The notes under the pieces were generated by a model, which saw only the letters and a program-made list of their open reading frames with translations, was not told the DNA's origin and searched no databases. Below, piece after piece: positions 1-48,344 of a DNA stretch of 48,344 bases. The stretch spans positions 1-48,344 of the forward strand of contig JAOAHX010000023.1 in NCBI GenBank assembly GCA_026415035.1, in the 5' to 3' direction. The position numbers and the translations under genes were made by a program. The DNA is from Thermodesulfobacteriota bacterium (GTDB lineage Bacteria > Desulfobacterota > BSN033 > UBA1163). The stretch's first letter is position 1; the number at the start of each line of letters is the position of its first letter.

Positions 1-17
1 ATGTGTATAAGAGACAG
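1..17. other. Residual Tn5/Nextera mosaic-end adapter sequence
   Basis: The first 17 bases, ATGTGTATAAGAGACAG, equal the 19-bp Tn5 mosaic end used in tagmentation libraries minus its first two bases. This is library sequence left on the contig end and not part of the genome. The Cas10-like reading frame runs straight into it. Confidence 0.95.
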
Positions 18-871
18 CCATCTATGCAATGGATCAGTTGCTGATAAGTAGCATTCAAAGCTTCTTGTGTTACCCTGGCAACCGATTGGGAAAATGCACG
101 AATGGCTTGCACATAAACGCGATTGTCCTCCGGCCTTGGATAGGTGTTGGCGATGGCCGCTATGCGCCTGCCCATCCCATTGCCGTCGGTATGGACGACT
201 GCGATGTAACTGGACTCGCCCTTGGTGCGACCAAAATCATCAAAATCTTTTGGAATCTCATACCCGTTGAGCGTTAACTTCTCTGTTAGCCGTTTATGGG
301 CTGCCTCAAAGGCTGCTTCTTTGGCTTTCACCTCGGCAGAAACGCGTTTACCATTCTGATTCTTATCCACTGCTGGCAGGTCAGTGTACTGGCAATCCGC
401 CGTTACGCCTAGGCCCAGCAGCGGGGTAGAAACAATGGGATCATTTTTCTTACGCCGGACTTGCTCAAGGGAATCCTGCACCACCTGCGACAGAGCCTGG
501 GTATCCCAGTCAAACTCGTTGTGCGCGATGACCAATCGCAAGCCGGGAGCATTTTGAAGCGTGCGGTGGGTCAGGCGGCGGGTAAACTCACGCGCCTTTT
601 CCGGCGAGCGGAACAGCACCACCGTGTTGCCGCCGCCGGCATACACTAGTTCGGAGACCAAACTGCCTCCTTCAATGGCAACTTGGTCATCAATCCGACC
701 ACCTTGATCCACATTGGTCGCGCCCAGCGCCGCCAACTCCTGGTAAACCCAATCCTGCGTGGCGCAGCGCACCAGTTCTGATGCGCCCACGTTCTGTTTA
801 AGGACGTTGCTGCCAAAGATGTAACCTTGGATTCCGATGGTATCTATGACGGTCACGGTCAGTTTTGCCAT
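18..871 (-). CDS. Cas10-like palm-domain protein, C-terminus missing at contig end
   Basis: This open frame begins at the ATG at 871 and runs off the contig, so about 284 residues are visible and there is no stop codon. The N-terminus has a GIQGYIFGSNVLKQNVGASE segment (residues 13-32), which resembles the IQ/F...GAS segment that opens the first palm domain of Cas10 proteins. A YAGGGN motif follows at 77-82 and HTDGNGMG at 227-234; the latter corresponds to the DGDxMG region of Cas10/Cmr2 palms. The second palm with the catalytic GGDD, which would make cyclic oligoadenylate, would lie beyond the break. There is no N-terminal HD nuclease domain, so this is not a standard full-length Cas10. A strong AAAGGAG ribosome site precedes the start and the Card1-like gene ends 13 bases upstream, so the two are probably co-transcribed and co-translated. 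Family assignment rests on motifs only. Confidence 0.72.
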
Positions 872-884
872 TGCACGTCTCCTT

Positions 885-2033
885 TCACGACGGTTGGGAG
901 TTGAACCAATCCCGCAAATGGTCAGGTAAATTCGGCAAGTGTTCGGCGCCAAACACACGCACCTTGCCCGCAGCGTCCCAGGATTCTTCAATTTCCTTCT
1001 GAATTGCGGTCGGGTTACTATCCGGATTGTCTTCTGCTTTTGGGGCGCAGCAGACCAGCCCTATTCGGGCCTCGTCGCCGCCCATCTGCCGGGCGCGCAC
1101 AAAAACTTCAAACAGCTTTTGCTTGGTAAGGCTACGCTTGGTTTCCGTCGTACACGAGATGGCAAATAACTGATACCCCCGCATAGCCACCACATCAAAT
1201 TCAAAGTTGCGCTCCTTGGGGGTAATACTCATCGCAGTTTCGTGAATCTGGCAGTCTTTCGCTATTTGCTGCAACGACCATAGCGTATAGTGTTCCAGCC
1301 ATTTACCATCCAACCATTTAGCCACTTCTATCACTTCCCTGTTCCATTGGGTTGCCAAGTCTTTCAAAAACCGGGCGCCTTGCCAATCTATAAAGTTAGG
1401 GAGGGAAAGGTCATCTAAACCTTTTTTGCGGATTGGGGTATCAGGCCCATTGCGGAGATTGTCGTCGCACCAACTTCGGAAGTTTTTGCAATTTATCCGT
1501 GCTAAAGTCTGAGCAATCTCTGTCCCGAATACGTCAGTTGCCGGTGGCCGCTTGAGCGTATAGCCGTGCAGCACAAGCAGAGTCTCAACTGTAGGCTGTA
1601 CCTGAAGACCAACAGGGAATAACCGGCTGGGTTGGTCTCCTTGATCCACAACCATACTCAGTGTCCGTGCATCCAAGTAACTGAATACTGCCCCTTGACA
1701 ATACTCCTCCACGGCCCGATATGCGTGAACGGCCATCGTCTTGGTGCCTCCTGTGTAATTCAGGCCGACATCTTGTTTGCCTTTTACATGCTCCGCTATT
1801 TTGTTGAAAATTTCTTCCCCCTGGGCTTCTTTGACTTCGATTTTGGTTACCCGACCTTTTTCAGCCTGCAAAGCCGCAATCAGACGGTCGGCCACCGTGG
1901 CGGTCTCGTCGGTGTGGAACAGGTAGATGTGTCCGCCCGGTTTTAACAGCAATTTCGCGGCGACATAGTTGGGCAGAGGATTTGTCCCCACCAAGAGAAA
2001 GAGGTTTTCTGATTGAGGAATATTATGGCTCAT
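885..2033 (-). CDS. Card1/Can2-like CARF-domain nuclease (CRISPR ancillary effector)
   Basis: The protein has 382 residues. The N-terminal CARF domain shows the first-strand motif VGTNPLPN (residues 15-22) and the NYTGGTKT loop (92-99) that bind cyclic oligoadenylate in this family. The C-terminal half has a PD-(D/E)xK nuclease pattern of the DUF1887 type: WLEHYTLW near 245, FEFDVV with D280, then an E-x-K at 297-299 followed by KQKLFEVFVRA. Card1 and Can2 proteins of this build cut single-stranded DNA and/or RNA when type III complexes make cyclic oligoadenylate. It lies between cas6 and the Cas10-like gene, which fits a signal producer and its effector being encoded together. Its codon and base use look less GC-rich than the rest of the window, which suggests separate acquisition. 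The exact ring size of its activator cannot be read from the sequence. Confidence 0.85.
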   Translation of the reverse strand: MSHNIPQSENLFLLVGTNPLPNYVAAKLLLKPGGHIYLFHTDETATVADRLIAALQAEKGRVTKIEVKEAQGEEIFNKIAEHVKGKQDVGLNYTGGTKTMAVHAYRAVEEYCQGAVFSYLDARTLSMVVDQGDQPSRLFPVGLQVQPTVETLLVLHGYTLKRPPATDVFGTEIAQTLARINCKNFRSWCDDNLRNGPDTPIRKKGLDDLSLPNFIDWQGARFLKDLATQWNREVIEVAKWLDGKWLEHYTLWSLQQIAKDCQIHETAMSITPKERNFEFDVVAMRGYQLFAISCTTETKRSLTKQKLFEVFVRARQMGGDEARIGLVCCAPKAEDNPDSNPTAIQKEIEESWDAAGKVRVFGAEHLPNLPDHLRDWFNSQPS

Positions 2034-2128
2034 ATCTTGTTGTTCTCCCGAGGGGCTGGGGTCCTGAAAGACAAAATATCGACATTAATCCTCTTCCAAT
2101 AATGACTTACGGACCAAGCCGTAGTTCG

Positions 2129-3133
2129 TCAAAAAGATCGGGGGGTTTGGAGAAAACGTGAAGTTATTTGCTCCCCAATTTCATACCACCCATTGCCGAA
2201 GACGGCGTCTTCGCCGACGTGGAGGTATTCTCCGGCCAGAAGCAGAGGAAGGAATTCCTCTAGGTCCCCTTCAAAGGTCATCTCTCCTATGAATCCGCTT
2301 TGGTCGTGATAGGTTTCCTGGGTTCGGCTTCTTCGCCGCATCCCGACCCATTCGAGGTTGGAATGAACTTTCATAACCTTTGTGGCCCGCTCGGCAAGCC
2401 CAGAAAAATCAACCTCCAGGGGTCCTCCGCAATAGGAGACGGAGAGGGCATTGATCCGATCCCGAAGCCGTCGGACAAGATGGTGGAATTCGGGGTCTCT
2501 GACGAGCCTGCTCTCCCCTTTCCGTCCGGTGGGGTTGTATCGGACCCGGGTCGGGGTCAGGAATCGGAGGGTCAACCGGTCGCCCCGGAACTTTTCGCTC
2601 CTTTTGAGCAAATCTTCCCCTCTGATCTGGGCCTCGAAATTGGAAACCACGTTGGTCTCGGGATCATAGATCGAATCGTATCGGCCCCCTCGTAAAACTT
2701 CGATTCCATCGAGACTGAACCTCCCCCTGTTCAAACCGATCCCGAACCTGCCGAGCTCTTTGAATGGAACGATCACATAAGGGAGGCCACGGATCCGATC
2801 CCCCACCAGGACCATCTCGAACCTGAGGGGGGTGGCGGAGGTGTATTCCGTGGCCCCATCCAAAGGGGGTTTGATAACGAACCCCCGGGGGAGATTCTTG
2901 AGCCTCTTAATCTTCCCTGCGTCAATGGGGTTGAAGATCAGGGTGTAGGCACACCTCTCTTGCATGCTGCAGGCGTCGCAGGTTTCTTGATCTCGATTCA
3001 AACAGGCCAGCCTTCTCAGGGAAGACCCAAAGGCGCCCCTCAGGACACTCCCCTTCCATTGACCAAAAAATCGTATGGCGAAGTTGGGTCTGAACGTGAA
3101 TCGATAGAGGGAGAAATAGAGTCTCTCGATCAT
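2129..3133 (-). CDS. cas6: CRISPR pre-crRNA endoribonuclease Cas6 (RAMP family)
   Basis: This 334-residue protein has the double-RAMP layout of the Cas6 family (PF10040 type). A Cys cluster, CDACSMQERC, lies near residues 52-61. The C-terminus carries the glycine-rich loop GEYLHVGEDAVFGNGWYEI typical of RAMP proteins, where an aromatic or small residue follows the G-x-G. Cas6 cuts the CRISPR transcript inside each repeat to leave an 8-nt 5' tag. The start at 3133 is preceded by a GAGG ribosome site, and a good promoter ends about 35 bases upstream. A 95-bp gap separates it from the Card1-like gene downstream. It may process the array at the other end of the window, but nothing in the sequence proves that link. 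Confidence 0.88.
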   Translation of the reverse strand: MIERLYFSLYRFTFRPNFAIRFFGQWKGSVLRGAFGSSLRRLACLNRDQETCDACSMQERCAYTLIFNPIDAGKIKRLKNLPRGFVIKPPLDGATEYTSATPLRFEMVLVGDRIRGLPYVIVPFKELGRFGIGLNRGRFSLDGIEVLRGGRYDSIYDPETNVVSNFEAQIRGEDLLKRSEKFRGDRLTLRFLTPTRVRYNPTGRKGESRLVRDPEFHHLVRRLRDRINALSVSYCGGPLEVDFSGLAERATKVMKVHSNLEWVGMRRRSRTQETYHDQSGFIGEMTFEGDLEEFLPLLLAGEYLHVGEDAVFGNGWYEIGEQITSRFLQTPRSF

Positions 3134-3174
3134 TCCGAGGTCCTCGCGGGCGAGGCCGAGCCTCGGTTTTCTCG

Positions 3175-3203
3175 ACTATACCAAAAACCGGATCAGGGTT
3201 CAA
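3175..3203 (-). promoter_or_regulatory. Sigma70-type promoter for cas6
   Basis: On the minus strand TTGAAC (3203-3198) is followed after exactly 17 bases by TATAGT (3180-3175). Transcription would start near 3168, giving a leader of about 35 bases to the cas6 ATG. Confidence 0.6.
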
Positions 3204-3412
3204 TCATTAAAACACTATCCCCCATTGCGTTTGGTATGAAGGGCCCACCCCGAAGGGTCCAAGCGGTCATTTCATTTAAACACAGGACCTCCCCCAGGGA
3301 GTGTCCTATGTTTTTAATTTTCGAAAAAAGGAAGAGGGGTTCGAAGGTCCGATTCTCTGCGATTTTTTGGGGGTGATTCGATCGAAAGAGAGGACGAGGG
3401 GGGCGCTAAAAT

Positions 3413-3440
3413 CGAGGAGGGAGCCAAAGGCCCCCTCCTC
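3413..3440 (-). terminator. Probable terminator of the bam-etf operon
   Basis: Immediately after the etfA stop the minus strand folds into a GC-rich hairpin with arms GAGGAGGG and CCCTCCTC and a short AAA-containing loop. It is followed by the weak T-rich run GATTTTA. The position directly behind the last gene supports a terminator, although the T run is short. Confidence 0.6.
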
Positions 3441-3470
3441 GGTCCCTAAAAGGTTCGCTGCTGCGAGGGT

Positions 3471-4471
3471 TTATTTCCCCTTTAATTCCTTCAGTTTGGC
3501 GGTGAGGGCGGGGAGGACTTCTTTAAAGTCTGCGACAATGCCGTAGTGGGCCACGTTGAAGATGTTGGCCTCTTTGTCCTTGTTGATCGCCACGATGTAC
3601 TTGGATCCCAGGTGGCCGGAGATATGGGACAGGCCCCGGAGAGGGCCACGGCAATATAGAGCTTGGGGCTCACCACCTTTCCGCTCTGGCCGATCTGGGC
3701 CGATACCGGCGCCCAGCCCTCGTCGCAGGCAGGTCGGGTGGCTCCCACCGCACCGCCCAACACCCGGGCAAGCTCCTGGATCATCTCCCAATTCTTGGCG
3801 CTTCCGATGCCCCGGCCTCCGGCCACGACGACCTCGGCATCTTCGAGCTTCACGCCCTCGACCTCCTCCTTGATCCGCTCGACGACCTTCACCTTGAGCG
3901 TCGAGGGATCGACTTTCCCTTCGACCGGGATCACCTTCCCCTGCCTCGAATCGTTCCGCTCGGCAGGGGGCAAAGTTTTGGGCCGGACCGTGGCCATCTG
4001 AGGACGGGCCGCTTTGGCCACCATCGTCGCATGGGCATTTCCTCCGAAGACCGGCCGGGTCGTGACGAGCAGTTTTGTGGAGGGATCGATGGAAAGGCTC
4101 ATGCAGTCCATCGCAAGGCCTCCTCCCAACCTTCCGTTGAGCCTCGGGGCGAGGTCAGAACCGATATCCGTGTAACCCATGAGCACGATCGAGGGAAGAA
4201 GGGCTTTGCAAAGGTTGGTCATCACCTGGGTATAGGCCTCGGGATGATACTGATCCAAAAAAGGGTCCTCCGCGATGTGGACCTGGTCGGCCCCGTAGGC
4301 GATCGCCTCCTGGGCCAGGCTCGAGGCCTTGCTTCCCATGAGAAGGGCGTTCAATGGCTCGCCGAGGTCATCGGCCAGTTTCCTTCCCGCTCCGAGGAGT
4401 TCAACGGTGACCGGTGCGAGCTTACCCTCCACCATCTCTCCGAGGATTAAAAGACCTTTATGCGCTTCCAT
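3471..4471 (-). CDS. etfA: Electron transfer flavoprotein alpha subunit, frameshifted
   Basis: EtfA with EtfB forms the FAD-containing electron carrier that collects electrons from acyl-CoA dehydrogenases. The frame from 4471 gives a normal N-terminus and the FAD-binding region (GGRGIGSAKNWEM, then GATRPACDEGW and QIGQSGKVVSPKLYIA). Near 3632 the reading frame changes. The proper C-terminus (SHISGHLGSKYIVAINKD, then HYGIVADFKEVLPALTAKL) continues in the next frame to the stop at 3471. A single missing base, probably a C after GGGGCC, restores about 333 residues of normal EtfA. The sharply conserved sequence on both sides suggests a sequencing or assembly error, or a very recent mutation. It follows etfB by about 33 bases and ends the operon. 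Confidence 0.9.
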
Positions 4472-4504
4472 AGGACCTCCTCCGTCTCCTGATAGGCTCT
4501 TTCA

Positions 4505-5299
4505 TCAAATCAATTTGGCGATCTTTTCTGCCAGGGCGACCCCGGCCTCGGCCGGAGTGTTTGCGGCGATGATCTCGCACTGGGTCTTTCGGGTCGGCAC
4601 GGAGAGGCCGATCACCTCCATATGGGCCTTCCCTTTATCCAGTTGGGAAGGATCCACCCCGATGTCCTGGGCCTTCCAGGTCGGGATCTGCTTTTTCCGG
4701 GCCATCATCAACCCCATCCCGCCCGGAAGTCGGGGGAGGCCGACCTCGCTGCTGACCGTCACCAGGCAGGGCATTGGCGCCTCAAGCACCTCGTAGCCGT
4801 CGCTCACCATTCGCTTCACCCGGACCGTCTTCTCCACCGCCTCGACCGATGCGGCGATCGTGATGAGGGGCAGCCCGAGCAGCTCGGCTAAGATCGGCCC
4901 CACCTGACCATCGCCCCAGTCGGCGGCCTGCCGTCCACAGAGGACGAGGTCGTAGGCCCCGATCTTCTGAATGGCCTTGGAAAGGACGTGGGCCGTTCCG
5001 AAGCTGTCGAGGTTTTCGAAAGCCGGGTCACTCAGCACATAGCCCTCATCGGCCCCCATGGAGATGGCATGTCTGATCACGTCGGCGGCTTTGGCCGAAC
5101 CCAGGCTCAATACGGTGATCTTTCCCTTATGTTTGTCCTTGAGTCTGCAGGCCACCTCCACCGCCCTCTCGTCATAGACGCTGATCACGGGCGGAACGCC
5201 TGGTGGAGGGATGACCTGTTTGGTCGCCGGATCGATCTTGAATTTGGCCGGCGGGATCTCGGGGTCGAGAACCTGTTTGACGCAGACGACGATGTTCAT
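4505..5299 (-). CDS. etfB: Electron transfer flavoprotein beta subunit
   Basis: This 264-residue protein is full length for EtfB. It opens with MNIVVCVKQVLDPE and carries DERAVEVACRLKD, the nucleotide-binding region GRQAADWGDGQVGP near residues 122-135, and the signature VSSEVGLPRLPG followed by a lysine-rich QIPTW segment. It pairs with the adjacent EtfA in the cytoplasm. The upstream neighbour is a membrane cytochrome b/HdrD-like protein. That combination is known as the ETF:(methyl)menaquinone oxidoreductase route in Syntrophomonas and Geobacter relatives, so EtfAB here probably passes electrons from beta-oxidation steps to the quinone pool. Whether this EtfAB is bifurcating cannot be decided from what is visible. 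Confidence 0.95.
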   Translation of the reverse strand: MNIVVCVKQVLDPEIPPAKFKIDPATKQVIPPPGVPPVISVYDERAVEVACRLKDKHKGKITVLSLGSAKAADVIRHAISMGADEGYVLSDPAFENLDSFGTAHVLSKAIQKIGAYDLVLCGRQAADWGDGQVGPILAELLGLPLITIAASVEAVEKTVRVKRMVSDGYEVLEAPMPCLVTVSSEVGLPRLPGGMGLMMARKKQIPTWKAQDIGVDPSQLDKGKAHMEVIGLSVPTRKTQCEIIAANTPAEAGVALAEKIAKLI

Positions 5300-5371
5300 A
5301 AGCTTCCCTCCTCGATGTGTTCCTAAATTGCTGTTCCTTCTCGCTTTGGAAAGGGCTCGGGCGGATGAGGC

Positions 5372-7435
5372 TTAGGACCTCATGGCCTCTTCGACCACCT
5401 CGACCAGATCCATGGCCTTCAACGCATTCTGGATGCCCTTATGATTGATCGCATCCTCGAACATCTGCAGACAGTAGGGGCAAGCGGCGACCACGGCCTC
5501 GGCGCCTGTCTTGACGATGTCTTCCAGCCGGGTCTGGTTGATCTTCGTCGTGCCGGGCTGCTCTTCGATCCACATCAATCCCCCTCCGCCGCCGCAGCAG
5601 AAGCCCGTCTGCCGGGAGCGCGCCATCTCCCTCAGGTGCCCTCCGGTGATGGAGCGGAGGATCTGCCGCGGTTCGGTGTAGAGGCCATTGTATCGGCCAA
5701 GGTAGCATGGGTCATGGTAGGTGAGGGTCGTCGGGAGTCCCTTCGGGCTCAGCCTCAACCTCCCCTGTCGGATCAGGTCGGCCAGCAGCTCGGTGTAGTG
5801 AAGGACCTTGAAGGCTCCCCCGAATTTCGGGTATTCGTGCTTCATCGTGTGGTAGCAGTGGGGACAGGTCGTTATGATCTCCTCAACGGCGTGGCTTTTA
5901 AAGACCTCGATGTTCTGTTCGGCCATCATCTGGAATTGAAATTCATACCCTGCCCTTCGGGCCGGGTCTCCGCAACAGGTCTCGCCATCTCCCAGGACCG
6001 CGAAGTCCACCCCGGCCGCCCGAAGGACCCGGGTCATGGCGAGGGTCGCCTTGACGTTTCGTTCGACCAGGGCGCCGGTGCAACCCACCCAGAAGAGGGT
6101 CTTGGCCTCTTCCCCATCGCCCAAAACCCTCACCTCGGCCTCGGACGTCCAGTCTCCCCTCAATCGCATCGACTGGAGGCCGGCCCAGGGATGGCCCCTC
6201 TGCTGCATATTTCTCAGCATGAGCTGGGCGCTTTCGGGCATCCGGCTCTGCTCCATCACTAAGTTCCGTCTCATGTCGATGATCTTCCGGATGTGTTCGA
6301 TGCTGACCGGGCAGACCTCCTGACAGGCCCCGCAGGTGGTGCAGGCCCAGATCTCCTCCTCTTTGACCACCTCGCCGATCATCGCCTTGGCAGAGGTCTC
6401 GGCGGAAGGTTCGGCCGTAGAGCCAGCCTTTTGGCTTAGAAGGGCCGGCCCCGATTCGAGGAGATGCTCCTTCAGGTGATGGATGACCTCCCTTGGAGAG
6501 AGCGTCTTTCCGGTGAGCTGGGCTGGACAGTTCACATGGCACCGGCCACATTCTGCACAGGCGTAGAGATCGAGGAGGTCTTTCCAGGTGAAGTCCTGGA
6601 TCTTCGAGGCCCCGAGGGTCGCCGTCCCTTCGGCCGCCTCGAGGGCCTCGAGGGGAATCGGACGAAGGTCGACCTTCGTATCGAGGGGCTTGAAGAAGGC
6701 ATTGGCGATGGAGGCCAGGATGTGAAGGTGCTTCGAGCGAGGGATGTAGACCATGAAGCTGAGGATGACGAGGTAGTGGAGCCACCACATGAGGCGGTAG
6801 CCCGATTCGAGGGAGGCCTTTGAAAGTCCGGTGCCGGAAAGGTAGTGTGCCAGGGCCGATCCAAGGGGTGGCCAGGAGGCCTGAACCCCCCGGCTGGCGT
6901 GGTCGAAGCCCACGCTCAATACATGAAGGGCCATCAGAGAGAAGACCATCATCAGGATCACCCCTGCTTCGGCCGTGGGCTCGAGCCTCGGCGGTCGAAT
7001 GACGTAACGCCGGATCGCGGCCACGATCAGGGTGAGGGTGACGAGGAGGGCCGCCAGATCGAGGATCGAAAAATAGAAGGTCTCGAAGGGGGTCCGTTCG
7101 ATGTATTCAGAGAGGCCGAAGCCTCCTGCCAGTCCGACGAAGATGATATAACTGAGGAAGAAGAGGCTGAAGGACCAGAAGAGGAGGGCATGGGCCAATC
7201 CCGCCCGGTCCTCCCGTGACAGGGTCTTCAGGGTGCACCACTGGGGGACGACCTCCAGGACCATCTCCTTGAACCTTCGACCTTTCCGGTCGAAGCGGTT
7301 CTCTGGCCCGCCGAGCCGCATGAGGCGATAGAGGAGATAGGCCCTCTGGAGGAAGAGGCCGAAGGCAATGGCGAACAGAGCCCAGAAGATCACATAGCCG
7401 GGAAGCCCCCAGTAGGTCGCGCTGACCGGTGACAC
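5372..7435 (-). CDS. Membrane cytochrome b/HdrD-like Fe-S protein (ETF:quinone oxidoreductase, EMO/DUF224 type)
   Basis: This protein of 687 residues has three parts. The N-terminal ~240 residues are a NarI-like cytochrome b with about five or six membrane segments and histidines (for example H82, H171, H220) suited to bind haem. Two [4Fe-4S] ferredoxin motifs follow: CAECGRCHVNC at 293-303 and CTTCGACQEVC at 365-375. The C-terminal half is an HdrD-like region with two CCG domains, marked by GCTG near 451, CCGD near 487, CPHC near 524, HDPC near 574, CCGGGGG near 613 and CPYC near 654. Proteins of this build next to etfBA transfer electrons from reduced ETF to menaquinone in syntrophic fatty-acid oxidisers. 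Its place between bamF and etfB suggests it links aromatic acyl-CoA oxidation to the membrane. The direction of electron flow is inferred. Confidence 0.85.
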   Translation of the reverse strand: MSPVSATYWGLPGYVIFWALFAIAFGLFLQRAYLLYRLMRLGGPENRFDRKGRRFKEMVLEVVPQWCTLKTLSREDRAGLAHALLFWSFSLFFLSYIIFVGLAGGFGLSEYIERTPFETFYFSILDLAALLVTLTLIVAAIRRYVIRPPRLEPTAEAGVILMMVFSLMALHVLSVGFDHASRGVQASWPPLGSALAHYLSGTGLSKASLESGYRLMWWLHYLVILSFMVYIPRSKHLHILASIANAFFKPLDTKVDLRPIPLEALEAAEGTATLGASKIQDFTWKDLLDLYACAECGRCHVNCPAQLTGKTLSPREVIHHLKEHLLESGPALLSQKAGSTAEPSAETSAKAMIGEVVKEEEIWACTTCGACQEVCPVSIEHIRKIIDMRRNLVMEQSRMPESAQLMLRNMQQRGHPWAGLQSMRLRGDWTSEAEVRVLGDGEEAKTLFWVGCTGALVERNVKATLAMTRVLRAAGVDFAVLGDGETCCGDPARRAGYEFQFQMMAEQNIEVFKSHAVEEIITTCPHCYHTMKHEYPKFGGAFKVLHYTELLADLIRQGRLRLSPKGLPTTLTYHDPCYLGRYNGLYTEPRQILRSITGGHLREMARSRQTGFCCGGGGGLMWIEEQPGTTKINQTRLEDIVKTGAEAVVAACPYCLQMFEDAINHKGIQNALKAMDLVEVVEEAMRS

Positions 7436-7453
7436 GGGATTCTCCTTTTCAGG

Positions 7454-8290
7454 TTAATTTTCCTTGCCTTTTCTGACGATCTTTCGTTTCTCTTCGGGAA
7501 TGGGTGGCGGGACGGGGCCTCCGACGATCTTCGTCACCGCGCTGAATTTGGGCGGGCAGGCCTCGAGACAGGTCCCGCATTTGATACATTTCTCCTGATC
7601 GATGATGTGGATCAGGTTCTTGCCGCTGAGAATGGCATCGACCGGACAGCGTCGGGCGCAGCTCATGCAGGCCTGACACTTCTCCGGATCGATATAGTAG
7701 GAAGGAAGCTCCCGGAAGAGCGCCTCGATCTCCTCCCGGGTGAAGAGCTGGTCCCAGGATTCGCGCTCCTTCTGGCGGGTGAGGAGTTTCTCCCTCTTGG
7801 CGATCTTCAGGTACGGGATCAACGCCATGATCCGTTGCACCCTGGCCGCGGCCTCGCCCTCGTCCAACCCCTCGGCCTTGCCAAAGGGGCCGAGGGAACG
7901 GATCTTTTTGATGAAGTCGTTGACCGTCTCGGCGAAACGGCCTCCCTCGGCCGAAGACATGAATTCGATCCGGATCCGCTCCGGGTTCAACCCCACATAC
8001 TCCATGATCCGCTTGCAGAGGAGGACCAGGTTCAGGGCATGGTAGTTGCCCTGGGTGATGTATTTGCATTCGTCGAGCCGGCAACCGGCGATATAGACCC
8101 CGTCGAGACGGTTCTGGAAGGCGCGGAAGACGAAAGAGAAGTCCACCCTTCCGGCGCACATCATCCGGACGATTCTCACCTCGTTCGAATATTGCAGTCT
8201 GGAAACTCCAGCCAGGTCAGCCGCCCCGTACCCTCACCAGTTGCAGACAAAGCCGATGATCCGGGGTTTGAACTTCGTGGCAGCGCTCAT
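7454..8290 (-). CDS. bamF: BamF: MvhD-like electron-transfer selenoprotein with two [4Fe-4S] clusters (in-frame UGA = Sec19)
   Basis: BamF belongs to the MvhD/FrhD family that passes electrons to HdrA-type subunits. The true start is the ATG at 8290, eight bases after bamE with a GGTGGAGAG ribosome site. Codon 19 is TGA (8236-8234) inside the motif CNW-U-GYGAADLAGVSRLQY. The family normally has CNWC here, so the UGA replaces a [2Fe-2S]-ligand cysteine by selenocysteine. With it read through, the protein has 278 residues. Further ligands are in RMMCAGRVD and GCRLDECKYI. The C-terminus adds two ferredoxin motifs, CQACMSCARRC and CIKCGTCLEAC. A caller that ends genes at UGA would start at the ATG at 8179 and lose the redox-active N-terminus. 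Related BamF proteins of obligate anaerobes are known selenoproteins. Confidence 0.9.
8199..8211 (-). promoter_or_regulatory. Candidate bacterial SECIS hairpin of bamF
   Basis: Twenty-three bases after the UGA the mRNA can fold into CUGGA-GUU-UCCAG, a five-pair stem with a GUU loop. The distance and the G-U in the apical loop fit the bacterial SECIS pattern recognised by SelB. Confidence 0.65.
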
Positions 8291-8298
8291 CTCTCCAC

Positions 8299-11200
8299 CT
8301 ACTCCTTCGATCGGGATGGGGTCTCCTTAAGCATCGCCCTCCAGTGTTCCTCGATCGCAGAATCGATCTGGGCAAAGAGTTGCCGATCGGTATAGTGCTT
8401 CAACTGAATCGCCCCCGTGGGGCAGACCGCATTGCAGAGGCCATCGCCCTTGCAGAGGACCGGGTTCATCTTCGCCTTCTTCCCCTGACGGGTCTCGTAG
8501 AGGTCGATGGCCCCATAGGTGCAGGCCTCCACACAGGCCCCGCAGCCGATGCATCGCTTCTCCTCCACCTCGCAGATGGAGCCGGAGGCGATGACCGTAT
8601 CGTGGGAGAGCAAGGTCAGCACCCTCCCTGCGGCGCCATAGGCCTGGCTGATCGTCTCGGAGATGTGCTTGGGATAGTGGGCAAGGCCGCAGAGGTAGAC
8701 CCCGTCGGTGCCGAACTCGACGGGCCGCAACTTGACATGGGCCTCCTGGAAGAAGCCGTCCGTCCCGAGGGCCACCTTGAAGAGCCTCGAAATCTCTTTG
8801 TTGTCGGCCGCAGGGATCGTGGCCGCGGCCAGGGCGACCAGGTCGGCATCGATCTCGAGTCTGTTTCCGAGGATATAATCCGTAGCCGTCACCTTCAGGA
8901 CGGGCCTCCCCTCCTCTGAGGTCCCAGGTTCCACCGTGGGCCGATCCTCCGGTTCATACCGGATGAACTTGACCTCCTTGTTGGAGGCCTCCCGGTAGTA
9001 GTCCTCGCTGAACCCGTAGGTCCGCATATCCCTGAAGAGGATGTAGACCTCCGTCTTGGGATTGATCTCTTTCAACCGTAAGGCGTTCTTCACCGATTCG
9101 CTGCAGCAGATCCGGGAACAGTAATTCCTCTCCTCGTTTCTGCAGCCCACGCACTGGATCATCACGACGCTCTCGGCCTGAAGGACCTTCTCGTCTTTCC
9201 GCTCGATCGCCTCCTCCAGCTCGAGCTGGGTCATCACCCGATCGTCCTCTCCGTAAAGGTACTCCCGGGGACGGTAGACCTCGGCGCCCGTTGCGATGAC
9301 CGTGGCCCCATGTTTGATCTCGGCGATCCTTCCGTTTGACTTCACCTTCGTTACAAAGTTCCCGATATAGCCGGTGGCCTCCGGGATCGTCGCATTGGTA
9401 TAGACATGGATCTTGGGATGCCGATAGACCTTTTGGACGAGATCCTTCAGGAAGGCCTGGACATCCATGCCCTCCAGGGTATGGTGTATCCGGCGGGCAA
9501 GCCCTCCCAACTCCGGCGCCTTCTCCACCAGGTGGACCTCGTGTCCCTGATTGGCGATGGAGAGGGCGCAGGTCATTCCGGCGATGCCGCCACCGACCAC
9601 CAAAGCGGTTTTGTTCACCGGAAGGTCGAAGTCCTTCAGGGGTTCGAGAAAACAGGTCCTCGCCAGGGACATCCGGACGAGGTCGTTGGCCTTTCGGGTC
9701 GCCTCCTCCTTCTCCTTCGAGTGGACCCAGGAGCAGTGCTCCCTCACGTTGGCCATGTCGAGAAAGTACTGGTTGAGCCCCCCTTCGCGGAGGGAGTACC
9801 GGAAGGTGGGCTCGTGCGTCTTCGGGGTACAGGCCGCGACCACGACCCGATTGAGCCTCTTCTCCCGGACGACGTTCATGATCTGGTTGGTCGATTCGGT
9901 GGAGCAGGAGAAGAGCTGCTCCTGGGCGTGGACGACGTGAGGCAGGGTCAGGCTGTACTCGACGACCGCGGGCACATCGACGACCCTGCCGATGTTGGCA
10001 CCGCAATGGCAGACGAAGACGCCGATCCGGAGTTCCTCCTCGGAGACATCCCTCTCAGGCGGAAAGACCCGCTCCTTGGTCAGCTTCCCCCTCCGGTAAT
10101 TCAACATCTCGCCGCACTGGGAACTGGCCCCGTTGGCCGTGAAGACCGATTCGGGGATGTCGGTGGGGCCTTGGAAGGTCCCGCTGACGAAGATCCCCTG
10201 TTTCGAGGTCCTCATCGGGTTGGTCAGGCCCGTTTTACAGAAACCGTGGGGGTTGAGCTCGATGCCCAGTTTTTGGGCCAGGGCTTGCGCCTGGGAGGGA
10301 GGGGTCAGGCCGACCGAGAGGACGACCATGTCGAAGGCCTCCTCTTTGACCCCCTCCTCGGGAAGGGAATATCGGACGATCACATCCTTGGTCGCCGGGT
10401 CCTCTCCGACGATCGTGGCATAGCTCCGGATGAAGCGGACCCCTGGAAGCCCCGAGGCCCTGGCGTAGAACCGTTCGAAATCCTTTCCAAAGGACCGGAT
10501 GTCATTGTGGAAGACGACGCACTCGGCCTCCGGGTGATGGTCTTTCGTCAAAATCACCTGTTTCTGGGTATAAGTGCAGCAGACGGTCGAACAGTAGCTG
10601 TTCCCCCCGGGGATGACCTGTCTGGAGCCGACGCACTGGATCCAAGCGACCTTGTGGGGATGCTTCAGATCGGAGGTCCGGAGGATCTCCCCCTCGTAGG
10701 GCCCAGTGGAGCTGAGCAACCGTTCGTAGTCCATGCTGGTGACCACGTTCTGGAGGCTTCGGTAGCCGTATTCGTCCCTGACCCTCGGGTCGTAGGGCTC
10801 GAAGCCCGGTGCCAGCAGGATGGCCCCCACGTTGACGGTCACCTTCTCCGGGGTCTGGGTGAAGTCGATCGCCTTCTTCTCGCAGACGGCCTCGCAGATC
10901 CGGCACTTCTTCTCCTTTAAATAGAGGCAGTTCTCGTCGATGTAGGTGATGAGGGGGATGGCCTGGGCGAAGTAGATGTGGATGGCCTTGTTTTTGGAGA
11001 TCTCCTGGTTGAACGGGTCGGGCACCTTGACCGGGCAGTACTCCACACAGGTGTTGCACCCGGTGCACTGACTTTCGATCACGTAGCGGGTCTTTTTCAG
11101 GATGGTGACGCGAAAGTCCCCTGCCTCGCCCTCGACCTCGTCCACCTCGGCGTAGCTGAAAACCTCGATGTTGGGATGCCGGCCGACCTCGACCAGTTTG

Positions 11201-11427
11201 GGCGAGAGAATTCAGATGGAGCATTCGTTGGTCGGAAAGGTCTTGTCGAGCTGCGCCATCCTCCCGCCGATGGAGGGACTGCTGTCGACGAGGTAGACCT
11301 TGAACCCCGCATTGCCAAGATCGAGGGCTGCCTGAACGCCGCTGATCCCTCCGCCCACGATCAACACGTCGCCGAATCGCTTGGTCGCCAATTCCCGAAT
11401 GAACCGTTCGATCTTTTCTCTTTCCAC
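8299..11427 (-). CDS. bamE: BamE: HdrA-like flavin/Fe-S selenoprotein, double-length (in-frame UGA = Sec72)
   Basis: BamE is the HdrA-like flavoprotein of the class II benzoyl-CoA reductase complex and the likely site of electron bifurcation. The frame opens at 11427 (MEREKIERF) with a dinucleotide-binding motif VGGGISGVQAALDLG. Codon 72 is TGA (11214-11212) in TFPTNECSI-U-ILSPKLVEVGRHPN. HdrA proteins have Cys or Sec at exactly this place, so it is read as selenocysteine. Read through, the product has 1042 residues. It carries N-terminal ferredoxin motifs (CTGCNTCVEYC and CRICEAVC), a first CVGS...CSTVCC segment, a second Rossmann motif VVGGGIAGMTCAL with CVGCRNEERNYCSRICC, and C-terminal clusters CIGCGACVEAC and CKGDGLCNAVC. 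The long fused form with two flavin-type halves is common in Desulfobacterota. It follows bamD by 64 bases. Confidence 0.9.
11179..11196 (-). promoter_or_regulatory. Candidate bacterial SECIS hairpin of bamE
   Basis: Sixteen bases after the UGA lies CUGGUCG-AGGU-CGGCCGG, a seven-pair stem (two G-U pairs) with an AGGU loop. Spacing and the GGU in the loop match the E. coli fdhF-type SECIS design. Confidence 0.7.
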
Positions 11428-11435
11428 GACTCTCT

Positions 11436-11490
11436 GACCTCTTGCCGAACCCTTGACGGGTTCCGGTCCATGGAAGGGGGTCCACCCCCT
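11436..11490 (-). other. Two strong hairpins in the bamD-bamE gap
   Basis: The 64-base intergenic stretch contains AAGGGGG-TCCA-CCCCCTT near 11474-11491 and GAACCC-TTGAC-GGGTTC near 11448-11464. Neither is followed by a clear T run, so they look like mRNA-stabilising or processing structures and not full terminators. They could set a different level for bamE-F than for bamB-D. Confidence 0.45.
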
Positions 11491-11491
11491 T

Positions 11492-12649
11492 TCAAATCAC
11501 TTCCCGCACGACCTCGGTGAGGTCCATGATCTCGATCGTCTTTCCTTCCTTCAACGTCAAGCGGCTGTCTTCGAACTGGGTGATGCAGTAGGGGCAGGCC
11601 GTCACCAGGACCTCCGCACCGACCCCGATCGCCTGTTCGAGCCGGATGTCGGAAAAACGCTCCCCCTTGGCCGTCTCCATCCAGATGCGACCTCCACCCA
11701 TGCCGCAGCAGAGGCTCTTGTCCCGGATCTCTGGCAGCTCGACGAAGGTCAAGCCCGGGATCTTCTTCAGGATCTCCCGCGGCTCGTCATAGATTCCGTT
11801 GTGCCTCCCCAGGAAGCAGGGATCGTGATAGGTCACCTTCCGAGGATAGTCTTTTTTGAAGGTGATCTTCCCCTGCCTGAGGAGCTCGAAGAGAAACTGG
11901 GTGACGTGGAGGACATCGAAGTTGACCTTGAACTCGCAATACTCGTTCTTGAAGGTATGGAAGCAGTGGGGAGAGGTCGTCAAGATCTTCTTCACCCCGG
12001 TCTCGATATAGGTCTTGATGTTCTCCTTGGCCAGGTGTTTGAAGAGGGTCTCGTTTCCCGTCTTTCGGACGCTCTCTCCGCAACAGACCTCCCTCGGCCC
12101 TAAGATTCCGAAGTCGACCTCCGCCGATTTGAAGATCGTCGCGGTGGCGGCCGAGACCTTCTTCAACCTCGGCTCGTAGCTCGGGTAACAGCAGGGGAAG
12201 TAGAGAAATTCGGTCCCCTCGGTGAACTCCTTCACGTCCAGGTCCCTGGCCCAGTTGGCCCGGTCCATCGGCTCCTGTCCCCAGGGGTTGCCGACGCTGG
12301 CGATGCTGGTCGTGACGGTCCGGAGGTTTGGGATACTCGTCGGGACTACGCCGTCCGGCACGAGAAGCCTCCGCATCGCCCTCATGACGTCGATGATCTC
12401 CACGCCCCTCGGGCAGCGCTCCACACACTGACCGCAACTGGCGCAGAGCCAGAGGTCCTCTGCCTCGAAGGGGACCAGCCCGTACTTGGCCTGATTGACC
12501 AGCCGTCGGAGGAAGAACGTCCTGACCCGGTTCCAGGGGCAGACCGTATCGCACTTGCCGCACTGAAAGCAGAGTTTGGCCGCCTCCCCTCCGGCCTCCT
12601 TCAGGCCGTCGATGACCATCTTAAAAGGTGTCAAGGGAACGGTTTCCAT
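11492..12649 (-). CDS. bamD: BamD: HdrD-like [4Fe-4S]/CCG-domain electron-transfer protein
   Basis: The product has 385 residues counted from METVPLTPFKM at 12649, which has a GGAGAG ribosome site. An upstream in-frame start at 12706 would add an unlikely arginine-rich tail. The N-terminus has two [4Fe-4S] motifs, CFQCGKCDTVC and CASCGQCVERC. Two CCG domains follow: the first with CCYPSYEP, CCGESVRKTG and SPHCFHTF, the second with HDPCFLGRHNG, CCGMGGGRIW and CPYC. This is the HdrC-HdrB-like arrangement in one chain that binds non-cubane clusters in heterodisulfide reductases. In the Bam complex BamD links the BamBC catalytic unit to the HdrA-like BamE. The order bamB-C-D-E-F matches that of Geobacter metallireducens. 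Confidence 0.92.
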   Translation of the reverse strand: METVPLTPFKMVIDGLKEAGGEAAKLCFQCGKCDTVCPWNRVRTFFLRRLVNQAKYGLVPFEAEDLWLCASCGQCVERCPRGVEIIDVMRAMRRLLVPDGVVPTSIPNLRTVTTSIASVGNPWGQEPMDRANWARDLDVKEFTEGTEFLYFPCCYPSYEPRLKKVSAATATIFKSAEVDFGILGPREVCCGESVRKTGNETLFKHLAKENIKTYIETGVKKILTTSPHCFHTFKNEYCEFKVNFDVLHVTQFLFELLRQGKITFKKDYPRKVTYHDPCFLGRHNGIYDEPREILKKIPGLTFVELPEIRDKSLCCGMGGGRIWMETAKGERFSDIRLEQAIGVGAEVLVTACPYCITQFEDSRLTLKEGKTIEIMDLTEVVREVI

Positions 12650-12671
12650 TCGTCTCTCCGATCTTCCTGTT

Positions 12672-13220
12672 CTATCCCTTCCTGGCCGCCAACCGGGCGA
12701 CCGCATCGGTCACCTTCTCCAGCCCGTACTTGTCTACAAGCGCCTCAAGCCCCACTTCCATCTCCTCTTTCTTCGCCCCCTCCTCTTCGTCCACCTCCTC
12801 CTCCCTCTCCTCGTAGATGAGGGCCTCGTTCAAGCACCACTGGACGCAGAGGGGTTTCTCCCCTGGTGGATTGTCCTCGCACATATCGCATTTGAGGGGA
12901 AGTCCTGAATCGGGCTCCTTGAAGAGGTCCCTTGAGGGGCAGGAGGCCCGGCAGAAGTCGCATTCGTTATACTCCTTCCCGTCGATCACGTATTTGTCCC
13001 GGCCCATACATTCGGCGGCCGTATACTCTCCTGCATAGACCGGCAGGTAGACGTCCTTGAGGGGGGAGCGGATCAGTCGGATCCGCGACCGGGCCGGGTT
13101 GTTGCTGCTATATTTCGGATTGGCATGGAAGGCCGAACAGATGAGCTCACAGGCCCGGCAGCCGTTGCACTTGTCGAGATCGATCTTGATCGTCTTGATC
13201 TTCTTCTTGATCTTAGCCAT
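12672..13220 (-). CDS. bamC: BamC: ferredoxin-like electron-transfer subunit of benzoyl-CoA reductase
   Basis: The product has 182 residues. It contains CNGCRACELIC near residues 18-28, CDFCRASC near 87-94 and CDMCEDNPPGEKPLCVQWC near 110-128, enough cysteines for three [4Fe-4S] clusters. In G. metallireducens BamC forms a tight heterotetramer with BamB and feeds it electrons. A charged, glutamate-rich stretch (EEREEEVDEEEGAKKEE) separates the clusters from a helical C-terminus. Its start codon lies only a few bases beyond the bamB stop, so translation is probably coupled. Confidence 0.92.
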   Translation of the reverse strand: MAKIKKKIKTIKIDLDKCNGCRACELICSAFHANPKYSSNNPARSRIRLIRSPLKDVYLPVYAGEYTAAECMGRDKYVIDGKEYNECDFCRASCPSRDLFKEPDSGLPLKCDMCEDNPPGEKPLCVQWCLNEALIYEEREEEVDEEEGAKKEEMEVGLEALVDKYGLEKVTDAVARLAARKG

Positions 13221-15174
13221 TTTTGATGATCCCTCTCTCTTCTAAATCCCTGGCGACATAATCGAGCCCCAGCCGCTCCAGGGTCTCCTTTTTCGGGATG
13301 CCGTTGTAATCCCAACCTTTATATTCGTAGTAGCTGGTGAGGAGTTTTTCTTCGAGCTCGGGGAATCGCTTCTTCCAGTGGTCTTCGGGCGGTTTCTCCT
13401 CCTCCCGGGTCAAGCCCCTCCTCACGTTGATGGCCCGGATCAGGTTCCGGTTCCGGTGGTAGATCTCGTTGAGCCCCTCCTCGTCCATGTCGATCCCAAG
13501 GGCCGCCGAGATGAAGTGGGGGTAATTGTGGATGTGATAGGGAGGCTTGAGGGGGAAGGAGGAGAGGCCGGCGCAAACGCCGAGGGCGTCATCGATATAG
13601 TGCATCTTCTCCATCCACTCGACGATCTCGCAGGCCATGGGGACCGTGGGATAGTAGGGGTTGGCCTTCTCTCCCCTGGGTTCCCAGTCGAGAAAATACT
13701 GCTTAAACCGGTCGTCGGGCACCTGAATCCAGTCCTTGACGAACTCCTCCCGCTGCTCCCTCAAGGGGAATGGCTCCTGGGGGAACTGGCCCTCGATCTG
13801 GGTGATGTTGGCCTTCTCTCCCGTGCAGTACATGAGAAAATAGACCGGGTTGAACATGTAGAGCTTGAGGGGAAGTTGCTCGTGCTTCTTGATGTTGTTG
13901 TGGGCGAATTCCTCGGCCCCTTTTCCGATCTGCTTGGCCGCCCAGTAGGTGCCATTGGCCAGGATGTCGCCGATCCCTTCCCGCCTCACGATCCGGTCGA
14001 GGAGCCAGTAAAACCTCCCTTCGGTATCGGCGGGCATCCCGGGCATGTCCTGATCGGTCAGGATGCCGGCCTCGTAGAGTTCGAGGGCGAAGGCCATGAC
14101 CTGGGGCGTCGAGAACCCGTCGACGCCGTATTCGGTCGCCCTCTGGGCGATCCGGAACCCGAAGTCGAGATCCGAATAGGCGGCCATCGTGTAGGTGAGC
14201 TTGGAGTAACATTTCATCATGTAGGTCGAAAGGCCGGGGACGGAGATGATCGCCCCGCACTTGAGGGGGCAGTTATAGCAGCTGATCAACCGGGTCCGGA
14301 CGCTCTCCTGGACTTGCCGCCACTTCTCCTCGACCTCTTTCGTCCAGAAGTCTTTCCTGCGGGTGCGGGCGTTGCCCCACATGAAGCCGGTCGTATGCCA
14401 CCTCTCGTCGACCAGCTTCAGCTCCTGGGGAGAGCCCAAGCCCTCGAAGATGGGCTCGACGTACTTGATGGGATTCTCGGCACGGTACCGGATATATTGG
14501 AGAACCTCGTTGCAGAGCTGGATGAACTCGGCAGGCCGGGCCACGCTGATGTCCTTGGTCCCCCGGACCGCGATCGCCTTGATCCCCTTGTCCCCCATCA
14601 CCGCGCCGATCCCGAGCCGGCTGGCGCTGGAGCGTCCCTGCTCGATGGAGGCCATATAGACCCGGTTCTCCCCTGCCAGGCCGATGGCGGCCACCTGGAT
14701 GTTCGGATCCTTCAGCTCCTGTTTGATGAGCTCGGCCGTTTCGATGGCGCCCTTGCCCTTAAGGTGGGTCGCATCCCGGATCTCGACCTTATCGTTGTGA
14801 ATATAGACGTAGATGAGCTGGGGAGACTTGCCCCGAAAGATGATCTTGTCGTATCCCGCATACTTCAATTCGGGCGCGAAGAACCCTCCCATCATGGAGA
14901 AGCCCATATAGAGGGTTTGGGGCGAGATCGTCGTCAGGATGGTCCGGTTGGCGCCTATGGCAGGGGTGCCACAAAGGAGGCCCGCGCCGAAGATGAGGAG
15001 GTTGTCCGGCGAAAAAGGCTCGATCTCGGGGGGGACCCGATCCCACAAGATCTTGGCATTCGTCCCCAACCCGCCCAGATGGAGTTCTGTCCATTTCGGG
15101 TCGGTCTCGACGCGCTCGATGTTCCCTGTGGAAAGATCGATCTCTAAGTTATATCCGGTCTCTGCATACCTCAT
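13213..15174 (-). CDS. bamB: BamB: tungsten-containing catalytic subunit of class II benzoyl-CoA reductase
   Basis: BamB reduces benzoyl-CoA to cyclohexa-1,5-diene-1-carboxyl-CoA without ATP, using a W-bis-metallopyranopterin. The 653-residue protein is an aldehyde:ferredoxin oxidoreductase family member that resembles Geobacter BamB over its whole length as I recall that sequence, from MRYAETGYNLEIDLS to the C-terminus. Visible features are GGLGTNAKILWDRVPPE, the C-x2-C-x3-C cluster motif at C299, C302 and C306 with a fourth cysteine in DDALGVC (C534), and C322 in MMKCYSK, which I recall as the tungsten ligand. E251 and H260, which I recall from the Geobacter active site, are present; position 255 is Val. 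A GGGGAGG ribosome site precedes the ATG at 15174. A related but different ring substrate is possible, but the fit to BamB is strong. Confidence 0.92.
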   Translation of the reverse strand: MRYAETGYNLEIDLSTGNIERVETDPKWTELHLGGLGTNAKILWDRVPPEIEPFSPDNLLIFGAGLLCGTPAIGANRTILTTISPQTLYMGFSMMGGFFAPELKYAGYDKIIFRGKSPQLIYVYIHNDKVEIRDATHLKGKGAIETAELIKQELKDPNIQVAAIGLAGENRVYMASIEQGRSSASRLGIGAVMGDKGIKAIAVRGTKDISVARPAEFIQLCNEVLQYIRYRAENPIKYVEPIFEGLGSPQELKLVDERWHTTGFMWGNARTRRKDFWTKEVEEKWRQVQESVRTRLISCYNCPLKCGAIISVPGLSTYMMKCYSKLTYTMAAYSDLDFGFRIAQRATEYGVDGFSTPQVMAFALELYEAGILTDQDMPGMPADTEGRFYWLLDRIVRREGIGDILANGTYWAAKQIGKGAEEFAHNNIKKHEQLPLKLYMFNPVYFLMYCTGEKANITQIEGQFPQEPFPLREQREEFVKDWIQVPDDRFKQYFLDWEPRGEKANPYYPTVPMACEIVEWMEKMHYIDDALGVCAGLSSFPLKPPYHIHNYPHFISAALGIDMDEEGLNEIYHRNRNLIRAINVRRGLTREEEKPPEDHWKKRFPELEEKLLTSYYEYKGWDYNGIPKKETLERLGLDYVARDLEERGIIKNG

Positions 15175-15264
15175 ATGAACGCCTCCCCATGATCATCCTT
15201 TCACAAAGGTTTGGCCTCTTTACGATACGGGCCCTCATCGCCTGCGGCCCACAAAGCCGAAGGA

Positions 15265-15705
15265 TCAATCCAAGTTCTTTCTGAGATTGATGAAGGGCGA
15301 ACGGTCGAACCCGATCGCCTTGAAGAAGGAGAGCATATCGCCGGCATCCCAGCGCACGGAGGTGTGGATATCCCGGATGCCTTCCCTCTTGAAGAACTGA
15401 AAGAGCTTTTCGGCCAGTGCCCTTCCGATCCCCTCTCCCATCCGCCGAGGATGGACCCCGACCACCTCGATCCACCCGCTCTCGGCCAAGCCGAACCCCT
15501 CCCCTTTGATCTGCCCGATGATGAACCCGACGACCTCCCCATTTTTCAAAGCGACCAGGCCTAAAGCCCCCTCCTTTTTGAGATGGTTCTCCACCATTTG
15601 AATCCACTTCTTCGAGACCTTTTTCTGCAAGATGGACTCCTGGATCGTTGCGATTTGGGAGAGGTCCTCTTCCCTGATCTTACGAATTTTGATCCCCTTG
15701 ACCAT
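15265..15705 (-). CDS. GNAT-family N-acetyltransferase upstream of bamB
   Basis: The product has 146 residues with a standard GNAT fold. It has an N-terminal IRKIREEDL strand-helix, the acetyl-CoA site VVGVHPRRMGEGIGRALAEK near residues 85-104 (Q/R-x-x-G-x-G/A type), and a C-terminal FFKAIGFDRSPFINL. It starts seven bases after the small DUF2080-like gene and lies 91 bases before bamB on the same strand, so it is probably in the bam transcript. A possible role is acetylating a lysine of an acyl-CoA ligase or of a Bam protein, as Pat-type enzymes do in benzoate degraders. That is inference from position only. Confidence 0.8.
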   Translation of the reverse strand: MVKGIKIRKIREEDLSQIATIQESILQKKVSKKWIQMVENHLKKEGALGLVALKNGEVVGFIIGQIKGEGFGLAESGWIEVVGVHPRRMGEGIGRALAEKLFQFFKREGIRDIHTSVRWDAGDMLSFFKAIGFDRSPFINLRKNLD

Positions 15706-15712
15706 CTCGTCC

Positions 15713-15898
15713 TCAATCGATCCGGATGATTTTGACCCGCTTTCCGACCCATTCGGGCGGAAGGTAAACCCGGCCGCTGTTTCCGCTCTGCTTTACCTCT
15801 TTCTCGATCATCTCCTCTCCATAGACCTCAAACTTCGACTTGTTCTGAGGAGTCGGGGGAGGAGGGGCCTCGGATTTGGGTTCTCTTTTCGGGACCAT
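15713..15898 (-). CDS. Small DUF2080/AbrB-like protein, first gene of the bam transcript
   Basis: The C-terminal half, EKEVKQSGNSGRVYLPPEWV followed by GKRVKIIRID, matches the DUF2080 (transposon-encoded-like) pattern related to AbrB swapped-hairpin DNA-binding domains. I place the start at the ATG at 15898 (MVPKREPKSE), giving 61 residues. The longer open frame to 15988 begins with TTGACA, which reads better as a -35 box, and it lacks a ribosome site. A proline-rich linker (PPPPTPQNKSK) precedes the domain. The gene has its own strong promoters and sits directly upstream of the GNAT gene and bamB, so it may be an autoregulator of the operon. No ribosome site is clear for either start. Confidence 0.65.
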   Translation of the reverse strand: MVPKREPKSEAPPPPTPQNKSKFEVYGEEMIEKEVKQSGNSGRVYLPPEWVGKRVKIIRID

Positions 15899-15959
15899 AG
15901 CGTATCGCCGAATTAAAGGGATCTCATTAAAGTGAACGATTTCAAACTCTTGACCATCC

Positions 15960-15988
15960 CTTATAATGAAGCCCTTCCCGGTTGTCAA
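15960..15988 (-). promoter_or_regulatory. Proximal bam-operon promoter P2
   Basis: On the minus strand TTGACA (15988-15983), 17 bases, then TATAAG (15965-15960). Transcription would start near 15953, about 55 bases before the proposed ATG at 15898. Confidence 0.65.
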
Positions 15989-16022
15989 GTGGTGCGAGTG
16001 TCTATATAGTAGCTACAAAGTA

Positions 16023-16051
16023 ATTATAGCGGAGTCCCCACCCCCTGTCAA
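16023..16051 (-). promoter_or_regulatory. Distal bam-operon promoter P1, exact sigma70 consensus
   Basis: TTGACA (16051-16046), a 17-base spacer and TATAAT (16028-16023) form a perfect consensus promoter. The palindrome GTAGCTAC at 16008-16015 lies just downstream and could be an operator. A consensus promoter in front of an aromatic-degradation operon implies strong expression or tight repression. Confidence 0.75.
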
Positions 16052-16134
16052 GGAAAATGTGAGGCCGAATTGGTGGAAGTGAGGGGATGGCCGATCGAGG
16101 AGGACGAAGGAGGTGAGAGACCCCCCCATAAATG

Positions 16135-16173
16135 AAAGGGCTACCGGAAGCCGTCCATGCTCCGTAGCCCTTT
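16135..16173 (-). terminator. Terminator after the tRNA-Gly/tRNA-Cys pair
   Basis: Perfect 10-base arms AAAGGGCTAC and GTAGCCCTTT enclose a loop with a further GC hairpin. On the minus strand the stem is followed by CATTTATG. It separates the tRNA transcript from the bam promoters. Confidence 0.75.
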
Positions 16174-16183
16174 AGGTTTCCCC

Positions 16184-16258
16184 TGGAGGCGGCAACCGGA
16201 TTTGAACCGGTGAATAACGGTTTTGCAGACCGTCGCCTTACCACTTGGCTATGCCGCC
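16184..16258 (-). tRNA. tRNA-Cys (GCA)
   Basis: The minus strand gives a full cloverleaf: acceptor GGCGGCA pairing with TGCCGCC, anticodon loop CTGCAAA with GCA, T arm GGTTCAAATCC and an encoded CCA. It follows tRNA-Gly by two bases. A cysteine tRNA beside a very Cys-rich operon is probably chance. Confidence 0.95.
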
Positions 16259-16260
16259 CA

Positions 16261-16335
<75 letters not shown>

Positions 16336-16351
16336 CCCTTTCCGGAATAGA

Positions 16352-16380
16352 AAATTAAACGATTTGAACCCTAAAGTCAA
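16352..16380 (-). promoter_or_regulatory. Promoter of the tRNA pair
   Basis: TTGACT (16380-16375), 17 bases, then TAATTT (16357-16352), ending 17 bases before the 5' end of tRNA-Gly. Confidence 0.6.
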
Positions 16381-16431
16381 TAGGCCATCTCATTCCGGTC
16401 AGGAGATCGTCGCAGGACGATCCCCATGGCC

Positions 16432-16995
16432 TCAGCCGAGGACCTTCCCGAGGAATTTTCTGAAGTAATCGATCCCCGAGACCACGGCCAGGATCAGGGC
16501 CAACCAGAGAAGGACCATCCCGATCAGCTGGAAGTCGACCGACAGAATTGAGCCCGGCAGGAGGAGAAAGAAGACGGAGGCCATCTCGAAGGCGGTCTTG
16601 TATTTCCCGATCGGGCTCGCAGAGATGACGATCCCTTCGGTGATGGCCATCCCCCTTAATCCGGTCACCGCGATCTCCCGGCCGACGATCACGATCACCA
16701 TCCAGGAGGGAATCCCCCTGCAGGGGATCAGGCCGATCAGGGCTGTCACGATCAGGAGTTTATCGGCCAGGGGATCGAAGAATTTTCCAAGGACCGTGAC
16801 CCGTTTCTGACGTCTCGCAAAGTAGCCGTCCACCCAGTCGGTGAGGGCCACGAGGAGAAAGAGGAAGGCCGACAGGATCTGAAAGGCCTTCTCCGTCCGG
16901 TAGAGGAAGAAAAGAACGAAGGGGATGGCCACGATCCGAATGGCCGTCACTCCATTCGGCAGGCTCAACAATTGATTCCAACCGGTATGGGTCAT
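16432..16995 (-). CDS. pgsA: CDP-diacylglycerol-glycerol-3-phosphate 3-phosphatidyltransferase
   Basis: This 187-residue integral membrane enzyme makes phosphatidylglycerophosphate, the committed step to phosphatidylglycerol and cardiolipin. The CDP-alcohol phosphotransferase signature is complete: D-W-V-D-G-Y-F-A-R-R near residues 52-61, then G-K-F-F-D-P-L-A-D-K, giving the D-G-x2-A-R-x8-G-x3-D-x3-D pattern. Four to six hydrophobic segments surround it. LPNGVTAIRIVAIPFVLFF at the N-terminus is typical of PgsA. The lytic transglycosylase gene lies just upstream on the same strand, 16 bases away. Confidence 0.93.
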   Translation of the reverse strand: MTHTGWNQLLSLPNGVTAIRIVAIPFVLFFLYRTEKAFQILSAFLFLLVALTDWVDGYFARRQKRVTVLGKFFDPLADKLLIVTALIGLIPCRGIPSWMVIVIVGREIAVTGLRGMAITEGIVISASPIGKYKTAFEMASVFFLLLPGSILSVDFQLIGMVLLWLALILAVVSGIDYFRKFLGKVLG

Positions 16996-17011
16996 CCGAG
17001 AGGGGAACCGA

Positions 17012-17614
17012 TCAATGTTTATAGAGCTGATAATAGGTCAAGACTTTCCGCACATAATCGATGGTCTCTCGATAAGGCGGGATGGCTCGCAACTCCGATA
17101 CGATCTTCTCTCCCGCGTTGTAAGCGGCGAGCGAGAGGCGGAGGTCGTTGTTGAAGAGAGAGAGGAGGTATTTAAAGTACCGAACGCCCCCGTCGATGTT
17201 CTCCCTCGGGTTGAAAACGTTGGCCACGTTCATCCGCTGGGCGGTCTCAGGCATCAACTGCATCAACCCCATGGCCCCTTTCCTCGAAACGGCCTGGGGA
17301 TTGAAACCCGATTCGACCCGGATCATGGCCTTGAGCAGCGCGAAGTCGATGTTGTACCTCCTTGCGAATTCTTCGATCAACCCGTCGAACCGGTTTTGAA
17401 GAGGGTCGGAGGCCCCGGCTCGATAGGCAACCTCCTCGGCCCCCCCGTCATCTCGGGCTTCCTTGATATAGAGTTTGAACCTGGCATCCGGCGGGCAGTT
17501 CGTAAAATGGACCACGCCGTTCTCATCCACCCACTTGTAGATTCCGGCCGAAGAGCTACCGGGATTGAGAAGAAGCCCTCCGATGAGGATCGAGAGGATG
17601 ACCAGGGGGATCAA
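17012..17614 (-). CDS. Periplasmic lytic transglycosylase (SLT domain) with DUF4124-like N-terminus
   Basis: The product has 200 residues. It begins with a short hydrophobic signal segment (IPLVILSILIGGLLLN). A DUF4124-like motif, GIYKWVDENGVVHFTNCPPD, follows near residues 24-43. The SLT domain covers the C-terminal ~130 residues, with catalytic Glu in MIRVESGFNPQAVSRKGAMG, then LMQLMPETA and AAYNAGE. Such enzymes cleave peptidoglycan glycan strands to 1,6-anhydro-muropeptides. The gap downstream to pgsA is short, but a functional link is not evident. Confidence 0.9.
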   Translation of the reverse strand: MIPLVILSILIGGLLLNPGSSSAGIYKWVDENGVVHFTNCPPDARFKLYIKEARDDGGAEEVAYRAGASDPLQNRFDGLIEEFARRYNIDFALLKAMIRVESGFNPQAVSRKGAMGLMQLMPETAQRMNVANVFNPRENIDGGVRYFKYLLSLFNNDLRLSLAAYNAGEKIVSELRAIPPYRETIDYVRKVLTYYQLYKH

Positions 17615-17760
17615 AAAATGGGCCTCCTTTGAAGGAAGATGCTAAAATTCTTACCAGTTTTTCTCGGATCTGTCAATATCGGTCTTTTAATTTCCTTTTG
17701 GATTCAATGGGTTTTGAGAGAGACGCCAGATCCCCTCGCCTTGACCCGACTCCCGATAAT

Positions 17761-20700
17761 TTAAGAATGCAAACCTCGTGCCTTCCTTCCCCTCAAGGTC
17801 TTCCCCAACCCGATCTTGAGGTCATCGATCAAGGTATAGGCCACCGGGATGACGAAGAGGGTCAGGAGGGTCGAGGCAAACATCCCGCCGAAGGTCGCCC
17901 GGCCCATTCCAGCCCTCAGCTCGCCACCGGCGCTATATCCCAAGGCCACCGGCAGGACGCCGAACATGGTGGTCACCGCCGTCATCAGAATGGGTCTAAG
18001 CCTCACCGGCGCCGCCTGGAGGAGGGCAGCCTCCCTCTCCATCCCCCTCTCCCTCAACTGGTTCGTATAATCGACCAGGAGGATCGAATTCTTGATCACC
18101 AGGGCCGTCAAGGTGATCATGCCGATCATGCTGATGATGGAGATCGTATCGCCGGTGACATAGAGCGCACCAAAGGCCCCAACCGTGCTCAGGGGAAGGG
18201 CGAGCATCACCGTCAGGGGGTGGAGGAAGCTGTTGAACTGCATGGCGAGGACGATATAGATGATGACGATGGCCTGGATGAGGGCCTGGATCAGGTATCG
18301 AAAAGATTCCCGGAAGGCCTCTGCCTGGCCGAAAAAACTGTGGGAATAACCGGCGGGGAGATATCTTTTTGCCAGGGCCTCGGCCTCCTGGATCGCCTCA
18401 CCCAAGGTCTTCCCCGGCCCTGTATCGGCATAGAGGGTGGCGCTTCGCTGCCGGTCTTTCCGGGTGATCACATTGGGGCCCACCCCCTCCTCGACCTTCA
18501 CGACTTGGGCCAGTTTGATCAGCCCGCCCTTGGGGGTCCGCAGGGTGATCTGACCGATATCGTCCGGAGACATCCTCTGATCCTGGATCAGCCTCATCCT
18601 CACATCGTACCGCTTAGCCCGTTCGACGTCCTTAAATTTCGAAACCTCCTGCCCTCCGACCATCTGAAGGATGGAGAGGGAGATCTCCCGGACATCCACA
18701 CCGAGATCGGAGGCCCTCTCCCGATCAATATAGACCCTCACCTCCGGTTTGGTCAGCTCGATGTCCGAACTGATGTCGACGAATCCCTTCAGGTTGAGCA
18801 TCTCTCCCATGATCTGGTTGGCGATCTTCTCGAGTTCCCGGATGTCCGGCCCCTTGAGGTCAAGCTGAAGAGGGGCTCCCCGTCTCCCTCCCAGGGCGAC
18901 CGGTTCGAAATCCTCCACATAGGCCCTGACCCCGGGCACGGTCTTGAATCTCTCCCGGAGGGCGGCCATGATCTCGTGCTGAGAACGCTCCCTTTCGTTC
19001 CGATCCCTCAGGGCGACCATCAAAGTCCCCTTGTGCACCTCCTTCCGGGCGCCCACCCCGATCGCCGAAAAGACGCTCTTGACCTCGGGAAGGCCGAGGA
19101 TCATGGCCTCGAGCCTCTCCATCCTCTCGTCCGTGTATTGAAGGGAAGACCCGGTGGGGGCCTCCACGTGGACGATGAAGCGGCTCTCATCCGATTTCGG
19201 GACGAACTCCGTTTTAAGTTGCTTGAGGATCCAGAGGCTGCCGAGGAAGACGAGCCCCGCCACGAGAAGGACCATCCATCGATGGCTCAAACAGAATCGA
19301 AGGGCCTTTCGATAGCGTCCCTCCAGCCTTTCGTAGGAGGTGTGAAAGAGGTGGTAAAGCCGGCCATGGCTTGCCTCGACCCTGAGAAACCTTGAGCAGA
19401 GCATCGGGATGAACAGAAGGGCCACGACCAAGGAGGCGACGACCGACGTGGCCACCGTAACGCCAAATTGGAAGAAGAAGCGGCCGATGATCCCGCCCAT
19501 GAACGCCACAGGGAGAAAGACCGCTACAATCGAGAAGGTCGCCGCCGCGGCCGCAAAGGCGATCTCCGAGGTTCCCTCCCTGGCCGCCCTCATGGGATCC
19601 TTTCCCTCCTCCATATGACGGTAGCAATTTTCGAGGACGATGATGGCGTCGTCGATCACCACCCCCACCATCATGGAGAGGGCCAGCATGGTCATGTAGT
19701 TCCGGGTAAACCCCATGAAATACATGATCCCGAAGCTCGAGATGAGCGAGGTCGGAATAGCCACGGCGGTGATGAGGGTGGTGCGAAGGTTGAGTAGAAA
19801 GACGATCATCACCGCAGCGGCCAGCAGCCCTCCCAAGAAGACGTCATAGGAGACATCGGAGATGGCCTCCTCGATGAAGGTGGAGGAGTCGAAGGAGAGG
19901 GCGATCTCCACCCCCTGCGGAAGGGATCTCTGGATCTCGGGGAGTTTCGCCTTGACGATCCGGGCCACCTCCACCACATTGGCCCCGGACCGCGGGACGA
20001 TGCTCAGGCCGACGGACGGAATCCCGTTAAACCGGGCGATGGACCGAAGGGGCTCGACCCCGTCCTCGGCCCAGCCGACGTCCTTCAAACGGACCGGGCC
20101 GCCGTTCTGATAGGAGAGGATGAGCTGGTTGAATTCCTCGATATTGCGAAGCTCCCCCAAATTCCGGACGGTAAATTCCCGATCGACGCTCTCGATCAGC
20201 CCCCCGGGAAGCTCGATATTCTTCTCCCGCAAGGCCCGGGCGATATCGGTTGGGGTGAGGCGATGGGCCTCCAGCCTCCTCCGATCCAGCCAGATCCGGA
20301 TCTCGCGCTTCGCATACCCCTCCAGTCGAATCGTCCCCACGCCCTTGATCGACTCCAGCTGGGGCTTGACGATCTCGTCCGCGATCAGCCCCAGCTTCTG
20401 GAGGGGCAGCTGCCCCTTCATGGCGATCCAGAGGATGGGCATCGCATTGATGTCGAGCTTATCGATGATGGGCGGGTCGATGTCCGACGGAAGCCTCCTC
20501 TTGGCCAGATCGACCTTCGCCCGCACATCCTGGACCGCCGAGTCGATATCCCGGTAGAGTTCGAACTCCACCACGATCTGGGAAAAACCGTAACCGCTCG
20601 TCGAGGTGATGTGCTTGACCCCCTCGATCGTGTTGATCTCCTCTTCGATCGGATCGGTCACATCGGTGTCCATCACCTCGGGCGCGGCCCCCACCAGGGT

Positions 20701-20847
20701 CGTCGTGACGGTCACGTAGGGAAAATCGACCTGCGGAAAGAGATCGATTCCGAGGCGTTGGAAGCCGAGGAGGCCGAAAAAGACCGTGGCCACGATGACC
20801 ATCGTGGCCACCACAGGCCTCCGGACGGAGAGATCGGAAAGAAACAT
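17761..20847 (-). CDS. RND efflux pump inner-membrane transporter (AcrB/HAE1 type)
   Basis: At 1028 residues this is full length for the HAE1 branch of RND pumps. It opens with MFLSDLSVRRPVVATMV and GIDLFPQVDFPYVTV. The proton-relay aspartates are in GVVIDDAIIVLEN (TM4) and the matching lysine in LTALVIKNSILLVDYTNQL (TM10). Duplicated twelve-helix topology with two large periplasmic loops is apparent. It follows the adaptor gene by 16 bases and ends the tetR-tolC-adaptor-pump operon. Substrates are probably hydrophobic compounds; aromatic acids or solvents are a guess from the aromatic-degradation setting. Confidence 0.95.
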   Translation of the reverse strand: MFLSDLSVRRPVVATMVIVATVFFGLLGFQRLGIDLFPQVDFPYVTVTTTLVGAAPEVMDTDVTDPIEEEINTIEGVKHITSTSGYGFSQIVVEFELYRDIDSAVQDVRAKVDLAKRRLPSDIDPPIIDKLDINAMPILWIAMKGQLPLQKLGLIADEIVKPQLESIKGVGTIRLEGYAKREIRIWLDRRRLEAHRLTPTDIARALREKNIELPGGLIESVDREFTVRNLGELRNIEEFNQLILSYQNGGPVRLKDVGWAEDGVEPLRSIARFNGIPSVGLSIVPRSGANVVEVARIVKAKLPEIQRSLPQGVEIALSFDSSTFIEEAISDVSYDVFLGGLLAAAVMIVFLLNLRTTLITAVAIPTSLISSFGIMYFMGFTRNYMTMLALSMMVGVVIDDAIIVLENCYRHMEEGKDPMRAAREGTSEIAFAAAAATFSIVAVFLPVAFMGGIIGRFFFQFGVTVATSVVASLVVALLFIPMLCSRFLRVEASHGRLYHLFHTSYERLEGRYRKALRFCLSHRWMVLLVAGLVFLGSLWILKQLKTEFVPKSDESRFIVHVEAPTGSSLQYTDERMERLEAMILGLPEVKSVFSAIGVGARKEVHKGTLMVALRDRNERERSQHEIMAALRERFKTVPGVRAYVEDFEPVALGGRRGAPLQLDLKGPDIRELEKIANQIMGEMLNLKGFVDISSDIELTKPEVRVYIDRERASDLGVDVREISLSILQMVGGQEVSKFKDVERAKRYDVRMRLIQDQRMSPDDIGQITLRTPKGGLIKLAQVVKVEEGVGPNVITRKDRQRSATLYADTGPGKTLGEAIQEAEALAKRYLPAGYSHSFFGQAEAFRESFRYLIQALIQAIVIIYIVLAMQFNSFLHPLTVMLALPLSTVGAFGALYVTGDTISIISMIGMITLTALVIKNSILLVDYTNQLRERGMEREAALLQAAPVRLRPILMTAVTTMFGVLPVALGYSAGGELRAGMGRATFGGMFASTLLTLFVIPVAYTLIDDLKIGLGKTLRGRKARGLHS

Positions 20848-20863
20848 CGCCTTCCCTCGGAGA

Positions 20864-21976
20864 TTATTTCCGGCCGAGGTTGACCTTCAGGCCTTCCCGG
20901 AGCTGCTCGTGGCCGGCCACGACCACGCGCTCCCCCGGCTTCAGACCTTTGGAGATTTCCGCTTGGCCGTCGGCCCTCATCCCTATGGCCACCTCCCTTC
21001 GATGGGCCACCCCATCCTCGACCACATAGACATAAGGTTTCCCCTCGTGGCTCAGGAGGGCCGATTCGGGGATGAGAATCCCCTCTACAGGCTTGCCCGC
21101 CGGGATGGTCACCTCGGCAGAGAACCCGGGTTTAAGCCGAAATTGAGGATTCGAGACGATAGCCTTGACCCGGACATTTCTTGTGGCAGGATCGGCCGTC
21201 GGGCTGATCATCTGAAGGAGGGCGAAGTGCCTCTCCGCCGGAAGGGGTTTGACCGAAAAGGTGATTCGGGCCCCCGCCTGGATCCTTCCGACCCAGTCTT
21301 CGGGGATGTGAAATTCGAGCTCCAGGGGGTCCATCTGGACAATCCGGAGGATCTCGTCCTTCGGCGCCACATTGACGTGTTCGCCTGTGGCGGCGAGCTT
21401 CAGATTGACCACTCCGTCGATCGGGGAGAGGAGCTGGTGATCGGAGAGGTTCTGCCGGGCCAGATGGAGCTCGGCCCTCGCCAGGTCGAGCCTCGCCTCG
21501 TCCAGCTTCACCCTCAGGAGGAGGTCGTCAAAGGTCTGCTGGGAGATGACCTTCGACTCCAGGAGCCTCTGATATCGGGCCAGGGTGGTCTGGCTTGTCA
21601 CCAGGGCGGCCTCCGCCTCCCGGAGCCTCGCCTCGGCCCGCTCTAACTGGAGCCTCGCATCGACGTCATCGAGCTCCACCAAGATCTGACCCTTCCGGAC
21701 GGGATCTCCCTCCCTGACAAAGATCCTTTTGATGATCCCCGCCTTCTTCGGGCTGAGGACCACCTGTTCGGGGGTCCGGAGGGTCCCGATCGCCGTGAGG
21801 GTGCTAACAATCGGCCTGGGATTCACCTCGAGGACCTCCACCCACCGTTCCTCGACCGACTGAGCCAGAGGTCCTTCGGTCTTGCTCGCCCCTTTCGATC
21901 CACACCCGGCGAGGACGAGCAGTAGCCCAATGAAGAGCAACCCCCTCGCTCCAAACCTTTTCACTTCGGGCTTCAC
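20864..21976 (-). CDS. RND periplasmic adaptor lipoprotein (MFP family)
   Basis: This 370-residue protein has a lipoprotein signal peptide with lipobox LVLAGC near residue 25. It has the biotinyl-lipoyl-like halves (GIIKRIFVREGDPVRKGQIL and LLSPIDGVVNLKLAATGEHV) around a coiled-coil hairpin rich in Arg, Glu and Leu (LERAEARLREAEAALVTSQT...). A beta-barrel and membrane-proximal domain with IPESALLSHEGKPYVYVVEDG follow. It bridges the pump and the outer-membrane channel. Neighbours on both sides are those partners. Confidence 0.95.
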   Translation of the reverse strand: MKPEVKRFGARGLLFIGLLLVLAGCGSKGASKTEGPLAQSVEERWVEVLEVNPRPIVSTLTAIGTLRTPEQVVLSPKKAGIIKRIFVREGDPVRKGQILVELDDVDARLQLERAEARLREAEAALVTSQTTLARYQRLLESKVISQQTFDDLLLRVKLDEARLDLARAELHLARQNLSDHQLLSPIDGVVNLKLAATGEHVNVAPKDEILRIVQMDPLELEFHIPEDWVGRIQAGARITFSVKPLPAERHFALLQMISPTADPATRNVRVKAIVSNPQFRLKPGFSAEVTIPAGKPVEGILIPESALLSHEGKPYVYVVEDGVAHRREVAIGMRADGQAEISKGLKPGERVVVAGHEQLREGLKVNLGRK

Positions 21977-22009
21977 AGGTTCTCCTTCTTGTCGACCCCT
22001 TCCGCCTCC

Positions 22010-23326
22010 TCACATTCGGCCCATGGCCCGCTCCAGTTTTGCCTTGGCGATGTTAAACTCACTCAGGGCCCCATAGTAGTTGACCCTCGCCTGGGCCAGC
22101 AGGGTGACCGCATCGAGCACATCGGTGGCCGTGGCGACCTGATGTTTGTAGCGCTCCTCGTTCATCCTCAAATTCTCCTCCGCCTGTTCGATCGCCTTCT
22201 CGGCCACGCGGATGTTCTTCTCGGCAACGACCATCGCCTGATAACCGCTCTTCACCTCCAGGGCGATCCCCTCCACCAGCTCCGTCTTGGCGAGCTCGGC
22301 CTGGGAAAGCTTCACCTTGCTCTCCCCCACCTTGTAGGCGGTCTTCCCCCAATCGCCCAGGGTGAGGGTCGCCTGGGCCTGGATGGTCCACCGTTCTCCG
22401 CGTGTCCCGCCCACGAGCAGGGGCTCCTCGGAGACCCGGGTATAATTGCCGGCGAGGTTGATGGAGGGATAGAGATTGCTCTTGGCGATCTTCACCGCCT
22501 CCTTGGCCTGTTCGATCTTCAACTCGGCGGTCCGGATCTCCGGCCGCTGGCGAAGGGCCTCCTGAAGGGACTCTTCATAGGTCAACGGAAAAGGGGTGTA
22601 GCTGAGGATATCGACGATCTTCAGAGGGGTGTCGAGTTCGTTTCGCAAGAGGAGATTGAAGGCGGCCTTCGCCAGGACGAGATCGCTTTCCGCCTTCACC
22701 AGTCCCTGTCTGGCATTGGCCAGGCGGACCTCGGCCTGAAGGAGATCGTTTTTCGCCACCAGACCCACCTCGAAGAAGGCCCGGGCCACTTCCAGCTGGG
22801 CCTCGAACTGTTTGACGGTCTGACGGGCCACCTCCAAGAACTTCTCGGCCCTCAGAATGTTAAAATAGTCCTCCTTCACCTGTAGGACGATGTCGCGTTT
22901 GACCCTCTCCACGTCGACCTTCGAGAGATCGACGCCCAATTTTTCGACCCGATAATTGGAGATCAGGGCTCCTCCGGCGAAGAGGGGCTGGGTGATCGTG
23001 GTGCCCAGGCTGAAGACCTCCCGATCGGTATTGACCACGCCCACGCCGGGAACCGAGACCGGCGAAAACCCCACGGTGACCGGATGGTTGTAAAAGGTAT
23101 ATCCATATTGTCCTGTCCATTTGGCGAGGAGATCGGTGAAGGCCCCTCTCCTTCTCAGCTCCGACCCCTTCACCCCCTCCATCGTGGAGCGAAGCTTCAG
23201 ATTCCGCTCCAAGGCCAGCCGGATGCTTTCCTCAAGGGTGAGCGCTTTTCCGACGTCCTGGGCCTCGACCCTGAAGGCCAACAGAAGGATCCCTATCAGC
23301 ATCCCCAACCACCTTTTGATCGCCAT
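22010..23326 (-). CDS. TolC-family outer-membrane efflux channel
   Basis: The product has 438 residues with a signal peptide (MLIGILLLAFRVEA). It shows the duplicated OEP architecture, with long alpha-helical repeats such as LTLEESIRLALERNLKLRSTM and the second-half equivalent ESLQEALRQRPEIRTAELKI. It would form the trimeric periplasm-spanning duct for the pump encoded downstream. It starts 19 bases after the tetR stop. Confidence 0.93.
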   Translation of the reverse strand: MAIKRWLGMLIGILLLAFRVEAQDVGKALTLEESIRLALERNLKLRSTMEGVKGSELRRRGAFTDLLAKWTGQYGYTFYNHPVTVGFSPVSVPGVGVVNTDREVFSLGTTITQPLFAGGALISNYRVEKLGVDLSKVDVERVKRDIVLQVKEDYFNILRAEKFLEVARQTVKQFEAQLEVARAFFEVGLVAKNDLLQAEVRLANARQGLVKAESDLVLAKAAFNLLLRNELDTPLKIVDILSYTPFPLTYEESLQEALRQRPEIRTAELKIEQAKEAVKIAKSNLYPSINLAGNYTRVSEEPLLVGGTRGERWTIQAQATLTLGDWGKTAYKVGESKVKLSQAELAKTELVEGIALEVKSGYQAMVVAEKNIRVAEKAIEQAEENLRMNEERYKHQVATATDVLDAVTLLAQARVNYYGALSEFNIAKAKLERAMGRM

Positions 23327-23345
23327 CGGTCCCCGGCCTCCTTTC

Positions 23346-23957
23346 TCAACGTTTTGCCCCTCTTAAGAAGATCTCGAGAATGGTCGCTGCCTTGGACGGA
23401 AGGGAGTAGGGTTTGGGATGGATCATCCATTCGAAAATGAAGGAGTGGACGATCCCTTCAAAGGCATGGGCCAGGTCGAGGGGGTCCATCGGTTTGAACT
23501 CGCCCCTCTTCATCCCTTGTTTGAAGACCTGACTGAGAAGATGGAGGTATCGGACCATCTTATCGTGGATCTTCTTGCCGTACTCCTCCTTGATGAGCCA
23601 GGCGAAGCGACTGCTCTCGGAGGTGTAGATCTTGAAAAAATCCCGGTTTCGCTCCATGAATTCCAATTGAAGGCTCAAGACCCTTTCGATCCGCTCCAGG
23701 GCGGGGGCCTTTCTCCGGAGCTCGGCCTGGATCTTCCGATAGATCTCATCGGTCTTCTCATCGATGAGGGTGAAGTAGAGTTCCTCCTTCGATTTGAAAT
23801 AGGTGTAGAGCGTCCCCGTTCCGAACTCGGCCGCCTGGGCGATCTCGCTCATGGGGGTATGGTAAAACCCCTTGGCCGCAAAGAGCCTCTCGGCGGCCCG
23901 AAGGATCTCCTCCCGGTGGGTGAGGCGTTCTTTCTCCCGGCGGGTCAGGGTCTTCAT
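23346..23957 (-). CDS. TetR/AcrR-family repressor of the efflux operon
   Basis: The product has 203 residues. The N-terminal HTH reads ILRAAERLFAAKGFYHTPMSEI with AAEFGTGTLYTYFKSKEEL. The C-terminal domain is a ligand-binding helical bundle. The gene is first in the tetR-tolC-adaptor-pump operon, so it probably represses itself and the pump from the inverted repeats just upstream. The ATG at 23957 has an AAAGGGG ribosome site. Confidence 0.92.
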   Translation of the reverse strand: MKTLTRREKERLTHREEILRAAERLFAAKGFYHTPMSEIAQAAEFGTGTLYTYFKSKEELYFTLIDEKTDEIYRKIQAELRRKAPALERIERVLSLQLEFMERNRDFFKIYTSESSRFAWLIKEEYGKKIHDKMVRYLHLLSQVFKQGMKRGEFKPMDPLDLAHAFEGIVHSFIFEWMIHPKPYSLPSKAATILEIFLRGAKR

Positions 23958-23965
23958 GAAGCCCC

Positions 23966-24018
23966 TTTCATTTTGGGAAATGAAAATTCATTTTTTGAAC
24001 CGATATTCATTTTTAAAA
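23966..24018 (-). promoter_or_regulatory. Candidate TetR operator/promoter region
   Basis: Directly upstream of tetR lie TTTCATTT-TGGG-AAATGAAA (23966-23985) and the overlapping ATGAA-AA-TTCAT, plus a third ATTCATTTTT near 24005. These repeated ATGAAT-type half sites are what a TetR dimer would be expected to bind, overlapping the tetR promoter and leader. Confidence 0.55.
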
Positions 24019-24498
24019 CAAACCCGGAAGGATGTCAACCTCCTCCGGGCCAGGCTCCCAGATCTCCCCGGGCCCGAGGATATGGAGGACCCGCCATCCC
24101 CGCCGGATCAGCTCCTCTGAGATCCATCGCCGGTGACATCGCCACGGAAACCTCTCCGCGCAGAAGAAGGCCGTCCGCCTCTTTTGACCGATCCTCTCCA
24201 GCCGTCCCATCCCTCTCCGGAAGGCCTCGCTGGCCATGTGGCGGAGATAGCCTTCCTTTCGGAAGCCGCCCAGTTCCTCCCCCAAATAGAGGTAACCGAT
24301 CCCCTCGGAGGCGAGTTCTCGAGAGAGGACCGGCCTCGAAAAGTGGGGAAAGCGGCTTTGCGGAAAGCTCCGGACATCGACGCCGACCTCGATGGCGTGT
24401 TCCCGGAGGAGGTCGACGAATTCCCTGAGGGAGCGGCGGCTCGTCCCCAAGGAGTAGATCACCCGGGGAGCCTTAGGCATCGGAGGGGAGGCTGACAA
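24013..24498 (-). CDS. DUF488 family protein
   Basis: The protein has up to 161 residues. It carries the DUF488 signatures YSLGTSRRSLREFVDLLREH and DVRSFPQSRFPHFSR, and a CAERFPWRCHRRWISEEL segment with the conserved Cys, Cys and His residues. Function is unknown; the family has been placed near DNA-repair and nucleotide-related genes in archaea. The open frame starts at a TTG at 24498, inside the end of the PhoU-like gene. An alternative ATG at 24480 overlaps that gene's stop codon. Either start implies translational coupling. Confidence 0.8.
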   Translation of the reverse strand: MSASPPMPKAPRVIYSLGTSRRSLREFVDLLREHAIEVGVDVRSFPQSRFPHFSRPVLSRELASEGIGYLYLGEELGGFRKEGYLRHMASEAFRRGMGRLERIGQKRRTAFFCAERFPWRCHRRWISEELIRRGWRVLHILGPGEIWEPGPEEVDILPGLF

Positions 24499-25090
24499 GC
24501 TTGCCGCTCACCTCCAGGGTGTGAAAGATGATCCCCTTGAGGGATTCGAGGAGCCCGAGATAGATGGGGGAGGACTTCGGCATGCAGATCCCCTGGATCA
24601 ACCGTTCTTCGTGGGCTTCCGAGAACCCGTTGGCGATCTTCAGGATGGACCGCACCTGTTCTCCGATGTGTTGGGCAAGGAATTTATTCCGGGTGCGGAT
24701 GAGGTCGGGAAGATTCTCGAGCAGGTCCATCGCCACCTGAAAGACCTCGTTGACCTCCTTCACGGCCCGATCGCTGAAGAGAATGTGTTGCCTCACCATC
24801 GCCCTCAGGCGATCGACCATCCCCTCCATATTATAGAGCATCCGCTCGAAGATCGAGCTCAGGGAGAGGTAGGGTTTGGCCCAATCCCGCCCCCCTTCGG
24901 TGTGGGTGGACCCCTTCTGGATCAGAAATCCCGTCAGGTCAGTGAGCTCGCTCCGGATCTCTCCGATGGCCCGCTCCGCCTCCTCGATCGCCTCCATCTT
25001 GAGCGTCCGAAATCCCTTAAAGATCAGCTCCAGCAGGTGGAGCTCGCTCCGGCAGAGTTGGATCAATCGCTCCTCAACCTCCCTCTCCAT
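24473..25090 (-). CDS. PhoU-like helical protein
   Basis: The product has 205 residues, almost wholly alpha-helical with repeated acidic and hydrophobic heptads (LFKGFRTLKMEAIEEAERAI-like segments and MVDRLRAMVRQHILFSDRAVKEVNEVF). The pattern fits the PhoU/DUF47 bundle in which metal-binding E/D residues pack between helices. No transporter domain is attached. It lies between endoQ-like and DUF488 genes. A phosphate-signalling role is not shown by the context. Confidence 0.6.
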   Translation of the reverse strand: MEREVEERLIQLCRSELHLLELIFKGFRTLKMEAIEEAERAIGEIRSELTDLTGFLIQKGSTHTEGGRDWAKPYLSLSSIFERMLYNMEGMVDRLRAMVRQHILFSDRAVKEVNEVFQVAMDLLENLPDLIRTRNKFLAQHIGEQVRSILKIANGFSEAHEERLIQGICMPKSSPIYLGLLESLKGIIFHTLEVSGKLVSLPSDA

Positions 25091-25107
25091 CGTCCTCTCC
25101 TTTCTCC

Positions 25108-26361
25108 TTAAAAGAGTTTGAGCTGGGCCTCGGCGGCCTCCGAGGCCCTTCGCTTCTCCGGGAAGAGATCGATCTTTCCGTAGACCCCGTCATGGCCCGG
25201 CGTGATGGAGACCTTCCCCTGTCTCATCCGGAGGATCCCTTCCAAGATCTCCCGGGGGACGAAGGTGCTCAGTTCTTCGGGCGTGGCCTCCAGGAGGACC
25301 CGAAATTCGGACCCTCCTCTCTCCACCAGACGGTCATACTCCATCTCCACCGCTTTGGTCCCCACCCGTACCCCCAAGGCCTCGGAAATGATCTCCTCAA
25401 GGGGGATGAGGTGGATCGAGGGGACGGCCTGTTTGGGGACGAAGCCTTCCGGACGGTCCGCGAGCTCCTCGACGCGATGCATGACCCCGATGGTCAACCG
25501 CTTCTGACACCTTGGGCAGAGATATTGATGGGCCCGGGTCTGGGCGGGTGAGAAGAGCACGCCGCATTGGCGGTGGCCATCGAAGTGGTACTTCCCTTCC
25601 TCGGGGAAGAACTCGATGGTGAAGAGGAGCCTCCTTCGGTCCTTCGTGCGGAGCGTTTCGATGATCGCCCGGTAGTCCAGCTCGCAGTCGAAGCCATTGG
25701 CCTCCCGGCCCAGACGATTGGGGGAGTGGGCATCGGAATTGGAGATGAGGGTGACCTCATCCAGCGCCGAAAGCCTCCAGTTCATCTCGGGATCCGAAGA
25801 AAGGCCGGTTTCGATCACCCGGATATGAGGGGAGAGCTCGCCGAAACACTCCTCGATCGAATCGAATCCAGAATGGGCCCCGAAGATGGAGAACCAAGGG
25901 GTCCAGGCATGGGCCGGGACGATCAGGCAGTCCTCCGAGATCTCGAGGATCATCTGGACGAGCTCTTTCGCTGTGAACCCGAAGATGGGCCTCCCATCGG
26001 AGGAGAGGTTCCCGTATCGTCCCAACCTTAAACGGATCGCCTCGGCCACCTCAAAGGTCGGGGCGAAGATCATATTGTGGATGCGCCTGACCTTCCCGCC
26101 TTGGGAATAGATATTGCTCACCTCGGTCGTGAGGATGAAATGGACGGCCTCCTCCCCTTTCCTCAACCGAAACAGACCGTTGCCCAGGGGCCTGAGCTTC
26201 GATTGCAACTCGGCAAAGTAGGTCGGGTGCGTAAAATCTCCCGTCCCCACCAGGGCGATGCCCTTCTTTTTGGCCCATCGGGCGAGGGTCTCCACCTCCA
26301 TGTCCTTGCTGGTGGCACGGCTGTACTTCGAATGGAGATGAAAATCGGCAATGAACTTCAT
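25108..26361 (-). CDS. Endonuclease Q family PHP-domain protein
   Basis: This 417-residue protein has an N-terminal PHP domain with DFHLHSKYSRATS, GTGDFTHP, PAHAWTPW and NSDAHSPNRLG, which provide metal-binding His and Asp residues. A zinc finger, CGVLF...CPRC, lies near residues 268-290, and the C-terminal region contains GHDGVYGKIDLF. Endonuclease Q cleaves 5' to deaminated bases (uracil, hypoxanthine, xanthine) and abasic sites. It is mainly archaeal with scattered bacterial cases. Neighbour DUF763 is a frequent archaeal/bacterial partner of unknown role. Confidence 0.85.
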   Translation of the reverse strand: MKFIADFHLHSKYSRATSKDMEVETLARWAKKKGIALVGTGDFTHPTYFAELQSKLRPLGNGLFRLRKGEEAVHFILTTEVSNIYSQGGKVRRIHNMIFAPTFEVAEAIRLRLGRYGNLSSDGRPIFGFTAKELVQMILEISEDCLIVPAHAWTPWFSIFGAHSGFDSIEECFGELSPHIRVIETGLSSDPEMNWRLSALDEVTLISNSDAHSPNRLGREANGFDCELDYRAIIETLRTKDRRRLLFTIEFFPEEGKYHFDGHRQCGVLFSPAQTRAHQYLCPRCQKRLTIGVMHRVEELADRPEGFVPKQAVPSIHLIPLEEIISEALGVRVGTKAVEMEYDRLVERGGSEFRVLLEATPEELSTFVPREILEGILRMRQGKVSITPGHDGVYGKIDLFPEKRRASEAAEAQLKLF

Positions 26362-26436
26362 GCCGGATCCCCCTGATAACGGTACTCCGAAAAAGGGATG
26401 GCTCCAGGCCTCCCCCGAACGGAGGACGGGTCTCCT

Positions 26437-27528
26437 TCAGGCAGACTCCCATAAGGGGTGGCGGGCGAATCCGGAAAGGCGGCGGATGGCCTCGATCCTT
26501 TCCCGCTCCCCGATCTTTGCTTTTTCGATCGCCTCTGCCAAGAGCTCGATCGTCCGATCGTAGGCCTTCCGGTTAACCGGATAGGGATGCCCGTCCTTCC
26601 CGCCGTGGGCGAAGCTGAATCGCGTCGGGTCCTTGAAACTGGGGCTTACCCCCTCGACCAGTTCGGCGATGAGGCTCAAGGCCCTCAGGGTCTGGGGACC
26701 GACGCCCTCGATGCCCAAAAGCTCCTCGAACCCCTTGGGCGCCCGCTCATGGATCCGCCTGAAGACCTTCTCCAACCGCTCCAGACGGACCCTCTCCCCT
26801 GGGACAGGGTGGGCTCGGGGAAGAAAGAGTTCGTTCACCTTTCTCCCCTCGCGAGCGAGGAACTCTGGCCCTTCGTTGGCCACCGCGGTGATCGCCCGTC
26901 TGCTTCTTTCGCTTTCGAGGGCAACGAGGTTTAAGCCTCCATTCCGCCGATCGCAGCAGACCGCCCAGTGGGGTTCGCAGACGAAATCCTGCACCCCCTG
27001 ACTCAACCAATGGTACCGCCGGGCGTACCGGGTTTCATCGTTCATGCCCTGTTGAATGACGGCCCAGTGGCCAGAGGAGGTAAAGAAGAAGGTATGATGG
27101 TAGAGGGAGTATCCGTCCTGGAGGGCAGCGCTGTCGACCTTGGCGGCCATCCGACTGGCATAGATCAGGGGGGTTCCGTCGATGGACCGAAGCTGACAGA
27201 TCTCCTCGATTTCGAAGGGCGTCTGTCTCGAGGCCCTTCCCTTCCCGCCGGCGATGAAAAGCCCCAGCTCTCCCTCCATCCCCTTAAGCCCCTCCTTCAG
27301 GGCGCCGCAGACCGTGGTGGTCACCCCGCTCGAGTGCCAATCGAATCCGAGGACACATCCGAAGGCCTGAAACCAGAAAGGATCGGAGAGCCTGAGAAGC
27401 ATCGCCTCCGGTCCGTGGAGGTCGATGAGGATAAAGGCAATCTCCCCGGCCAGCCTCTTCATCCTCTGAAAGAGCCAGGCAGGCGCCTTCCCCTGATGGA
27501 GTGGAAGATGGGCTATCCCTGTCTTCAT
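26437..27528 (-). CDS. DUF763 domain protein
   Basis: The product has 363 residues and matches DUF763 from its first residues: TGIAHLPLHQGKAPAWLFQR, SDPFWFQAFGCVLGFDWHSS and GVTTTVCGALKEGL. Conserved YHHTFFF, HWAVIQQGMN and a helix-hairpin-helix-like GFEELLGIEGVGPQTLRAL segment near residue 265 follow. The HhH motif suggests DNA binding. The family has no assigned function. It is encoded directly upstream of the EndoQ-like gene, so a shared DNA-repair role is a reasonable but untested inference. Confidence 0.85.
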   Translation of the reverse strand: MKTGIAHLPLHQGKAPAWLFQRMKRLAGEIAFILIDLHGPEAMLLRLSDPFWFQAFGCVLGFDWHSSGVTTTVCGALKEGLKGMEGELGLFIAGGKGRASRQTPFEIEEICQLRSIDGTPLIYASRMAAKVDSAALQDGYSLYHHTFFFTSSGHWAVIQQGMNDETRYARRYHWLSQGVQDFVCEPHWAVCCDRRNGGLNLVALESERSRRAITAVANEGPEFLAREGRKVNELFLPRAHPVPGERVRLERLEKVFRRIHERAPKGFEELLGIEGVGPQTLRALSLIAELVEGVSPSFKDPTRFSFAHGGKDGHPYPVNRKAYDRTIELLAEAIEKAKIGERERIEAIRRLSGFARHPLWESA

Positions 27529-27565
27529 CGCCTCTCCCCAGGAGATCGTTCTGGAGGGCTCCTCC

Positions 27566-27823
27566 TCAACCGACCACCTTGTAGACGGTGTCGTGCTCTC
27601 TCACCTTCTCCTTGACCTTGATCCCGATATCCGCGCCCGGCCCCGCCTCCTGGACATTTCGGTTCTCGATCTGCATCGATTCCACGGTCTGGGTGAAATC
27701 GGTCGTATGGCCCACGATGTGGATCTGGTCGCCTACCTTCAGGGACCCTTCCGAGAGCCGAATGGCGGCCACCCCGATCTTGCCGAAATATTTGATCACC
27801 TGTCCCACCTTCTTCTCTTCCAT
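27566..27823 (-). CDS. EF-Tu domain-2-like small protein
   Basis: The product has 85 residues. It is a single translation-factor beta-barrel: VGQVIKYFGKIGVAAIRLSE, LKVGDQIHIVGHTTDFTQTV and MQIENRNVQEAGPGADIGIK. There is no GTPase domain. Such stand-alone proteins are common in archaea and anaerobic bacteria, with unknown role. It starts the group that runs through DUF763 and EndoQ. Confidence 0.8.
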   Translation of the reverse strand: MEEKKVGQVIKYFGKIGVAAIRLSEGSLKVGDQIHIVGHTTDFTQTVESMQIENRNVQEAGPGADIGIKVKEKVREHDTVYKVVG

Positions 27824-27860
27824 CGCCTTCCTCCTTTCCTTTGGAACGAAATGGACGGGC

Positions 27861-28901
27861 TTAAACCTTAAGCCCCATCTGACGGAGCCCTTCTATGACG
27901 TCGCTTAGGGTGATCTGATCCAGGCAGGCCATCTCTTTGCAGAGAAAGAATCGTTCTTCCGCGCACGGGGTACAGGGCAGGCCCTTCCGGATGACCACCA
28001 CCTTCTCTCCCCGTGGAGACCAGACCCGGGGATCGGTCGGGCCGAAGATGGCCACGACGGGGATCCGTAGCGCAGCGGCCAAGTGGGAAATCCCGGAATC
28101 ATTTCCGATGAAGAGCCGGGCTCCCTCCATCACCGAGGCAAGCTCCACCAAGGAGAGCCCCCTGGCGATCACCGGCCGAGGTCCATCCACCTGTTCGAAG
28201 GCCTTCTGAACCTCCGGACCTTCGGCAGGGCCGAGGACCACCAGAAACCTTCCCTCCAGGCGAGGGGAAAGCCAGCGGAGAAGATCTAAAAACCGATTCA
28301 GGGGCCAGACCTTCTTCCTGCTCCCGCTTCCAGGGTGGAGGAGGATGATCTTGGATCGCTCCTCAGGATTTACCCCGTGGGTCAGCCAGAAATGGTTTGC
28401 CCAGTCCCGATCCTCACCTTTTAAAAAGAGCCTGGGAAGCCTCTCCCCGGGAGAGAGGCCGTATTGGGATAGCTGGTTCAATAGATGGTCGGCGAGGTGG
28501 ACCCCCTCATCCCACTTGGGCAAGGAGTCCAGGTGAAGGATCTCTCCCCGGGAGACCTTTCTTAGATTCTGAATCAACGGGCCTTCCCGATCCTTTCCAA
28601 AAACGACGATGAGGTCGAAGCCGCTGAAGAAACGGGAGAGGTCGTGGTCCAACCCCCCCTCCCGGACGAAAAAGCTGGCCATGCCCCTCTGGTCGACCGA
28701 ATAAATTTCGTCCGCATAAAAACGGTCCTTGGCCAGTTGAAGGATTCTGGGATAACCCATCATCGCTGTCCGGGCCTGGGGGAAGGTCTCGCGGAGGGCA
28801 GAAAGGGTGGGAAGGGCCAGGATGAAATCGCCCAGAGCCCCTTGGTGGATGACGATCATCGACCGAACCGTCCTGAACCTTCCCGTTCCGGATGGGATCA
28901 T
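27861..28901 (-). CDS. Glycosyltransferase family 9 (heptosyltransferase-like)
   Basis: The product has up to 346 residues. It shows the ADP-heptose:LPS transferase pattern, with IHQGALGDFILALPTL at the N-terminus and LFIGNDSGISHLAAALRIPVVAIFGPTDPRVWSP near the C-terminus. A Cys-rich tail, CTPCAEERFFLCKEMACL, is also typical. It probably adds a sugar to the lipopolysaccharide core. The start at 28901 overlaps the TPR gene's stop codon (ATGA) and has an AAAAGGGG ribosome site. A second ATG at 28859 (MIVIHQGALGD) fits the family length better. Confidence 0.88.
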   Translation of the reverse strand: MIPSGTGRFRTVRSMIVIHQGALGDFILALPTLSALRETFPQARTAMMGYPRILQLAKDRFYADEIYSVDQRGMASFFVREGGLDHDLSRFFSGFDLIVVFGKDREGPLIQNLRKVSRGEILHLDSLPKWDEGVHLADHLLNQLSQYGLSPGERLPRLFLKGEDRDWANHFWLTHGVNPEERSKIILLHPGSGSRKKVWPLNRFLDLLRWLSPRLEGRFLVVLGPAEGPEVQKAFEQVDGPRPVIARGLSLVELASVMEGARLFIGNDSGISHLAAALRIPVVAIFGPTDPRVWSPRGEKVVVIRKGLPCTPCAEERFFLCKEMACLDQITLSDVIEGLRQMGLKV

Positions 28902-29866
28902 CCCCTTTTCTCCAGAATCCGTTCGAGGCGTCTTTTTACGTGCTCATCCTCCGGGGTGAGCTGGAGGACCCTCTCGTAGGCCTGTTGCGCCTTTTTCCAT
29001 CTTCCGGTCTTTTCGTAGAGGTCTCCCAAGTTGATTCTCGCGAAGAGGTAGTTGGGATTGAGGCGAAGGGCCCTCTTCAATTGGGCGATGGCCTCCGGAT
29101 ACCGCCTCTGTCCGCTATAGAGGAGGCCGAGCTGGTAGTGGAGATCGGCGTATCGGGGGTGGAGCGCCACGGCCCTCTCCAGGTGTCGAATCGCCTCCGA
29201 AATCCTTCCGGTCAGCCCGTAAAGTTCCCCGAGATGGGCATGGGCCATCCCGTGGTGAGGATCGAGGCTCAAGGCCTTCTTGAATTCAGCGATCCCCCTC
29301 CGGTAGTCGCCGCTATGATAGTAAATCATCCCTTTGTAGTAATAGAACTGGGACGTGGGAGGGATCCACTCGGCCGCCTTTTCCAGGTCCTTGAGCGCCT
29401 GGCCGAGCCTCCCCTCGCGGGCGAGGAGGATCGCCACCAGAAGGTGAAATTGTCCCCGGAGACGCCGGAGGTGAGGTTTAACGTCACGGAGGCGCTGGCC
29501 CTTTTCGGGAGGCGAGGCCCGATCGGCCTCCGATTTCGGTCTTCCCCCTTGGGCCATCTGGCCTAAGATCTCTCGAAAGAGGGGGGTTTTCGACCTCTTT
29601 CTCGCGATGGAGCGGGTGACCGACCTCGCCTCCTCCCACCTTCCCTGCTCCAGATAGAGACAGCCGAGATGGAGGGCGGCCTCCTGATATTTGGGGTTGA
29701 GCCGAAGGGCCTCAAGCAGCTCCCTTTCAGCGCCCTCAGGGTCTCCCTGAGCAAAGTGAAAGAGGGCGAGCTGGTGCCGGAGATCCGGGTAATCGGGGTT
29801 CTCCGCCACCCGGGCCTTCAACGCCTCAAAGAGCTTCTCATACCGTTTTAGTCTCGGGATTCCCAT
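28898..29866 (-). CDS. TPR-repeat protein
   Basis: The product has 322 residues made of about eight tetratricopeptide repeats (for example YQEAALHLGCLYLEQGRWEE, ADLHYQLGLLYSGQRRYPEA and LFARINLGDLYEKTGRWKKA). A basic linker near residues 108-130 splits the repeats. No signal peptide is visible. It overlaps the BON-like gene by 29 bases and the glycosyltransferase gene by 4, so these genes are co-translated. It is probably a scaffold protein; the partner is unknown. Confidence 0.88.
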   Translation of the reverse strand: MGIPRLKRYEKLFEALKARVAENPDYPDLRHQLALFHFAQGDPEGAERELLEALRLNPKYQEAALHLGCLYLEQGRWEEARSVTRSIARKRSKTPLFREILGQMAQGGRPKSEADRASPPEKGQRLRDVKPHLRRLRGQFHLLVAILLAREGRLGQALKDLEKAAEWIPPTSQFYYYKGMIYYHSGDYRRGIAEFKKALSLDPHHGMAHAHLGELYGLTGRISEAIRHLERAVALHPRYADLHYQLGLLYSGQRRYPEAIAQLKRALRLNPNYLFARINLGDLYEKTGRWKKAQQAYERVLQLTPEDEHVKRRLERILEKRG

Positions 29867-30236
29867 CGTTGGCAGGGGTTCGTTTCTGCTCTTCCGACTT
29901 CCTCCCGGCCTCGGAGGCCTCTCCCCTTTTGGCCTCGGTCTTGAGGGATTGGATCGGAATCCACTGCCCCTTCTCCTTCGCCCAATTATTCAACTGGAAG
30001 ACCACGTCGACCACCCCCGGGATGCTCCGAATCCTCCTCTCCAAGGAGACCAGGGCCTTGGTGGCCATCGACCGTTTTAATTCCTCGTGACTTTCGACAG
30101 CGGAAGCCAGCCGGAAGGCCCCCCGGAGATAGACCACCCCGTTTACTGTCCCGAAATCGATTTTGGAATAATCGATATTGGCCCGGACGAGCAGACGCCG
30201 TACCTCCGTTTGAATGACAAAATCCTCTCTCTTCAT
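29838..30236 (-). CDS. BON-domain-like small protein
   Basis: The product has 132 residues. The stretch IDFGTVNGVVYLRGAFRLAS, followed later by LVSLERRIRSIPGVVDVVFQ, has the alternating strand-helix-strand pattern and 'G-V-V-x-L-x-G ... I-x-G-V-x-x-V' signature of BON domains, which bind membranes or ligands. The C-terminal 40 residues are charged and probably disordered. It overlaps the response regulator by 4 bases and the TPR gene by 29. Confidence 0.65.
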   Translation of the reverse strand: MKREDFVIQTEVRRLLVRANIDYSKIDFGTVNGVVYLRGAFRLASAVESHEELKRSMATKALVSLERRIRSIPGVVDVVFQLNNWAKEKGQWIPIQSLKTEAKRGEASEAGRKSEEQKRTPANDGNPETKTV

Positions 30237-30628
30237 CGACCCTCTGTTTCAAGGGGGGCCTCAAGGGCCCTTCGGACCGCATCGAGCAGTTCTTCCGGGT
30301 CGTAGGGCTTCTTGATGTAGTATCGAACCCCTAATTCCCTGGCCCTATCTTCACCGTTCCTTTCGGGGCTCCCCGTGAGAAAGATGACGGGGATCCGGCC
30401 CATCCGTTTCGACTCCTTGAGCTTCTCAACCACGCTGAACCCGTCGCCTGCGGGCATCCGGATATCGAGGATGATCAGATGGGGCTTCTCTTTGTGCGCC
30501 ATGAACAGGCCTTGGGCGCCATCGTAGGCCACCACGGTTCGATAACCCTTCGACTGGAGCCTGAGGGTCAACGCCTTGACAATGTCCCTTTCGTCATCGA
30601 TGATGAGGATCTTCTTCTTGGGGGCCAT
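30233..30628 (-). CDS. Single-domain response regulator
   Basis: The product is a stand-alone receiver domain of 131 residues from MAPKKKILIIDDERD. The acidic pair is in IIDDE, the phosphoacceptor Asp in LIILDIRMPAGDG (near residue 54) and the conserved Lys in YYIKKPYDPEEL. There is no output domain. The ATG overlaps the peptidase stop codon by one base (TGATG), behind a GGGAGG ribosome site. No histidine kinase is in the window. Confidence 0.9.
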   Translation of the reverse strand: MAPKKKILIIDDERDIVKALTLRLQSKGYRTVVAYDGAQGLFMAHKEKPHLIILDIRMPAGDGFSVVEKLKESKRMGRIPVIFLTGSPERNGEDRARELGVRYYIKKPYDPEELLDAVRRALEAPLETEGR

Positions 30629-31944
30629 CACCCACCTCCCTTGATGGGGACCCCATCGGATCCTCGTCTCCCTTCTTCGACCCGCTCTCCATTAAGCCAG
30701 GCCAGTACCTGATCCCTCCTCTGTTGAAAGCCCTCCATCTTCCTTGGATCGATGGGGTGCCCGAGAGGAAACTTCTCGCTCAGGGGGTTTCTGAATCTCC
30801 CGTCCTTCGCCAACCGGTAATCGAGGTGGGGCCCTGTGGAAAGCCCTGTGGAGCCCACGTAACCGATCACCTCCTTCTGCTTCACCTGGACTCCCTTCCG
30901 GATCCTCGGCCCGAACCTCGAGAGATGGCCGTAATAGGTCTTGTATCCATTCCGATGGTCGAGGACGACCTGTTTTCCAAATCCTCCGCCCCAGCCGCAG
31001 GAGACCACGACCCCGTCGGCCACCGCCCAGACGGGCGTCCCTTCGGGCGCCGCATAATCGACCCCGTAATGGGGCAGGAGGCCTCCAAGGATGGGATGTT
31101 TCCTCGCCCGGCTGAAGCGCGAGCTGATCCGGGTAAAACGGAGGGGCGATTTCAAAAAGGCCTTTTTCAACGAGAGGCCCCTTTCATTATAATAGTCGCC
31201 CTCGAAATGGATCCCTCGGATCACCCTCTCCCCCCGATGAAATTCGATCGCATGGATCAGGCCATACCGGATGAACTCGCCTCCTTTGTAGGCCTTCTCG
31301 ACGAGGATCCGAAACCGATCCCCCTCTTTCACCTCCTTGTAGAAATCGATCTCAGCCGAGAGGATATCGGCCACCGAGAGGACCAGGGTCTCCTTCTCTC
31401 CGGCAGCCTCCATGGCCTCAAAAAGGGAGGAGCGGATCACTCCCTCGACCCTTTCGAGGCGGGTCTGGAGCGGGACCTCCTTCCTCCTCGCCACATATCC
31501 CTGGGGGCCTCGGTCGATCTCATAGATCTCGATCGGGCCGGCCTCAAAGACAAAGGCCACCATCTCTCCCGCTTCATCCGCCGTATACCGGAAATGCCCG
31601 GCCTTCAATCTTCTAAAATCGATGAGGGGTTTGAGCAGGCCGACGATCTGATCGACCCGATCCGGAGGAATCCCGCTCCGCCTCAACGAGTCAGAAAAGG
31701 AGCCCTTTGGCAGAAGGGCGCCCTCTTTGACCTGGTAGGTCGGTTGAAGGGGCGGGGAGATCTTCTGTTCGATCGTCTCCGCCTCCGAAGGCCTCTGCCT
31801 CGATGGGATGGGTTGATGAGGCAGGAGGAAGAGATAAACCGTCAAGGCGATCACCGCCGTTCCGAGAGGGCCGAGCAAGAGGAGTCGCCTAACAAACCTC
31901 CTCCGATCCCTTTGAAACCGGTCTTGGAGATGGGGGCGTCTCAA
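30628..31944 (-). CDS. M23-family murein endopeptidase
   Basis: The product has 438 residues with an arginine-rich N-terminus and one membrane anchor (LLLLGPLGTAVIALTVYLFLL). The middle carries an OapA/LysM-like region and a strand-rich domain. The C-terminal M23 domain has HPILGGLLPHYGVDYAAPEG (zinc-binding His and Asp), VVLDHRNGYKTYYGHLSRFG and GLSTGPHLDYRLAKDG. It cuts peptidoglycan cross-links. Its start overlaps the galT-like stop by four bases. Confidence 0.92.
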   Translation of the reverse strand: MRRPHLQDRFQRDRRRFVRRLLLLGPLGTAVIALTVYLFLLPHQPIPSRQRPSEAETIEQKISPPLQPTYQVKEGALLPKGSFSDSLRRSGIPPDRVDQIVGLLKPLIDFRRLKAGHFRYTADEAGEMVAFVFEAGPIEIYEIDRGPQGYVARRKEVPLQTRLERVEGVIRSSLFEAMEAAGEKETLVLSVADILSAEIDFYKEVKEGDRFRILVEKAYKGGEFIRYGLIHAIEFHRGERVIRGIHFEGDYYNERGLSLKKAFLKSPLRFTRISSRFSRARKHPILGGLLPHYGVDYAAPEGTPVWAVADGVVVSCGWGGGFGKQVVLDHRNGYKTYYGHLSRFGPRIRKGVQVKQKEVIGYVGSTGLSTGPHLDYRLAKDGRFRNPLSEKFPLGHPIDPRKMEGFQQRRDQVLAWLNGERVEEGRRGSDGVPIKGGG

Positions 31945-32927
31945 GGGCAGACCTCTCTCAGATAGGTTGCCGCATCCTCCGGAGGCGTCGGGTTAACGAA
32001 GAACCCCGTCCCCCATTCGAACCCTTCCCTCAAACCGATCCGGAGACGGGTCTCGATATGCCAGTGATATTCTGGGCGATGGAATCGCTCCTGCACGGGA
32101 GAGGTATGGAGGGCGAGACTGAAGGGGGGATCGGAGAGGAGCCGTTCAAACTTCGAAAAGAGCGCTGGAATGATCCGGGAGAGATCCTCCCGCTCCGGTT
32201 CGGAGATCCGATGAAAATCGGACCCGTGGGCCTTGGGGAGGATCCACGTTTCGAAAGGGAAACGGGAGGCGAAGGGTGCGAAGACCAAAAAATGGCCGGT
32301 TTCGAGGACCACCCTCTTTCGGGCCGCCATCTCCTCTTTGAGGATGTCGCAAAGAATGCAGCGTTCCTTCCTCTGATAATAGTCCATCACGCCGGCGATC
32401 TCCTCGTCGATCCGCCGGGGGATGACCGGCATGGCGATGAGGTGGGAGTGGGGATGGCGGTTGAACATCCCCGGGTAATTCTTTAAGATGAGGAATTGAA
32501 CGAACCGTCGGTCCCTCTCCAGATCGACCATCCTCTCCTTGAAGGCGATCAGGATCCTTCCGATCTGTTCGGGCTCCATGGTCGAAAGGGTCCGATGATG
32601 TTCGGGGGCTTCGATGATGATCTCGTGGGCGCCGATGGCCTCCATCATATCGTACATGCCTTCCGGCCTTCGGTCGAATTCCCCTTCGATTCGAAAGAAG
32701 GGAAACTTGTTCGGAACGACCCTCACCGACCAACCCATCTCCTGTCGAAAGCAGAAGGTCTCGGGCGGGGTCAGGGCCTCGTTGCCCGGACAGAAGGGAC
32801 AGGCGCCTTCCCCTGACGGAAATTGATAAGGCGGTTTAAAGGGAAGGTAATCGGAAGGCCCCCTCGGATGGTCGGTCGTCACGACGACCCACATCCGCGT
32901 GATCGGATCTCTCCTCAGCTGCGCCAT
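31941..32927 (-). CDS. galT: Galactose-1-phosphate uridylyltransferase family protein
   Basis: The product has 328 residues. It has the zinc-site motif CPFCPGNEALTPPE near residues 43-56 and the second cysteines CILCDIL. The catalytic stretch reads FNRHPHSHLIAMPVIP, so the usual H-P-H-x-Q of GalT ends in His here. GalT-type enzymes move UMP between UDP-glucose and hexose-1-phosphate, while relatives act as ADP-glucose phosphorylases. The Q-to-H change makes the exact substrate uncertain. The downstream M23 peptidase gene overlaps its stop. Confidence 0.82.
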   Translation of the reverse strand: MAQLRRDPITRMWVVVTTDHPRGPSDYLPFKPPYQFPSGEGACPFCPGNEALTPPETFCFRQEMGWSVRVVPNKFPFFRIEGEFDRRPEGMYDMMEAIGAHEIIIEAPEHHRTLSTMEPEQIGRILIAFKERMVDLERDRRFVQFLILKNYPGMFNRHPHSHLIAMPVIPRRIDEEIAGVMDYYQRKERCILCDILKEEMAARKRVVLETGHFLVFAPFASRFPFETWILPKAHGSDFHRISEPEREDLSRIIPALFSKFERLLSDPPFSLALHTSPVQERFHRPEYHWHIETRLRIGLREGFEWGTGFFVNPTPPEDAATYLREVCP

Positions 32928-33036
32928 CTGCCCCTTTTCCTTCCTCCCACGCCTTCTCTCGAAGCGGTTCCGTCGCCCTGATTAAAGCAGAAGGATAGAG
33001 ACCTTGTCAAGGCAGGCCGGGTCTCCTCCGGTGCCA

Positions 33037-33348
33037 TCATTGAATCATCGGGGCGGGAAGGCCCCAGGGATGTTCGATCTCCCTCACCAGCCGATCCCTG
33101 CAACTCGGACAGAGGACGAGATGGAACTCCTGGTACACCTCCTTCTCGAGCTCCTCGGCCTCCATCTGCTCCGCCTGCCGGATCAATCGGCGTAGCTGGA
33201 CCTCTACCCCCTCCTCAGGCTCGATGAGAACGCCATCGAACCCCGCGAAGATCCTGATCTCGGCCACGTAGGTGAGACTCCCTGAAGGGAGGGCTTTGCC
33301 GCACCGATAGCATCGTTGCCCTTCCGGGTCGTTTTTGGGCTCGGTCAT
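33037..33348 (-). CDS. Small zinc-ribbon protein, unknown function
   Basis: The product has 103 residues with CYRCGKAL near residues 13-20 and CPSCRDRL near 81-88, together a likely four-Cys zinc site. A charged helix rich in Glu (LIRQAEQMEAEELEKEVYQE) lies between them. I do not recognise the family beyond this. It follows trmFO by 12 bases, so the two are probably co-transcribed. Confidence 0.75.
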   Translation of the reverse strand: MTEPKNDPEGQRCYRCGKALPSGSLTYVAEIRIFAGFDGVLIEPEEGVEVQLRRLIRQAEQMEAEELEKEVYQEFHLVLCPSCRDRLVREIEHPWGLPAPMIQ

Positions 33349-33360
33349 CTTCGGGCTCCC

Positions 33361-34668
33361 TCAAATCGCCTCTCTCACGATCCAATCCTCCAGCTCCCGT
33401 AGCGCCCGCTGTCGGATCAGGGCCTTCCTTCTCCTCCCTCTGGCCTTGATCTCGAGATCGGGAAAGAGGCCGAAGTTGATGTTCATCGGTTGAAAGGGGA
33501 TCGCTCGGGACCCCGCCACGTGATGGACGAGCGCTCCCAGGGCGGTCGTCAGAGGGGGGATGGCCAGCGCTTCCCCCTTCGACCATCGAAGGGCGTTGAT
33601 CCCTGCGAGCAGGCCCGTGGCCGTCGATTCCATGTAGCCCTCCACCCCGGTGATCTGGCCTGCAAAAAAGAGCCACGGCCGGCCCCTCATCTGGAGGGTG
33701 GAGGTCAAGAGACGGGGAGAGTCGATGAAGGTGTTCCGGTGGACCGATCCGAAGCGGACGAACTCCGCCTTCTCGAGGCCCGGGATCATCCGAAAGACCC
33801 TCACCTGCTCCCCCTGCTTCAACCGGGTCTGGAAACCGACCAGATTATAGAGCGTCCCGAACTCGTTCTCCTGCCTGAGCTGAACCACCGCATAAGGCTG
33901 CCTTCCTGTCTTGGGGTCGATCAGCCCCACGGGACGCAGGGGACCGAAGGCCAGGGTGTCTCTTCCCCGGCTCGCCATCTCTTCGATGGGCAGGCAGCCT
34001 TCGAAGAGATACCCCTTCTCGAAATCTCTCAGGGGGACCTTTTCGGCCCGGCAGAGGGCCTCGACGAACCGCTCATAGGTCTCCCGCTCCAGGGGGCAGT
34101 TGAGGTAATCGTCCCCTCCTTTCCCGTAACGGGAGGCCCGGAAGACCTTGTCCATGTCGATCGACTCCGCGGTGACGATCGGCGAGATGGCATCGTAGAA
34201 GAAGAGGTGGCCGGAGCCGGTCAGCGATTCGATCGCTTGGCTCAACGCTTCGGACGTGAGAGGGCCGGTGGCGACAATCGTCGGACCTTCCTCCGCAAGG
34301 GAGGTCACCTCACCCCGGATGATCTCCACACCCTCCAGCCGGCTCAGAAACTCCGTCACGCCCATCGAAAAACGTTCCCGGTCCACGGCGAGGGAGTCGC
34401 CCGCCGGGACCCTCGTCTCCTTCGCTATCCTGAGGATAAGAGAATCGAGCCTCCCCAGCTCCTCTTTGAGCAGCCCGGATGCGTTTTCCAGAGATTCCGA
34501 TTTGAGGGAGTTGCTGCAGACCAGTTCCGCAAGGTGAGGAGACCGGTGGGCGGAGGAGAATCTCTTCGGTTTCATCTCGAAGAGGCGAACCCGCCCTCCC
34601 CTCTTGGCGATCTGCCAGGCCGCCTCGCAACCGGCCAGCCCGCCTCCGACGACGACGATCGGCTCCAT
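33361..34668 (-). CDS. trmFO: tRNA uridine-54 5-methyltransferase (folate/FAD dependent)
   Basis: TrmFO makes ribothymidine at position 54 of tRNAs using methylenetetrahydrofolate and FADH2. The protein has 435 residues from [20 protein letters not shown], a FAD-binding Rossmann motif. It carries the family blocks [30 protein letters not shown] and VYVQLRQEN-like [12 protein letters not shown]. The C-terminus has [14 protein letters not shown] prefer the ATG at 34668 over the TTG at 34704 because the latter is the -35 box of a good promoter. Confidence 0.95.
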
Positions 34669-34675
34669 GGTCGTA

Positions 34676-34704
34676 ATTTTAGGCCTTTTCCGGTCGGTTT
34701 GCAA
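34676..34704 (-). promoter_or_regulatory. trmFO promoter, probably leaderless transcript
   Basis: TTGCAA (34704-34699), 17 bases, then TAAAAT (34681-34676). The ATG of trmFO is only seven bases past the -10 box, so transcription would start at or next to the start codon. Confidence 0.6.
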
Positions 34705-34757
34705 AAGGGAACCCAGGCCAATTAAAATGAATTGACCCCCCTGGCCGCCATAGATCC

Positions 34758-36074
34758 ATGAAGATCGAGCTCATCTCCCCTGCCGCTGAGGAAAACGCCC
34801 CTGTCCCCAACCTCGCCCTGCCCATCCTGGCCAGCCTCACGCCCTCCGACATCGAGGTCTCCTTCACCGACGATCTCCTGACGCCCATCGATCTCGAAAG
34901 GGGGGTGAAACCTGTCGATCTCGTGGGGATTACGGTCCTCACCAAGACCGCGAAGAGGGCCTACGAGATTGCTGATGCCTACCGCCGAAGGGGAATCCCC
35001 GTCGTCCTGGGAGGCATCCATGTCTCTGCCCTTCCGGAAGAGGCCAGGGAGCATGCCGATGCGGTGGTCATCGGCGAGGCCGAAGAACTCTGGCCAAGGC
35101 TGATCGACGATTTCAGAAAAAAGGATCTTAAGCCCTTCTACCGACAAGCCCAGCCCGTCCCTCCCTCAATGATTCCGAGGCCGAGAAGGGATATCCTTCC
35201 CCGACGAGGGTACTTTCCTCTCGACGTCGTCCAGTACAGCCGGGGATGCCCCTTCCGGTGTGAATTCTGTTCGGTGAGGCGGTTCTTCGGGGAGCAGTAC
35301 CGGTTCAGGCCCCTCGAAGCAGTGGTCGAGGAGATCCGCTCCCTCCCCCACCGGCTGGTCCTGTTCAACGACGACAACGTCCTGGGCCACCCCTCCTATT
35401 CGAGGGAGCTTCTGCAGGCCTTGGTCCCCCTCAAAAAGAAGTGGGCTGGTGAGAGCTCCCTCGCGGGGCTCAAGGAGATCGGTCAGATCGAGCTCCTTGC
35501 CGAAAGCGGCTGCATCGGCCTCCTGATCGGTTTCGAATCGCTCTCGCCCTCGAACCTCCGCCTCTCGAAGAAGTTCCAGAACGATCCCGAATCCTACCGG
35601 GAGATCATCGATGCCCTCCACCGCCACGGGATCACCGTCTGGGGCTCCTTCATGTTCGGATTCGACGACGACCTGCCCGAAACAATTCATGAGGCCGTCT
35701 CTTTTGCCATCCAAACCAAGCTCTTTGCCGTCAACTTCGCCATTCTGACGCCCTACCCGGAGACCGACTTCTATCACCGGGTCAAAAGGGAAGGCCGGTT
35801 GACTCACGACCGATGGTGGCTGCTAAAAAATCCCAACGAGGTCGCCCCGTTCTATGAACCCAAAAGGATGAGCCGAGAAGCCCTTCGGAGGCTGTGGAAG
35901 GAGGCCTGGCAGGAGTTCTATTCCCACCGTTCCATTTTAAGACGATTCCAGTGGGACTATCCTCCCACCCTCGCCAATCGCCTCGTCTATTTTCCGTTTC
36001 AGTGGATGCACCGGCGGTTCATCCGGAAGAAGATTCTCGAAGGAAGGCCCCGATACCGGAGGCGTCTATTCTGA
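34758..36074 (+). CDS. B12-binding-domain radical SAM protein
   Basis: The product has 438 residues. The N-terminal ~130 residues form a cobalamin-binding-like Rossmann domain ([51 protein letters not shown]). The radical SAM cluster motif C-x3-C-x2-C lies at C164, C168 and C171 ([13 protein letters not shown]). A C-terminal DUF4070-like region with [15 protein letters not shown] follows. The family includes methyltransferases and hopanoid-modifying enzymes; the substrate here is unknown. It is the only plus-strand gene in the central block, and its stop overlaps that of convergent topA by nine bases. Confidence 0.88.
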
Positions 36075-38297
36075 GGAGCGGTACCCGCATTCGGTCCGAT
36101 GGCATCGCTTTTCGATGCCCATCTTCCCCTGCTTTTCGACCAGGAAGGGAGCGCCGCATTGGGGACAGGGTTCGCCGAGGGGCCTGTCCCAGAGGGCAAA
36201 GGTACATCGGGGATAATTTGAGCAACTATAGAAGGTCTTGCCCTTTCGGGTCCGCCGTTCGACCAGCATCCCGTCGCACCCCTCCTGGGGGCAGGCCACG
36301 CCGGTTTGGATCGAACGGGTCGATTTGCAGGCGGGATAGTTGGAGCAGGCAAGAAACCTCCCGAATCTCCCGTTCTTCATCACCATCGGGCTTCCGCACT
36401 TTTCGCACTTCACCTCAGGCTCGACCCGTTCGTTGTTATCCTCGACCTCCCGCGTAAAACGGCATTTGGGATAGTTGGAACAGGCCAAAAAATAGCCCCT
36501 CTTCCCCCATCGCCTCACCATCTTCGCCCCGCACTTCTCGCAGAGGACGTCGGTGGGGATCTGCTCCCTCTTCACATCCCTCATGTGGAGCTTGGCCATC
36601 TCCAGGTCCTTTTCGAAGGGGGTGTAGAACTCCTTGAGCGTCTCGATCCAGCTCTTCTCACCCTCTTCGACCTTGTCCAGGTTCTCCTCCATCAGGGCGG
36701 TGAATTCGACGTCGAGGATGTCGGGAAAGTTGACGACGAGGAGGTCGTTGACCAGAAAACCCAGGTCCGTGGGGACGAACCTTCCCTTGTTAAGGGTGAC
36801 GTATCCCTTCTCCCGGATGGTGCTCAGGATGGTGGCATAGGTAGAAGGTCTGCCGATGCCCTTCTCCTCCAGCTCCTTGATGAGGGTCGCCTCGGTGAAC
36901 CGGGCAGGGGGCTGGGTGAAGTGCTGTTTGGGGAGCAACCCCAACAGGTCGAGCACCTCCCCTTCGGTGAGGGGGGGCAATTTCCCTTCCGCCTCCTCCG
37001 CCCCTCCGTCCGAGGCCCCGTTGTCTTCCGATTCGACATAGACCGCCATGAACCCCTGAAAGATCGGAATGCTGCCGGTGGTGGTGAAGATCGCCTCGTC
37101 GGCCTGGATCTCGACCGAGGTCTGTTGAAAAACGGCGGAGGCCATCTGGGAAGCGACGAACCGATCCCAAATCAACTTATAGAGGGCATACTCATCGGGG
37201 CTGAGATAGGACTTGATCTTTTCGGGTTCGAGCTCCATCGAGGTGGGACGGATGGCCTCATGGGCATCCTGGGCGCCTTTGCGGCTTTTATAAACGTTCG
37301 GCTTGGAGGGAAGGTACGATTCACCGTAACGGGCCTGGATCCAGCTCCTCACCTGGTGGATGGCCTCGTTGGAGACCCGGGGAGAATCGGTGCGCATATA
37401 GGTGATCAGGCCGATGGTCCCAGCCTCTCCGAGGTCCACGCCCTCGTAGAGCTTCTGGGCCACCCGCATCGTCTTATGGGCGCTGAAGGAGAGTTTCCGA
37501 GAGGCCTCTTGCTGGAGCCGGCTCGTGATGAAGGGGGGGAGGGGATGGCGTCTCTTCTCCTGCTGGACGATCTTCGAGACGACAAAGGGGACGGATTCGA
37601 GCCGCCGCTTCATGGCCTCGGCTTCTTCCTGATTGGTGAGGGAGACCTTCTTCCCTTTCCATTTCACCAACCGGGCGTCGAAGGGGGTGGGAGAGCCTTT
37701 TCCTTTGAGGGTCGCCGTCAGGCTCCAGTATTCCTGGGGCACAAACCCCTCGATCTCCCTCTCCCGCTCGCAGATGATCCGGACGGCAACGGACTGCACC
37801 CGCCCCGCGCTCAGCCCCCTTCTCACTGTCTCCCACAGAAGGGGGCTCACCTGATAGCCCACCAGCCGATCCAAGATCCTTCGGGCCTGCTGGGCCTCGT
37901 AGAGGGTCTGCTGCAACTTCCCGGGCTTCTTCAGGCCCTCGAGAACCGCCTTCTGCGTGATCTCGTTGAAGAGGACGCGGTGGATATTCTTCCCGTTCTT
38001 TCCGATCTCCTCGGCCACATGCCAGGCAATGGCCTCTCCCTCCCGGTCTGGATCCGGGGCAAGATAAATATCGTTCACCTTCTGGCTCGCCCGCTTCAAC
38101 TCTGCAAGGATCTTCTTCTTGCCCGGGATGACCACATAATGGGGTTGAAAATCCTTTTCGATGTCGACCCCGAGTTCGTCCTCGGGGAGATCCTTCACAT
38201 GTCCCACGGTTGCCTTAATGATATATTCATCCCCCAAAAATTTCTGAAGGGTCTTCACCTTCGTGGGAGATTCGACCACGATCATTCCTTTAGCCAT
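36066..38297 (-). CDS. topA: DNA topoisomerase I
   Basis: The product has 743 residues. It starts with the Toprim domain (GMIVVESPTKVKTLQKFLG, DPDREGEAIAWH). The active-site tyrosine is in GLITYMRTDSPRVS near residue 300. The C-terminus has three to four zinc ribbons (CEKCGAKM...CSNYPKC, CEKCGSPM...CSNYPAC, CPQEGCDG...CSNYPRC, CPQCGAPF...C). It relaxes negative supercoils. dprA lies 60 bases upstream on the same strand, a common pairing. Confidence 0.97.
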   Translation of the reverse strand: MAKGMIVVESPTKVKTLQKFLGDEYIIKATVGHVKDLPEDELGVDIEKDFQPHYVVIPGKKKILAELKRASQKVNDIYLAPDPDREGEAIAWHVAEEIGKNGKNIHRVLFNEITQKAVLEGLKKPGKLQQTLYEAQQARRILDRLVGYQVSPLLWETVRRGLSAGRVQSVAVRIICEREREIEGFVPQEYWSLTATLKGKGSPTPFDARLVKWKGKKVSLTNQEEAEAMKRRLESVPFVVSKIVQQEKRRHPLPPFITSRLQQEASRKLSFSAHKTMRVAQKLYEGVDLGEAGTIGLITYMRTDSPRVSNEAIHQVRSWIQARYGESYLPSKPNVYKSRKGAQDAHEAIRPTSMELEPEKIKSYLSPDEYALYKLIWDRFVASQMASAVFQQTSVEIQADEAIFTTTGSIPIFQGFMAVYVESEDNGASDGGAEEAEGKLPPLTEGEVLDLLGLLPKQHFTQPPARFTEATLIKELEEKGIGRPSTYATILSTIREKGYVTLNKGRFVPTDLGFLVNDLLVVNFPDILDVEFTALMEENLDKVEEGEKSWIETLKEFYTPFEKDLEMAKLHMRDVKREQIPTDVLCEKCGAKMVRRWGKRGYFLACSNYPKCRFTREVEDNNERVEPEVKCEKCGSPMVMKNGRFGRFLACSNYPACKSTRSIQTGVACPQEGCDGMLVERRTRKGKTFYSCSNYPRCTFALWDRPLGEPCPQCGAPFLVEKQGKMGIEKRCHRTECGYRSSE

Positions 38298-38360
38298 AGA
38301 TGCCTCTGACCTTACCTCCGAAAGGGGATGATCTTTTTTTAACCGAAATCGGAAGGTTTT

Positions 38361-39464
38361 TCATCCCATCTTTCGACTGAAGCATTTCCCGGGCCACTGG
38401 AGGACGAGCCCCTTCAATTCCAAGTTCAGGAGGAGGCTCGACACCCGTCCCGGTTCAAGTTGGGTCTCTCGGATGATGGAATCGATATGGAGCGGGGCTT
38501 CGGTGAGCACGGCATAGAGGATCCCTTCCTCCTCGCTCAGCTCCGGCCCCTTCGGTTTCATTTCTTCCCGACCCTCCCGTTCCCTGCTCCATTGAGGCAG
38601 AATCTCTTCGAGAATATCGTCGCTCGATTCGACCAGCTTGGCGCCCTCTTTGATCAAACGATTCGTCCCACGGCTTCCCTCCGCTCCTACATTTCCGGGG
38701 ATGGCAAAGACCTCCCTCCCCTGTTCGAGGGCATATTGGGCGGTGATGAGAGAGCCGCTATCCGGCCCGGCCTGGACGACCACCACGCCGAGAGAGAGGC
38801 CGCTGATGATGCGGTTCCGTTTCGGGAAATGGCTCCCTTCGGGGGGAGAGCCCATCGGAAACTCCGAAAGAACGGCGCCGTGGTCGATGATCTGCTGGAA
38901 TAGATTTCGATTCTCCCTCGGATAGATCACGTCCACCCCGCACCCCAGGACGGCCACCGTCCGTCCCCCGCCGGAGATCGCCCCCCAATGGGCCACCGCA
39001 TCGATCCCCCGGGCCATCCCGCTCACGATGGTCACACCGTGCTGGACGAGTTCCCGGCTGATCTTCTCGGTGATCCATCGGCCGTAAGGGTTCGTCTTGC
39101 GGCTTCCCACGATCGAGACCGCCAGTTCATCTTCCTTCTTCAACGTTCCCCTCAGATAAAGGATGGGGGGAGGGTCATAGATAGTCCGGAGCCGGCTCGG
39201 GTAATCTTCGTCTCCATAGGTCAAGATCTGTGCCCCGACCTGCTCGGCCAGGGAGAACTCCTTCTTGACCAGCTCTTCCCGGGGACCTCTGCGAATCTCG
39301 CTTGCGACCTTCTCCCCAAGGCCCTCGACCTCGAGCAACTCTTTGGTCGAGGCGTGAAAGACCGCCTTCGGGGTCTGGAAACGCTCGAGGAGCCGTTTCA
39401 TTAAGACGCATCCCACGCCCGGAACCAGGCTGAGCGCCAACCAATAAAATTGGGCTTCGGACAT
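38361..39464 (-). CDS. dprA: DNA-processing protein DprA
   Basis: The product has 367 residues from MSEAQFYWLALSLVPGVGCV. This start has a GAGGTGAG ribosome site, while the open frame reaches 39548. The Rossmann core has SIVGSRKTNPYGRWI, VVSGMARGIDAVAHWGAI and GSLITAQYALEQGREVFAIPG. A C-terminal winged helix (IIRETQLEPGRVSSLLLNLELKG) is present. DprA loads RecA on incoming single-stranded DNA during natural transformation. No other competence gene is in the window. Confidence 0.95.
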   Translation of the reverse strand: MSEAQFYWLALSLVPGVGCVLMKRLLERFQTPKAVFHASTKELLEVEGLGEKVASEIRRGPREELVKKEFSLAEQVGAQILTYGDEDYPSRLRTIYDPPPILYLRGTLKKEDELAVSIVGSRKTNPYGRWITEKISRELVQHGVTIVSGMARGIDAVAHWGAISGGGRTVAVLGCGVDVIYPRENRNLFQQIIDHGAVLSEFPMGSPPEGSHFPKRNRIISGLSLGVVVVQAGPDSGSLITAQYALEQGREVFAIPGNVGAEGSRGTNRLIKEGAKLVESSDDILEEILPQWSREREGREEMKPKGPELSEEEGILYAVLTEAPLHIDSIIRETQLEPGRVSSLLLNLELKGLVLQWPGKCFSRKMG

Positions 39465-39515
39465 CGCCTCACCTCGAAGACGTCCTGAGGCCGAGGAAGG
39501 GAAAGGATCGAATGA

Positions 39516-39552
39516 CAAAAAAAGCCTTGGAGGCCCTGAGGCCCCCAAAGCT
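39516..39552 (-). terminator. Rho-independent terminator of the LysM gene
   Basis: On the minus strand AGCTTTGGGGGCC-TCA-GGGCCTCCAAGGCT forms a long GC stem (with G-U pairs) followed directly by seven T residues. Confidence 0.85.
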
Positions 39553-39593
39553 CCTTGGACTCCCTCGCTTCTCTTTTTTATTCCCTTAGGCCC

Positions 39594-40394
39594 TTATCTC
39601 CTCGTTTCGATCTCCATCTTCTCTTTGTTATAGGGCTGGATCATATCGCCCTTGTAAATGGCGTCAAAGGCCTCTAAAACCCTCGCCGTGTAAAACCCCC
39701 CGTGTTGGTCGATGATCTCGATGTTTCCGGCGATGTTATACTTCCGGGCGATCCTCTTCTGGGTCACCGGGTCCAGGATGAAGTCGGAGGCCCGAAACAC
39801 GGTGTATTTGTTGCCTATCGCAATCTTCTCCCTGGTGTTGAAAGAGAGGTAGATGACATCCCCTTCGGCCATCAAATTCTTGCCTTCTTTGTTGTCTAAA
39901 ACGTATCCGATGCCCTTATAATTGAATCCCGCGATGAAGCCTGCTGAGCGAATCTCCGGATAGACCTTCTTCTCCTCGACGGGTTTCTTCTCCTCGACGA
40001 CTTCGGGCTTCTTCTCCGCGACCGGCGGGGGTTCGACCTTCTTCGCCTCGACGGGTTCGGGTTTCTCTACTTTCTCCTCCTTGATCTCCTTGGGTCTTTC
40101 CTCAGGGATCGGTTTGGGTTGCTCTTTCTTGGCCTCTTCGACGGGAGAGAGGCGAATGGGATTTCCGGGATAGATCCAATGGGGGTTCGTGATATAGGGG
40201 TTTCGCTGCCACAATTTAGGCCAGAGGAATGGGTCCTTTAGGAACCGTGCGGAGATATCCCAGAGGGTGTCTCCCTTTTTGATGGTGTAGATCCCCTCTG
40301 CCTCCTTCTTCTCTTCCGCGAAGGTGGCGGGGGAATTGATTGAAAAAATCGCAACCGTTGCGAGGATGCCCCAAATTATCGAAAACTTCTTCAT
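39594..40394 (-). CDS. Secreted LysM-domain protein
   Basis: The product has 266 residues with a signal peptide (ILATVAIFSINSPATFA). One LysM domain, YTIKKGDTLWDISARFLKDP to HWIYPGNPIRL, lies near residues 36-82. A Pro-Glu-Lys-rich linker of about 60 residues follows, then a C-terminal domain with KNLMAEGDVIYLSFNTREKI and KRIARKYNIAGNIEIIDQHG. The family is common in Desulfobacterota with unknown role, probably at the peptidoglycan. It has its own promoter and terminator. Confidence 0.88.
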   Translation of the reverse strand: MKKFSIIWGILATVAIFSINSPATFAEEKKEAEGIYTIKKGDTLWDISARFLKDPFLWPKLWQRNPYITNPHWIYPGNPIRLSPVEEAKKEQPKPIPEERPKEIKEEKVEKPEPVEAKKVEPPPVAEKKPEVVEEKKPVEEKKVYPEIRSAGFIAGFNYKGIGYVLDNKEGKNLMAEGDVIYLSFNTREKIAIGNKYTVFRASDFILDPVTQKRIARKYNIAGNIEIIDQHGGFYTARVLEAFDAIYKGDMIQPYNKEKMEIETRR

Positions 40395-40679
40395 GCCAAC
40401 TTCCCCCTTTTTGCCTGAATATGGACGGTGGCTTTAAAATGATGATTCAAATTAGCCCCTTACCGAGGTTTTGTCAAGAGAATTCTTAAGCAATTTTTAT
40501 ACCACGCGGACCTTAAGTGCCCCAACCCTTTAATTTTACAATCAAAAAGCAATTGATTTCCCCTTTTTGGTTGTCCAAAGGCCTTCGATGTGACTAATTT
40601 TTTTGCAGTCAATACCCCTTAATGAACAATTTTGGGCCGTTTATAGGAGAGGTCCGCCCCCGACCCTCGAGCCGGTTTT
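40395..40679. other. AT-rich non-coding gap
   Basis: About 285 bases with a clearly lower GC content than the flanking genes. Apart from the LysM promoter I see no gene, repeat or clear terminator. Confidence 0.5.
40449..40477 (-). promoter_or_regulatory. Promoter of the LysM gene
   Basis: TTGACA (40477-40472), 17 bases, TAATTT (40454-40449), about 55 bases before the start codon. Confidence 0.55.
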
Positions 40680-41258
40680 TTACCGATGATGAAGATAGAG
40701 GCCCTTGATCACGGCATTAACCAAAGAACAAAGGACCCAATTCTCATCCTTTTCCCGCAGAAAAACCAGACACTCCCTATACCCTTTAAAAAGGGAAAAC
40801 CCTTTCCATTCGAAGCTTGCGATCTCACGATCCTGAAGGTCTTTGACCACTCCCGACCTCTTGCCTTTTGGACCGAGTCTGGAAGGGGGGCAATAGGCGA
40901 AGAGTTCTCCGTGTGCGTCGAGAATCTCCCGCCGCAGGAAAAGAAGTCCTTTCCTTCTCTCCTCGAAAGCAAATTTTAAACCACCATCCGGAGTCAGAAG
41001 GCGATAATGGCTGGAGGTCCACCCACGATCTCTCCAGAGCACAAACTTCAATTCGGAATGGGCGTCCAAGAATTCGAGCTCGAGCGAAAAAAGGGTCCGA
41101 AACTTCGTCAGCCGAATCAACGCCCTCCCCGGAGCCGAGCCCCTCTCTTTAATTCTGAAAAGGAGCTGGCCGGCTTCATCTATGGCCTCGAAATCGACAG
41201 GGGACAAAAAGGCGCTGAGATTTCTGATTAAGAAAAAGGGGACGGTTCTATTTTCCAT
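40680..41258 (-). CDS. Protein of unknown function (possible tubby/LURP-one-like beta fold)
   Basis: The open frame has 192 residues and no recognised family. Alternating strands with repeated 'D-x-G/H-x-E/G' turns (FEAIDEAGQLLFRI, LEFLDAHSELKFVL, YRLLTPDGGLKFAF, REILDAHGELFAYC, VKDLQDREIASFEW) resemble the repeated hairpins of LURP-one/scramblase-like proteins, but this is only a pattern impression. The first eight codons (MENRTVPF) lie in the terminal repeat of the decayed transposase element next door, so the native start may be lost or replaced. There is no clear ribosome site. Confidence 0.55.
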   Translation of the reverse strand: MENRTVPFFLIRNLSAFLSPVDFEAIDEAGQLLFRIKERGSAPGRALIRLTKFRTLFSLELEFLDAHSELKFVLWRDRGWTSSHYRLLTPDGGLKFAFEERRKGLLFLRREILDAHGELFAYCPPSRLGPKGKRSGVVKDLQDREIASFEWKGFSLFKGYRECLVFLREKDENWVLCSLVNAVIKGLYLHHR

Positions 41259-41855
41259 CTTGGATTTTCTTCGGCCTCCCGATGGGCGGCATCAACTCTT
41301 CCACAAACTCTTATATCTCTTCCTCCGATTCGCCTTGTCCTCGGAGAGCTCTCCACAAACCGGATGTTCGTCAATCAAGAGATCCTCCTTCCATAAGCTT
41401 AATAACCGATCCACCGATATTCCCCAAACCCTCACGACCCCCGTCCTCACAGGATTGAGCTTCACATATCTTCCCCAGGCTGAAAGATATCGATACTACG
41501 ATATGAAATGACCGATATGATCATACCCCATCTTGTCATGTAGAAGGTAGGAAAGGTTTATCTCCTCCTGGATCTCTGTTAGGCTCCTCCCTCCTCCTGT
41601 GGCTATAAAACCAGATGGACAGGATTTCTCATCAGAAGATAATGGTAGAATTGAAATCGATACTTCTCTTTTTATCGTCCAAGATTCTCAAGATTTTTCT
41701 AATGTTCCATATCATCCCTGAAAATATCCTTACGGTTTATTCCCTTTGGCAAGGATGTGTCCCTCGGGGGCTGTCCTTTCCACTCGGGGCACAGGGCGAT
41801 TCTATGGATCTCCTTATGAAATGTCAAGAAAAATCGAACCGTCCCCTTTGGTCCC
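41229..41855. mobile_element. Decayed REP/RAYT-type element with inverted ends
   Basis: The left end has AAAGGGGACGGTTCTATTTT (near 41235-41254) and the right end the reverse complement form AAATCGAACCGTCCCCTTT (near 41831-41849). Between them lies a broken Y1 transposase gene. The arrangement matches elements moved by REP-associated tyrosine transposases. A search for further copies of the end sequence in the genome would settle this. Confidence 0.7.
41292..41770 (-). pseudogene. REP-associated Y1 transposase remnant (TnpA_REP/RAYT)
   Basis: Translating the minus strand with frame changes gives NRKDIFRDDMEH then a stop, KEKYRFQFYHYLLMRNPVHL (the HuH-type 'LM.NHVHL' site, with the first His replaced by Pro), GRSLTEIQEEINLSYLLHDK, then RYVKLNPVRTGVVR (the family's 'Y.LNPVRAG') and a C-terminal DKANRRKRYKSLWKS. 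There are at least four in-frame stops and a missing stretch of about 40 residues before RYVKLNPVR. It cannot be active. Confidence 0.85.
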
Positions 41856-42160
41856 TTTTTTTTGCTCCAGACTACCTTTTCGAATCTGTCGCATATGAAG
41901 TGAACGAGTACACAAGCTTGATTTTCCTCGATCCTTAGGGTAATAAAACAAATTGGTAACCGGTAGTATCTAACGTTTTTTCTGATGGCGCAGGGTTAGG
42001 GAATAAAGGCGCATGTCCCCCACCTGACCGCCCATCGCTCTTTTAACCCACTCCAAATGGCTTGGCTCGAACAATGGGATTTCTCCTGGTCCCGAAAAGA
42101 GCCGATTAATCGTATGGAGATAGGAATTTGTTCGAATTCAACTCGAAAGGAGGCGATCAT
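41856..42160. other. Leader region of the ABC importer operon
   Basis: Around 300 bases without a gene. A plausible promoter TTGATT (41918-41923), 17 bases, TAATAA (41941-41946) on the plus strand would give a leader of about 210 bases. I saw no clear riboswitch fold. Confidence 0.4.
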
Positions 42161-43762
42161 ATGTCATTTTTTATTTCATGGAGGAAGGCGGCAGCGCCAA
42201 CGTTATTGGGGATAACCACCCTATGCGCGATTTTTGCTCTTGCCTCCTCTGGTGAGGGGCAAACCCTAACGGCCGTGATGCATTCCGGTTTGAGGGTCCT
42301 CGACCCAATCGTCACCACGGCCCACATCGTCCGGAACCATGGCTACATGATCTACGATACCCTGCTGGGGACGGACGCTCATGGGAAAATCCAGCCTCAA
42401 ATGGTGGAGAAGTGGACGGTATCCGCCGATGGAAAGACCTATACTTTCACCTTGCGGAGCGGTCTGAAATGGCACGACGGCCTGCCGGTCAAGGCCGAGG
42501 ATTGCGTGGCATCGATCAAGCGCTTTGCGGAACAGGACAAGATGGGCCAGATCATGATGACCCTGGTGACGGCCATGAAGGTTTTGGATGACCGGACCTT
42601 CCAAATCGTGGTCAAGGAGCCGACCGACACCGTGCTGACCGCCTTGGCCAAACCGAGCGGCCTCGTCTGTTTCATGATGCCGAAGCGGATCGCCGAAACC
42701 CCTCCCACCACGCCGATCAAGGAACATATCGGCTCGGGCCCCTTTAAATTTGTCTCCGCAGAATTCAAGCCCGGCCTCAAAGCCGTATACGAGAAGAACA
42801 AGGACTACGTCCCCCGGAGCGAACCCCCGAGCGGAAGCGCCGGGGGAAAGGTCGTTCATGTGGATCGGGTCGAATGGGTGACCATGCCCGATCACATGAC
42901 CGCGGTCAACGCCCTCCTGGCCGGAGAGATCGACTACATGGAGTGGGTGCCTTACGACCTCCTGCCCATGGTCGAGGGGAAGAAAGAGATCGTCGTGACG
43001 GTGATGGAGAAACAGGGTTTCCAGACGATGCTCCGCTTCAACCATCTCCATCCGCCCTTCAACAATAAGCTCGCCCGTCAGGCGGCCATGTATGCCATCA
43101 GCCAGGAAGAGGTTTTGAAGGCCCAGGTGGGTAACCCCAAATACTATCGGACCTGCCCTGCCGTCTTCGGTTGCGGAACGCCTTTCGAAAGCTCCTGGGG
43201 CGCGGAGATGGTGGTCGGAGCCAATCTCGAAAAGGCCAGGGAACTCCTGAAAGAGGCCAAGTACGATGGGTCGCCGGTGGTCCTCCTCCAGCCCACGGAC
43301 GTCTTCACCATTCGGGCCCAACCCTTAGTGATCGCCTCGGCCCTCCGGAAGGTCGGGTTCAACGTCGACATGCAGGCGATGGATTGGATGACGGTGGTGA
43401 CCCGCCGAGCCAATATGGAACCGCCCGCCAAAGGCGGTTGGAACCTCCACTGCACCAACTGGCTGATCGTCGAGATCATGGACCCCCTGCGATCGCCCAT
43501 CGCTGCAGCCAACGGTCCGAAGGCCTGGTTCGGCTGGCCCGACGTCCCGAAGATCGAAGAACTCCGTCTGAGATTGGCCCGTACCCTGAAACCGGCGGAA
43601 CAGAAAAAACTGGTCGAAGAGATCCACAAACTGGTGATCGAAGAAGGGGTCCTCTTGCCGCTCGGGGAATTCTACATTCCGAGCGCCTATCGCTCGACCC
43701 TGACGGGCATTGTCGACTCTCCCGTTCCCTTCTTCTGGAACATTAAAAAGGCCGCAAAGTGA
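42161..43762 (+). CDS. Peptide/nickel-type ABC importer substrate-binding protein
   Basis: The product has 533 residues from MSFFISWRKAAAPTLLGITT, with an excellent ribosome site (AAAGGAGG, 42146-42153). A frame extended to 42128 would translate the ribosome site. A signal peptide ends near ALASSGEGQ. The SBP_bac_5 pattern is clear: MIYDTLLGTDAHGKIQPQMV, WTVSADGKTYTFTLRSGLKW and HDGLPVKAEDCVASIKRFAE. It binds the solute in the periplasm for the permeases downstream. The ligand is not evident; such proteins near metabolic genes can also bind opines or aromatic-linked amides. Confidence 0.93.
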   Translation: MSFFISWRKAAAPTLLGITTLCAIFALASSGEGQTLTAVMHSGLRVLDPIVTTAHIVRNHGYMIYDTLLGTDAHGKIQPQMVEKWTVSADGKTYTFTLRSGLKWHDGLPVKAEDCVASIKRFAEQDKMGQIMMTLVTAMKVLDDRTFQIVVKEPTDTVLTALAKPSGLVCFMMPKRIAETPPTTPIKEHIGSGPFKFVSAEFKPGLKAVYEKNKDYVPRSEPPSGSAGGKVVHVDRVEWVTMPDHMTAVNALLAGEIDYMEWVPYDLLPMVEGKKEIVVTVMEKQGFQTMLRFNHLHPPFNNKLARQAAMYAISQEEVLKAQVGNPKYYRTCPAVFGCGTPFESSWGAEMVVGANLEKARELLKEAKYDGSPVVLLQPTDVFTIRAQPLVIASALRKVGFNVDMQAMDWMTVVTRRANMEPPAKGGWNLHCTNWLIVEIMDPLRSPIAAANGPKAWFGWPDVPKIEELRLRLARTLKPAEQKKLVEEIHKLVIEEGVLLPLGEFYIPSAYRSTLTGIVDSPVPFFWNIKKAAK

Positions 43763-43766
43763 CCCC

Positions 43767-44708
43767 ATGCTGTCCTACATCGCACGGCGCCTACTCGCCA
43801 CCATTCCCGTCATGGGAATGGTGGCGGCCATCGTATTCGCCATCCTGAGGCTGACACCTGGCGACCCAGCGGCCATCCTCGCAGGGGACGCAGCGACCCC
43901 CCAGCAATTGGAAAGGATACGCAATCAGATGGGGCTGGACCGTCCCATCCACATTCAGTTCCTCCTTTGGTTGGGGCAACTCCTTCGAGGCGATCTGGGG
44001 GTCTCCCTCATCTCGGGCACCTCCGTAGGCGGGATGATCGCCGACCGTTTCGGTCCCTCTTTGGCCCTGGCTCTCTCCACGATCCTCTTCACGGTCCTCA
44101 TCGCGATCCCCTTAGGGGTGATCGCTGCCTGGAGGCAGGGGACCCTTCTCGATCGGGCCGTGATGGCCTTCTCCGTCCTCGGATTTTCGACCCCCGTTTT
44201 CGTCACAGGCTACCTGCTGGTTTTTCTCTTTTCCATCAAGTTCGGCTGGTTCCCCGTCCAGGGTTACCGACCTCTCGCTTCTGGGTTCTGGCCCTTTTAC
44301 CACAGGCTGATCCTGCCGACCCTGGCCCTAAGCACCATCTACATCGCGCTGGTGGCCCGCATCACCCGCACGAGCGTCCTTGAGGTGATGGGAGAGGACT
44401 ACATCCGGACGGCCAGGGCGAAGGGCGTCAGAGAGAGCGCGGTTCTGATCCGGCATGCCCTTCGCAACGCCGCCGTCCCCATCGCCACCATCGTCGGGAT
44501 CGGCCTGGCCATGTTGATCAGCGGCGTCGTGGTCACAGAGTCGGTCTTCAATCTCCCTGGACTGGGACGCCTGGTCGTGGAAGCCGTCCTGGCCCGTGAT
44601 TATCCGGTGATCCAGGGTCTGATTCTGCTCTTCTCTTTGATCTACATCCTGATAAACCTTGCCGTCGACATCCTCTACACCCTTTTCGATCCCAGGATTC
44701 GTTACTGA
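43767..44708 (+). CDS. ABC importer permease (DppB type)
   Basis: The product has 313 residues from MLSYIARRLLATIPVMGMVA. It has the family's N-terminal segment, then TPGDPAAILAGDAATPQQLE, and the EAA loop VMGEDYIRTARAKGVRESAV that contacts the ATPase. Six membrane segments are expected. It begins five bases after the binding-protein stop codon. Confidence 0.94.
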   Translation: MLSYIARRLLATIPVMGMVAAIVFAILRLTPGDPAAILAGDAATPQQLERIRNQMGLDRPIHIQFLLWLGQLLRGDLGVSLISGTSVGGMIADRFGPSLALALSTILFTVLIAIPLGVIAAWRQGTLLDRAVMAFSVLGFSTPVFVTGYLLVFLFSIKFGWFPVQGYRPLASGFWPFYHRLILPTLALSTIYIALVARITRTSVLEVMGEDYIRTARAKGVRESAVLIRHALRNAAVPIATIVGIGLAMLISGVVVTESVFNLPGLGRLVVEAVLARDYPVIQGLILLFSLIYILINLAVDILYTLFDPRIRY

Positions 44709-44716
44709 CCAGATCC

Positions 44717-45652
44717 ATGTCGGAGAATCTGAAAGAAAGTCGGACAGAAAGAACCTCGAGGGGCCTTCCCGGTCCATCGGAAAACGGTTCGATCCCATCG
44801 CCGGAGGGCGAATCCTTTCTCCTCGGACACTTTAAAAGAACGGTCTTGAAAGGGCCCTCCCTTTTGGCTCTTTTGGTGGTTGGGACCATCGGATTAGTGG
44901 CCCTCCTCGCCCCCTTTCTGAGCACGAGCGATCCCATCGCCCTCAATCCCGCCCAACGCCTGAAACCACCCTCCTTCGCCCATTGGTTTGGGACAGACTC
45001 ATACGGTCGAGATATTTACTCCAGGGTCATTTACGGTTCCAGGGTCTCCCTCGTAGTCGGCTTGGGCGCCGCCCTGATGAGCGTTGCGATCGGATTGCTC
45101 ATCGGAATGATCGCGGGATTTATCCGTTTGGCCGATGCTTTCATCATGCGTTTCATGGACGGGCTGATGGCCATTCCCGGCATCCTCTTGGCGATCGCCA
45201 TGGTTTCCGTCGCGGGGGCAAGTCTGTTCACGGTCCTCGTGGCCATCACCATTCCCGAAATCCCGCGGGTGGTGAGGCTCGTGCGGGGGGTGATTCTGAC
45301 CGTCAAGAACGAACCTTATGTGGAAGCCGCCCTTTCCCTCGGGACACCCATCCCAATCCTCCTCCTCCGCCACATGCTTCCCAACACCATCCCTCCGGCG
45401 ATTGTCCAGGGGACCTATATCTTCGCCTCGGCGATTCTGACCGAGGCCATCCTCGGCTTTTTGGGAGCGGGCATCCCGCCGGAGAACCCCTCCTGGGGAA
45501 ATATCATGGCCGAGGGAAGGATGTTCTTCCAATTGATGCCAGGGCTCATCCTCTATCCCGGCCTCTTTCTCTCCCTGACGGTATTGAGCGTAAACGTTCT
45601 GGGCGATGCCATGCGGGACGCCCTCGACCCAAGGATGGCTCGGAGGTTGTGA
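44717..45652 (+). CDS. ABC importer permease (DppC type)
   Basis: The product has 311 residues. It has the DppC features FGTDSYGRDIYSRVIYGSRV near residue 90 and an EAA loop PYVEAALSLGTPIPILLLRH. The C-terminus has FLGAGIPPENPSWGNIMAEG. A hydrophilic N-terminal 35 residues precede the first membrane segment. It starts eight bases after the DppB-type gene. Confidence 0.94.
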   Translation: MSENLKESRTERTSRGLPGPSENGSIPSPEGESFLLGHFKRTVLKGPSLLALLVVGTIGLVALLAPFLSTSDPIALNPAQRLKPPSFAHWFGTDSYGRDIYSRVIYGSRVSLVVGLGAALMSVAIGLLIGMIAGFIRLADAFIMRFMDGLMAIPGILLAIAMVSVAGASLFTVLVAITIPEIPRVVRLVRGVILTVKNEPYVEAALSLGTPIPILLLRHMLPNTIPPAIVQGTYIFASAILTEAILGFLGAGIPPENPSWGNIMAEGRMFFQLMPGLILYPGLFLSLTVLSVNVLGDAMRDALDPRMARRL

Positions 45653-45705
45653 CCGGTGCGAAGGCCATCCACAGAGGGTTTAAGGAATTCCGAGGACGCC
45701 ATCCG

Positions 45706-47361
45706 ATGAATCCTGAGATCAACACCAGGGTCTTGATCGTCGACGATCTGTCGGTGGCTGTGGTAGGAGCCTCCACAGTCCACAGGGTGGTCGAAAACGT
45801 CAGCTTCGATGTGCGATCGGGCGAGACCCTCTGTGTCGTGGGCGAGTCAGGATCGGGGAAATCGGTCACCGCGCTTTCCATCATGGGTTTGCTTCCCAAG
45901 GGGGCCCTCGAACCCCATGGGGCCATCTACGTCGACGGCGAAGACGTTTTGGCGGCGAGTCAGAGGCGGCTCCGGGAACTCCGGGCCACGCGCATGGCCA
46001 TGGTCTTTCAGGAGCCGATGACCGCACTCAACCCGGTCCAGCCCGTTGGCAACCAGATCGATGAGGTCCTGCGTGTCCATACCCGGCTTTCCAAAAAAGA
46101 GCGCCGCGAAAGGGTCTTGGAGATGCTCGATGCCGTCCACCTGCCCGATGTGAGACACCTATACGAGGCCTATCCTCACCAACTCTCAGGGGGGCAGCGC
46201 CAGCGGATCGTCATCGCCATGGCCTTGATCCTCAACCCGAAGCTCCTAATCGCGGATGAACCCACCACCGCTCTAGACGTCACCACGCAGAAACAGATCC
46301 TCTCTCTCATCCGGGAACTCCAGGAAAAACACCAGACGGCCGTGATGTTCATCACCCACGATTTCGGGGTCGTAGCGGAAATTGCGGATCGGATCGTGGT
46401 CATGAACCGCGGCCGGGTCGTGGAGACTGGAAGGAAGGAAGAGATCCTATCCAGTCCTCGCCAACCCTATACCAGAATACTGATCTCTTCTGTGCCGAGC
46501 CTGATCCCAAAGAGTCGTCAGAAGCCCACCGGAGGAACCGTCCTTCGGGTCAGGGGCTTGAGCAAGATTTTCGCAGAAAGGAGGTTCTTGGCCGCCCGTC
46601 GCACGGTCGTGGCCGCCCGGGAAGTCGATCTGACGATCCAACGGGGGGAAATCGTCGGGGTGGTGGGCGAGTCGGGTTCGGGCAAATCGACGGTGGCCCG
46701 CTGCATCGTGCGGCTGATCGAACCTACCTCTGGCTCCATCTTCATCGATTCGACCGACTTAGCCAAACTCTCCTGGAAAAAATTAAGGCCCTTCCGGAAA
46801 CGGATCCAGATCATCTTTCAGGATCCCTACCGGTCCCTCAATCCCAGGCGACAGGTAGGGGATTCGCTGGTCGAAGGCCTGTTGAATTTTGGAACGCCCC
46901 GGTCCCAGGCCCTGGCGAAAGTCCGAGAGCTACTGCGGCTGGTGGGGATGGATCCCGACTGCCTTCAGAGGTTCCCCCACCAATTCTCCGGAGGAGAACG
47001 CCAGCGCCTTTGCATCGCCCGTGCGCTCACCCTCGATCCAGATATCTTGGTCGCGGACGAGCCGGTTTCCTCTCTCGATGTCTCGGTGCAGGCCCAGGTA
47101 TTGAAGTTGATCGAAGAGATCCGAGAACGAACCGGCGTCGCCGTCCTCTTCATCACCCACGACTTGCGGGTGGCAGCCCAGATCTGCGACACGATCGTGG
47201 TCATGCAGAGGGGCCGCCTCGTCGAGGCCGGCGCCGCGGAGGAGGTCCTGACCTCCCCACGTGAAGAATATACGCGTACTCTGATCGAGGCAGCCCCCGG
47301 CCGCCACTGGGATTTTCAGAACTTCAGACCGCTCTTGACAAAGGTCGCTCTGACCCCCTGA
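45706..47361 (+). CDS. Fused dual ATPase of the ABC importer (DppD-DppF)
   Basis: The product has 551 residues. The start I chose is the ATG at 45706 (MNPEINTRVLIVDDLSVAVV). The open frame runs much further upstream, but only as a shadow of the permease gene. Two complete nucleotide-binding domains are joined: first Walker A GESGSGKSV, signature LSGGQRQR and Walker B LLIADEP; second Walker A GESGSGKST, signature FSGGERQR and Walker B ILVADEP. H-loops (FITHDFG and FITHDLR) follow each. Fusion of the two ATPases occurs in GsiA/YejF-type systems. It ends the operon. Confidence 0.93.
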   Translation: MNPEINTRVLIVDDLSVAVVGASTVHRVVENVSFDVRSGETLCVVGESGSGKSVTALSIMGLLPKGALEPHGAIYVDGEDVLAASQRRLRELRATRMAMVFQEPMTALNPVQPVGNQIDEVLRVHTRLSKKERRERVLEMLDAVHLPDVRHLYEAYPHQLSGGQRQRIVIAMALILNPKLLIADEPTTALDVTTQKQILSLIRELQEKHQTAVMFITHDFGVVAEIADRIVVMNRGRVVETGRKEEILSSPRQPYTRILISSVPSLIPKSRQKPTGGTVLRVRGLSKIFAERRFLAARRTVVAAREVDLTIQRGEIVGVVGESGSGKSTVARCIVRLIEPTSGSIFIDSTDLAKLSWKKLRPFRKRIQIIFQDPYRSLNPRRQVGDSLVEGLLNFGTPRSQALAKVRELLRLVGMDPDCLQRFPHQFSGGERQRLCIARALTLDPDILVADEPVSSLDVSVQAQVLKLIEEIRERTGVAVLFITHDLRVAAQICDTIVVMQRGRLVEAGAAEEVLTSPREEYTRTLIEAAPGRHWDFQNFRPLLTKVALTP

Positions 47362-47700
47362 CTTTCTTAACAAATCTATGAATTCCTTCATGAAGCATCC
47401 CTACACACAAACGGCATAGTCCAAAATTTAAGGGCACTCTCGAAAAAAGTGCCTCTCCCCATCCCTCATTTCCAACACCATAAGAGGACGAAGGGGTTCG
47501 AGGCCCCACCGGCGAAAACATCTCAACATATGTTTTCTTCTTGCACCATTCAAACCTTCCTCTGAAACTCCTTGTCGAAATAGGTTGAATAAGAGCCCAG
47601 GAGAACCCTCGCCAACCTGAGATCCTCTGCCCCGCTCCCGTCCCTATCCGCCAACTAATCCCTAATCTCTAATCTCTAATCCCTCCGACCGAAGGTCGCC
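47362..47700. other. Non-coding stretch before the CRISPR array, with a solo cassette end
   Basis: There is no gene. A short hairpin GGCACT/AGTGCC (47433-47453) and an AT-rich inverted repeat GAAAACAT/ATGTTTTC (47514-47537) may terminate the importer transcript. From about 47655 to 47700 a run of CCCTAATCTCTAATC-type repeats and CGACC-GAA-GGTCG copies the right end of the cassette found at 47799-48267. Confidence 0.55.
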
Positions 47701-47798
47701 GTCGCAATCCCTTCTTAATCAGGTCTCTCTCTCCAACCGTGATTCCTTGGGGGTCATGGTACTGGGAGGATCTGTCGCAATCCCTTCTTAATCAGGTC

Positions 47799-48267
47799 GG
47801 CCCGCAAGGCGGGAAGGGATCAGACATCAGGGATTTAGGGATGAGCTTTCGAGATAAGACCTACCATCTTGTTCAACATCTTCAAGATCTCCCCCACCAA
47901 AGCCTCCCGATCACGATATGTCTCCTCATCCATCCACCCTAAATCATAAGCCTTAACCAACCAATTGAGCGTCTCCGTCGCAGACCCCCTGGCAACCATT
48001 AAATAATGCACATACTCCCTCCCCCTACGGCGACCAAAACCCTCACTGATATTGGCACTAATCGACCCAGAAGACCTCAACACCTGATCCGCAAGGACTC
48101 GCCCCGCTACCCCCCTCGGAAATCTCCCCACATCTTTCACTATACTCAAAAATAGCTCATGACTCTTCTGCCAAACCACCAAATCCCGAAAATCCCTCAC
48201 CCTCTCCAAAACCAATCCCCCTTATCCCTAATCCCTGATCCCTAACTCCTCCCGACCGAAGGTCGCC
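47799..48267. mobile_element. IVS-type four-helix-bundle cassette inserted in a CRISPR repeat
   Basis: The 469-bp segment sits between a 25-nt partial repeat and a full repeat whose first 25 nt are identical to it, as if the insertion had duplicated its target. Each end, read inward, is GG, then a 5-bp stem/3-nt loop hairpin (CCCGC-AAG-GCGGG on the left; CGACC-TTC-GGTCG on the right), then GGGATCAGGGATTAGGGAT-like inverted repeats. The only gene inside is the four-helix-bundle protein. Confidence 0.6.
47835..48215 (-). CDS. Four-helix-bundle protein of the 23S rRNA intervening-sequence (IVS) family
   Basis: The product has 126 residues. It shows the family pattern: RDFRDLVVWQKSHELFLSIV at the start, SSGSISANISEGFGRRRGRE near residues 48-67, and YLMVARGSATETLNWLVKAY, with C-terminal LGWMDEETYRD. 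The relatives are encoded in 23S rRNA intervening sequences, and as Avd they assist diversity-generating retroelements. Their molecular role is unclear. The frame opens with TTG at 48215; nearby TTG or GTG codons are alternatives. It is the only gene in the inserted cassette. Confidence 0.88.
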   Translation of the reverse strand: MVLERVRDFRDLVVWQKSHELFLSIVKDVGRFPRGVAGRVLADQVLRSSGSISANISEGFGRRRGREYVHYLMVARGSATETLNWLVKAYDLGWMDEETYRDREALVGEILKMLNKMVGLISKAHP

Positions 48268-48344
48268 GTCGCAATCCCTTCTTAATCAGGTCTCTCTCTC
48301 CAACGACTGGGCATACTGAAAGGAGGGTGGATGATGCAGTTGTC

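Follow-up and report, generated by a model that had tools for sequence, protein, structure and literature searches.

An IVP gene cassette with inverted heptamer tracts inside a CRISPR repeat, and the class of short-unit tract cassettes to which it belongs

Introduction

The closest described counterparts of the locus reported here are the intervening sequences (IVSs) present in the 23S rRNA of Leptospira and Coxiella. These sequences, of about 430-470 nt, are transcribed together with the host RNA and have no transposase; their terminal complementary sequences form a stem, whose loop contains a PF05635 ORF, and for decades IVSs have been regarded as potentially mobile, a mobility that is suspected and unproven (PMC4990558). 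The Xanthomonas S23 protein of PDB entry 2GSC is a toroidal homopentamer (PMC4990558), and a homologous pentameric four-helix-bundle fold is found in the Avd protein of diversity-generating retroelements (DGRs; PMC10053308; 2GSC match). The PF05635 genes (23S rRNA intervening-sequence protein), indicated below as IVP genes, are common: we found them in 67 of the 99 relatives searched, in numbers that reach 17 in a single genome. No function has been agreed on for them since their discovery in rRNA.

A second point of comparison is offered by the REP/REPIN-RAYT systems, in which a protein family is tied to its own short intergenic repeats, and gene-less repeat pairs occur in the same genomes. 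The RAYT protein is a Y1 (HUH) transposase. In addition, several bacterial heptamer repeats have been described in their own right, such as GGGAATC in Xanthomonas, GGGGA(C/T)T in Nostoc, TAACTGA in Beggiatoaceae and the cyanobacterial STRR (PMC4692102, PMC4679880). In the parts of these two papers that are drawn on here, the heptamer repeats share with the tracts reported below the period, the intergenic position and, in Xanthomonas, the arrangement in inverted pairs, whereas their description there makes no connection with IVP genes or CRISPR repeats. Within the open-access literature that was searched, we found no description of tract-bounded IVP cassettes or of their insertion into CRISPR repeats.

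Results

The window, that is the whole stretch of 48,344 nucleotides analysed here, is the entire contig C23 of assembly G000 (3.06 Mb in 81 contigs, 97% complete). In its last kilobase the plus strand carries, in this order, a tract, a hairpin, the repeat R1, a spacer, the partial repeat R2', an insert, the repeat R3 and the start of a further spacer, at which the contig ends. Specifically, the complete 37-nt repeat R1 (47701-47737, minus strand) is followed by a 36-nt spacer (47738-47773), by R2' (47774-47798, minus strand), by the 469-bp inserted element (47799-48267, minus strand), by the complete 37-nt repeat R3 (48268-48304, minus strand) and by the first 40 nt of the next spacer (48305-48344). 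The three repeats are identical across the 25 nt that they have in common, and no other copy is present anywhere in the assembly. The identical 37-nt repeats and the spacers of about 36 nt between them are those of a CRISPR array; the Rfam CRISPR-DR8 match of R1 is weak (E=0.003, under the gathering score), and the same repeat type adjoins cas1 in two relatives (L186/L182 in G011 and L187/L183 in G005). A simple tandem duplication was rejected, given that the spacers beside R3 and R2' differ. The peptide-type ABC transporter operon at 42128-47361 (solute-binding protein, two permeases and fused ATPases) ends directly before the array. Of the window proteins scanned, a DprA-like one matched ShosA models; apart from it, neither Cas nor defence genes were found. 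Neither the IVP nor the repeat was matched in the phage and viral collections.

The leader and cas2 positions in the arrays of genomes G402 and G484 indicate that the transcribed sense of the repeat is the reverse complement, GTTGGAGAGAGA followed by GACCTGATTAAGAAGGGATTGCGAC; therefore, R2' corresponds to nt 13-37 of the repeat, and the IVP gene is co-oriented with the array. An earlier sequence-only reading had described a repeat broken after nt 25 of the plus strand, a 469-bp insert and a full 37-nt repeat; these coordinates proved exact, with 25 of 25 nucleotides identical. The insertion described in the same reading is supported, while the reading overlooked both the transcribed sense of the repeat and the identical hairpin and tract found at R1 (see below).

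The insert contains the IVP gene alone, with no recombinase. This four-helix-bundle gene (47835-48215, minus strand; 126 aa from the first TTG) matches PF05635 at E=3.5e-27 (95.1 bits against a cut-off of 33.8) and the NCBIfam model TIGR02436 at 2.7e-28, and its PDB relatives are 2GSC and 2RLD. On one side, a terminal hairpin CCCGC-AAG-GCGGG (47801-47813) lies 2 nt from the R2' junction, next to the 3' tract (47815-47842, minus strand), which overlaps the gene end and is the complement of the 5' tract. The latter (48219-48247, minus strand) lies upstream of the gene, is G-rich on the coding strand and consists of GGGATTA/GGGATCA heptamers. On the other side, the hairpin CCGACCGAAGGTCGCC (48252-48267) abuts R3, its stem and loop CGACC-GAA-GGTCG being placed 2 nt inside the insert end. 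The single four-helix-bundle gene, the inverted repeats and the hairpins 2 nt from the ends, all noted previously from the letters, were confirmed. The two GGGATTA-type tracts form an inverted repeat (I2) with 85% complementarity over 20 nt (47815-47834 and 48224-48243), and in the RNA fold of the insert they close one long stem around the gene (z -2.3), as the complementary ends of the 23S rRNA IVSs do around their ORF; the cassette found in the related genome G484 likewise folds into one stem around its gene (z -3.5).

A second pair of end features is found beside R1, on the trailer side of the array. A solo GGGATTA-type heptamer tract (47655-47684, minus strand; period-7 score 18) of 30-32 nt is 81% alike to the element's own tract, and the 48-kb window contains two such tracts, this one included, against none in 10 shuffles. 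Between this tract and R1 lies a hairpin (47685-47700) identical to the one abutting R3; the two form the direct repeat family D2 (58 nt, 97%), in which 53 nt of hairpin plus repeat are identical at R1 and R3. We read the solo tract as the relic of a second element end, without gene; if the window element is an insertion, the hairpin and tract at R1 have to be explained by a further insertion or by rearrangement.

When 84,980 species genomes were scanned, the three proteins found to be nearest to that of the window (L191-L193) all proved to abut parts of this repeat type. CRISPR-resident cassettes were found in the window and in the genomes G484, G402, G400, G401, G010 and G011, all inserted in the sense of the array; besides L191-L193, the CRISPR-abutting members comprise L288/L316 (G484), L289, which is the same as L071 (G010), and, in G402, another copy that is truncated. 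The arrays of G402 adjoin Cas1 and Cas2. In the same genome, the stretch between two CRISPR arrays holds, after the truncated IVP, a toxin-antitoxin-like UPF0175/DUF3368 gene pair (L284:7712-8513, contig C1). Hence a CRISPR repeat, which had been considered an unusual landing site, does carry the insertion, and it is a recurrent one in the relatives and one kind of site among several.

The richest case is the G484 array, whose approximately 20 repeats carry four two-sided insertions from about three tract families. The IVP cassette leaves the repeat at nt 37 on the left and re-enters at nt 13 on the right, with a duplication of 25 nt; two gene-less CGTGTCC elements have left junctions at about nt 31 and right junctions at nt 15 and 13, and one gene-less AGTCAGG element has junctions at nt 32 and 13. 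Two more repeats stop at about nt 31 in a CGTGTCC tract, as one-sided array ends. When the gene-less CGTGTCC segments were compared with IVP cassettes by blastn over part of the database, no alignment was found, and therefore their link to the CGTGTC family of IVPs rests on the unit only. Several of the G484 insertions may be copies generated by recombination within the array, and the G402 and G400 cases may have a common ancestry. The G484 locus L316 (contig C148, reverse strand 2388-4343) comprises one array interrupted by at least four insertions and, in addition, a second copy of the leader, at which another array begins; the interrupted array is a natural record of repeated insertion into CRISPR repeats.

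Among these loci, nt 13 is the right junction of the window element, of three insertions in G484, of one each in G402 and G010, and of two in G011; in L316, L285 and L083 the junction is the same as at R2' of the window. The G010 junction is counted as 13, since the computed value of 8 reflects a chance match of the preceding bases. One right junction is at nt 15, and the left junctions vary by family between nt 31 and 37. At L083 in G011, two tandem GGTTCAT cassettes have junctions at 32-33 and 13. Where both sides survive (G484 and G011), the duplication is 17-25 nt. Given these recurrent junctions and duplications, the 25-nt target duplication proposed for the window stands, and so does the proposal of an IVP-family unit of mobile type with shared ends, the closest relatives having the matching anatomy. 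In each case the R' copies closely match the local repeat. This favours separate insertion events, but the copies may also have been made alike by concerted evolution inside a genome. In a quick tree, six of the seven IVPs of one clade are CRISPR-resident (SH-aLRT 94, unstarred), while L083 belongs to a separate lineage.

Most IVP copies are located between the genes of operons, CRISPR repeats being one landing site among several. In almost all loci of the relatives the gene is bounded by inverted tracts of 6-8-nt tandem units, each cassette having its own unit. The complementarity between 5' and 3' flanks exceeded all 40 shuffles at 62 of 77 loci of the relatives and at 39 of 72 loci from other phyla, and a period of 7 stands out near the gene (0.38 and 0.36, compared to 0.26 in the far flanks). 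The TTAGGGA tract of the window has no exact copy in the other copies of family f1, a result that led to the any-period test. Among the copies of one tract family, the DNA is alike only from about -50 to the stop codon +30, with unrelated surroundings. The cassettes are tightly fitted between genes: the tract starts at a median of 4 nt after the upstream stop codon (49 loci), the element end precedes the next start codon by a median of 16 nt (42 loci), and 59 of 65 cassettes are co-oriented with both neighbours, as estimated from simple open frames. On five named cyanobacterial plasmids, tracts flank the IVP gene, with clear inverted complementarity on four. At L319, L321 and L322 (plasmids of Pseudanabaena, Anabaena sp. 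90 and Picosynechococcus PCC 7003), IVP genes with heptamer or octamer tracts lie inside cas operons, in the arrangements cas6-IVP-cas4 (type I-D) and cas10-IVP-cmr3 (type III-B). In conclusion, the PF05635 genes with their inverted tracts, built of tandem units of 6-8 nt, constitute a large, hardly described class of cassettes.

The tract unit follows the protein. Across 70 loci, it is similar in 74% of the pairs with a protein identity of at least 65%, and in about 1% of those with an identity below 55%. For these close pairs, dS mostly exceeds 1 or is saturated, and dN/dS lies between 0.03 and 0.19 with one exception at 0.33, which indicates that the IVP is under purifying selection and that the unit outlasts neutral sequence. 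This retention of the unit despite synonymous saturation suggests that the protein reads its own repeats, that is, that the IVP may recognise the tract unit of its own cassette. Homogenisation within a tract could help to keep the unit, but cannot explain the match between distant loci.

Queries from which the cassette had been cut out, with the flanks joined, were then matched to related genomes. The joined flanks of L056, L055, L042 and L045 found uninterrupted loci in 1-7 related genomes each; the L056 site is uninterrupted in G006, G007, G003, G009, G004, G005 and G000, and the L055 site is empty in G000, carries a gene-less tract in G006 and gene-less inverted tract pairs in G007 and G009. 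As to tract density in sampled stretches, we counted 45 tracts in 352 kb of G007 (16 IVP genes) and 12 in 40 kb of G030 (10 IVP genes), two values that are overstated since the samples lie partly near IVP genes; there were 3 in 400 kb of G000 (one IVP gene), and 3 in 200 kb, mostly codon-like, of five genomes without IVP. The comparison of empty and filled sites that the sequence-only reading had proposed thus yields empty orthologous sites for other members of the class, while the operon copies lack the duplication: among 49 well-bounded cassettes tested for flanking duplications, none was found beyond chance except at L083, a CRISPR case. Therefore, the duplication may be special to CRISPR repeats. 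At four intergenic sites, different tract families occupy the same position in different species (L052/L062/L078/L098; L042/L085; L046/L067; L055/L058). Such shared sites are either hot sites or cases of cassette replacement, and the difference in type between species indicates that replacement at old sites also occurs.

Discussion

What was observed in the window is confirmed and recurs in other genomes, and it extends to a whole class of putatively mobile cassettes. Compared to the 23S rRNA IVSs, the window element resides not in rRNA but in a CRISPR array; the cassettes differ further in that their ends are degenerate 6-8-nt tandem tracts with small hairpins, in that they leave 17-25-nt duplications in CRISPR repeats, and in that gene-less derivatives exist. 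With REP/REPIN-RAYT systems they share a protein tied to its own repeats, as is evident from the co-divergence of unit and protein, and the spread of gene-less pairs in the same genomes; unlike RAYT, the IVP has no Y1 (HUH) transposase domain, PF05635 being the only domain found in the product of the window insert, and its repeats are tandem heptamers that differ between elements. The cassettes represent an IVS variant whose ends and targets are new and which probably has a protein-repeat code.

The explanation that we consider probable is that the window insert is an IVP tract cassette of mobile type, which entered a CRISPR repeat and duplicated nt 13-37. Such a cassette consists of a hairpin, a short-unit tract, one PF05635 gene, the complementary tract and a second hairpin, and would be transcribed within a host RNA, be it an operon mRNA or a pre-crRNA. 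In that RNA, base pairing between the two tracts is expected to enclose the gene in a single long stem, like that of the 23S rRNA IVSs, which would allow the insert to be excised or tolerated. The fold is known to form a toroidal pentamer, which would bind the cassette's own repeat units, and the resulting protein-nucleic acid complex may be what is propagated, CRISPR repeats being among the landing sites, recurrently used and sequence-specific. Target opening and end joining would depend on an enzyme that the cassette does not encode. We favour a cassette protein that binds its own tracts, with the sense orientation deriving from an asymmetric target or from selection within transcripts. The mostly fixed right junction and the family-variable left junction suggest one specific and one loose cut, or joining at a preferred exposed stretch. 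An IVS-like mobile cassette with a REP/RAYT-like logic, without a known recombinase, is in our opinion the best reading; the term mobile rests on distribution, since no recombinase was identified.

Several features of the locus could also be accounted for by a rearrangement of the array, in which a trailer-end cassette (repeat, hairpin, tract and gene) was copied upstream by recombination between repeats, with R2' as an illegitimate junction. R1 also runs into hairpin and tract, and the cassettes of G402 and G400 occupy the array end, directly after the last or only repeat; illegitimate junctions should however scatter, whereas nt 13 recurs as the right junction in separate genomes with differing repeats and tract families, and the differing spacers beside R3 and R2' are not those of a simple tandem duplication, which makes this reading unlikely. 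We regard as rather doubtful the proposal that the IVP clade works with adaptation or with the arrays and is kept there for its function. The concentration of one clade in CRISPR loci (six of seven) and the cyanobacterial plasmids with an IVP between cas6 and cas4 or between cas10 and cmr3 speak for it, as does a large CRISPR survey which counts the 23S rRNA IVP as one of the novel associations found for adaptation modules (PMC10910872). Gene-less cassettes occur nevertheless at the same positions, the array copy of G402 is truncated after about 24 codons, and most IVP genes lie in unrelated operons, the cas-operon copies carrying tracts like ordinary ones. The association reported in that survey can possibly be read in another way, the IVP being a passenger rather than an accessory.

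The use of a host reverse transcriptase (RT) had been suggested from the sequence, and an Avd-like IVP (PMC10053308) whose RNA stem is copied by such an enzyme into transcribed targets would agree with the sense orientation of nearly all copies; target-primed reverse transcription with a single fixed nick would likewise account for duplications of variable length such as those of 17-25 nt seen here, whose right side is mostly fixed. Yet in a profile search at E<=1e-10 there was no PF00078 match in G000, nor in 25 of the 42 relatives with at least three IVP genes, the RT-free genomes including the single-contig assemblies G042 and G059, and IVP and RT are not significantly associated (Fisher p 0.22). 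The cassette differs from DGRs, to which Avd belongs, in having no RT, and RT-driven retrotransposition appears very improbable. The other suggestion, integration of the cassette by Cas1-Cas2 as an oversized spacer, finds a point in its favour in the left end, which in the window as well as in G484 and G400 coincides exactly with the end of the repeat; against it, Cas1-Cas2 would copy the whole 37 nt and insert about 36, whereas a partial repeat of 25 nt lies on the opposite side of a 469-bp insert, and the left junctions of some tract families fall inside the repeat, at nt 31-33. Cas1 was not found in G000, which is not decisive as the contig breaks inside the array. Taken together, these data leave Cas1-Cas2 integration hardly credible. 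An assembly artefact might be feared from the contig end 40 nt away and from the 53-nt exact repeat of hairpin and R common to R1 and R3; however, the R2' junction is unique sequence, and the same anatomy recurs in independent assemblies of other genomes, which argues against misassembly to the point that we give it almost no weight.

In the preferred reading of an IVS-like mobile cassette, the repeat code, the empty sites, the gene-less derivatives and the landing site render the mobility of IVSs open to direct binding and mobility tests. Insertion into a CRISPR repeat breaks up the array, and it offers a marked target with a known pre-insertion sequence. More tentatively, PF05635 proteins could be the recognition subunit of an undescribed transposition system, each reading the heptamer or octamer tract of the cassette that encodes it. 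Together with a common host enzyme they would bring cassettes and gene-less pairs to transcribed junctions in many phyla, and CRISPR repeats would be a target recognised by its sequence; we hold this to be possible, and if true, it would explain both the long-unexplained mobility of 23S rRNA IVSs and much of the heptamer repeat content of bacteria.

Finally, tracts also occur in denser arrangements. At L016 (contig C10 of G050), the 3' part of an IVP cassette is present in 3-4 tandem copies about 182 nt apart, each with a tract, and at L158 (contig C3 of G007, 2842-3074) several different tract families stand abreast within 230 bp, as if tracts inserted into or beside tracts.
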